A stretch of DNA of 64,000 bases. It comes from Chondrosia reniformis (taxonomy: Eukaryota; Porifera; Demospongiae; Chondrillida; Chondrillidae). Position numbers and translations under genes: made by a program. Positions 1 through 64,000 of the stretch are shown here, one piece after another; within the stretch, counting starts at the first letter, position 1, and each line of letters starts with the position of its first letter. The DNA lies in the NCBI GenBank assembly GCA_947172415.1, contig OX359199.1, positions 6,649,884 to 6,713,883 on the forward strand, read 5' to 3'. The notes under the pieces are model-generated. The model was not told where the DNA came from, searched no databases, and saw nothing but the letters and a program-made list of their open reading frames with translations.

Positions 1-3000
1 TATTCCTGAAGTGACCCTAATTAAAGTGCACCATGATGCTGAACAGCCTGACATGGTAACAGGGTCACTATGGGAGAAAAATTGCTGCATCTTGAAAAAT
101 AGCAATATCAGTGAAGAAGTGTTTTTAGAAAAGGGACTGTAAGTTTCTTGTAAATGTGAATCCTGAAATTATTAAATTTTATTCTAGTAATTGAAATACT
201 AACTTATCTTTTGTAGTACATCTGTGATGGCACTGTTGGACTATGCAGGCAGTAACCCATGGCAACCTCTTTCCACTGGGGATAGCGAGGCAAAGGTAAC
301 ATTTTCATGCACTAGTTATGTGTTCAATCATTCATTTTGTTATTGATTTATTAACAGCAAAAATTACTGTCCTAAATGAAATTATTAAATTTAAATGAAA
401 CAAAGTCAAATTTAAATGAAACATTTTTTTGGAGTTTTAATCAAATCCATTGACTTTAAACAAAAAGTCTCCACTGTGTCTATCATAGGAGATGAACAGC
501 AAATCTTTGTCAGTGCAATTTTTTCTTAATCTTCTTTCCATCTTCTCATAGCCCTCTTTGTTCTTCTTGCGTGGCTGAAGTCCATAAAAGGTGACCAGTG
601 ATGGCTTGTTGAGACCTTCCCCAGATTTGGGGACAGGGATACCAGCTGGGTATACAGTCACTTCACCAGGCTCAATTATGACAGTCGCATCCAAATCAAT
701 AGCTGTTACATCTGTATAGCCCAAAAATTGAACACTTCCTACTGTTTTATGTATCACTGTAAAATTGCGAACTTGCTTAAGACTGTCTTCCCCAAGTGTA
801 ACAATCTCATCCATTGAGGGTAGGGTAGCATAATCCATATTAGTAAGCCTTGGATGGTAAGGATTAATCCCCTGTTTGACCTCCTCCGCCAGAAACTCAG
901 CCAATTTTTCAATAGTTCCAAGCTCGACCAGTTTACTAAACTTCATTTGAATGGCATACTTTTCATCCAGCATCATCAACACTTCCGTTAGGGTGAGTGA
1001 TGAGATTCCCAGGGCAAAGAAGTTCATAGTAGCAACATCTTCCAGAGGTGATAATTCTGGTTGAGACATTTTAATCTTTTCAAAAAGAACCTTTAAGATG
1101 TCATCTTTTGAAGTTGTTAATTGTGTCATGATTTTCCTATCAGATATACCAGGGTACAGTTGCTTGAGTAGGTTCTGTGCAATCATGTGGGGAGTAACAT
1201 CTTCCAGTTGGGCCACAGTCATAGTTATTCCCGTTCTTAATTTTATCATTTTGATAAAGTCTTCTTTCTGAGCTTCTGTCATACCAAGTTCAGCCAAATC
1301 CTGATGTTCAGATATGGATTTGTTCATAATGTCCAAATCCAAAACTTCCTGAGTTGTTAGACAGACTAATTCACTCAAAAACAGTAATCTTTCTTCACTG
1401 GTCATCTCCAGTGTTGCCACGGTAATGCTGTTGTTAGATTCAGCAGAGACTGAGGATGCCACTCTTACAACCAAATCACTGTATACACTAGAGGATCTTC
1501 TTCGTTGGGATGGAATGTTGTCTGGAGACCTGGGACTAGTGGCGGTATGACCAGACAGGATGGCCTCAACTTTGGCTCTGAAAGGACATCTCTCAAGGAT
1601 GCTGGGGTGCTTGGCTGAATCCAGCGGGTGTCTCTGCCTCAGATACACCTGGGTATCATAATCACTTCGCAGTTCCATAAAGGCCTTCCGGACATTATGC
1701 ACTGTGGACAAGGAGTGTTTAGTGAAGGGATGAACCCCATTGCTTTTATCCAGAGTAAAGCCATTGCCAATGCTGGCAAATGTGTGTACGTGAAGTTGAA
1801 GTATGCCGTTCATGATATCATCCATACCACTGGTGAATGTAGGCTGTTCCTGTAGCATTCTCATAAAGTTTGGTAGGTAATCCAGTGGTACATCTCCAGG
1901 AAGATATAGTTTACCGCTACTGTGGGAATAGAATGGAACTTTTGGTGGTCGAGCAGTGATAGCCCTATTTATGGACACTGAATCAGGAACTATGTGACTG
2001 AGCATTATTGTTAAAGTATCCTCCATTCCCAGCATGCCAGCAAAGTGGGCAGCTAGCAGTTCTGATGGACCATTTGTGGCTGAGTAGAAGGCAGGCCTTG
2101 ATTTTCCCATGGCAGACCTAAGTAGTCTGTGGATTGAGTAGATAAAGGTGAACTCCAGCATGAAAAAATTGAGCACTGTCATATCTCCAGGAATCTTAGA
2201 AGTCAAGATATCCTTAAGCTTAGTTCCAACCAACTCCTCTCCAGCTTGAAAGTTTGGGAGCGTTCTGAGCTCCTTGAATGCCTCAATGTAATCAGACGAG
2301 TCTGCATCTTTTGCATTATCCATTGTGAGTATGACTCCCGGAGACACTCGCTCCAGACAAGGAACATGATCGGTTGCACTCAGAATGGCATGAGCTTGTG
2401 CTCCACCGAGACTGAGAGTGGTCACACCGGCTACCAACACTTGCCCTCCATCATTTTTCAGTTTAACTGGCTCTTTTGGTATCTGTAGCTGCTTTGGAAT
2501 GAGTTTGTGCTGCCTCTCCAGATTCACTGTTGGTGGTAGAATGCCATAATCCAAGGCAAGGATGGTCTTAATCAAACTTGTCATTCCAGCTGCAGATTCC
2601 ATGTGACCAATATTTCCTTTAACAGAGCTGGCATACATGGGCCTATTTGTTTTGTCGTGATAGGCAGTGATGACAGACTCAGTTTCAGTGATGTCACTTA
2701 CAGTATTCCCTGCTGCATGGCATTCTATAAAGGACACATCATTTTTGTGTTTCAGGCCTGCCTTTTCAAAGGCTTCATGGAACATTTCAACCTCAGCCTT
2801 CCCAGAAGGCATTGTCAGCATTACAGATCTGTTACCGCAGTGACCTGCAACAGAACTACACAGCAGTGCCAGCACGCGCTCATTGATGTCAGGCTTCCCA
2901 GCTTTCTTTAGAATGATCACTCCACATCCCTCACTCCTGACGTACCCACTACTGGCCTTGTCAAATGGCTGGCAAGCCTTGTCAGTGGCTAAACTATTGA

Positions 3001-6000
3001 CTTTGAACAATTCAGGAATGAGCAAAGCATTCACAGCAGCTACGACAGCCATTTTACACTCTCCATTTATGATGGCATTCGAGGCAAGATTAACTGCATA
3101 CAAGGATGATGCACATGTGACATCTACTGCAACAGATGGGCCAGTGAGTCCAAAGTGGTGGGATATCAGATTGGCAGCCATTGCATGTGGTGCTGTCTCT
3201 GTGTGCAGGGGACCCATTTCAGCCAAGTAGCTGTTGTCATGGCTACTGATTCCCACAAACACTCCAGTTTTGCTATCTAGTGGCAAGCTCGGATCAAATC
3301 CAGCATTCAGTAGAGCATCATATACAGTGTGAAGGAGTATGCAGTGCTGCGGATCCATTTCACTGGCCTTGGCTTTGCTGACACCAAACCACTGATAGTC
3401 AAATGTAGTCATGGCTGAGGTGAAACAACCTCGTACCAAGCCTCCCTGGTTGTCTGACAATGGGACTGTGATTGAGGTGTCAGTGCCAGATATAAGAATC
3501 TTCCAGTAATCATCAATGTTGTTAGCACCAGGGAATCTGCAAGCCATTCCTATCACACCCAGCCACCTTCCTCTCTCTGTCCCTTCAGTGGGGTAGCTAG
3601 GAGGAGGAGGTAGCAGTTCTGTTGCCAGTTGGCTTACTTCTTCTGGAGTCTTATACTTGTACAACTGATGTACAGAGATTTGCATGCCAAGTTCATTTTC
3701 CAGAGCTTGGCTTATTTCAGCAGCTTTCAATGAAGAGCATCCCAGGGACCAAAAGTTTGTGTCTTCTGAAACAGATTCCTGGAGCACCTGGGATATGACT
3801 CCTGCAATCATCGTGGGAGTTGGCCTCTCAGAAGTGGGAATGGGAATTTCTGCCCTACTTGTATTTACTTTCCTTCTTTTCCAAGTGAATAGTGATAGAA
3901 TCTTTCCATCCAACAAATCCTCTTTACATTTTTTTCTTCTAACCTTTCCTGAAGTTGTTTTTGGGACACTTCTCGGAGGAGCAAGGGTAATTAGGCCTAC
4001 TTCAGCTTCAATTTGCAAGGCTACTGTAGCAGACATGTGTATTGCCAACTGTGTAAGCTCTTCCTTGTCTAGGTTGGGGTCCTTCACTTCTGCAACTATG
4101 CCAATGATCTCTCCCAAGTTATCAGCTTCTTCTAGATCAACTGGGAAGGCAACAGTGCATCCAGCTCTCAGAGTTGGGTATGACCTTTCTAAGAGGTATT
4201 CAACGTCATTTGGATGAATATTATGTCCTCTGATTATTACCATGTCCTTCAGCCTGCCACTGATATAAATTTGGCCATCCTTCGTAAACCCTAGGTCACC
4301 TGTTCTGAGGTAACCCACTCTGTCATCCTCTGAGAGAGTGTGTGCCTGGAAGGTCTGACTAGTAAGCTTGGCCTTTTCCCAATAACCAACACCCTTTGCT
4401 TCGCTGGTGACCCATATTTCTCCTTCCTCTCCATCTGGCACTTCCTGTGTGGACACTGGATCCACCACTCTTACTACCACTCCATCAGCAGGAAGTCCGC
4501 ATGCAACCAATCCTTTGTGGCTGGTATACTTTTGTCCTATCTGATGCATCGAAATGCACACTACATGCTCGGCCTGGCCGTATGCAGGTGTAAGAGCCCC
4601 TTCCATAAGACCATAAGGACTAAGAGCGGCCAAGAACTTGTCAAGTGTTTGGATATGAATGGGTTCAGCTGCGTTTACTAGACTAACTACTTTACTCAAA
4701 TTGATATCATCTGGAATACGTTTTCGAAGAATTAACTCGTATGCAAAATTAGGTGCAACTCCGTGAGTGCCACCGAATTTGGTCAAGGCATTTAACCAAA
4801 TTGTAGGATTTTGGATGAACGTAAGCGGACTCATAAAGTATCCCTTGGCCCCGCAGGCGACAGTTAGCAAATAGGTACCAGTGAGGCCCATGTCGTGGAA
4901 ATGTGGGAGCCAGCTGATTTGGACGGAGCCTGCGTTGAAGTACCAACACTTGTACAATTGAACTAGGTTGTGCATGAGGTTGTTGTGCGTCAATATAACT
5001 CCTTTCGGGTCACCTGTGGAACCAGAGGTGTACTGCAGAAACGCTACGTCTTCTGGTGCTGGCAATTCGGTCTCCACGTTCGCAGCAAAATCTTGCAATA
5101 TATCGTCAATGTACAGCACATTAACGTCGTCCGATAGACTACTTGTCATTAGAAACGCACCTTCTTTTTTGGATAGCAGAAAAGAGCAACTGCAGTCTTT
5201 AATTATGGAATTCAATCGTTTCGTATCTTCTTCCATTCTTGCAGGATTTGGATAGTTGACAGGTACTGTAGAAGAAACGTATATAGTTTATAAATATTAT
5301 GTATAGGCTCTATATGTACATCCGAATGCCTATAGCTTACCAGCCGTGATCCCTGCAAACATGCAGCCTAGGAAGGCTACAATGAAGTCCAAACCCGCTG
5401 GAAAGCATAGGACAGCTCGTTCACCCTTTCTCACTCCGATATGCGCGATTGCTGCAGCGACCTTGCGACACTGTTCCGTCAGATTTCGGAAGGTTAGAGT
5501 TTGGGTGACTTGACAGCGACTGTCGACCCAGTTAAGCACTGGTGTATCAGGCGTTTCTTGGTACCAGTGAAGGAGACGTTCGACTATCGTCGTCATTTTC
5601 ATTTTGATTCTACTGTCTCGTGCTTTCAAAAATACAAAATTTATAGTTTCTCTTTGCATGCAGGGAAATTGTTTTTCAACCTCATGAATCTCATTAACAA
5701 TCATGTACTGTAGGATGCTTCTAGGGCGGCTAACAAAGAGAGCTTAGTCCACCAGGCGGATGTCCTGCTGAGGAAAAGTGTCTCTGAGTATGTTAAGAAA
5801 AATACAGGTGAGCATTGCAAAGAAGATTTAATGGAACAATTATAGAAAACCCTAGATACAGATTTTTATATAATGTAATTGCTCATCTGTTAGGTTTCAT
5901 TAAGTAGGTGATGCATTTAGTCCCACTTAGTTCATAGATGTACGTATATGAATTATTTTTAAAAGAAACATTGGCATACGAGTATATCATTTTGTGTCAC

Positions 6001-6378
6001 TTGTAAAGTGACACTGTTGTGCAAGGTCACATACTGGTTCTATTAGTGCTGTGTACTGGCTTAGTCTGAATGGAGGGAACAATGTGCAAACTCATTTAAA
6101 CCATACTGCCTTTATATTGTTGATTAGCAATTAACTTCTTTACTTTGGCATGGTGCCAATTGATAATTGTATTCATATTCATAGCCATGCCATCAATGAT
6201 TTACTTGTCACACACTGTAGGTGTGGCTGACAAGAAGGCTATGGCTGAAACGGCCAACAAAGCTAGAAAACTAATTTTGGATCAGATTCGTAATGGTGAA
6301 TTAGTTTGGCAAGGAAATATTGCAGATGAAAACTTTGCACATTTCATTCACAAACAATTTACTAAATTAAATGAGTAG
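1..6378 (+). CDS. 3' part of an unrecognised gene; hosts the antisense synthase gene in an intron
   Basis: Four exons are read: 2-138, 217-295, 5714-5807 and 6221-6378 (stop TAG). Every junction has GT/AG ends and the phases agree (2, 0, 1), giving 155 residues of open C-terminal sequence. The first exon reads IPEVTLIKVHHDAEQ and the last ends in HKQFTKLNE. I do not recognise the family; the first two exons faintly resemble the end of a staphylococcal-nuclease-like fold (EVFLEKGLTSVM), which is a guess. The third intron (296-5713) contains the whole synthase gene on the other strand. The start lies left of the window. The exon 2 to 3 join is the weakest step; two separate genes are possible, but the third exon has no start codon of its own. 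Confidence 0.55.
437..5602 (-). CDS. Acyl-AMP ligase / ACP / ketosynthase / ACP protein with a C-terminal NUP98 autopeptidase-like domain
   Basis: Two exons, 5341-5602 and 437-5265, give 1696 residues; the join restores AVPVNYPNPAR, typical of the ligase N-lobe. Residues 1-560 are a fatty acyl-AMP ligase (SGSTGDPKG at 168-176, then RTGDLGF and GRLKDMVIIRGHNIHP). A carrier domain has LGCSSL (Ser 599). A ketosynthase at about 660-1045 keeps Cys 805 (VTCASS), His 937 (ECHAAG) and His 975 (GNIGH). Next comes an acyltransferase-like stretch without the GHSxG serine, a degenerate carrier (LGMTE) and a normal one (LGISSL, Ser 1510). Residues 1565-1696 match the NUP98 autopeptidase domain: LPSMDEI, SGEGLN and final FKVNGFD. 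No reductase or thioesterase is seen, so it probably activates a fatty acid and does one condensation. An upstream ATG at 5704 is an alternative start. The nearly intronless body suggests bacterial ancestry (inference). Confidence 0.85.
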
Positions 6379-6458
6379 CTAACAAAAATGTTGTAGTTAT
6401 AACATTTGAAAAAAAAAACAGAATGAGATACTCATATAAGTTCATAGATAAATAGAAA

Positions 6459-6866
6459 TCAAGCATATGTGCCAACTGCTTTCAAAAGTCCACTCTTTGC
6501 TTCTCGAAGAAATGTCTCTTGAGTTATTTTATCAATATCTGTCCCAATAGGTGTTGTATTATATTCGCATACACCAATACTCTTCATAGCTACATGATAT
6601 TGTTCAGTAGTTATATATCCTTTGCTTGGGAAATCCATCATGCCATATATAGAAATGATGTTACTCTCATCTAGAAGGCTTGGTGGCTCACTGCCTTTGT
6701 CTCTTGCTGCTTTCAACGTTTCAAAGTATTCCTTCATGAATTCTTTTGGATTTTCTGGTTTACTATATACCAAAGCTGCTGTTAGGTTCTCTAACATTTC
6801 TGGAATCTTATGCTTTCTCAAGTATCTTTGACTCTTCACTTCCCTTACATTGCCTTGTGACGCCAT
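6459..6866 (-). CDS. EFCAB10: EFCAB10-like RIIa-domain and EF-hand protein
   Basis: A single exon of 135 residues. The N-terminus has an RIIa/DPY30-type dimerisation helix pair (RYLRKHKIPEMLENLT, then ENPKEFMKEYFETLK). It is followed by an EF-hand-like segment (SIYGMMDFPSKGYITTEQ) whose calcium-binding loop is degraded. This order and length match EFCAB10, a ciliary/flagellar protein in animals. I chose the ATG in MASQGNVREVK because it sits just before the RIIa domain in an AAAATGGCG context; 34 further codons upstream are open but overlap the divergent TEX36 start. Its stop is 80 bp from the stop of the upstream + strand gene. It shares a 33-bp promoter with TEX36. Confidence 0.82.
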   Translation of the reverse strand: MASQGNVREVKSQRYLRKHKIPEMLENLTAALVYSKPENPKEFMKEYFETLKAARDKGSEPPSLLDESNIISIYGMMDFPSKGYITTEQYHVAMKSIGVCEYNTTPIGTDIDKITQETFLREAKSGLLKAVGTYA

Positions 6867-6899
6867 TTTATGTGCAACTATGGCAACAGCTCTTGAAAA
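6867..6899. promoter_or_regulatory. 33-bp shared promoter between EFCAB10 and TEX36
   Basis: The start codons of two divergent genes are only 33 bp apart, so the core promoters and 5' leaders must overlap each other or the coding starts. The site GCAACTATGGCAAC at 6874-6887 has one perfect X-box half (GGCAAC) and one poor half. X-boxes bind RFX factors, which drive ciliary genes. The RFX role is inferred. Confidence 0.55.
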
Positions 6900-7873
6900 A
6901 TGGCGGAGGTAGAAGCCCCAGCTGAAACACCACCAAAGAATAAGTTGAGTACTCCCAACGCCTTTCATAAACGAATAGAGGTTAATTTAAACAGTAAATT
7001 AAATAATAATATCATTTATTTTAAGGTACTATATGTTTATTGCATAGGCTAGCACAACGGACCATGCATTTTCTAAACACGATAACAGACATGCTTTCCA
7101 GAACCACGGAGTCTACTTTGGACAAGTAAGCGTTGATTATAGCAAATTGGTCTAAGCAGTCCAGTCTCTATTATTAATTAATAGGTAAATTATATATAAT
7201 TATATATGCGAAAACATTTGTATATAGGCATATTACATGTACTGTTTATATACGAATGTATACCACAGGGACATCATCGTTGAATTAGGAATATTGTATA
7301 TCCAATAAATGATAAAATTTGTGTTTTATTGAAGGCTGTTATGTACATAGATGTGATTAATATGATAATTATAATTAATAAATGTGATTTGTACATATGT
7401 GTGTGTAGGGTTTGGGAAAGAGACTTGTTTTAGATGATCGTAATCAGCACAAATCTCAAGACATTGTGACATGGAAGAATAATATATTACCTAAAAGTTC
7501 CTTCCATACTACTTATACCAAATCATTTGACCCACACTCAAGATCATATAGTGATGGAATAAGAAAAATCTCCATGAAGAAGAAAACAGTCTTGGAACCA
7601 TTGCCACCTGCAATCACTTGCACTGGTAGCAAGAAAGAGTTGGACAATAAAAGACGATATCCACAAAGCCATATTCCCCCAAAGTTAATTCCTTCGCTGG
7701 CGACGTCCACCTCCTGGTACATACATCATGATATAGGCAATCCTTACTATACACCTCTCTCTGTCCTTGCCACCAGTCAAGTACCCCATCTGCCGGCTAA
7801 CCCATGGAGGTACTCCTTCAAGCAAAAGTCCAATAAAAGGAAAAACAAGGCTAATATGTACCAAACCATATGA
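6900..7873 (+). CDS. TEX36: TEX36 homologue
   Basis: Three exons, 6900-6980, 7048-7125 and 7409-7873, all phase 0, give 207 residues (human TEX36 is about 186). The core across exons 2 and 3 reads FSKHDNRHAFQNHG and then GQGLGKRLVLDDRNQH, which lines up with the human block around HDNRHSLENSG and GLGRKKISPDKRQH. The start ATG lies in AAAAATGGCGG. The C-terminus is basic and Pro/Ser-rich. The human protein is testis-expressed with no well-defined molecular role; pairing with EFCAB10 suggests a cilium or sperm-tail role (inference). The first exon's donor (GTTAAT) is weak, so the very N-terminus is less certain. Confidence 0.75.
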
Positions 7874-8247
7874 AACTTGAACAAACCATCTCAATGATCG
7901 AATCTGTTATTTTTATCAAGTGTGTATATTTGTATCTTAATATAACTTGTATATAATAAAATTCAATCTTTGAGGAATTGTCTGGAAATTTAATAATTCC
8001 TTATAACTAACATCACTAAAGTGAAGGGAGGTAAATTAGAAACATATTTCTTGTATTGTACATCATCTTCGCACGGGATTAGTGAACATATAGATTTACA
8101 TATGAATCTTCCTAAGGTGCATGTGTGTGTAAATAAATGCTTGATAAAATGCAATAATTAATCATATGCCAGTTGTCATGTGTTGAATCATAAATATTAA
8201 TGAGACAAAAACTCAGTTTCACATAATTCAATCGGTATAGTTTGTTG
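7874..8247. other. Convergent intergenic region between TEX36 and DHX15
   Basis: This stretch holds only the 3' flanks of two convergent genes. An AATAAA-type signal lies near 7957 for TEX36. No other gene or repeat is evident. Confidence 0.6.
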
Positions 8248-12796
<4,549 letters not shown>

Positions 12797-12858
12797 TACC
12801 ATACGCTCCGTGAACCAAATTCACGTGACTTCAATACACACACGTGGAGCTGTTAAAA
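12797..12858. promoter_or_regulatory. 62-bp shared promoter between DHX15 and GTPBP4
   Basis: Two divergent start codons are separated by 62 bp containing CACGTGACTT and CACGTGGAG, two E-box-like CACGTG hexamers near 12823 and 12841. In animals CACGTG is the site of MYC/USF-type bHLH factors, which commonly drive ribosome-biogenesis genes; that link is inferred. Confidence 0.6.
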
Positions 12859-14781
12859 ATGGCGAGTTACAACTTTAAGAAGATAACGGTCGTTCCTCCG
12901 GCCAAAGACTTTATCGATATTATTCTCTCAAAGACTCACCGCAAGACCCCCACTGTAGTACACAAGCAGTACAAGATATCGCGGATCAGACAGTTCTACA
13001 ACAGAAAGATAAAGTACACGCAGCAAAACTTTCACGACCGACTGACTGGTATTATCCAAGACTTTCCTCAACTGGACAACATCCATCCATTCTATGCTGA
13101 CCTCATTAACGTACTGTACGATAGAGACCACTACAAGTTGGCCTTGGGGCAGATCAACACGGCGCGACACCTGATTGACAACGTGGCCAAGGATTATGTG
13201 CGCATGATGAAGTATGCTGATTCGCTGTATCGCTGTAAGCAGCTGAAGAGAGCTGCGCTCGGTCGAATGTGTACCGTCATGAAGAGACAGAATCAGAGCC
13301 TTCAATATCTGGAGCAGGTTCGTCAGCATCTAGCAAGACTTCCCTCTATCGACCCCAACACTCGTACAGTATTGATATGCGGGTTCCCCAATGTTGGCAA
13401 GTCCAGTTTCATCAATAAGATTACGCGTGCAGATGTAGAAGTGCAACCATATGCCTTTACAACCAAGTCTCTCTTTGTGGGCCATATGGACTACAAGTAC
13501 CTCCGCTGGCAGGTGGTTGACACGCCGGGGATACTGGACCATCCACTTGAGGAGAGAAACACCATTGAAATGCAGGCCATCACCGCACTAGCCCACCTAC
13601 GAGCTGCCGTCTTGTTTATAATGGACATCTCTGAACAGTGTGGACACAGCCTGGAGCAACAGCTGCATTTGTTTCATAACATTAAACCGTTATTTGCCAA
13701 TAAGCCACTTATAGTTGCACTTAACAAGATTGACATTACAAGACCAGAGGAGATGTCTGAGGAAGTCCAAACAGAGCTCGGAAAACTGGAGACTGAAGGA
13801 GTTGTAGTAATTCCAATGAGCACTGTAACAGAAGAAGGTGTTATCAAAGTGAAAACAGAGGCCTGTGATCTCCTTCTTGCTCAGCGAGTTGATCAAAAGA
13901 TAAGAGGAAAGAAAGGGCAAGACATTCTCAATCGGATTCACTTGGCTGTGCCTAAGCCGAGAGACGACAAGGAGCGCCTCCCCTTCATACCGCCAGGTGC
14001 AAAGGTAACCAAGGCTGACAAGGACAGATCACCCAAAAAGAGGACTTTGAGAGAAAAGGAACTTGAAGAAGGAGATGATTACCGGATTGACATGAAGGCT
14101 CATTATATACTAGAAGATGAATCACAGAGATATGATGTCATGCCAGAGATTATTGAAGGAAAAAATGTTGCAGATTTTATTGATCCTGATATTATGCGTA
14201 AGCTTGAAGAATTGGAGAAAGAGGAAGAATTGAGAGTTGAAGCAGGAGAATATGATTCAGAACCAGAAGATGAGGAGACTTTAAAAATTCGTGAAACTGC
14301 TGAAAAGATTAGAGAAGTCAAAAAAATGAGGCATTTAGAGAGCATTAATAAGAAGAGTCGCAATCACCCAGTGAAGGCTAGGACTACAGGTGCCCACAGA
14401 AGTAGATCTTTGACAAGAAGAGATAAAGCAGAAGATATGGATGATGATGATTATTTGAGTGAGGAAGAAGGGAATTCTGAAGCAATGGATTTAGGCTTCA
14501 CCAAAGACAGGACACTGAGAAAGAGAAATAGATCGAAAGTGGACGCTTCCAAATCAAAGTCAGTGACTCGGTCAAGGAGTAATTCTCGAGTTCCCCGGGA
14601 CCAGAGTGGCTTTAGAGATCCATCACATCAGCAAATGGCTAAGAAGAAGATGAAGGCCACACAGAAGAAGATGATTGCCAGCCGGGGAAGGAAGGGAGAA
14701 GCTGATCGGGTAATCCTGGCTAAAAAGCCAAAGCATCTGTTTTCTGGAAAGCGTAAAATGGGGAAAACCCAACGAAGATAA
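12859..14781 (+). CDS. GTPBP4: Nucleolar GTP-binding protein NOG1
   Basis: A single uninterrupted exon of 640 residues (human 634). The NOG1 N-terminal helical bundle ([18 protein letters not shown]) is followed by the GTPase domain: G1 GFPNVGKS at 175-182, G3 DTPG at 221-224 and G4 NKID at 289-292. The second half is charged, with an acidic block and a very basic tail rich in KK and RSRS, as usual for nucleolar NOG1. The protein binds pre-60S particles and is needed for late 60S maturation and export. I took the ATG of MASYNFKK (AAAAATGGCGAG) because it fits the family start; the reading frame is open a few codons further upstream without another ATG. Confidence 0.97.
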
Positions 14782-14976
14782 CAAGCAATTTGATTGGCTC
14801 TTATTTCATTTATGTACATGTTTGTATTTGTTAATTACCATTTGAAAGTGAATAGGGTATATTGTTAACCACAATCTTGAAATATATGGAATTATTTTTT
14901 ATTCTAATTAGATTCACATACAGATATGCACTATAAAGTTGATCAAGTGAGAATAGTTTCAATATATAAGGTAATG

Positions 14977-17449
14977 TCACAGTAAGGAGATGCTAGAGGC
15001 TGCAACGTGTTGAGTTATAACCTTGATTGCTTGCTCAGTTGATTGATAGATTCTTGCATCATACATCCAGTCTTTAGCCACTCTCTGAGGTTCTCCTCTC
15101 AGCTGGTTCATGTAGCGCAGAGCCATCTCCAAATCACCTTTCTGCATGTACATATTAGCTTGATTCAGTAATACATAAGTGTTCATTGACTCCAAAGGTG
15201 TATCCATGGTAACGGACTTGCTGGATACAGAGTTGAATGTGAGAAAGGAGTTGACAGCTGACACTATATGGGTCCCCAAGCCTCCTCCTTCTTCGGGCAC
15301 CAGAGCCACTCTCCTGCAAATGGTGGATACCCTGTTGAATCGCTCATGCAAAGCTGCTAAGGGCTGAACTCCCTTTCCTGTGGCGTCTTGGGGTAAACCC
15401 GTCAATATATGTTCAATGAAAGTGTTTCCTTCTGCAGCTTCTCTGAGTGCCTGAATTTCAGTTTTGAATGAATAATAATCATCAGGTCCTTCTTCTCTAC
15501 TAGCGTGAAGCAACGCTAGTGTCAGAGCTTCACAAGCAGCTCTCAAGTTTTCTTGTTTTCTGACTTCACTACTCACGTCTGTCATCGAGTGAACCATTGA
15601 ATCAACAGCATCAACGTGAGCCTTGGCTTTGGCCAGTTCTATCTGATGCCGTTCATCCTTTGCCGTCAACTCTCTTGTCATACTCTCCGTCCACTTGTGG
15701 TTAAGGTCATACGCCTGGCTTGATAGCAACCTCTCTTGTTCCTCCTTCTGGGCGAGGACCTGCCTGGTGATGTGGTCTCTCAACTTTGCCTCATACTGTA
15801 GTTCATAGGCATTGGCCTACATACAAGTAATTATTGCTAATCTGACTACCTTAATAGCAAGCACTGTATATAGAGTATACAAATACACTGAGACAATAGA
15901 TCTGTGTTTCTACAAAAAAATAGTGCAATATTGATTTAACAAATAATGACATTCATTTGTACCTGATTTTTCAATTCCTCTCTATGCTCAGCCTTCACCT
16001 TCTCCAAGTCAGCTTGCACTCGAGCTTCTGTTATATTTTCTATTTCTTCTTCTTGCAGTTTCAAAGCATTGTTAATCATCTCCTGGTCTCGGCCTTCCAG
16101 TTCTTCGATCCTCTTCTTCATCCGATTTATCTGCTCCTGTGAGACTGTGAACATGTTCTGTAGCTCCTTAAAAGCTTCAGAAGACTCAGCAGTTGGGATC
16201 TGTTTTTCATTAAGGTCCGGCTCTCTCTTTTGCTGGGCTAGCTGGGTCTCAAACTGTTCAATATCTTTACGGGCCTCAATGACCGCTTTGTCACTCTCTT
16301 CCACCTCTGTTGCCAAAGAGTTGAGAAACTGTTTTGCCTCCTCCACTTTCATTTCTACACCATCTTTATCTGCTTGCCTTATTGCCTTTTCCAAAGCTTC
16401 CTTTTTAGCTGTAAAGCTTATCAGATGCTCAGAGTAGTTTTGTTCCATTGAGGAAATCTGCTCTTTGGCAGCCGTTACTGCAGTAGTAGCTTCTTGGATA
16501 CTGCCTGGTTTATTAAAGGAATATTCAAGGCTCTGCGAGGAGCTTTTTATTGTATCAACAAGATCTTTTTGGACAGACTTAATGTCCTTTGCAGTAAGGG
16601 AAAAACTGTCCATGGCTTTAGTGAGATCCTCCTCTGAAGATGAATAATCATTAATGGCCTTCAACTCCATCTCTGTAAGCTCAACTCCACTGGTCTCCTC
16701 TACTGTTATTGAGGAAGGAGGAGTGGAAACAATAACTTCACTCTTCTGGTCACCCATTCCTTCCTTCTCAGAAGCAGTATGGGAGAGTGATGGAGAATCG
16801 TCAGTTCTTGTTCCTTCCTTCAGAGGAGCAGTCTCCTTCCCAATAACCTGCTCCGGTTGCTTCAGGCTGTCCTTGGTCACTGGGTTGGGAGTAGCCTTGC
16901 TCTGATCTGGTTTGAATGGTGTGTTTGGTGGAGATTTACTTTCAAATCTGCTCTTAACTTTACCAATGGCAGTTGACACATTCAAGACAATGTCCTCAAA
17001 CGTTTCTATGGTTTTTGTCTTAGTTCGTTCATAGCGCCTACTAAACCCGGGTAGATATTGCTCCACTTTTCCCCTTGCACCGGGTACCAGCTCTATCACT
17101 CCTACAGTGCACCCTACGCCTAGAGCTGTCAGTCCTAGGAACTTGGTCAGACTGCCGCCGGTAGTGCTACCAGTCGAGGCACTCCTTTGACTGAGCAGGA
17201 AAGGAGTACGCGACCTAGTCTGTGCACAAAGATAAGCAAAACAATCAATTCCTGGAAAATTCCACTTGTTATTTTGAATGACATTATTAAACTGCAAACT
17301 ATCAACCAACGATGTGCATTTCATATACCGCGGGATAAAAGATTTTTACAATTTAAAATTATTATAAAACCTTTGTGATATCAACCTACCAGTAAAAGAG
17401 AAGAGTTTCTGGTTGAGAGTGGAAACAGGAGAAACCTCTGAGCAGCCAT
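14977..17449 (-). CDS. IMMT: MICOS complex subunit MIC60 (mitofilin)
   Basis: Three exons, 17390-17449, 15963-17219 and 14977-15816, give 718 residues (human about 758). The first 45 residues are basic and hydroxylated (MAAQRFLLFPLSTRNSS), a mitochondrial targeting sequence. One membrane segment lies at about 47-64 (FLGLTALGVGCTVGVIEL). A Ser/Pro-rich linker and long coiled coil (about 250-500) follow. The C-terminal mitofilin domain includes KGDLEMALRYMNQLRGEPQ and KDWMYDAR. MIC60 anchors cristae junctions in the inner membrane. The first intron separates most of the targeting peptide from the rest. It is divergent from the FERM gene with 113 bp between starts and convergent with GTPBP4 (195 bp between stops). 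Confidence 0.93.
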
Positions 17450-17562
17450 TTTAGACACGTGATCACCGAGCATTCCATGAATTTCATTAAACTGATTTGA
17501 GGGAATTCTTGGGCAGTGAGAAGGTAGTAAAGGAATTATAATACACACTAATACGAAAGATC
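17450..17562. promoter_or_regulatory. 113-bp shared promoter between MIC60 and the FERM gene
   Basis: Only 113 bp separate the two divergent start codons. CACGTGATCA lies next to the MIC60 start. No TATA box is obvious. Confidence 0.5.
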
Positions 17563-20087
17563 ATGTTTAAGAGAAATGAAGAAGTATTAGAATGTCATAT
17601 CGAACTATTGGACAATTCAAATCTTCAGATCGATTTGCCGGTAAGTGTATTTACACACTTCATCCGTCAACCTGCATTGAGATAATGTTCTGGTTTGACG
17701 GCACAGCGGAATGCTACCGGTCAGGTGTTGGTAGACAGAACGTACCAGCTTCTCAATTTAACAGAAACGGACTACTTTGGGCTCAGGTACTACGACCAGA
17801 AGGAACAGCCGGTATATACCATTCTTAAGCTTAAGCTTATGGGTTCCAGATTTAGCTTGTTAGTGATATATTTTCTTCTGTAGCACTGGGTGGACCATGA
17901 AAAGGTGCTGCGCAAGCAGTTGAAACAAGTGAAAAGTAAGATGGGTGCTGTTAGATGTCTGCTGTTAGAGCGCGTACGTATGTACTAGACCAAAGTTGTC
18001 CTTGTTAATTGTGTCCCGTGTCAGGAGTTATCAGTTTAGGAATGTTACGGACCGACCTAACAGGAAGACTGTTAATATAGCTGAATTGTCACATCTCATT
18101 TCCAGTCCAAGTGCAAATTCATAGGTCTTTCTCTTTCTTGTCTGCTGTATAGGAAAACCTTACACATTCTATTTCATGGTCAAGCTGTACCCTCTCCATC
18201 CATCCTACCTCTTTGAGGAGGTAACGAGGTACTTTGTGTCACTGCAGATCAGAAGAGATGTAATGGACGGATTGTAAGTGAACTGGTCTATTATTCTCCC
18301 AAAACCTAGTCCTAATTTCAAAGTCCCATCATGTAAGGTTTCATTAGTGAACAAGATATTATTCTATTCATATATGTAGTGGCACCTGTTGCCTACCTGG
18401 TCTTGATAATACTGTAAGCGGTGCCTTTATATAATACGGCCACATTTCTGAGAATGCTTGATTTCCTGCACTAAAGAATACAATACTTTCATTTTTCACT
18501 TTATATATGCATTATTAGTATGTATTATTGAAAGCCTATACCTAAAGTATTGTGGGAATGTGGTTTGTGTAAGGACTGGTGTGGATAGTGAAACTGAACT
18601 GTTTGCAAATACTAAGTTGTGATGTTCTTTTGTACTTTAGTTTGCCTTGTCTCGAGGAGACGCAAGCCATCCTAGCCGGCTACATTGTGCAGGGGGAGTT
18701 TGGAGACTATGACCCCACGGAACACACTCCTGGATATCTTGATGAATATCCATTTGTGCAGGATAAGGTAAACGTTTGATATGTTTCTATTTGTGGCAGC
18801 CTCTCCATGTTCTGTACTGATATAATGCATTCCACTGGTCTGTCATCAGTTGTCTTGGTTTGGCCACCTCTAAATACAGTAGCATTTAATGACATTAATT
18901 ATCCATTATGCTCCTTAAGGACTTATTTGAAGGTGTTTGAAGTAAATAAAAAGTACAGATTGCTCAATACTCATTAAATATGTACAAAATTCCATGAAAT
19001 TACTCTCAATTGTGTGGTACTTGTAAGGCACACATGAAAAACAACCTCTGCAATCAAATGAAGCAGTGTACTGGAGTTACTGGATATATTATGTTTTAAA
19101 TGTAGAGTGGTTTTACTACTGGTACCAACTGCTCACCAACTCTTTCCTAATTTTTAATCCTGCAGCTTCCCGAGTTTCTCAGTCGTGTTATAGAGCACCA
19201 CAAGAAGAATAAGGGTCTGACTCCAGGCCATTGTGATAGGCGGTTCCTTGATATTGCATACAGACTGCCTCTTTACGGCATTGACATGCACACTGTAATG
19301 GTAAGGACACTACGCAAGACACTTTGGAGTGTCCTAGACTCCAATAATTGTTATTTTAATGTGCCCCACTTGTATCTCCTGTTTTCATTGTGTGTTTTCG
19401 CAGGATTATAATAGCATTCCTCTCTTCCTGGGTGTGTCTGGTAATGGAATTACAGTCTATTCTGGAGAATTACCAGATGTGGTTCAGCTAAACAACTTTC
19501 CCTGGTACGTAACCATGGCAACCTACATTAGAGACTGCTTTTTCATTCACAACTTGTTTGTTCAAATTTTTGTTGTAATGTTACAATTTATAAGTTTAAA
19601 CATTTACTGGTTTGACAGGGTACGAGTGTCTGCTATCAAGTATAAGAACAAGAACTTGATTTTAGATATGGTGCCCAGTCATGATCAGGAGTATGATGAG
19701 TCAATCATATTTCAGATTCACAGTAGGACTGCCTGTAAGGAGCTGTGGAAGTCGTGTGTGGAGCATCACGCCTTTTTCCGTAGCTTGAGATCTGATAGAA
19801 GGGCAAGTAGCACAAACTTTCTCTTTAGACGAGGTTCTACTTTCAGATACAGGTTAGGGCACTGAAATGCTGGCTGACACACCAACTGTGATGTGTTGTC
19901 AGTAATAAAATTAAATTCTTTTTATTTTTGTTGATTAACCTTGTTTCTCTCTCTCTCGCTACCAAGTGGTCGCACACAGTTGAAATTGCTAGAGGATGGA
20001 GTACTACGATCCCAAAGACGCAGATCAAGTTCTCAGAAATTTGAGAGGTTTGTAAATGTCATTCTAGCCCTAAGGAAATTCCATTAG
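17563..20087 (+). CDS. FERM-domain protein of the 4.1 / EPB41L / FRMD group
   Basis: Nine exons, 17563-17640, 17707-17811, 17884-17935, 18153-18273, 18641-18767, 19166-19300, 19404-19504, 19619-19852 and 19967-20087, with consistent phases, give 357 residues. The F1 lobe has LNLTETDYFGLRYYDQ. The F2 lobe reads LAGYIVQGEFGDYDP and HTPGYLDEYPFVQDK. The F3 lobe reads ACKELWKSCVEHHAFFR. A FERM-adjacent segment follows (FLFRRGSTFRYSGRTQ). The FERM fold links membrane-protein tails and phosphoinositides to the cortex. The protein stops 28 residues after that motif, so it lacks the spectrin-actin or PDZ parts of larger relatives. Which subfamily it belongs to is not resolved. An AATAAA lies at about 20459. 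Confidence 0.9.
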
Positions 20088-20661
20088 AATAGTATATGGT
20101 ACATGTATACAGTAGTAGTAATGACATTGTTGTCATGGTTCGTTGTCTTTAAGTTGTTATTGTATACCTATAGATTAAGTCAGCATCGATTTAGTGGGCA
20201 TTCACATGGAAAAGTTGATCAAAGAAAATGATATAGATCAGTAAACTTCAGAATCATTCTTGGTTATATGTTTTCATTCTTTATAATGTACCGATATTCA
20301 CCTTTAGCCTGTTTGCAGAACTTGTAACATTTAACTGCTGTTCCTAGGTTTATATGTACATATGTATTGCGTATGTACATATACATAAGTACATTTTACA
20401 TAAAAGTAATTTTGTAACTGTAATTTTAAATAGTTATATATTAGTAGTACATAGTTGCAATAAATGAAGCTGAAAGAGTTTTAATATTTTGAGGTTGTTT
20501 CACCTGTGAAATGCATTTTCACGCAAGTAGAACTCCAGTTGGACAAGCTAGAGATTTTTACATTCAAACAGTATCTCAATTATGTAATTTACAACTATCA
20601 TGAAAATGATCATCATTAAAACAGTTCTAATGATAAACTTGCACAACAAAGAATTTTCATG
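20088..20661. other. Convergent intergenic region between the FERM gene and CDC26
   Basis: AT-rich 3' flanks with poly(A)-type AATAAA near 20459 and short alternating TGTACATATG palindromes near 20354-20395. No gene is seen. Confidence 0.6.
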
Positions 20662-20844
20662 TCAAGATTTTGAAGATGAGGTTGGAATTGAACTGGCAAG
20701 TGAGGCTTCTGCAGTAGCCTGGGAAGTTGTAGGAGTTCTTGGTCCATTATCATTGTCCGTAGATTTTTCTCTCTTTCGCAATGCCTCATACTCTGCTAAA
20801 TCTGAAGGCTTTAGCTCAATTCTGGTCAATTTCGTACTCAACAT
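20662..20844 (-). CDS. CDC26: Anaphase-promoting complex subunit CDC26
   Basis: A 60-residue single-exon gene. Its start, MLSTKLTRIELKPSDLAEYE, matches the conserved N-terminus of CDC26/APC12 (human [20 protein letters not shown]), the part that threads into the CDC16/APC6 TPR groove and stabilises it. The rest is a low-complexity Ser/Thr/Ala tail, as in other animals. I chose this ATG because family members begin exactly here; the frame is open 19 codons further upstream, but those are basic and unlike the family. It is divergent from CFAP43 with 74 bp between starts and convergent with the FERM gene. Confidence 0.85.
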   Translation of the reverse strand: MLSTKLTRIELKPSDLAEYEALRKREKSTDNDNGPRTPTTSQATAEASLASSIPTSSSKS

Positions 20845-20918
20845 TATGCATAAACGAATTGCGAAAGCGGCAAAATGGCGGGGAAAGCGTTGCCATGGCA
20901 ATCAACTAAAGAACAAAA
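20845..20918. promoter_or_regulatory. Shared CDC26/CFAP43 promoter with an X-box-like RFX site
   Basis: Seventy-four bp separate the divergent starts. GTTGCCATGGCAAT at 20889-20902 matches the X-box consensus GTNRCCNNRGYAAC at all but the last base and ends 16 bp before the CFAP43 ATG. RFX factors bind X-boxes in ciliary promoters. An ATG at 20875 opens a short upstream reading frame, so it could be a minor start or regulatory uORF. Confidence 0.7.
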
Positions 20919-23900
20919 ATGGCGTCGGATCAATCTCTAAAATTGCTGTAAGCAATGCGTACATGCAGTAACATGATACTGATCTGCAGAGTATAATTAA
21001 AATAAATGCATTTTTAAATGTTATTCCTCAGTTGGTCTGCTGGATATCAAGATGGTGATCTGATATTCCCAGAAGACGGCCAGTTGTTATACGGCAGTGG
21101 AAATACCCTCACTTTCATAAGGAGAGATGGGTCCCATGTAAAGTCTTTCCAAAGTCTCGGTGAAGAGATTGGACGTTTATCGATGTGTTCTACTAATGAA
21201 TTGCTAGCTTATTCAGAACTGGGTTCTAATCCCCGTATATTTGTGTTGTCTTATCCTAACCTTGAAGTCGTCTCCATGTTGAAAGGTAATATGGACATAT
21301 CTGTCGAAATTTAGTAATATTAGACGATTCTGAGTAAGGCTGTATGCCAGACTCAGTTGATACTGAGAGTTTTGCAACGTCCCTATATTGAGTGCTGTGT
21401 TTTGTAATCAGATATGTTATATCAACAAAAACTGTACTATATTCCTGGTCAATGGTAGGTGGTGCTAGCCGGAAGTACATTCATTTGGAGTTTTCAAGAA
21501 GTGGTAACCATCTTTTAGCTGTATCTGGTCTCCCAGACTTCAAACTGTTTATTTGGTACGTATGTACGTGTATATATACAAAGCAGGTACCATATGTGCA
21601 AGCATGTTCATTAATATGACAGGACTACAGTCACTGGTGAGATGGTTCATTCAGTAGAGGTGGGGCAAGGTGTACAGGTTGCCTCGTTTAACCCCCTCAA
21701 CTGGAAGCAGCTCTGTACTCTCTCAGAATCTGATCTGTGCTTGTGGAATCTTGAACAGTGTGGAAAGGATTACAAGTTCTCTAAGATGTATGCACATATG
21801 TGTATGTTAGCTGGTAATGGATTAAATATACCATTTCTGTAAACCTATGTACATATGTACATTCAAACCCTGTTAAGATGCGAAAATGATTGGGACCAGA
21901 AAATTCATCTTAACAGAACTGTAGTTATAGTATGTACGTATATACTAAATGCAAGTTTAAATTTTACTGTGACATTATTTATTTACTGCTCAGATCTGTG
22001 CAGCTTCCTACAACTTCTAGTGCTGTCGGTTCCAAGCTTGAGCCACATTCAGACCAGCTGGCCCCTCTCCCACATGACAAGAAGGGATTGATCCTCTCAC
22101 AAGCTCTCTTTGCTCAATCCTTCATTGATCCTCATTTAAGAGCCAAGCCAGTGTTACCAAGATCACACTGCTGGACACCGACTGGAGGTAGCCTTTGTAA
22201 ATGAGATGCTCCTATGTGTGTATGTATGTATGTATGTATGTTTCATATTACACAAAACTGTTTCTATGCATATACAACTGGATAAGTTAACTAACTTTAT
22301 ATATTATCACTGGCATATACGTATGTACATATATATGTATGTGTAATCTGGTATTTCTGGTTGGACAGGTATATACTGTGGGTGTCAGGGAGGTCAGCTG
22401 TTCCTAGTGGATGCAGAGACAGGGTCTGCAACAGTACTCGTAAACCCAACTGCAGTTACAGAGGCCATAAAGCCGCTACTGAAGGACTACATTGGAGAGA
22501 TGGTTCAAGGTGTGAGATCAGGTGGAGTGGGTGCTGATGCAGTGGGAATGGAGAGGGTGGAGGAGGAGAGAGAAGTGGACCTTGGTCCAAAGGGGAAGCC
22601 TGCCTGGAAGGTGGTCACTGGTGGTGACCTAGATCACCTGCAGCTGAACAGAAGAGGGCTCTACACAGCAGGAAAGGTACAGTACATACAGTACGTACAT
22701 ATTAATACTGTATCCCTTTATGTATGTGTGTACGTATGTATAAGTGTCTATGTATCTTTGTAGAATGGGATTATTTACTGCCTGGATTTATCAGATGAGT
22801 TGAAGATTTTGGACTACTGGAGTGTTGGGGATCCTATACACAAGCTACTGTGGTCAGCTTCCTATGACAAGCTTGCCCTCAGCACTCCACAGGTGGGAGC
22901 ATCATACGTCACGTGTGTAGCTACCTTCTAGTGATTAGACTGTTTTATCTGTGTGAGGTTAATGAAACTCATTCTCATGCACAGGGAGCTATCTATTTGG
23001 CCGAGCCGTTCAATCTGTGCAGCTCAGAGTTGGTAGTAAACTATGGGTGTGGAGAGTTTATTGGAGTGTGTGCCATGAAGACAACCAACAGATATTGTAT
23101 AGTAAGTTAACATGGCAGCATGCATGGGTGGGTGTGCTCTTACACAAGGTACATACATAAGTATGTTCCTATGTGATCAATGCATTAGATATACATATAC
23201 ACGTATGTACATATGTATTCATTCTTATGTCTTAAATTTCAGACATGTCGTAGCAATGGAGTTACCCAAGTCTGGTCAGTGCACGATGCTGGATTAATAT
23301 CTACTTTCGACCTACAAACTCCTGTGAGATTCTATACAGCACACACTACCTTACACAAATCTCTATCTTTACACTTTTGTAGCTAATTGAAAATAAAATC
23401 ATACAGCTAATTAAAGCTCAGTGCACTTTCTGCTGTGACTATGTATATTCTAACTGATTTACTCCAGTGAAGGTGAATATCTAGGTTTTAACATGTGTAT
23501 GTTTGTGTGTGCTGTAGTGTTGTGTCGTGGCTACATTGGCAAGCTGCTCTGCAGTAGCAATTGGATCAGAGAATGGCTTTGTGCACATCCTCAGCCTTCT
23601 GAGACCCAGAAGGCCAACTCTGGTCTCCAAGCTACACCTATTTCACACTCCCATCTGTCAGATCATTCCAGACAAATCTGGACAGTACATTGTAATCTCA
23701 GGAAAGGACACACAGATGATTTACATTCTCGATGCTCGACCTTCAGAAAACTTTCAAGTCATTGGTAGAATAGGTTAGAACATGTGAAAATGTACGTACG
23801 TACATAATATTTATTTTAGAATTATGTAGGATGTTAGGTCCGTTAATGAATACGTACGTATATACGTAGAACTGTCCTATTAGATTACTAGTTGGGTGTG

Positions 23901-26900
23901 TGTATATTTTAGATGTGGGCTGCTCATTTGATTACATGACAGTCGGAGCAAAGCAGGGTCATTTGCAGTTGGTAGTGTCAGCAAAGTCTGAGGAATCAAC
24001 AGAGACTATGATATTCAGATACCTCATCAACTCATCCATACATCAACACAGTTAGTACTTTATTGTAGGTGCAGTGATAGTGTACTTTATTAGCTGATGT
24101 ACCGCTCTTGTGTCCCTTCAGATGAGGAGGCCTATGTTGATAAAACACTACTTTTAAAGGATTCCTTTACCTCAGTAAAATCTTTGAAGATTTTTCACTT
24201 GATAGAAAGGTTGACATTGGTGTCTCAAGATAGAGCCATTGCAATACTATCAAAGACCAGAGAATCTGTTTCCATTGATCTAACAAGTGAAGGGTCTGCT
24301 GTATGTATCTTAGCACAGTTAACAGATGAAACTGGAAAGGTTTTATAATTATATTTGGTTTTTCAAAAATTAGGCTGCCCTGGAGTGTCAGATTCTTCCT
24401 ACCAGGCATGAAATGAGAGTAAACTTTCTGTCTAGGTCCTTCACAGGGTCTCTGGTAGCCAGTGGAAGTGCCGATGGAAAACTCCGGCTTAGCGACGCCT
24501 TTAGACCAGTAAGTGCCTTTATATAATCCATTGTGACAGCTTTATGTAGCGTGGCCTGTTGGTCTAGCGGTATGATTCTCGCTTAGGGTGCGAGAGGTCC
24601 CGGGTTCAACTCCCGGACAGGCCCTTTTTTACTTTTTTTAACGTATTGCTTTCCAACCATTACAACGCATACAATTTTGCTGTAGGACGCAGTTTTTACT
24701 GTTGCACATGGCTTACGCTCCTCTGGCTGCAAGGATGGCGCCTTTAGCTTCAGAGCAGACTGCTTGCTTTCTGTTGGAGACAAAGGCATTCTTCTGTGTT
24801 GGAATATTGAGTGAGTGTCTTCCAAACTTCACTTGTATGAACACTTACAACACAGGAGCACTGTTAATGAGAAACTACATGTGTATGTTTGTATAGAGGA
24901 AATATTCCAGGTAAGACCAAAGCTGCAGAGAGCGCATCAAAGTGGAGAACTGAACACAGAGAACTTTACAGAGAGCAGAATGACGTAATGAGAAAGATGA
25001 CTCCTCTTGGAAGAGTTGAAGGTTACGGCAGCGATGATGAAGATACAGCCTCTGATGCTGTAAGAGAGCGTGGAATGGCTGAAGGGAGCTCAGAAGACAT
25101 GCCATCAAGGACACAATCAGGAGCTGTGGGAGAGAGGAAGACTGATAGCATAGCTCCAAGCAGGGCCACCAGCGCTAGAGTAAGCTTCCACACAGACACT
25201 GAATCAACCAAGACTACAGAGAACACATGGCTGGAGAATATTGAAGAGAGTGTTAGTGTTTGATTTGGTGTTAAGCTGGCTCGTGTTAGCTGCTGTATCT
25301 ATTCCTATAGTCTGGCCAGAGTGAGGATGGTCAGTATACAGAAATGAAGGACGAGCTGAGGCAGGAGTTATTGAGCCTGCGTGAGAAGGTGTTGAAGATG
25401 ATTGCTGAGAATGAAGCATTGCCAGATATTGAAAAGTTGGAGCGACATGAATTCATTTTGAACACTGAAGAATATGACAAAATGGTATCAGAAGAAGAAA
25501 ATATTTTACATGAGGTACGTACGTACACTGTCTATTCCTATACATACATTATGTAAGGTCTAATATACGTATACATTTGCTGCATATGTATACGTATACA
25601 GACATACAATGGCAAGTGTCTCCTGGGTTGTCTTAATACATAAATTCCTTATGTTGAATTCTCTTGTTTTGCAGGTAACTGAAGAAATGGAGTTGTCGAA
25701 TTTAGCTCAGCTTTACATTAAGGATGTCATCAAGAGACAGTGCTGGGATGAAATGATGGTGAAAGGAAAGGTTATCAAGGCAAGTCACATTTCTCTTCTA
25801 CTGATGTACTGAATGGTCTGTCACTAATAAAGACAGTCAATTTGGGGATTCTTTGGACTTCCCTTACCAGTCGTTTTGCCATACGGCTAACTATATCAAG
25901 TTTTCATTTCGGAATGTTTACCTACATATCTGTATTCATATACATACATGTATTCATGTATATGTATTCATATACATACATAGGTGTTTGGCTATCAATG
26001 TTATACGTACGTATGTTTATGTATTGAATAGGCATTTCAGTCCTCTCTGGAAGTGAGCAACTATGCTCTGCACCAGAGGAGCCAAGAGGAGGAGAAAGAA
26101 CTGATGACAATTAAAAGCTTGAGGCAGATGGAGTTGGCTGAGACAGAGGTACGTACAAGTACATATGTACGCTCTGCCTTACATCTTGCTTGTGTACCAA
26201 ATAACTGAGTGTTGTACTGTATGCACTCTTTGCCTCCATTCTAGACAAGAGGAAAGTACATACTAAAGAGTGACCAGCAGACAGAGGTTAGTATATATAT
26301 GTGTATATGTACCTACAATGACATTCCATTTAGTACTTCATCAGTCTTAAGCTTCGTTTTAGTATTGGTAAGGTTTTCCATAATGTATTCTTTTTATTTA
26401 GGTTGGACAAGATGAAGAGGAAGATTTGGTGGGCAGAGAGGAAGAAATGGGGGAAACGTTTGCACTTGTTGGGAGCACTGGAGCCAAATTTGGAGCTGAT
26501 AATCCACTTCTCTACAATCAGTTTGATCTGTTCAGCACTGGACAAATGAAACATCAAATCATTCTATTGCAAGATTGCATATATAACATCAAGTTGGCAT
26601 TTAATAAGGAGTTTGATGAAATTCTTAAACAAAAGGAAATTGAAATTCAAAGAATTAATGTACGTATGAGGCTTATACTGCACTCCACTGTAACTGGTGA
26701 TTTCAATGTTTGAGAAGTCCTAATTGTCTTGTATGGTTAGGAACGCAACCAGCGCATTGCCAAGATAATTCTGGATCTTCAGCTGACTGATAAAGTGCTG
26801 CAGCCAGCTTTAGGCAGCTTTGAGAAGCCGGAAATGCTCTTTGAAGTCAAGGACTCTGAAGTTAGGGTTGATCACTTTGTTTCAGAAGAAGAACAGAAGC

Positions 26901-29900
26901 GTCTAGATGAGCTGGCCAAATTGGAAGAGGAAAGGAAATTAAGAGAATTGGTATGTCTTGATACTCCTACTCACTTCCCATTCAATTCATCTATCCAAGC
27001 TTCCGGTTTATAAGTTGTGTTCTATTAAAAGGCTGACAATTGGAGGGAGAGAGCTTTAGATATGATGATGGATGGACGCTTGGAAATCAATGCTGAAGAG
27101 GAGCTCCTAAAAGTACATAACTGTTATGGCAGTTTGCTGTTTACTTGCTAAAGTGTTTCTGTGTGTTCATGTACAAGGACTTGCCAAGGCCGTCTTACAT
27201 GAACAAGCCACCGGAGGCTCTAACTGAGGAAGAGATGCAGTTGGTGAGAGAATTTACTAAAAAGGAGGAAGCTCATGTTGAAGAGAGGGAAAAATATAAA
27301 AAGGTAAGCAAGACACCTTGCTGGGACCTCAGGAACTGTTATATGCTCCTCACTTGTGCATGCTTGTGGAGACATGTACTGTACAATATGCTATCTCATG
27401 TATGTTGGTTGCAGACCTTAGAAGCAGAGCTGAGGAGACTTCAAGAAGCCAATACGCAAGCATTCATTAATTTTGATGAGAAGCTGAAAGCTCATTTTTC
27501 TCAAAAAATAAGCTCAGAAATAGCCATCAACCAGGAGGAGCTAAAGATTCTTAGACTTGTAGTAGCTTTAATGATTGATGAAGAGACTAGCCTAAAGGAG
27601 AGCCAACTACATGGCAGATTGGAAGAGAAGAAATCCTCAAAAGTACATTACTACGTACTTTATTTAGCGAAAGGTTGTGAATTATACATATTAATCAAAT
27701 GCCTTGCGTCCTCTGCTTGCAGATAGCACTAGCTAGTTCTTTGACCACTGCAAGACAGATGGTTGACCAACTACAGCGAAGCTATGAGTTGAGTATGTCT
27801 GAAGACAAGGATCTTGACAAAGGCTTCAAGAAAGAGCTCTCTGATTGTGAACCATACACAGATCAATTGTATAAACTATATAAAAAGAGACCAAGGTTAG
27901 CAGCCATTTTAAATGTACGTACATATCTCATTCCTATGTGCATCTGTGTCTTCTTTAATTGAGGTACGTAATTTAACATTAAGCTTTTAATGGCTCTTTA
28001 GGGGTCAAAGGTTGAAGGTTGGAGGTGAAGGTGGTCTGTCACATGACCCTTCCTCTACCAACCCTTTTGCACAGCGACCCATCTCAGCTTTGGGTGGGAA
28101 GAAGGGTGGATTGGCTGCATTGGCTGAGCTGGACCACTCCTCTAATGCCCCTGATGGTGTGGATCGTGCCACATGGGATAGGCTGGTGGTTGCTAGGCAG
28201 AAGAAGTATGAAAGTGAGCAAAAGGTATACTCTACACTCATGCTGCATGCAAGCAACATGTAGTCCCTTGACCTTTGACCGGTCCTTCATCTGATTAGAT
28301 GAAGAGTTTAGCTCTTGAGCTTGCAGAGGTGAAGGCCTTTCATGACAGGCTTGCCAAAGAGGATGATTACCTTCAGCAGGATATACAAGACACATACAAG
28401 GAACTAAACAAGTGTGTATTTGTATCTCTTCTTAATCTCTACCCAAGTACGCGCAGTAGACTCATATGAACTTCTGTGGGCTTTACAAAATTGTCTACTG
28501 TGCCTAGTAGATATTGTACATACGTATGTGTCTGTTTACGTACGTATATACATAGGCTCCGTGAAGAGAAGGCTCGCAATGCTCTCAACCTAGAAGTTCA
28601 GTTCATATTGAAGCAAGGACAAGTGAGATGTTTGTGTACAGTTACGTACATAGGATATTATATATATATATGGAGATGTTTATGTTGCATGTTAGCTTAG
28701 ATGTAAATTTGTTTTTTGGTTCTATTTTGCCTTGCTCCCCTCTCAGGTTGAAGTGGAAACTGGAATATTCATACCAGATTTTTCAGATAGTATTCTTGTT
28801 CAGAGTAAACTTATAGAAGATCTCAACTCAGATATAAAGGTAAAAGTCCGCTTGTGCAATCCTACTGTCACATGATAGTCATGTGGTGGTGTAGAAGTTA
28901 GGTATATCACTATTGTGTAGTATAATACCAGTCTTTTAAGTTATATATGTACATCTAATGAAAAACATTACACTCAATTTGATCGGTAGTAAAGAATTTA
29001 AAATTTAAAATTAATGATTCCTACGTATATCTGTATGTGTTAGTGGTATACAAGGTTTACATAATTATTGACTATCCTATATGCACAGAACCTGGGAAAT
29101 GTAAAATTAAACATTATGGAAGAATGTAAGGAGTTTAAGAAAGGAATCCATATGTTGGAATGGTCAGTCTCCTTTAGTTAGGTCGCATACTGTACAAATA
29201 TATGCATACATACTATGTGTCTCTCATTTGGTCTTGTAGGGACCACAAACGTATCCGAATGGAGGCTGAGGACTTGTTAGCTAAATGTAAGGACATACAA
29301 AGCTTGAAGGTGACTAAGGAACTTCAAAAGCGCCTGACTGAAGGGGATCAGCAGCAGCGATCACAACAGCAAGAAAATGAAATCCTTGAAAAGACACTGA
29401 AACTCAATGAAGAGGTACGTATGTATGTGTATTCACAAGTGGACATCAAAGTGATGTTGTAGTTATGAAATTGACAATGGAATTCATCCATCCACAGATG
29501 TCCAAGAAAGCTGTGAAAGAAAAGAAAAGAGCTTTGGTTAAAGTTCAACAACAAGTTGAGGATAAGAGAAAAGAGAATTACGAACTGGAAAAACGTCTTA
29601 AAGAATTACAAGTGTGTGTTTTGGAGAGAAAGGAGATTGAAACCCTAGCTGGTATGTACTTATTTGTATACATACGTACATATTATATTTTGGGGGTCCA
29701 GCAGCTGTGTAGTCCGAATGCTTATGATATTAGAATATGTACATTGTATAGCCAGTTTGTCTTTTAAAGGCACAATTTAATGCATATGTTTCTCCATTAC
29801 AAAGGTGTTTCCCCAACCGAAGCTCATGCTGAAGTAAAGATGAAAGACATTGTGCTTAGACGTCGTCTGGTGGAGATGGCCAAATCTCAAGCTCAAGAAA

Positions 29901-29974
29901 TAGCTCTTCTGAAGGCCGAACTGGAAAGACTGAGAATGCGGACCTTCCCAGCCTTAGTGCAAATCGATAACTAA
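20919..29974 (+). CDS. CFAP43: Cilia- and flagella-associated protein 43
   Basis: I traced 33 exons, all in phase, giving 1724 residues (human about 1665). The first is 20919-20947, the second 21032-21285 and the last 29805-29974. The N-terminal half is WD40-like propellers (GDLIFPEDGQLLYGSGNTL, YIHLEFSRSGNHLLAVSG, SGSADGKLRLSD). After about residue 740 it becomes charged coiled coil with CFAP43 signatures: DIEKLERHEFILNTEEY, KRQCWDEMMVKGK, NPLLYNQFDL, QIILLQDCIYNIK and NAPDGVDRATWDRL. With CFAP44 it forms the tether/tether-head complex that holds inner dynein arm I1 to the axoneme. CFAP44 itself was considered and fits less well. The donor at 25780 is GC (AAG|GCAAGT). A tRNA gene lies in the intron 24509-24685. 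Many donors are GTACGT. Confidence 0.95.
24553..24624 (+). tRNA. tRNA-Pro (AGG) inside a CFAP43 intron
   Basis: The acceptor arms GGCCTGT and ACAGGCC pair perfectly. The D-arm/A-box is TGGTCTAGCGG and the anticodon arm is CTCGC-TTAGGGT-GCGAG, with anticodon AGG. The T-arm is CCGGG-TTCAACT-CCCGG. It is followed by a T-run terminator beginning at 24625. No tRNA intron is present. It is transcribed in the same direction as the host gene, by Pol III. Confidence 0.95.
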
Positions 29975-30539
29975 CTCCATCCTTTCTGACACATCCTTTA
30001 TATATACAGTGTGTTATTTGTGTTTGATTAATATGTACTTGATCACTTTTGGATGTATTGGAACTTCATGTACTTAGAGCTCTCTCAATATACATCAAAT
30101 TTGCAGTGGTTGTTCAAGAAGACTGGCTCGTTTTCCAAAATTTGATAAATACCTATAGAGTGTTTTAAATACAATTGTTGCCGAATCTCAATAAATTAGT
30201 ATACTCTCTATAGAGTCTACTAGGCATATACATGTGATTGTTGATAAGCCATGTGGTGTAGCTTAAAATCTGCTAGTAATTGTACCTGGATATACTTGTT
30301 ATCCAATAATATACAAGAGTATACTAAACGTTTATAGATTGATGCAATAAGTTGGGTTATCTTAAACATAACCATGCAAATCTCATATCATTATCATCAA
30401 TTAATTAGAATTGTACCATTGCACAACGATCATTCTTCTTTGACAATATAATTATTAATAAAAAAAATGTTCAAATAAATAGTTCATGAGACACTTTGCT
30501 CTTCGCTTTGTTTCTTCTCCTTTTGAGTGGTTACAGTTA
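29975..30539. other. AT-rich 3' flank of CFAP43
   Basis: Contains AATAAA-type signals (near 30189) and AT-rich sequence. No gene is seen. Confidence 0.5.
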
Positions 30540-31430
30540 CTGTACTTCTTTTCGCATCACTTTACCGAGCGTAAAGTCGATCCCAGGGCACACCACGAGG
30601 AGGTAGAAGTACTTCGTGCCCCAAAAATTGTTTTCAACTCTGTTTGACACTTCCACTACTTGCGTCGTAAGAGAAGCTGCTCGGGAGCGATCCGGCGTAC
30701 CTGACCGTCCTATGACCAGTTACTAGTCTTGCCCTGCCTCACGCTGCGGACAGAACAAGCCCGACCCTGGCGGACCACAAACTCCCACCAATGAGAATCA
30801 TCATGTGCACACAACGCAGCTTGAGAGCACTGTACACAGACTTTAGCTCATTGGGATCGGCCAGGTTGCTTTAGAGTAGGGACCCATCGATGAACTATAA
30901 GAAAAAAATTAGAGAATATGTAATAAACAACGTACAGCGTACATATACATATACATACGTAGGATATACATAAACATTTGAGCACAAAATTCCAATTGCA
31001 AATGCAAATGCCTTCCAAACCAACCTGATGTGGCAGCCTACAATAGCTTCCTGACCGACTACGTAGTGGCACTGGACCCACGCTCCTCCAGGTACGGGTC
31101 GTATAGTGAGAATCCGCAAGTGCCAATTTAACACACAAGCAGGATTAATAGTGAGATACATCTCCAGGCACTAACCCATAGGTAGAGAGACCACCCCACT
31201 ATACGAACACCGATGACCCTTTGTCGCATGGTACCATGGTCGTGCTCCTACCACGGTTTTCGCATCGATCTACGCAAGCATAGACCTCCAGAGTTGATGG
31301 CCCGTAGGCCGATGAGACCGAAACTTTTCTTCGTCTATTAAGGGGAAAATTGGCGGGATAGGCGGACCCTGATGTAAAATCGCTCTGTAATGACGTCACT
31401 TTTGTCTTATCCTACGAGGCTTCAAGCTCG
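30540..31430 (-). pseudogene. GC-richer block with broken coding potential, unrecognised
   Basis: This block is visibly richer in G and C than its flanks and carries several protein-like open stretches on the minus strand: 31399-31205 (NRRRKVSVSSAYGPSTLEVY), 31163-31025 (RPVPGGAWVQCHYVVGQE), 30865-30775 (ELKSVYSALKLRCVHMMILI) and 30705-30545 (VENNFWGTKYFYLLVVCPG). They do not join into one clean model: there is no good ATG, frames change and stops intervene. The + strand also has short open frames. It may be a decayed gene or retrocopy, part of an unrecognised gene, or a transposon relic. No family is claimed. Confidence 0.3.
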
Positions 31431-32842
31431 ATCAGGAGCAATTGTCAATCTAGTAAAGGATGCAAGACTGAAGTATATATATATACAAAATGTACCCCAA
31501 TATACCTTTTGACTATTCTCCAGCTGAACTATGTATATGCTATATAAGACTTTCGGACTCTGGAAACATAATAGCTACATGTCCATATTAGTAAATGTCA
31601 TATTGTGTATATACTTGCAAAGGAAATTATTATTTACAGCAATTCAATGCTAAATTAGATTTAGCTTTAAGAGATTGAAGTTGTTTAGTTGCCTTTCTTT
31701 TTCACTTTAAGATGTGTACCACACACCAGCTATATTTGTTTAACCAGCTGTGTTAATGTTCTACATCTATAATAAATCAATCAGTTGTATATATCCTGCA
31801 GCCGTTTCTATGGCAATGTTTTATAGGTGTTGCCATGGTAATTTGTACTTTAGAATCTCTTAGTTTTAAATGGTGTCAGACAAATTTTCTTTCATGTTGA
31901 CTATCATATTATTCTTGGAGTTGTCTATCTACCCAGCTAGGCCAATAAAAAGTGCTTTTCAGCCATGTTTATAGGCTATAAGTTTCAGTTTTGTTCCAAT
32001 AGAACTAGTGTTATAGCTTTCAAAATTTTGTACAATTAGCTCCTTGGCCATGTACACTGCAGCCATTTTTAATAGGCCAATTCTCTCAATTAGTCCAAAT
32101 CTCTCTATGTCAAATAAGTGTAGCTAGCTGTATGTGTTTCATAGTAACCCTCCTACCAAATTTGGCTGAAATACATTTTCATCAGGTTTTACTTATAAAT
32201 AATTAGTTGACAATTAATGCATAAATGTGTTAGATAATTAGATATTATACAGGTAGTATTAATGGCTCCAAGTCAAGCAAATTCTGTATTGAACACACTT
32301 TTTATGGTATCTAGTACTCATTCCTGCTACAATTAAATCAAGTCTTAGTTATGAACTACTCTAAAATACAATAGAGTTGCTGAATCCTTCCCTATAAGAA
32401 ATTCCAACTGCTATAATTTGAGTATATAGCATGTCAGCATTCTTTGTGTAATTATCATTTAAGATATTTGTTATTGCCCCGAAACATTTCATGACAAACA
32501 ATCTCAACCAGAACATTCTAATGAATTTCTCTAATTAGTAGACAATAACAAGAGAACAAGAGAAACAGCAGGGTCAAGCTCAAATCATTTCAGTAACAAT
32601 CCTATGACAGGGAATGACATTTGTTATCATAGCTACATTTCAATAACAACTTTTCATCTTAACAATTACTATTTTATTAAGATTTTGCACCTTCAGAAGT
32701 AACATCCAGGTAGTGTGTTCAATCAATTCATTCTTTTAAAAGTTTTATTTAACTTAAAGAATGTGCAAGTGGCATTGTAAAGAGAATGTCAACATACTGG
32801 AAGATATGCATATAACTGTCACTTGGTTGCCATGGTAATGAT
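31431..32842. other. Intergenic, no gene seen
   Basis: AT-rich with no long open frame or splice-consistent exons. It holds X-box-like palindromes at 31829-31842 and 32826-32839 (GTTGCCATGGTAAT), and GTTTCTATGGCAAT at 31804-31817. Confidence 0.5.
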
Positions 32843-35800
32843 CTATTCATTGTAGCCAAAGGCATCCATTCCTTTGTCAAGCAGTGCAGTACTAGAGCTT
32901 GCTAGCAGCTGCAACATGTGCTCTAAGTCTGTCTTGTTAAATTCCTATACGTACAAAAGGATAAATCCTCATGACATATACTACTGAATAGAGTGAATAT
33001 ATAGAGTATAAATTTGGGAAATGTTTGTGTGTGAAATTGTCCTGTCAAAATATTTTCATGGCCTGGGCCAAACACAAATTATGTTAACAACAAATTTGAG
33101 TAGTTAGGTCGAGTATACTTGATATATGAATAAACATACATATAAACTGAACGTGTAACATTTCGCATGAGAAAGGGTTACCTTGTACAACTGATACTTC
33201 TCTTCCACAATTACATCAGCCAATCGAAGGCACTATGTACATAAAGTGACATACATGCATATTACAGATTGAACTAGTCCTATAGGTAGAGTATGTAACA
33301 TACGGCTTTAAAATCTTCGGTGGAATGAAGCACTTTGTGTAAAAGGAAACAGACTTGAGGAAGATATAGCTTTCTTAAACACTTCATTTCGCTTGTTCGC
33401 CTATCTGAAGTGCTGCCATCCAGTTCCATTGCCTCACTTAACCATCCATTTGGTGGAAGAAGAAGCACATTAAAGAGGACACTCTGAGTTTCCTGGAGAC
33501 ATTAGAAGGTTTAAATTTCAAATCTAATCCAATCAACACAGATTAATCGGTAATGACAAACTACAGCCATTGACATTTGCACAACCCCACTTAGGCGGTG
33601 TTGTCTATCAGTGTCTTATGAAAACCTTTCTCTAACATTAAGTGATTCAGGATTAACAAATGTAGTAATTTTACTACTATATTTAGCTATTTACTACTAT
33701 ACATAGCTATTTACTACTATATTTAGCTATTTACTACTATATTTAGCTATTTACTACTATATTTAGCTATTTACTACTATACATAGCTATTTACTACTAT
33801 ATTTAGCTATTTACTACTATACATAGCTATTTACTACTATATTTAGCTATTTACTACTATACATAGCTGTGTATGTACTAAGTGCTGACTTACATGAGTA
33901 ATATTGCCCAAATCAATCAACCACTGTTTATATTCCTTATGATACTGGACCAACTGCCCTTTGTACTTCAACTTTTCTTGATAGGAATCATGTACAGGTT
34001 TAGGTGGTGCTGTCTACATACATACACTCAAAAGATTAAGAACAAGAATTGTGGTACATTAATGCATCCCATCTCACATGTAATCCTATTGCCACAGGTA
34101 TAGGTAGCCTTATTACATGGGGAAATGTGCATATTGCCACAGGTATAGGTAGCCTTATTACATGGGGAAATGTGCATATTGCCACAGGTATAGGTAGCCT
34201 TATTACATGGGGAAATGTGCATATTGCCACAGGTATAGGTAGCCTTATTACATGGGGAAATGTGCATACTGTGTACCTAAGTTAACACCTATTTTTGTTT
34301 ACCGGTTGCTCTCCAGTATAGAACCGAAGCCAGTCACTGAAGCTATGCTGGGCATTCTGAGAGTAGGTAGAAACAAAAGAGCTTCAAAAAGTGTGAAAAG
34401 TAAACAATATCTGTTAACTTTATCACAATTGTGTTATGCAATTTCTGGACCCTTGAACAAATAACTTACAAAATAAGCTTTCAAGGACATATATTCATCA
34501 ATGGCCTTCAAAATTTCTGAAGGAATTTCTACCTCCTTCTTCCCTTCACTTAAACAAGGAATGGTGTCTTCTGGTAGATCCATGAAAACTGTTCTAGCTG
34601 ATCCATACTTCTTTGTGACTACAAACAAGCAAGATGCATGGATAAATGAAAGCATAGTTTGGCAGAAGCTTGGTCATGCATACTGAGAAACATCCGGACA
34701 AGTCTGTTACTCTGTATCAGCAACTCATCACGCTGTGTCTTGTCAAATTGAAGCCATGACAACACTTGTATCATCTTTTTGTCTTCCTCTGTTGGTTTAA
34801 TGATCAGATCCGTGGTGACAGGACTAGACAATATATCCACATTACATACGTCCTCCACGACCCTCTTTGTACAAGCCAACATGTCCAAACCTACATCAGA
34901 ACAGTCAAGACACCATTAGCACAAGTCAAACCTGCTTGACTCACCTAATCCTCTTACCTGCATGCAAACCCCTCTCCATACACTCTCCTTGCTGGGAGGG
35001 ATCTGTGATACCTACAGGACGTGTACATGTACGTATACAGAGTTCATGCTAGTGTGTTGCCATGGTAACTAACGCTTCAAAAGGCTGGCATAACAAGTCA
35101 CTTGCAGGTCAGGTGGTAAAGTTGCGCAATACACAGCAACCAGAGAATACATTATCTTGTGCTCCCTGATAAGATACTAAACAAACAGTAAACAAGTAAA
35201 TAACCAATTACAGCACATCTCCCCACAGGTTGTGGAGTGGTTAAACAGTTTACATACATCCACAAAAGCCTTCATGACAGCAGCATAGTGCTTCTCATTG
35301 ATTATGACTCCCAAGTGACGGATAAACTGAACGACATGAGCCTACAGGGAAGTTAACGGCCTTTAACTCAAAAATCTACTGACCAGCAGCTAACACTAAC
35401 CATGAACCGGAGCAGATTAGGGGTCACCCTATCAGTGCCCAACCACAAGTACATTTCAGACAGCAGACCTAGGTATATAAGTGGGTAAGGCCTGTCACAA
35501 TACTACAGATACTCAGTGCGTACATGAACATGCCTGCTAGATCTCCTTTAATGATGTACTCTTGCACAACATGGTAGGGGTCTGCTGACTGGACCTTAAT
35601 AACCTACAGACATTATATAACAACCATAGACATAGTAACATGTACATATATGAATATACATATTAAACATATGCTACGTATAGATGGTTGGAGGATATAG
35701 GGATGGTTGGAGGATATAGGGATGGTTGGAGGACGTAGGGATGAATACGACATACTTCAAAAGGTGATGATTTCAAGTCTTCAAAAACATTTTCAAGTGA

Positions 35801-38800
35801 CATGCTACATTCGAATGGCAAATTATAAATAGTCAATATATAGAGCTACATAAACACTGCTCATGTTACAAACAGGAATGCCTGAAGATTGTATAATAAT
35901 TGAAGGAAATGTTAGTTCTACATACTACGTACAGAAATCAAGGGTATAATTTTACAAGGTATTACATAACAGTATTAAATGGGTGACGTACTACTGATCC
36001 CAGTATTCCCCAGGAAGATCTGCTAGCTTCCGTCTGCCTCTAAAAACAACACTCCTCAGCTCCTGTTCCAGTGCAATGTCCACCATCACTTTAACATAGG
36101 CCCACAAGTGATCATACCATGTCTGACAAACGGGCAGGATCTGAGGGGAAGGGAGAGAGATTGGTGTGCCTGACATGCAGGTGACACACAGGTGGGTGAG
36201 GAAGTGGTAGAATAGACGTGATGGTTGACCTGCTTAAGGTTCCCACACTGCGCTGCATAAACAGCTCTCTCATGCGCATCAAATCCGGGCTATAAAGAAA
36301 GAAAATGATTAAGTGAAATGAATCCATCAATCTACAAACAGACAGACAGACCTCTTTAGACATCTCCCAGGCAGTCAGTTTCCAGACATCCCTGAACTTG
36401 TTTCCACAGGGTAATTTTACTGTTCTCTCATCAGAGGCTTGAAGGGAGAGGTGCAGTGATAAAATACTTGAGCTGGTAAATGTTCTAGTGTCCTACTTAC
36501 CTGCCATTGTCTTGTTGTAGTAGTTTGGATCATGATGTAGCTGCCATCCGTCCAGTGATGCAGCCTTCCACGGCTGACCAATCTTCATGCAAACCTCCTG
36601 TGCCTGAACCAGCCATCTTGTATGAATATGCTTCTCAGAAGATACATACAATATACTCAAGGTACCTTTTCAATCTTGCCTGCTCGTATGCATATGAAGA
36701 GATAACTCATCAGCGTCTCATCATCTTCCTGTACATAGCATTTAGCACTGAGTGACACACAGTGACTAGGAGCACATGGACAGCTCACTCTATCAATATC
36801 TGCCAACTGTTTCTTCTCCCGTAACACAGCATCTGGATCCTGTGGAATGAGATAGATTGAGTGGGGGTGTGTGTGTGTGCGTGGGTGTGTGAGGAGTGAG
36901 TGGGTGTGTGAGGAGTGAGTGGGTGTGTGAGGGGTGAGTGGGTGTGTGAGTGGGTGTGTGAGGAGTGAGTGGGTGTGTGAATGGGTGTGTGTGCTTTCTT
37001 ATATTCACCATTTTTGTCACACGATTTTGATTGACAGACTTGGAGACTTCAGTCATCTTCAGAGAAGCTAGGGTGTTATCCCACCTCAAGGATTCAGACA
37101 GGTAGTTGACCTGGATAGGGAACTTGTCCACCGCTGGACTTGCCATGTTCTCTAGCCAATGGAGTATGATCTACAACACATAAAGGAATGGTCTATCACA
37201 GGATTGCCACATCAAAAAATGGCCGACTAACAGAAGTATGCTAAAAATGTCCACCTACCATTGCTTGCTTAAATGAAGAGTCTCTATCCAAGAGGTGTTT
37301 CAGCGCTTGCAGTTCACTTCTAGTTACCTATACAGTACCAAAATCATCTCTTCAAACATGGAAACTGAAATTCACCAAAAACCCCTTTCTGAGCATTTTA
37401 AGGGGAAAACCCTTTACAGCTCACATGTACGGGTCCTTAAAATGAAGACACTAACTTGTTTGTCTGCACTGCCATCTTCCATGGCTTCTTTGGCTGACAG
37501 CCGTTCACTTAATTAACCGAGGAAGACAAGAGAGAAAACAGCTGAAGACGCAATATTAAAGAGCTCAAGATAACTACAGTAAAGAACCTGTATAATTCTT
37601 GAATTATCTCCCAAGTGTACATCTCACGTAGTGCAGTGCTGTGCCATTCACCATATGTCTCATTACTGCAGAGAAAGAGTTGAGAAACTGACGAGTTACT
37701 TGATAAGAAGACACAAACAGAATAGTGTGTTCCACGTACAGTGGTTCCTGTCTAACTCCTCTTCCCAATAGTTGCTCAATCTCTTTAGCAAAGGACTCAC
37801 ATTCCTGAGCAAAGTACCAAAGATTGGTAAATCAAGGAATATCAGTTCAATTGTACACTAGACTATACGTACATTGCCATGGGAATACATTTGTAAGACC
37901 TATCACTTCACTACATATCTGTAGTTACAGACAGTCAATTGAGTCATCTTAAAGGATCAATAGATGAATAAAAATTGGAAATTGGGTTGCACGATGGCTT
38001 TCTCTGTAGTACCTTTTTATATAAATCGATAAGTGACGTGATATCAACATCAGGTCCACTGATGAAATGGTCGTGAAATTGAAAGAAGAGATCCTCAGCT
38101 AACAATCAAAGAGATAATTCCAGACCAGTAAAATAGCAAGTTTCATGCATCCTATAAATAGTACTAAAACCCATCTCTTAACTAAGTACTTTACATTCTA
38201 TTATCTATAGTCATATTATTCTAAGTCATTATAATTGTAATTTATATATTATTAAGCTAACCAGTACTTTACAGAATGATGAAAGTGACTGTGTCTTACT
38301 TAAATTTTGTGTAGGTTTGTTGGCCAATGATGATGTGTCATAGAAGCTTGATCTATTGTGGTCAAATGTTCCAATAGAAGGACGCTCAGATAACGGAGTA
38401 TATGTATCCTTTATAGACCATGTGGTGAAAATAAAAGAGAGACAGGTGAGGTGTAGGGAGACAGGTGAGGTGTAGGGAGACAGGTGAGGTGTAGGGAGAG
38501 AGGTGAGGTGTAGGGAGAGAGGTGAGGTGTAGGGAGACAGGTGAGGTGTAGGGAGACAGGTGAGGTGTAGGGAGACAGGTGAGGTGTAGGGAGAGAGGTG
38601 AGGTGTAGGGAGACAGGTGAGGTGTAGGGAGACAGATGAGGTGTAGGGAGATAGGTGAGGTGTAGGGAGACAGGTGAGGTGTAGGGAGAGAGGTGAGGTG
38701 TAGGGAGAGAGGTGAGGTGTAGGGAGAGAGGTGAGGTGTAGGGAGACAGGTGAGGTGTAGGGAGAGAGGTGAGGTGTAGGGAGGTAAATACTCACTCTAG

Positions 38801-39683
38801 TTTGAGTTTGGTCGAGAGTGGAGTCCGGAACATCAAATGTTTGTGTGAGTCCTGTCTGGTCCATTATTTGTAGTGACATCTGAAAGGAATAGCATATTGC
38901 AACATAGTTAGGAGGAAAACCCTGTACCATCTCTCATTAGTACACCCCACCCTACAAAATATATCCTAATCTGTATATCAATTACTAACAGCTGCTGGAG
39001 TACCAGCGGACAACGTAGACATGTGTTCCTCTGATGCATGGTGGGCGGTTGGCATGAAGAGACTAGTTTCTGTAGTAATGGCCTTTGGATCACTGATTGA
39101 GTCTACCATTTCAGAAAATTGCGTCATTGCTAAGCAATAGAAGAAAATTAACAGCAGCACAATTAAGCAATAAAAGGCCAACTCGAGAAATAGATTATTT
39201 TGAGCAATAAAATGTCTACTTACACTTGTGCATTTGCTCTTCAAGCAATGAAGAAGTTGGCATTGTTCGTCTCAAAACACGAGATTGAGGTGTCTACCCG
39301 CAATGACAAATGACAGAGAACATAAGCAAGCTATCGCACTAGCACTCGATATACACAGGCTCATCGTACCCCGCTTCTTGCTACTGCAGGACTGTACATC
39401 TTTAAAGGAACTTTGGGCAACCTGAAGATATTAAACATTGATAAAATATATAGATCATATTCTGGTAGTTATTCCGTACAAATATGTTTCTGTTACGTCA
39501 ACTGCAGCACTGCTCTCGTGTAGTTTTCCTTCGGCTTTGAGCTAAAAGAGATTAAATAATTGGGATACGTATATATTCCAATGACCATCTTATCACTAAA
39601 GAACAGCTTACACTCCATAATTCCGCACCGGAGCTCGGAATTTCACTCCTATCACTGGTAAATAGCAGACTGTCCTCCGCCAT
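32843..39683 (-). CDS. NUP107: Nuclear pore protein NUP107
   Basis: About 32 small exons from MAEDSLLFTSDRSEIPSS (39683) to the stop at 32843. The N-terminal exons are Ser/Thr-rich and disordered. The helical core follows: FFQFHDHFISGPDVDITSL (about 38090), EDDETLMSYLFICIRAGKI (about 36720), LPVCQTWYDHLWAYVKVMVD (about 36135), IREHKIMYSLVAVYCATLPP (about 35160) and MIQVLSWLQFDKTQRDELLI (about 34780). The C-terminus reads KLYLPQVCFLLHKVLHST (about 33350) and ends ALLDKGMDAFGYNE. These match human NUP107 in order. NUP107 is a scaffold subunit of the Y-complex, binding NUP133 through its C-terminal helices. Exon edges were not all verified to the base. Several introns carry minisatellites. Confidence 0.93.
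33665..33868. repeat. 20-bp minisatellite in a NUP107 intron
   Basis: About ten units of TATTTACTACTATATTTAGC, with ACATAGC variants of the same unit interspersed. It lies between the exons at about 33300-33492 and 33893-34015. Confidence 0.9.
34088..34270. repeat. 45-bp minisatellite, four copies, in a NUP107 intron
   Basis: Four near-identical units containing TTGCCACAGGTATAGGTAGC and CATGGGGAAATGTGCATA. Because 45 is divisible by 3, the array is open in several frames; those ORFs are artefacts. Confidence 0.9.
36857..36993. repeat. GT/GAGT-rich simple repeat in a NUP107 intron
   Basis: Repeated GAGTGGGTGTGTGAGGAGT and pure GT runs. It lies in the intron between the exons encoding DKFPIQVNYL and DPDAVLREKK. 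Confidence 0.85.
38440..38784. repeat. 19-bp minisatellite, about 18 copies, in a NUP107 intron
   Basis: The unit GGTGAGGTGTAGGGAGACA alternates with GGGAGAGA variants. Read on the transcribed strand it is CT/CACC-rich. The 233-residue minus frame across it is an artefact. It ends just before the donor of the exon at about 38799. Confidence 0.9.
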
Positions 39684-39913
39684 TTTAAACTTGGTGAATA
39701 CTCTTAAAAATTCACTGGGGCTCGGGTCTTCTGATTTTTGGGACTAGCGAAAGTTGGCCAAGCTGGTATAGAATTAACAATCAGCAATGATATTTGTATA
39801 GACAACAAAAGTTAAACTGCAGTAGTTTCATATGTGCAAAGCTATTATATGAATGTGTGTTATAGGTACACATGATTAATTTACAAAAAGCAGGAATAGT
39901 AGTGAGTCTTTAT

Positions 39914-42900
39914 TCAGGGTTGAAGAATATCTTCATCATCATCTGTAAGAGCACACAGAAAAATAATCCATGATGGTACAGTATGTAGTAGTCACATACT
40001 TTATAGATACATGTTTGAACAGTCTACCAGTATATACAGTCTATATAGCACCTTAGTAGCCAGTTATTGTAGAAATTGGCCAGATTGAGGTTGTTTCAAT
40101 ATCGCCCATTGTGTACCACTTGTATACATTGGTACTGTTGTAGATCACAGATGATGTCATCAGTATAGTTACTATATATATATATATACTAGTAATTATA
40201 AACAAACTGGAAAAATGGACGTGTGGCTCTTCGTCCTCCGCTGGGTTAACCTGCTGGTATTGGGCCCCCTGATGCATCCTGCTGTAATTGCTTCGCATCC
40301 TGGCATACCTCCTAAATGTATAAAGTAATTGTAGTGATAACTGTGATAACTGGGTGGACCTTTATATAGGACTTAGCACTTCACTGCATTCCGCGAGGAC
40401 TGCCAGTGTCAGTGTACTGATTCAGATACATAATAATATTCATATCTCTGTCATGACACTATGCACATTAGCAATAGCCTACGGGAGGTAGTTATGTACA
40501 TACCTGAGAGAAAACACAACAACAACAGCCAGAATGATCACAATAGTGATCAGGAGAAGGACCAGGACAGCAAACACCACACCAAGTGCCAAAACTTTGG
40601 ATGAACTATCGGAAGATGAACATTTGTAGTTGATTGGGTCCAGTTCATCCGTGTCTCCACCCTCGCAGTGATCACCAGCAATTTTACGATATCTGTAGCA
40701 AATATTAAATCACATTACTGTTCTTTATGTGTAGATCACTATTGCAATCTAAACTATATATAGATCATCATTCATACAGTGACTACATTGTATTATGTAT
40801 CTGCCTCACCCTGATGGTGCATAGATGTTCCCATTCTCACAGGAAGGCTCAGCAAGTGCTACATCGGAGTCTCTAACACAACTCCCACCCATCTCATTCT
40901 CTCTCCTGTACCCCCAGTCACTAAGTGAATAAGTACATCAACCTCTCAATAATAACCTTCATGTTGCAGTCTCACTAAATAATTTTGAATAGCTTGATCT
41001 TCCTTGTCTAATACTTGATTTAGGCTTACCATTCATAATCATTTTCTGTGCAAGGACACGTTTGAGTTACGATATTACGATCAAAATCTCCTCCATTAAA
41101 ACAACATCTGTTAATCTTTCTTCGATCTATTTTAAGAGTCTCTCCAAACAGGCATGCAGAATTCTCTATTCGCTATGCAGAAAATCAACAATGTATACAG
41201 ATTAAAATCTCCCAGCCTGAATACAATAACTAAAATACAAAGACATGAAATAAGAAGATAAACAGAAAAAAATCTTGTACCTACTTAATTAACTCATAGA
41301 TGTAGATATTTTAAATGTGTTGTTAATGTCCAGCAAAGTGACTGAATTATTCTAATTTTGCATACAAGATATTTAAACAAACAGTGTCACATTAGCAATA
41401 CACAGTTACAGAAGAAGACCACATAGGGCTGTGGGGCTGGCAGAGTGAGGTCTAAAATGGAAGACCACATAGGGCTGTGGGGCTGGCAGAGTGAGGTCTA
41501 AAATGGAAGACTACATAGGGCTGTGGGGCTGGCAGAGTGAGGTCTAAAATGGAAGACCACATAGGGCTGTGGGGCTGGCAGAGTGAGGTCTAAAATGGAA
41601 GACCACATAGGGCTGTGGGGCTGGCAGAGTGAGGTCTAAAATGGAAGACTACATAGGGCTGTGGGGCTGGCAGAGTGAGGTCTAAAATGGAAGACCACAT
41701 AGGGCTGTGGGGCTGGCAGAGTGAGGTCTAAAATGGAAGACTACATAGGGCTGTGGGGCTGGCAGAGTGAGGTCTAAAATGGAAGACTACATAGGGCTGT
41801 GGGGCTGGCAGAGTGAGGTCTAGCAGGAGGTCTGATATACCTACCTCATTCCATGGTTCCCAAATATAGTAATCGTCTTTGCCACACTTCTTCTCAAAGG
41901 CATTAGTAAAATTGAGCTTAATCACAATCCACTTTGAGCCCGGAGCCGTTCCAAAGAGACTATGTACGCATGTGTTGGAGTGTATATACACATTAAAATA
42001 CTGCAAATATTATATGTATATACTACATATGTACTGTATATATCTAGAAAATATGACTTGTACATCCAGAAATTAAATAGAGTTGTATATATCTTTACCA
42101 GTATTTACATAACCAGAATATTTTATGTCCATTGACTGGTACCATACCATACACAGAGGTGAAATAAGGATATTAATTGAGTGTTTTGCAGAGGTGAAAG
42201 TTGTGCAAATTAAATAATACAATGTTTGTATACTGCATACACAGCAGATTACTACATAGAATGCTCAGCTCACAGAGAAGTGACAGAGGTCTCCCCTGGC
42301 TCTGTTATGACACCCCATACGGTCACATCTTGTCCCCCAAAGTTGTGGACCCTCCAACTGAGTCCCTCTGTACAAGTATACTTAATCTCGCTAGAGCGAT
42401 TGTGATGGTAATCTTTGGCAGCTAATATGATGCCTCCAAAATCCATTAGATTCACACCCCAGCTGTCAGACAATGTCTACACTCAAGAAAGACAACAAAT
42501 TTACAACTATAACAATGGGTAATGCGATATTATTATCCAATAATGCCCCGTACCATCTTCCACCTTCATCAAACTTAATTCATGACATTAGACACCAGGG
42601 GATAAATTAAGAGAAAGCGACTAATTGACTATATACAATGATGTCATTACCCCAAATAAGAACATACGAGTAATACAATATACAAAAGAGAACCGATTAG
42701 ATTAATAATTAAATGAAGTATTAAACAACACACAGACGATTACCTTGTCCCAATTAATACCTCCGTCTCTTGAAATAAAAAGATCGGGTTCTTTAGCCAA
42801 CTTGGAACCAGCAGTTCCTGGAACAAGAGGTAATTCTTATAATAATGCAAATTAGTTCTTTCTATGACATTCAAAGATCTTGATTATGTTACTATTCTCA

Positions 42901-45900
42901 AGTGATATAAGAGTGAAAGAATTAAGCAACAGCCAACCCATAATTGGGTAATTTCTCTTTGGATCAGAATTAAAGGTTTTTTATGCAAAATGTACATCTT
43001 TTGTCATGCATTGAGCAAATGATACCAGTCCTTCTCAAGAGAGGGGTTTTACCCACTGTGGTGAGACTCACCATGGGCCAGGATGATTCCAGGCACTGTG
43101 TCCCACGAGGCTACTCCAAGTCGAAAGTAATCACTTGTAGACATGTGAAAATGGAGGGAGCAGAGGGGCTGTAATGAAAAGAGAAATTACAGACATTCAC
43201 ATCCTAGCAAGGTGTGAAAAAAGTCTTCTTCTCTCAGGAGTATACAGAGAAGTGAAGCTGTAATGCCAAGTTAGGTCACTCACTAGAAGATCTTCGATGC
43301 TAATATATATACTGCCTACTTAAAAGAAAACTTAAGTTGACATTTAGCAAACAACATGGCAAAATGGGCACTTTGCTAGCTAAATGAAATTATCGCCCAT
43401 TAACTGGTATTACAGTATATATAGGTACTGGCTTGTGAGAGGATAATATCAATTATATTTCTCTAGTTGCCTCAGCTAAACAATCATGACCAGTGGCAAT
43501 TCAAAAACAAAACAAAACGCATACTGTAGTAGGCAGCATCTGCAGGGAGCTAATTTAGGAAATTTTAAAAGGTACCACTGTCACACAACATAGCTAAGGA
43601 CAGTCTAACCAAGGCCCTGTGTGTGAAAGTGGGCAAGGTATTTTGCTGAGATTGTTAATTTGCAAGTTTGTAAAAGTGTTATGTTCTCAAGAAAGGAAGT
43701 GGTCGTTAATACCAATGTTCTTATGTTCTGAGATTGACTGCTAAAATGTCATAAAACGTGATCATCATCCAGATGGTCAGATGGTCATTCTTGGCTTCAA
43801 TGGGATGCCTCAACAACAACTTGCAAAACAGGTGCTTATAATTATGTACTCTTCAAAATGGGTCTAGCCTACGTACAAATGGGTCTAGCCTATGTATTCA
43901 AAGGAGAAAATCAGTCTAGCCTACGTACAAATGGGTCTAGCTTACGTACTTAAAGGTACAAAATGGGTCTAGCTTTTGTATGCAATAGATTTTGAGTTAT
44001 TCCAGACAGAGCATTTATGATGTTTGAATGTGAGTTCAATGCCTTTATACTTCAATATACACTTACTGGCTCACACAACACTCCATTTTCATCAAAGGTG
44101 TTAGCTGGGGGGCGGATGAGTTCCCATTCTGCTCCGCCATCAAATGAAATGAGACTACGAAGATTATCAGTTGTTCCAGTATGACTAGAGATCCTTTGGT
44201 TAGCAATAAATGTTCCAGGAATACCTTCAATCTATAGAAGAAATCATTTATCAAATAACACTAATTTAATGAGTTTCATTATTATTTCACTGCTATTTTT
44301 CCTATTAACTAATCCTACTAATAATATTATTAATTATTTCATGTGTATCTTTCCTGTACATTTAGCAGTTTATCAGCATCTAGTTATTGCAACCACATAT
44401 TATATCAAATTATTTGAAAATTCAAAAAACTACTTTAAAACTATTATCCATAACATACTTACAGTAATAATAATTATAATCAAACTACTTCAAAAGCAGT
44501 TCCCGACCTTGGATTTCAAATTACATTCTTGAAATTTCAGAAGTGCTTAACAACCACACTAGTAGTCATGGACACAGCTAGACAGCAACCAACCAACAGG
44601 ATCTCAGCGCTTCTTTTAGAAATATCACAAGGGAGAGGGGATACAATATACAGACCCTAGCCGTGAAAATAAAATGGCTAGTACCCTAGGACCATGTGTT
44701 ATATCACCCTGCTCCCGAATAGGATATGTACACAATTAGCAGATGGACCTTGAGGAGAACCAGCTGGTATAACTTATTATTTTAGATTCAAAGGATAGAG
44801 AGACCTCCTGAAAATGGTACATAAACCTTCATAAGGCTACACGTGATCTTTTGGCATCCCTTTCAATGTTGCCTACTTGTCTGCTTATATTAAGATTAGC
44901 TAATCATCCTGCAATACAATCGTGTCAGTGAGATATTCTATAGCTTTGTACTTAATGATACCCTGAATAATGTCAATCAATTCAGACTATATGGCAATGC
45001 ACACAAACACTAGTACACATAACCTGCGATTATTAATAAACCGATAAACATGCATTCATTTACCAAGAGTCTATTATGAATATAAAAACTAATGTAGTTA
45101 CTGACAAATGAAGATCTGCATAGAGTACACGCCCAACTGAACACACCCACTTAACATGCAGGCTCCCAGCTTGCAATCTAATCTGTCAAACAATTCATTT
45201 AATCACATTCAAGATCAGACCATGCAGCAATGAAAGGGTACATCATGGAATATTGTTATCCGATCCAAGATCCTCCATATGGCCAAAATTAGCGAACATT
45301 CTTACTAATTAGTGGCCAAAGACTTTCAATGCCCCCCTGTCTGATATTTTCTAACTGATACCTACTATATACACCTAGCAACCATCATACCTATAGCAAC
45401 CTTCATACCTATAGCAACCTTCTCTGCTACCTATATACCTATAGCAACCTTCACTGCTACCTATATACCTATAGCAACCTTCACTGCTACCTATATACCT
45501 ATAGCAACCTTCACTGCTACCTACGTATATACCTATAGCAACCTTCACTGCTACCTATATACCTATAGCAACCTTCACTGCTACCTATATACCTATAGCA
45601 ACCTTCACTGCTACCTATATACCTATAGCAACCTTCACTGCTACCTATATACCTAATGACCTTATATACCTATAGTGCAACTTAAATGCAACACAAACTT
45701 AAATACCAATTACTTAATAATAATACTTAATCTATCCTTCCACTCACCTCTTCTAGGTCATAGAAGCTAATGTCATTAGCTTTTTCTAGCACCAAATTCT
45801 CCAAAGACAGAGAATAAGAGGAGCCAGTGTCGTCTGACAAGTAGACATTATAGTAATCTTCACCTGTATCGGATCCATGAGCCACTATCACCATGGCCTG

Positions 45901-48900
45901 ATGATCTCGAACAATATCAATGTCATAACTCTATAGGAATGATGATGCAATCGGTACACTTTGCATGAACAGGCGGAAGCAAAGGAGGAAAATACACATA
46001 ATAGGCCTGACATCATGCAGCTGTTTGTTCCAGCCATATCACCTGGCTCTGTCATTCCTAATATTAATTTACTAACTTGGAACTGAAAATGATTAGTTAC
46101 TTCATGTACATATTAACTTTCATTACACATTTGTCACAAATCAATCAAGCCATTGTAATTAAACTCAACGAACAGTTGATACGACAAACCTTGTGTCCTT
46201 CTGGAATGGGAATCTTGGCTTTCTGAAAAGGATTGCGGTGAGCACTCACAAAAAGAGATTTGCTATCATCAGCATTTGTTTTCTAAATTAAAAAATACAT
46301 AAAAATGTTTTCTTTTTACATTGTCTCAACAATCAAAGGTCTAGACCCTCTCCCCACCTGTTATGATAAATAGAAGCCCAATTTTCTAAACTCAGTGACA
46401 GAGATGCAGAACTAATCCTTAAACAATGTGGTTAGACAAATAGTGCCATTAACCTGGAACAGAAGTGGTTGTTGTATGGAGACGTACTGCTAATATTACA
46501 TGCTACCAATTAAGATATCCATGGTAACTTGTTAAAAGATTATAAGTTGAAAAGCATCTCATTAGACTCATAATGTGTTAATTAGTTATCCCTTTAAAAC
46601 AATAGGATGGTAAGAAGTGTTTTCTCTCTTCCCCAGCCATATGGCTTAAAGGAACATTTCTAGCGTCCTATATCACTTAGCACTTCAGCATTGAGGCTAT
46701 TATTTGAATGAGGAAGAAAGCTACCGTAACAGGTAGCTTAACATCAAACCAATTAAACTCGTTACTTGGTTCATATATATATTTAATTAATGTCAAATAT
46801 TATTTCAAAGAGAATAAATTAAAAACATCAGTTAAAACAGGTACGTTATTTATTGTTTACAATTAACTTCAATTAAACTTTTAATTGAAGCAAATAAATT
46901 AATCATTTAGCAACTAAGTCATTGATTTGCCAATTCATTAAGAAACAGACCATGTTAATGAAAACAATATATACAACAAGAAATAATTTGTAAACATTGT
47001 TCTCATAACATACAGAATTGTAATTGTGTTGATTCACAAAATGTATGTGTTTCCTTGTATGAACAACTCCTTGGCGATATAGCCATCTGGTTTGTATTAT
47101 GTTACACTGGTGTTACCATGTATACAAGCTTGGATACGATTGCCAGGTTGCAACCGCCAAACAAGGTACAACAACTATATTACAAAGGATATTTACACTG
47201 ATGAGAAGTTAAATGGTACAACCTCCAATTATCTCTAATCAGTAATGCATGTGTATGCAAAGCTACATGCAAATATAGAAGTGCTATATATACGTATATA
47301 CAGACGAATGTAAGGCAATATATTCACCTGAAAATATACATTTATGTCAAATATAACTTCTAAGGGTGCAAATCTTCTCAATTATATCAAAAACACACTT
47401 CCTTTTCGAACAGCTTACCTCTGCAAATATAAATTGCTTGTTTATAACAAAGTAATCTATTATTCCCAAATTTGAATCAAATTCTGCAGCTCCAGCCAGG
47501 CCAGGTATTACTGAGTCTCGATACAGCCTACCATCTAAGAGAGAGAGAGGGGTCATAGCAAACAAATGAAAATTATTGAGCTCCAGCCAAACTGATCCTC
47601 CTATAATCAAACAATTCCTCAGGAATGTCTACCTTCAATAACACTCTTTATAACTTTAATCAAAAGGATATTTTAATTTTCTCAACTAAAAGGGGGAGAC
47701 AAGAACACCTGAACCTTTTACTAACTCTGAAGGCTCCAATAACTAACTACAGATGGTATGACTGTCCAACGGAAAACACAGTCGCAAATTACAAAGAAAA
47801 GCTTGTTCAGATGGTAATAGATATTTGGCAAACAGGTAGAGGATTTGACAGAAATACACCTTGAGTTTAGTAATACAGTAATTGCCCACACGAATGCGAT
47901 GAAAGCTCTAGCAGGTCTGCTTTGTATTGGAAGCTTTTGATGATAAAGTAACAGTATTATTAATATAAATGTGGTTGCCCTGGATACAACCATCACATAG
48001 CAATCCCAGCAAGACTGAAACTAGATAAAAGATTCACTTAGCAGAATTTCAGTTACATTAATAGGCACATTAATTGTTGCTATTTACGTAAGTAGCCATA
48101 TTCCCAAAAGCAAGCATAGCTTAATTAGTTTATAGAGACACTTCATTAATTAGGGAGTGGATACAGACTCTACCGCTCACCAATCAAGATCATCACAGAC
48201 AGATATACCATTCCATTCAAATGAGAATCGACAATGGCAACAAACTATTGTTACACTCCCACCTAGCGTTATACCACATCAATAAGTGGTAACAAACATA
48301 TATGATAATAGTAATGGGATATAGCACATAATAGATACCTATCTGGTAGATTGCACAGACGCTATTTCTTGAATCAACATTCTTTACTTCAGATAACAAT
48401 GATAAAATGCAATTTTCAATGTATATGATAATACAAATGTTTTATTAGGTGACAATTTGGATACTGGACAACTAACTGAACTCAATACTTGCAGCCATAG
48501 CAATTCAAATTGATAAACTTACCAATTCCTTTATAATAAAAGGTTGCATTGGATTTAGTTTGGAGAGTCTGGGACAACTCGTACTGAGGTGTTTCCCTGT
48601 GAAGGAGAGAGCAGATACCTATGGGGTGGATTGTAGCACATTTTTTTCATTAAAACAACAAACAATAATTGGTCTGAGCATGGTAATAGAGAATGCTTTG
48701 GACACCACAAATCAGCAGCATAAAAAATAGAGTATCAATTCCCCTCCTCAGCTGCTATATGTATCTATCACTCTTTGACAAGTGAAACGATAGAGGCCTT
48801 AAGGATTAAACAGGATTGTAAAGCTTGCAATATTAAAATATGACTCTCAATTTACACATTAACTCAATACACTCCTCAGAAGATTTAAGGGGGGAGGACA

Positions 48901-51900
48901 GAAACACTCTGCCTTGCCTAGACAGATTCTTTGCCTTAAAAGGCAACATCACACCTATTCAGAGCTGTTAATGGCCCACACAAATTTACAATCTCATGTG
49001 TGATCCTTTAGAAGTACCCTAGTATCACCTTTCAAAATAAAAACTGACACCTAGCCCTGCATAATTGTTTTAACCCCTCTATTGCCAAGTTACAATTATC
49101 CACATGATTAGTTGAAGATACTATGTATGCACACTGAATTGCTTAATACATTATTATGGAATCTATAATAGCTACGTATGAATACACAAATAGCGATATT
49201 ATCAGCAGTCTTTGTTTTCCAATACTCAAATTTAGTTCAAATACAATTCGCTGTATAAATAAGTTATGCAATGTATAATACAACTGAAATGTCCTGTTAT
49301 GGGCAGTCAGTAGTTCACATAACACAATCCTCATGCAATGTCTAAGTACAATTAAAGCAATACAGCACAGTAATTTTCATTGTTAAAAATATTTTTATGG
49401 TTGGCTCGTTCTTCACTTGTGCAAACCAAGAATTGCAGTTGGCTAAGATCACGAAACACTTTCACATGAAAATTTCCGAATTACAGTATGTATGTATAAT
49501 AATTCTTCAAGGAAGCGATTCTTGATATCTGTTCTTACCAATAATACTGGTCTCCAATGCCTTCTCTTCGCGCCACCCATGTTCTGGAACCATCAATACT
49601 GACATACAGGTCACCCTGAATAAAGGCAGTGTTACTCATTGATGGCTGACTATCATGTGACTATCATGTGACTATCATATGACTATCATGTGACAAGTCA
49701 ATAGCTCATTTAAAATGATTTCAAGTAGTGAACCATAAAGTTGTATTCAAAAGAGGAATTTTAACCTTATTAGAACAATTTGTTTCAAACAATCAATAAT
49801 GTCATTAACCTCTTAACTAGTCCATTCATTTCCAAACTTCCCAAGTACCCAAGTAGTCAAATTTGATTCATCCTTAGCCTATAGTCTAACAGTAACCTAT
49901 CCCCCCTTGTTACCACGCACAAGAAACAAGGTCAGGAGTTCCTGCAAACAAGTTGCAGAGGGTTCAGTAATCCACAACTACATACGACCACTCGAATCAA
50001 TTACACTCCCAATACACAGGCTTGCCTCCAACCAGTGAAAGGTCACTCTGGCTTGATTGAGGGCTGAAGATTAAATATGAATTGCTATACTGTACCCAGT
50101 GATTAAATTTCAGAATTATCACATGCCAATTTATTACATTACCATTGTCATGTCAGGACAATAGTAGACGTACTTTATGGTCAGCATGCATATAGGTAGG
50201 TACACTAATGTGATTTGAGAACAGGACACGGTAACTAGCCTTAAACTAATCCATCAGGCCATTTAACCAATCAAATTGCTGCCAATCCTTTCAAAAATAC
50301 CGACCAATCTTTACAGATAATGGAGAACAATTGAAAACACTTACTCTTTTAGCATTACAGTCTCCCTTCTCCTTGGGGCGGAAGGCAAGAGATAGGTTGA
50401 CCACTGATTCATGGAACTTGATGGTCTTTGGATCAATATCTACTTGGTATCTATTGTACGTATTCCCTTCATTCACTGTTATATACACAACATAGTCTGA
50501 AGAGTGAATTAAGATTAACTAAAAAGGCAGAAAGAAAACAAACTTATAATTTCATGACAACTTAATGTATCAGGCTATGTGAATATTGAGCCCCAGAATC
50601 ATATTAACACTAATAGTTTGAGTGTTAATATGATTCTGGGACAAAGACTAAAACTATTTTGGCAATGAAATGCAAAGTTTTTAACAACGTAATTATTCAT
50701 AAATGTTTTGATATAGTATTAATTATGCAGAGAGAGAGTCTGTCATGAATCGCTGGTACTTTTTATTATCCAGTGGGCACCATGTTATTTTGTGAAAAGA
50801 CGTCGCCCTTACCTCTTTATTGTCTGCTGGATTGATATAAATGTCAGGCCATAAAGTGATAGAGCCAAAACCTGGGAGGGTCTCTTCTCTGAAGGTACTT
50901 CCATCATTCGTTGACCTAATGCAGTAATAAGGTAAAATTTAGACTACCACTTGCAAGAGTACTACAGCGAACAAGTTCAATAATCAGTCACCCTGTTACA
51001 GAAGAGCATTCAGAACAAGGTTAAAACAGCCTATCGGTAATATAATCTTTTATAACTTAAACACCCACAACTAACACAAGAGTATATCCGACTTTGACCT
51101 CTCTCCTACTGAACCATCATGGGAAAGCAGTAGTACACTTTCTTTAGCACCTCTGTCAGGACATCACTTCCTGCTGAGGCCAAGACTACCTAGGCCACGC
51201 ATTCACAGCATTTGTTATTAATTCAGTAACAATTAACTGTATCGATCTCTTTACTACTATTATTATTGAACTTAATTGACTTAATTTATTATATAATTTT
51301 TAAATTGTTTTTATATACGTACACTTTTCAGTTCCTGTAATTTGGTATTTATTGCTGGCCTATTATATCATCCTCAATATTTCTTGTATATGAAAAATCT
51401 AAGATACCATTTTCCTACATGCTATATGCCTATTCTGTAAAAAGAGCCTATAGGGGAATTAAACCTAAAGAGAGCTTTAGATGAAGATACAGGAGTCTTT
51501 TCTTCCTTCTTTTCCCTTCTTTCATCTTCTTCTCCACTGGGTCAGACAGCCGTTTCTGGGAATTCCACCCTTCATCAGTGATCCTAGGAGTCTTTGTCTT
51601 TTTCTTTATATTGATCTTCTGTGAATCCTTGGCATATGAACACAATTAGACCTTCCATTGCTATCCCACCTCTCATGTTTCTTATCTTATTCTCATCTCT
51701 CATCCTATCCTACATATATTTCACCCCAATATGTAGTACTGGGTGCCTGGAATAGTAGCCAACAGCTGAAGGCCTCCCAATTCTAAATAAGATACGTACT
51801 TGACTCTAAACGCATTTAATGATTACAATATTGTGGTTTTCAGAACTAAGAAACACTTTTGGAGTTGAAAGACTTAAACTTCATGTGTTTGTAATAATAA

Positions 51901-54900
51901 AAACGAAAAAAACCGTGTCATCCCTACATAGGGAGTACTACCGTACTCCCTGATAAGATTCATATTCCAAATATAAAGCTCCATGGTACAACTTAACTGA
52001 AAACTGCATATTCCTAGCTATTTCCCCAAAGTGTACAGGAACCGCCCCCAAGTGTACAGGAACCGCCCCCAAGTGTACAGGAACCGCCCCGAAGTGTACA
52101 GGAACCACCCCAAAGTGTACAGGAACCACCCCCAAGTGTACAGGAACCACCCCCAAGTGTACAGGAACCACCCCCAAGTGTACAGGAACCGCCCCGAAGT
52201 GTACAGGAACCACCCCCAAGTGTACAGGAACCGCCCCGAAGTGTACAGGAACCGCCCCAAAGTGTACAGGAACCACCCCCAAGTGTACAGGAACCGCCCC
52301 CAAGCAGATAAACACAATACAAGAGATAGACAGAGAGATTGACAGCTAAATTAATCTTGCCATGCCAAATGTATAATATACATGCCAGGTCAGCAGTAAA
52401 TGACATACCATGCGATACATTCAATACATGAGTAACCACTTTCCTACAAACTACATCCATTTTACAGTAAAAGGCCTATAGGGAACTAAAAGTGAGAGCT
52501 TTGAATGAAGATATAGGAGTCCTACCTAGCAGTTTCCGGGAATACCACCCTTTATCAGTGACCCTGAAAATCTTTCTTTTTGTATCCTTAGATTCTGTCA
52601 CAGAGTGTTGTCAATGGCTGGTCATTAAAGGCATTGACTTAAGTAGATAATTACATTTAATGCCTAAAATACCAGAACTCTATTCTGTCACACTTCTTCC
52701 ATGTTGAATGCACCACAAATTACCCTCAATAACTGCTTGTTCGATTTAAAGTACTAGAGTTACATTTAACATGTAATGTGACAACAATTACTAGGGTCAA
52801 AAATTAGAAATTAATATTATTACAGAATTATACTAAAATGTAGGGTTTATCAAATAAGTCAAAATGGCTAGCTGGTGTACTACCTATAAATTATAATTAA
52901 ATTTACAAATGATATTAAAATGGTATGAAAGAAGTCGGTTATATATGCATAAATACATACATCCCTAAAACTCTCATACCAGAGGCAAAATATAGTTCAT
53001 ATACATAAAGTGCTGTTGACACTAGTTTCTACAGCGACTTACACTTGTAGAGGTACGCCCTTAGAACAGTAAACCGGATTAATAAACAGTAAAGGGATGA
53101 GATAGAAGTTACAGTATTCGCCTCTCCTCCAGTTTTAATAAATCTTCCATTAACTTACACGATAAGTAAATTGGAAGTGTGGAAAATACCATGATCACCT
53201 TAATTACTTATCTCATTTCGTTAAAGTTAAAATTTTATCAAAGCAATGCATGCTTACCTGTACAGCGAGCTTGAAGGAACACCTATGCAACCAATTCTAT
53301 CCACTTGCAGTTCAAATGTTAACACAAAGACAACCTACATGTAAGAAGAGATGAGTAACTAAGCCATCAAAACAGATACACAGACATTTTGGATTCCTTC
53401 ATTTAGAAAATCATGGCATGATCTAATAATCTTCATACAAAACAAAGCTTTATGCAAGTTTAGACAAGAGCCTAACAATCCTTCTCTCACTTTGTTATTT
53501 AGTATAACATTTGTTAATCTGATAAAAATAACTTTAATGATAAGCAATTTAATAAAAACTAGTTTAATTTTTGGGTTTTGGTGTATATTATAGTTTAAAG
53601 GAGATTTATTTCCTACAATTATGCAAATTTCATTCAGTTTGTAGCTAAACTTGCTCCTATGTCTTAAAGAGGCTATAATGTGCTAATAAGTGATATTCTC
53701 TACTTCCTTCGCCTCATTAGGGAGAACAATGGACACCTTGAAAGTCATACCACACCTCTCATTTAGCAGTAATAAGCTTATAATTTGATTATTTGTAATA
53801 TCTAAGAGGTTCAGCTGCGGGGAAACAAGAACAATAGTAGTCAAACACTTCTTATTTGAGAAAGTACAGTTCCGCTTTCAAATTACATTAATAATATTTT
53901 TAATATACACTACAGAAATACAATATAAATTTATACATGGATATGCCTGATGTATATCTAACCCTAGCTGTTCATCTTTACAGAATGATCTCCTTGTACA
54001 AGGAGGCCATATTTGAAAGTGCATAGCAGAGATAAGAAGAAATATTCAGGTGGCAATATTCATCCAGTATAATAGCCTTAAGTCTCTACCCAATACCAAA
54101 ATACTTGGCTCCTCTCATGTTGTCACACAACAGCTAACTTTAAACCTTTTTCCTTAATGCTAGTTTGTACTATCCTCGTCATTTTAGCTGATGAGGACTC
54201 ATAAGATGGCAGAAAGGCCCAGTTGTGTTCTCCTACCACCCCCTAGGAGAACCCTGGTAGATAAGTTCAGAAATGTAGTACCAGGACTACAATACCTCAT
54301 ATAAGAGACGACGCTAACAAGCTAACACATTTTCAATTTAATCATTAATGTGAATTCCTAGCTCGTTTCATCTGATGTCTACCAGTCCCTCCCAGTTTAG
54401 TTACCTTGAACTTGTGAATAACGGATCTTACTTACATCTTAACAATTAATTCAATCCTTTATACAGTCTGGAATGTCTATGGCTGGACTAAGACATTCTG
54501 AGTGGGCATTGTTTTGTTTAAGAGGTTTGAAAGGTTAGAAAATACTATTATTAAAGACATTAAATATGACACACCCAAATGCCAATAAATCTGGTGTCTG
54601 GAATAATGGATCCCTTGCTGATAAATGGGATCCTTGATCAATTGAGTGATTAATCTAATTAATAAGTAGTTCAATTATACTATATACAATACATTTAATT
54701 GGGTTACAATCGAAGAACATTCCTTGGCTACCGTGTTAATACCGGGTTTCAGTACCGGAGTTACATATCCCAATAAAGATTTTTACATACAGATAACATT
54801 ACATATTGAGTACAAAATATATATTCAACTGTTTTATGCATACATTGAAATCATGTACTTTCGGGGGACGTTAAATAAGGAAAGTAAGGAAAATAGGTAT

Positions 54901-55291
54901 TGATATTTAATGAAATACGTTAATGAAAAGTATTTATGATTCTTGTGATATGTAATACACGCAAACACAAGATTTTTTTCTTTTGTAAGCTCACATCACT
55001 GGTAGCGCCGTAGTGGATTAATCCTCGTGTGTGGAATGGACCGTCCAACATTGCTTTACTTGAAATTACAGGGTCGTCGTCAGCCACTCTTCTGTGTTTT
55101 CGTCTAGTAATGTCTTCTTCCAATTTACCGTCTAAAAAGTCTCCTGGCGCTTCGACATACAATCGACTGGGATCATTTTTAGACATCCACTTCACGTGTT
55201 CCCTTGCATTCAGGCTGATCGGCATAGGAGAGAAACCAATGGCAAGCGAGAATGAAGAGAGGAACAACAGTAGCCATTTACTAGCAGCCAT
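39914..55291 (-). CDS. SORT1: Sortilin-family VPS10 receptor
   Basis: About 19 exons over 15.4 kb, from a signal peptide (MAASKWLLLFLSSFSLAIGF) at 55291 to the stop at 39914. The VPS10 propeller has Asp-box repeats: STNDGSTF (about 50910), SIDGSRTWVARREGIGDQYY (about 49590), LSDDTGSSY (about 45840), SFDGGAEW (about 44140) and ISRDGGINW (about 42770). The 10CC module includes CFNGGDFDRN and CPCTENDYEW (about 41090) and GYRRENEMGG (about 40910). A membrane span VLALGVVFAVLVLLLITIVI lies at about 40560. The tail has YSRM and YQQV (YxxPhi) and ends DDDEDILQP, an acidic dileucine signal. The family carries ligands between Golgi, surface and endosomes. Introns are far longer than elsewhere in the window. 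Exon edges are approximate; which of the five vertebrate family members is closest was not tested. Confidence 0.92.
41412..41822. repeat. 46-bp minisatellite, nine copies, in a sortilin intron
   Basis: Nine almost identical units containing CATAGGGCTGTGGGGCTGGC and AGAGTGAGGTCTAAAATGGA, varying mainly at ACCACA/ACTACA. The last unit lies 20-25 bp from the donor of the exon near 41845. The near identity points to recent expansion. Confidence 0.95.
45370..45655. repeat. About 30-bp minisatellite, eight to nine copies, in a sortilin intron
   Basis: The unit contains CCTATAGCAACCTTCACTGC followed by TACCTATATA. One unit carries a small CGTA insertion. It lies just downstream, on the transcribed strand, of the exon at about 45749-45931. 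Confidence 0.9.
50592..50640. repeat. Perfect 20-bp inverted repeat in a sortilin intron
   Basis: CCCAGAATCATATTAACACT at 50592-50611 pairs perfectly with 50621-50640 around a 9-base loop. It could be a foldback-element remnant. Confidence 0.85.
51436..51640. mobile_element. Interspersed CCTATAGG repeat family, copy 1
   Basis: Begins GCCTATAGGGGAATTAAACC, then GAGAGCTTTAGATGAAGATA, and continues to CCCTTCATCAGTGATCC. Related segments occur at 52473-52600, about 58990-59105 and 60262-60575. No coding capacity; lies in a sortilin intron. Confidence 0.75.
52024..52305. repeat. 21-bp minisatellite, about 13 copies, in a sortilin intron
   Basis: The unit is close to GTGTACAGGAACCGCCCCCA plus one base, with CCACC/CCGCC variants. 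Since 21 is a multiple of 3, all frames stay open and spurious heptapeptide ORFs appear on both strands. Confidence 0.95.
52473..52600. mobile_element. Interspersed CCTATAGG repeat family, copy 2
   Basis: Begins GGCCTATAGGGAACTAAAAG, then GAGAGCTTTGAATGAAGATA, and keeps the CCCTTTATCAGTGACCC segment. It is shorter than copy 1. It lies in a sortilin intron about 830 bp from copy 1 in the same orientation. Confidence 0.75.
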
Positions 55292-55588
55292 TTTCCCTTG
55301 CCTATGAATGTAAGTATAGTGAGCTGATTGTATGCCAAGTATTTTTCATCTCCCCCCCCCTTAAGTAGGCAAGGTGTAGTTGTACACGTAATGATGTTAA
55401 GGCTGTACTACCTACCCGGAATGATCTCGTAACAACGCGAAATATTATTTTATGAAAGCATAAGACAGAAAATTTACAGAATTTTTACTACTAATTGTAG
55501 GTGTTTAATTGCATTCATTGGTTTCTCTGAGTCTATAGCTATCTATAAAAGGAATTTGAAGGAGACTGTACCCATACGTGACTTTACT
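55292..55588. promoter_or_regulatory. 297-bp divergent region between sortilin and the ADAMTS-like gene
   Basis: The two genes are head to head. A C-run of nine lies near 55352. The sortilin ATG sits in AAAATGGCTGC. No TATA box or X-box is evident. Confidence 0.5.
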
Positions 55589-58500
55589 ATGGCAGTGAAA
55601 TTGTTCAGGTATTAGTAAGCACTTTATTTTTAATTTTGCGACAACAACTCTATCTCGCTTCCTTTCTATTGCAGTTTTCCTTTTTATTTGCTCTTTACAC
55701 TTTGGAAAGTAAACCTTTGTTTAAGTGCTGCCTTTCCAGCTCAGCAAAGCGTATCCGTAAGTCTGTCTAAAGTATACAATTTTCTAATAACGTCCTCTGA
55801 TAGATAAACCAAATACTTGTATCTCTTTGCAGGATTCGAGAGAGAAATCTACCATTTGGAAATTGCAATCTACTTGCAGACCTGAATTTACAATCTGTCA
55901 AGAAAGGAATTTTACTAGGTCAGTCAAAAAGCCGCAGGTAATATGTGCCAGATTTAAGTAAACTAACTCCTTAAAGGAACAACTCCACATGGACATAATA
56001 GATGTTCAGTCATGCATCACAATGCTAGAATGTGCCTTCTAGAAAAAATGTCTGCTCTTCACATCTGTTGAGAGAGAGCAGTTGTACTCTAGAGGCATTA
56101 ATGAATACCTATGTAGTTTAACAGGATAAATCAAATACTATTAGCTTTCTTATAATGCGGCTATGAATAATATAGTTTAGACTATAGTGAATAATGTATT
56201 GCAGTGTCCCTTCTACTACAGTGAGGACAAAGCGGAATGTGCTATTCTTAAGAAACGTTTCTGCAGTTGCCCAGAAAGTGTGAGTCACATGTATATCACA
56301 TGACCAATTGGCTTACTGAATAAACTTGTGCATATATCTCATTGTTCTTATAGCCTCATTTGTACAGTTGTCCTAAATATTGTATTTCAAAGCAAATTTT
56401 TTCAGCATACTCTGAATGTTATAACCAAATATTCAACTCACTGGTATCTATTTCAAGCCACTTTTGAAAGGTTAAATTGTGCAAATTCCAGCCATAAAGG
56501 AAGAGTACTGTTCACATATCTAATATTTAATATGAAGTAGCCATTATGCTATGTTGGTAAGGTGGTGTATATCTTTGGAGATTTGTGTCCGGTTTACATT
56601 TTGACAGAACCAAATCATAAGCTCCTGGTCAAGAGTGATGTTATATGGAAGTGTCTCTTAATTGAATTAGCCAGCACACTTCACATGCATGTTACTGTAT
56701 TACCAAGGGTGCACTCAGTATTAAATATCAAAGTGGTTAGCCAAATTGTTACGTAATGATCTGTCTGAACCTCAGTAAGTTAATACCCAGGTTGTAACAA
56801 GTTATACCTGTTAATAGCGAATATACATATATTTACTGTATGAAGGAATACCTATTTTATGTGTCCTAAAACAAAGATTACTAGTTAATTGAATACAGTG
56901 GAACCTCTCAGTTATGACCATCTCTGAGACTGTGGTAGATTAATTTTCAAAATAGAGAAATTGAAATAGAGAATAATATTAATAATTTTAGTAATTCAAA
57001 AAGTAGTAACATTTTGAGGTCTGTACACATATGTACAGTACAATCATCACGTAATATTAGACTGTATGTAGTGTGGGATTTTCATATATATTCAAGATGT
57101 TTTCAAAAGAGCGCATGCCTAACTGTACAACGTATATTGTAAATTGAGTGTGTATAATCAACAGACTTTATTGAGTGCTAACTGGATACTTAACCAACTA
57201 TAAGTGAAAAATCAAAAGGAAATGGTAGTGGGGGCGTGTGTTGTTAGAGGTTGTAAACATGGCCATCAATTAGCTAGAGCTATTAATAACAGATAGCATT
57301 TAAATGTATGTATTATATAATTATAACATACGTAAATGCATACGTAGCAACTCTCATATCAACATTGATGAACAATTTCAATAGATGCATCACTTTTTAA
57401 TGTTATAGGATGAAGGTTGCTGTGAGGCTCTTGATACCAATGTTGTCATAGAAACATGCCATTCCTGTCCAAATACAGCTGATAAGAGTTTAAGTGTCAC
57501 GTGTTATCAGCAGCAAAGATTTAAGACAACATCTGAAAGTAAAAAGATATATTACATTACATTATTTACATTAGATTAGCGTACCATTTTTATTGTAACT
57601 TGCACTGTATATTTATATTGCTATTTTAACAATACCAGTATATAGTAGTAATTATTTAAACCAATTTGTGTTCTTCTTGCAGGAATTCAGTCATTTGTGA
57701 AGTTACCAGAGAAAACCAAAGAATTTCAGATCTTCAAAGTAGATGCTGTAGATTTCAGTAAGATGAGATTTGAAACATAAACAGATAAAATATATAGTTC
57801 AATAGCTCAAGACAGGCACTTTATAGCCATATGAGTGTTTTAGGCAATTCCTACCATTTCCAGCTAAAGATTACCATTTCAAAGCCCCTTATGATGTTGC
57901 CCTGGAAACACAAAAACACAACAACTTATGTGTCATTCGATAGGTATCAGTGGCGCGCCATCATGTCGATAGGGTTGAGAAAAGAAATCGTTCTTGTTAC
58001 ATAGCTTAACCAGTCATAACTGAGTGTTAAAATTATGCAGTATCCACCCCCTTAGGTAATCTGTCCAGATGTTGCTATGTACACAGTAATAATGCTAAGT
58101 TATTGTTGTAATTATAAACCTGTCTTCCAAGTACTGTACCCAAGTTCTGTTGTTGTTGTAGTGATACATATGGCTGATGGACAATTTGGAACTTTGGGAA
58201 CTGCTATTACAAGATTAAATGGTAACTTACTAAAGCAGCGAAAAACTGGAAATTGGACACAGGTTTTTCTTAGTATTCCTTTAAGAGATGAACTTGAAAT
58301 CACCTTTCAATCACAGGTATATGAGATGCATTCTCCCACCTAACCACTCACCTTATCATCCACCTAACCACCTAACCACCCAATAATCCATCCATCCATC
58401 CATCTATCCATCCATCCACACATCCATCTATCTATCTATCCATCCACCCGCCGGTCAATGCATCCACTCATCAATCCATCCACCCACCCATCTATCCATT

Positions 58501-61500
58501 CATCCACCCAAGCACCCCTACATCCATTGATATATAATCTATACTGCACTACTTATATATAACTTTAGGTTCCACAAGATATTATCTATTCATACAAAGT
58601 ATCTTCTGAAAGAAGTGTTATGTTGTTTGGAGGTGGCTATTCTTCTTCTTCCTGTGCAAAGTCTCCTTCCAACATTTTAAGCAGACTCTTTTCCTGGGAG
58701 TACTCAAGCTTTTCAGATTGTTCGGCTGATTGTGGACAAGGGATAAGAATAAAACATCCTCACTGTAGATTCAATGGTGGAACTCCAGCCAATGACAACG
58801 ACTGCTGCCGAGCCGGATTGCCAAAGCCTGACCCCATAAAGGAAGGATGTGGAACAGAAATCTGTTCACCAAGGTATGTTTGTAACAAGAGAGATGCATT
58901 GAACTAGGTTACCAGTGCATTTTATATGTGCATACACATAATCCTATTGATGTGGTTATAAGACTAAAGAAAAAATAGATTGTTTTCCTAAAATTAATAC
59001 TTATGGAAAGTCTAAGGAGCTTTCAAATTTTCTTTCCAATTCTCTTTCTAGTAATTCCATCCCTCAGTAGTGCCAGTCTTTTTGTCTTCTTCTCTAAGTA
59101 CTGCAAAATATATTACAAACTAATATATGTACATACATTATTCTTATCTTTCCTAATGAACATATGTAGGTGAGAATTACATACAAGAGTAATATTAAGT
59201 TATGGCCATGCTTAGTGGTCACTTTAAAACCATGCAGCTATAATCATATAATTACAGTAGTGATACTTGTATTGTCTACATAGTGTCCAGAAAGTACTTA
59301 AGAGCCCTTCGTAATAGCCTATAGTGGCCTGTTAAAGAATGACTTAATAGATATTTTTATTAAGTTATAGATCTCTGATATATGCAGTTAATGTAATCAA
59401 TTTTCTTAAGCAAGTTGACTCGTATTTGAAATCCAACCCCACAAAGGGGTTATAAAGTCATTAGCCAATGAAGTGTCATTTTATTGTCAACCATTCAAAA
59501 TTGTATTTAAGACCTATTGTGTGAACTGCAAACTACTTCTTGTGGCCAGTTGAATTGTAATAGCTTTGTTATACGTATAAGAGTTAAGAAGTCAGTTATA
59601 GATTAGAGTATCATTTACATAACATTAAGAGATTTATTTTACACCCTTCAAGTGTGTGTTCTCCCTTTCAGGTGGACAACCAGTCCTTGGGGAAGTTGTT
59701 CAGAAACCTGCGGTACCGGTTTCAAAATCAGAACTGTGAATTGTGTGAGGGATATTTCAGACAGTCGACCTCCTAATCTGTTGGAAGACAGTGAATGTGA
59801 TTCTCTGAGTAAACCAAATTCAACAGCAGAATGTGAGGACATATCTCTCTGTGTAGCAGTTTGGAAAACTGGCAACTGGAGTGAGGTATATATTGCATAA
59901 TGATTTTAAGGTTAAAACCATGTAAGGATAAGAAGAGACAATTTCTTGTCTCCTATATGCTAGTTTAATGACAATGTTGTAAATATTCTGTTTTCTTGTC
60001 CATCCAGTGCTCAAATCCTTGTGGCCAAGGCAACCAAACTAGAGATGTGGTTTGCTATACAAAAAACAATAATACTGCAGATGACAGTGCCTGTGCAACA
60101 TTGAGAAAACCCAGTGCAGAACAGAATTGTACAGGTCCGACGACATGTAACTTTGTTTGGTACGAAGGCAGCTGGGGAAAGGTACCCATGAATTATTTAA
60201 GACGCCATATTGCAAATGCTATGATTTTCATACTAGAAAACTAAGGAAACATAAAGAGTAAAACACATTTTTAGACTTAGGGCAGACCTATAGGAGCTTT
60301 GGATGAGGATACAGTTAGTCTTCTTTTCTCCTTTCTCTACTGGGCCATTTATTACATGTACAACATACAAATACACATACACACGTGTGAAGGAGGTACT
60401 GTAGAAATGCATACAGTAGAGAGCTAAGGATCTTGAGAACTTCAAGAAAGTGGTCACTGATGAAGGGTGCTATTCCCAGAAACAGCTGTCTGGCCCAGTA
60501 GAGCAGAAGTTTATATCTGAAACTCTTATATCCTCATCCAAAACTCTCACTAGGTTTATTTCCCTATAGGCCTTTAATTGTAGAATGGACATAGTACTAT
60601 TACGTATATACGTACATACGTATAGAGAATACTAGAAACTTATCTGGGATTATATAACCAAATGAGTATCTAATTAAGTGTGTGGGCAACCCTGAAGTCA
60701 TTGGTTTGTACTTAATGTACTCAGTTTAATTCCTAGAAATTTGTGGGTATTTTTCTATTAGTTGTTAAAATCATAACATTATGATGCTTAAAGTCACTTA
60801 TTTATGATATTAATCAAATTAAAGAATATTAACAATGGGATGACATTAAATTACAGGCAAATTTAATTTGTAATGCATTATTGTGATTGCAAATATATCT
60901 TTTTAATAGCTTGAGTTGTATTAAATATATGTACATAACAATTGCAGTGAACTTGACAAAGTACGTATATGCACATACACTATGTACTTTCCAGTGCTTA
61001 TCATTCACTATGTGAGTAGTAATGAAAAATGAAAATTGTATAAACTATACTTTGTTTTTATTTAGTGTATAGGTTTGTGTGAGAGAGGAGATAATGGGTC
61101 AGCTTACAGAACAGTAAAGTGTTATGTTGAATCTGCCACTAGGAGCAGTCGAGTAGATGACAGATACTGTCTGTTGTACGGAGCTACCGAGCAAAGGCCG
61201 GTGGATATGAAATCTTGTTCATTGACCTGTGCTCCCAGATGGGTGATCAATGTAGTCCTTAATGTAAGATGGGTGATCAATGTAGTCCTTAATGTAAGAT
61301 GGGTGATCAATGTAGTCCTTAATGTAAGATGGGTGATCAATGTAGTCCTTAATGTAAGATGGGTGATCAATGTAGTCCTTAATGTAAGATGGGTGATCAA
61401 TGTAGTCCTTAATGTAAGATGGATGATCAATGTAGTCCTTAATGTAAGATGGATGATCAATGTAGTCCTTAATGTAAGATGGATGATCAATGTAGTCCTT

Positions 61501-62939
61501 AATGTAAGATGGATGATCAATGTAGTCCTTAATGTAAGATGGGTGATCAATGTAGTCCTTAATGTAAGATGGGTGATCAATGTAGTCCTTAATGTAAGAT
61601 GGGTGATCAATGTAGTCCTTAATGTAAGATGGGTGATCAATGTAGTCCTTAATGTAAGATGGATGATCAATGTAGTCCTTAATGTAAGATGGATGATCAA
61701 TGTAGTCCTTAATGTAAGATGGGTGATCAATGTAGTCCTTAATGTAAGATGGATGATCAATGTAGTCCTTAATGTAAGATGGATGATCAATGTAGTCCTT
61801 AATGTAAGATGGATGATCAATGTAGTCCTTAATGTAAGATGGATGATCAATGTAGTCCTTAATGTAAGATGGATGATCAATGTAGTCCTTAATGTAAGAT
61901 GGATGATCAATGTAGTCCTTAATGTAAGATGGATGATCAATGTAGTCCTTAATGTAAGCTTTGTGTTATACTAGAAGCACTGAAAATTTTATGTATATTA
62001 TGTGTTTGAAAATATACATATACGTAGGCTACATAATTTGATTGTTTTAAGGCCTTCAGATGACTGCAGATCAAGCAACAGCTATCCAGTTATCTGAATG
62101 GAATTCAGTTGTAGTTGTGTACATACTTATTTACATACTTATTTACATACTTATTTACATACTTATTTACAAATACACACATGCATAATTTACATACAAG
62201 CTAATGTACATGATACATATGTAGTTACTGATTGATCAGTCCCAATTTGTTCTTTATAGTGCTCTGTCACATGTGGCACTGGTGTCAGTATCAGACAAGT
62301 TACATGTAGGCATTCAAATGGAAGTGATGCTTCGAATCTCTGTGAATCAGAGAAACCGAGCCAATATGTGCCCTGTCACCAACCAGCCTGCCCAACCAGC
62401 CGTAAGTTTGTTATTGGCATGTCACATGACCGGTTACTCTATATGTAAATACACATTGTTATCCCAAAGATGCATGTTATTTATGTATAGGAATTCTGTA
62501 TATAGGCCATTTTTATTAGTACTTACTCAATTTTGAAGTGGCTGAACATAGTCAAAATAACCCTCCCCAACACAGGTGATAGGCTTGCTTTTCATCAGCC
62601 TAGAATAACTACTTGATTCATACATATTCAGAACGAAAATTAATCAATTGCAGTAATATAATGTATGACTGTACGCAATCATAAATGCCATGCATACGTA
62701 TACTGGTAAATGGTAGTTAATAGGTCCCAGCTGGGTTCAGCTTTTAGAGGCTATTTCCACTTTTTCTGATGTTGATATTTAACACTTATGATCCAATTAC
62801 CTATATACGTATTTCTTTAGCTTGTGCAGACACGGAAGGAATTAACTGTAATGATATAGTAGCCCGAGGAAAATGTGATAACTATTACAAACACTTTTGT
62901 TGTGAATGCAAGAGAATAGTGAGCAGTCTATCAGGATGA
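55589..62939 (+). CDS. Secreted ADAMTS-like protein (spacer, five TSP1 repeats, PLAC)
   Basis: Fourteen exons (55589-55608 to 62821-62939) in consistent phase give 629 residues if the first donor of the repeat array is used. Residues 1-34 are a split signal peptide ([17 protein letters not shown]). A furin-like RTKR follows near residue 70, then a Cys-bearing and spacer-like region ([18 protein letters not shown]). Five TSP1 repeats start [55 protein letters not shown] and [14 protein letters not shown]. The C-terminus is a PLAC domain ([20 protein letters not shown]). No metalloprotease HExxH motif is present, hence ADAMTS-like, an extracellular-matrix protein. TSP1 repeats are split across introns between the first Trp and the first Cys. 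The exon 8 acceptor (58144) was chosen to keep the frame. Confidence 0.88.
58378..58520. repeat. CATC/CACC tetranucleotide microsatellite in an intron
   Basis: Imperfect ATCC/ACCC runs in the intron between the exons ending at 58316 and starting at 58569. It makes a pyrimidine-rich stretch before the acceptor. Confidence 0.9.
58990..59105. mobile_element. Interspersed CCTATAGG repeat family, decayed copy 3
   Basis: Retains AGTCTAAGGAGCTTTCAAAT, TAATTCCATCCCTCAGTAGT and TCTTTTTGTCTTCTTCT in the same order as copies 1 and 2, but with many changes. It lies in an intron of the ADAMTS-like gene. Confidence 0.5.
60262..60575. mobile_element. Interspersed CCTATAGG repeat family, inverted-repeat copy 4
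   Basis: The left end reads ACCTATAGGAGCTTTGGATG. The right end, reversed, reads CCTATAGGGAAATAAACCTA then GAGAGTTTTGGATGAGGATA. The internal ACTGATGAAGGGTGCTATTC and GTCTGGCCCAGTAGAG match copies 1 and 2. Both ends are present, showing terminal inverted repeats and a MITE-like structure. No ORF. Confidence 0.75.
61237..61966 (+). repeat. 30-bp array, 24 copies, each with a splice donor
   Basis: Twenty-four units of GATGGGTGATCAATGTAGTC plus CTTAATGTAA, differing almost only at GGG/GGA. The array starts inside the coding exon of the ADAMTS-like gene at the first Trp of TSP1 repeat 5. Every unit ends AAT|GTAAG, a good splice donor. The unit is in frame and encodes the decapeptide [10 protein letters not shown]. 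Read through to the end, the frame closes a few codons after the array, so at least one donor must be used. Confidence 0.95.
62116..62172. repeat. 12-bp repeat, about five copies, in an intron
   Basis: Repeated ACATACTTATTT just before the acceptor region of exon 13 of the ADAMTS-like gene. Confidence 0.85.
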
Positions 62940-63245
62940 ATAGAAAAGTTGAATCATATATATCCCTAGTCATTGATCAAATGTATTGACATTGTTGCAA
63001 TATGTACCCAAACCCTTTGTACAGATGATTTTAATGCAGCTATTTTTGGAATTGTATTTAATCATTTTATTCACACCAATTAATGATTAATTAAGGCATT
63101 TTTATAATTTCTCATGAATTTTCTATCATTTTCATATTTATATATTATACTGTATTATTAATTAGATTATAACTGTAAACAATTATTCTGTCATTGTTTA
63201 TGAATACATATACATATATATACAATGTTTGTATTATTGAAAAGT
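62940..63245. other. Convergent intergenic region, no gene seen
   Basis: Very AT-rich 3' flanks of the ADAMTS-like gene and of the membrane protein gene on the other strand. Confidence 0.6.
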
Positions 63246-64000
63246 TTATTTATTGTTAGAGTTTTCAAATCTAATATTATGTTCTCCGAAAGACGGTTCG
63301 GTGCACTTTAAGCAGCAGCTTTTGGCATCTCTCAGTAATTCTCCACAATCTATATAACACGTAACTCATTGTATAGGACAGCCATGTTTTTTGTACTATA
63401 TACTTATGATAGCTCTAATCTCTTATATTATACTCTGTATATATAAGTATCTCTACCTCTTTGTGCATATAAGTAATATTAAGGCAACATATAAAAAAAC
63501 TTACAATTTCAGTACCCACCTAATCCAGATGCCTTCTTATAGTGTCTAATAACCTCTATAAGTAAGGCCAGTAGAATGAGAGCACACACTATAGAGACTA
63601 CAATCAGGGCTATTAATGTGGTATTAATGCCTAGTGGAGAAGATGAGAGAGAACAAGAAGGAAAGTGTTATGGGAGAGCTGATGGTGGGGGATGGGGGAG
63701 AGCTGATGGTGGGGGATGGGGGAGAGCTGATGGTGAGGGATGGGGGAGAGCTGATGGTGAGGGATGGGGGAGAGCTGATGGTGAGGGATGGGGGAGAGCT
63801 GATGGTGGGGGATGGGGGAGAGCTGATGGTGAGGGATGGGGGAGAGCTGGTGGTGGGGGATGGGGGAGAGCTGATGGTGAGGGATGGGGGAGAGCTGGTG
63901 GTGAGGGATGGGGGAGAGCTGGTGGTGGGGGATGGGGGAGAGCTGGTGGTGAGGGATGGGGGAGAGCTGAGGGGGAGGGTTGGGGGAGAGCTGATGGTGA
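63246..64000 (-). CDS. 3' end of a single-pass membrane protein gene, unrecognised (partial)
   Basis: Two exons are visible, 63520-63630 and 63246-63349. They join in phase (GGA TTA G|AT TGT). The first encodes a transmembrane segment, LIALIVVSIVCALILLALLI, followed by the basic EVIRHYKKASG, so the tail is cytoplasmic. The short tail contains CGELLRDAKSCCLKCTEPS and ends RFENSNNK. The Cys cluster could be palmitoylated (inference). The extracellular part lies beyond the right edge. The intron upstream contains a minisatellite. I do not recognise the family. Confidence 0.6.
63670..64000. repeat. 24-bp minisatellite, about 14 copies, running off the right edge
   Basis: The unit is close to GATGGGGGAGAGCTGATGGT plus GAGG. 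Variants are GGTGGTG and GAGGGA. It lies in the intron of the membrane protein gene and continues past the window end. Confidence 0.95.

Follow-up and report, generated by a model that had tools for sequence, protein, structure and literature searches.

A sponge gene joining a FAAL-carrier-ketosynthase enzyme of bacterial polyketide synthase type to a NUP98-type autopeptidase domain without its cleavage residues

The window analysed here is a stretch of 64,000 nucleotides of the sponge Chondrosia reniformis (contig OX359199.1, positions 6,649,884 to 6,713,883), and the gene under study lies on its reverse strand (Table 1). The original prediction had placed here an acyl-activating enzyme of polyketide synthase (PKS) type joined to a NUP98 autopeptidase-like domain (APD), and matches to PF00501, PF00109 and PF04096 bear this out. 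Translation runs in a single reading frame across the joint between enzyme and APD, with a gap of about 17 residues between carrier domain 3 and the APD (from Pfam ends and starts), down to a stop codon at 437-439. Upstream of exon 1, an in-frame ATG at 5704 may offer an alternative start.

Table 1. Features of the fusion gene (positions in the window)
Feature	Position	Strand	Evidence
Exon 1: start Met, then AMP ligase domain (N-terminal portion)	5341..5602	-	translation and splice check
Intron, 75 bp, GT..AG (predicted)	5266..5340	-	
FAAL-type fatty-acyl-AMP ligase domain, remainder	3902..5265	-	PF00501 E 1.7e-44; motifs intact
Carrier domain 1 with its attachment Ser (LGCSSL)	3626..3805	-	PF00550; motif
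Ketosynthase with Cys-His-His kept and HAAGN in place of the HGTGT loop	2516..3556	-	PF00109 E 1.7e-53, PF02801 E 1.9e-26; motifs
Acyltransferase remnant, GHSxGE nucleophile lost	1517..2359	-	hhalign versus aligned bacterial-type acyltransferases (first 60 of 74): P 7.6e-05, prob 62% (controls 0.1 and 0.3%)
Carrier-like domain 2, degenerate, attachment Ser lost	1142..1396	-	hhalign prob 69% against carrier domains (control 0.2%); motif
Carrier domain 3 with its attachment Ser (LGISSL)	881..1111	-	PF00550 43 bits; hhalign prob 93%
NUP98 autopeptidase-type domain (APD)	443..838	-	PF04096
Gly-Phe-Asp-stop in place of NUP98 His-Phe|Ser	437..448	-	cleavage residues lost

Four further fusions of the same architecture, about 45% identical to the Chondrosia protein, were found in the public protein collection; among the best 120 of 1,018 matches, PF04096 is borne by five, the query included, and by none of the remaining 115 listed, the best of which match the enzyme part as bacterial-type PKSs. 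Since the four relatives share 85-90% of their APD residues with one another, they may represent a single lineage. When we searched with just the APD region, the query was the sole match; the relatives surfaced only with the enzyme part, and this reflects a limit of word matching rather than an absence of relatives. With the C-terminal 355 residues we recovered two APD proteins named Helianthus and a third that is plant-like, and no carrier-APD protein besides the query. The fusion protein had no matches among viral contigs, and among the 80 loci kept of 572 in genome contigs, the best bacterial locus covers residues 7-952 and nothing matched past residue 1001.

The neighbouring frames encode EFCAB10, NOG1 and mitofilin on a chromosome of 7.6 Mb, which agrees with the sponge host first proposed; given these flanks, the chromosome and the eukaryotic tail of the protein, symbiont DNA was rejected as the source. 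A misjoin or misassembly was rejected as well, on the single frame at the joint and the architecture shared by four further proteins. The bacterial-type PKSs that head the listed matches outside the fusion family could be taken as a sign of chimeric assembly, a faulty gene model or symbiont contamination, but the uninterrupted frame, the repeated architecture, the flanking genes and the presence of a native NUP98 APD at another locus make an artefact of this kind extremely improbable. The exons of that native APD, found on contig C8 and retaining His-Phe-Ser, are of ordinary NUP98 type (search with an approximate query sequence); the next long frame downstream (L005 7750-8988) gave no Pfam match at all, and we make no claim that NUP96 follows in the native gene.

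The C-terminal domain scores 93.4 bits against PF04096, above the curated cut-off of 28.4, and has the NUP98 APD fold; chance similarity to NUP98 was tested and rejected. The cleavage His is Gly in all five fusions, and the chain ends at the cleavage-site Phe in the four relatives and one residue later, at Asp, in the Chondrosia protein, in line with the earlier expectation that the protein stops where NUP98 would be cut and does not cleave itself; the His-Phe-Ser autocleavage site of an active S59 peptidase is absent. In the comparison with the four other fusions, no enzyme domain is as well conserved as the APD. This conservation, the Gly in place of His and the stop at the cleavage point together indicate a selected, non-cleaving domain. 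The Pfam scan of the fusion protein found no FG-repeat family, and the architecture of NUP98 orthologues, with FG repeats upstream of the APD and NUP96 downstream, is not that of the fusion. In an APD tree the five fusions cluster together (support 100/99), with five of nine inner branches open and no placement among NUP98s.

We also compared the five fusion APDs with seven hand-picked reference APDs (the second Helianthus protein, yeast-type Nup116, Nup145 and further vertebrate chains being left out), to which they are 29-42% identical. Sixteen of the 22 columns constant within those seven are kept in all five fusions; R34, K73, L88, W129 and H135 are replaced in every fusion and A84 only in that of Chondrosia. 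These counts bear on the possibility that the protein is an enzyme of the nuclear pore or ciliary base, whose APD would still bind Nup88 or the Nup96 N-terminus and so bring fatty-acid activation to the pore. NUP98 APDs are described as anchored in this way (PMC11148069), a fungal counterpart as anchored on the Nup82 propeller (PMC5653651), and NUP98 as present at cilia too (PMC8421043). The 16 retained columns fit such a role, but the five positions replaced throughout and the want of an FG-repeat family speak against it. Pore docking, one of the roles originally suggested, is thus somewhat weakened, and this reading appears possible but unlikely. Because five otherwise constant positions are changed in all the fusions, the partners of NUP98 may not be bound, and the binding partner of the APD may differ from theirs.

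At the other end of the protein, a motif check found the FAAL motifs intact (YTSGSTG, SWLPHFHD, YGQAEH, RTGDLG, PKTTSGK). Among the relatives of solved structure are the AMP ligases FadD32 and FadD23, along with chains that bear the name of a polyketide synthase or an acyl-CoA synthase, and the NCBIfam FAAL models match the fusion protein with scores under their cut-offs. With AMP-binding motifs and FAALs among its closest relatives, the domain belongs to the FAAL class, and it would form acyl-AMP and load an acyl carrier protein (ACP) domain rather than CoA. EAHGTGT of the ketosynthase is replaced by HA(A/S)G(N/K) in all five fusions, while EAHG[TA]GT occurs in 76 of the 115 non-fusion matches among the best 120 of 1,018; likewise the active acyltransferase motif GHSxGE was found in none of the five fusions and in 74 of those 115. 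Of the parts measured among the fusions, conservation is lowest in the acyltransferase remnant, which had no match in the Pfam scan, and a structure model of the acyltransferase/carrier region (pLDDT 41) was too poor for use. Carrier-like domain 2 lacks its attachment Ser in all five. The description of the enzyme as lipid-condensing stays unproven: the Cys-His-His of the ketosynthase is kept, but with the acyltransferase dead and the HGTGT motif altered throughout, a condensing reaction is uncertain.

The same losses (acyltransferase nucleophile, carrier 2 Ser, HGTGT) and the weak conservation of the remnant might suggest that the whole protein has become a pseudoenzyme, now a scaffold or an acyl-AMP-dependent sensor. 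Against this, the FAAL motifs, the Ser of ACP1 and ACP3 and the Cys-His-His of the ketosynthase are preserved in all five fusions, and we regard a pseudoenzyme as rather improbable.

Within the genome of Chondrosia, a paralogue search in which 12 candidates were scored gave a full-length match only at the fusion gene itself, plus five weak partial matches. The ketosynthase census yielded seven PF00109 exon matches at three loci (the fusion gene and one each on contigs C10 and C12), with an additional weak match on C10 at 749 kb. The best match of the C12 exon is a mitochondrial KAS (E 1e-37), the C10 and C12 loci are 91-98% identical in DNA over their main blocks, and the 749-kb match sits in a block 83% identical to the C12 locus; on these grounds we take the C10 and C12 matches as probable copies of a single mitochondrial-type gene. 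Acyltransferase and PPTase families gave no matches in an exon-by-exon search, which is insensitive and no proof of absence.

Each part of the protein has known counterparts. The APD resembles those of NUP98, Nup145N and Nup116 in profile, fold, length and its end at the cleavage point, but is carried by a metabolic enzyme. The C-terminal domains of yeast Nup116 and Nup100 are non-cleaving domains of APD type that serve for anchoring with no cutting required; their proteins, however, are FG nucleoporins and not enzymes. Bacterial FAAL-ACP-KS type I PKSs share the domain order and 28-37% identity in the best segment (80 loci kept of 572), whereas the APD is missing from all 115 listed non-fusion protein matches. 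The mycobacterial FadD32 and Pks13, both of whose NCBIfam models match far under their cut-offs, offer the same logic of a FAAL feeding ACP-KS-AT-ACP; they are two proteins with a live acyltransferase and a thioesterase, where the sponge protein is fused, its acyltransferase dead, and an APD sits in the place of the thioesterase. Animal FAS and FAS-like polyketide synthases (AFPK) contain reducing domains and an acyltransferase; the fusion is, like AFPK, an animal-encoded type I ketosynthase, but no DH, ER, KR or TE domain was found in its Pfam scan.

This gene of the sponge's nuclear genome thus codes for a bacterial-type PKS enzyme with FAAL, carrier and ketosynthase domains and a non-cleaving APD at the C-terminus, and it seems to us somewhat probable, all evidence considered, that this APD is a docking tail; the activity, substrate, partner and place of action that follow are proposed. 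The ligase would turn a fatty acid into acyl-AMP and load it onto carrier domain 1, from which the acyl chain would move on to the cysteine of the ketosynthase. Any charging of carrier 3 would have to come from outside, the built-in acyltransferase being dead. The APD would perform no chemistry: born "already cut", with Phe as its last or last-but-one residue, it would tether the enzyme to a partner protein, either a beta-propeller or a short peptide, the kinds of partner used by NUP98, thereby fixing the site at which the acyl product arises or is passed on. A thioesterase is the usual C-terminal occupant in such PKS enzymes, and it could be argued that the APD, at the thioesterase position of Pks13-type enzymes and with no other release domain matched in the Pfam scan, has been reused in the assembly line, gating or holding the carrier-bound acyl chain or linking a releasing partner enzyme. 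With the catalytic Ser position beyond the end in four fusions and Asp here, and Gly for His in all, no acyl-transfer residue is evident in the APD, and we give this alternative little credit.

Returning to the docking tail, the anchoring domain is better kept than the catalytic parts of the enzyme, and in the open-licence literature searched we met no enzyme described as carrying an anchoring domain of NUP98 type, so that the architecture stands as undescribed there, as first supposed. A 2024 survey reports no type I FAS/AFPK/PKS ketosynthase in sponges (PMC10764717), to which the fusion is a concrete exception. More broadly, and doubtfully for now, sponges at least might own acyl-activating synthases of a dedicated class that dock physically by means of a pre-cut NUP98 domain, placing lipid activation or condensation at the nuclear pore or at some other site that binds NUP98; the enzyme would then be a pore constituent or cargo and provide a non-mitochondrial route of acyl condensation in animals without type I fatty acid synthase. 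A single protein thus makes two matters testable, the further binding partners of NUP98-type domains and non-mitochondrial acyl chemistry in sponges lacking that synthase.

The original prediction placed a NUP98 autopeptidase-type domain (APD) at the C-terminus of the synthase, and a PF04096 search bears this out (see table). A single open frame, the long frame, holds both the ketosynthase (KS) and the PF04096 part; by a translation and splice check of the sequence, exon 1 joins it in frame, and the exon coordinates give a fusion protein of 1,696 residues with Pfam matches to AMP-binding, two carrier stretches, the N and C parts of the ketosynthase and PF04096 (Nup98-96 autopeptidase). The neighbouring frames are ordinary eukaryotic genes (EFCAB10, NOG1, mitofilin), and the window is part of chromosome 11 of the demosponge Chondrosia reniformis. 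The assembly counts 15 contigs and 117,379,552 bases, with contigs 8, 10, 11 and 12 measuring 8,125,224, 7,657,449, 7,633,987 and 7,521,688 bases; Table 3 of the genome note lists 14 chromosomes plus the mitochondrion, 117.37 Mb in total, with chromosomes 8, 10, 11 and 12 at 8.13, 7.66, 7.63 and 7.52 Mb, and a figure legend there gives 117,390,217 bp (PMC12181767).

Coordinates of the fusion gene and of other features in the window and the sponge genome
Feature	Position	Strand	Remarks
Exon 1	window 5602-5341	minus	
Intron	window 5340-5266	minus	75 bp, GT..AG
Long frame (main open frame without exon 1)	window 5236-437	minus	1,599 codons
PF04096 match	long-frame residues 1467-1598	minus	E 1.9e-26
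Linker	window 1397-1519; long-frame residues about 1240-1280	minus	RRRSSS[VI]Y and SNNSIT
30-bp tandem repeat	window 61237-61958		24 copies (99%); covered by an open frame on each strand
Open frame over repeat	window 61075-61974	plus	
Open frame over repeat	window 61122-61940	minus	
Glycine-rich frames upstream of native NUP98 APD	locus L005, 2999-5000		four frames; 52 GLG, single FG
AMP-binding frame	contig 6 near 5080316 (locus L093, 1-2103)		700 residues, E 2.3e-48
Mitochondrial-type KS copies	contig 10 ~749-759 kb and contig 12 ~479-482 kb (loci L101-L103)		91-98% DNA identity in main blocks
Partial KS match	contig 10, 749 kb		83% identical DNA copy of the same mitochondrial-type sequence

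The fusion gene is not the sponge's NUP98. A profile search of the genome placed PF04096 in four places, the fusion gene and three exon pieces on contig 8, which when spliced encode an ordinary NUP98 APD with His-Phe-Ser (134 bits against the best chain, with a query sequence that carried slight errors). The fusion APD is 34-37% identical to two vertebrate rows, to this native domain and to row 9hcj; we take 9hcj to be a slime-mould chain and 5e0q a frog chain. FG repeats are expected in NUP98, and the frames upstream of the native APD are rich in GLG.

When residues 1-1460 were searched against 5.8 billion proteins, four relatives, known from protein letters alone, ranked directly after the window's own protein (1,583-1,621 residues, 43% identical over 97-98%), and the next match scored less than half as high. 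PF04096 is present in all four and absent from the other 115 matches listed, of 1,018 in total; the fusion is thus a conserved family. The start of the ligase is missing in the relatives, as it is in the window's long frame. Domain by domain, the window's protein shares with them 54.1-58.5% of the APD, 49.6-51.4% of the fatty-acyl-AMP ligase (FAAL), 47.0-51.5% of carrier domain 1 (ACP1), 48.2-49.5% of the KS, 41.2-43.5% of carrier-like domain 2, 39.0-41.6% of carrier domain 3 (ACP3) and 32.8-34.7% of the acyltransferase (AT) remnant. The APD tops this list of domains, which would not be expected of a decaying passenger. The 41-residue linker between the AT remnant and carrier-like domain 2 matches the APD in conservation (56.1-58.5%) and is possibly a phosphorylation or docking site.

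Of the 22 columns constant in seven reference APDs, all five fusions retain 16; each of them has replaced R34, K73, L88, W129 and H135, and the window's protein alone has also replaced A84. The cleavage His is Gly throughout, and four of the five chains stop at precisely the Phe that forms the C-terminus of mature NUP98, the window's protein one residue further on. The expectation that self-cleavage does not occur is thus supported, and since the chain stops at or next to the cut site and the His is lost, the APD is made in an "already cut" state.

As for the enzyme, all five fusions retain the FAAL motifs, the serines of ACP1 and ACP3 and the Cys-His-His of the KS. In each of them the EAHGTGT motif of the KS has changed, the AT no longer has GHSxGE, and carrier-like domain 2 has lost its serine. 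Among the 115 non-fusion matches listed, EAHG[TA]GT occurs in 76 and GHSxGE in 74. The AT remnant has no Pfam match, and its putative assignment is based on a modest profile match (probability 62%, controls 0.1 and 0.3%). Judging from the motifs, the FAAL would form an acyl-AMP from which ACP1 would be loaded, the acyl chain would pass to the KS, and carrier 3 would be charged in trans. When a profile of the family was compared with solved structures, the best 60 of 410 matches all bore PKS-type or other non-FAS names; the single sequence scored nearly equally with animal fatty acid synthase (187 bits) and modular PKS (193 bits). The enzyme half resembles bacterial FAAL-ACP-KS proteins: across the 80 loci kept, the best segment of each is 28-37% identical to it, and the top locus covers residues 7-952 of the query. 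Acquisition of this half from bacteria is plausible, and we do not claim it because the collections that we searched contain too small a share of eukaryotic proteins. Elsewhere in the genome, the AMP-binding frame on contig 6 also matches Condensation weakly (E 4.4e-06; 26.1 bits against a cut-off of 30.6) and may be a sponge-encoded NRPS-like gene.

The second role of the NUP98 APD is anchoring, via the Nup88 propeller or the Nup96 N-terminus (PMC11148069), and in fungi via the Nup82 propeller (PMC5653651). The best supported reading, and to us a fairly probable one, is that the fusion protein is an acyl-activating enzyme with the APD as a docking tail; that the APD docks it at the nuclear pore seems rather unlikely. 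Searches of open-licence PMC full text yielded no description of a NUP98-domain/polyketide synthase fusion; judged by title and abstract, the papers that came up deal with rice or the rice-blast fungus. Exons matching PF00109 lie in three places in the genome, namely the fusion gene and loci on contigs 10 and 12. An exon of the contig 12 locus has its best match in mitochondrial beta-ketoacyl synthase, and at the DNA level the contig 10 matches are copies of that sequence (see table). A survey published in 2024, which covered 896 transcriptome assemblies from sponges, reported mitochondrial type II enzymes in these animals, with type I FAS/AFPK/PKS not found (PMC10764717); at least by domain type, the fusion gene is an exception to this picture of sponges.
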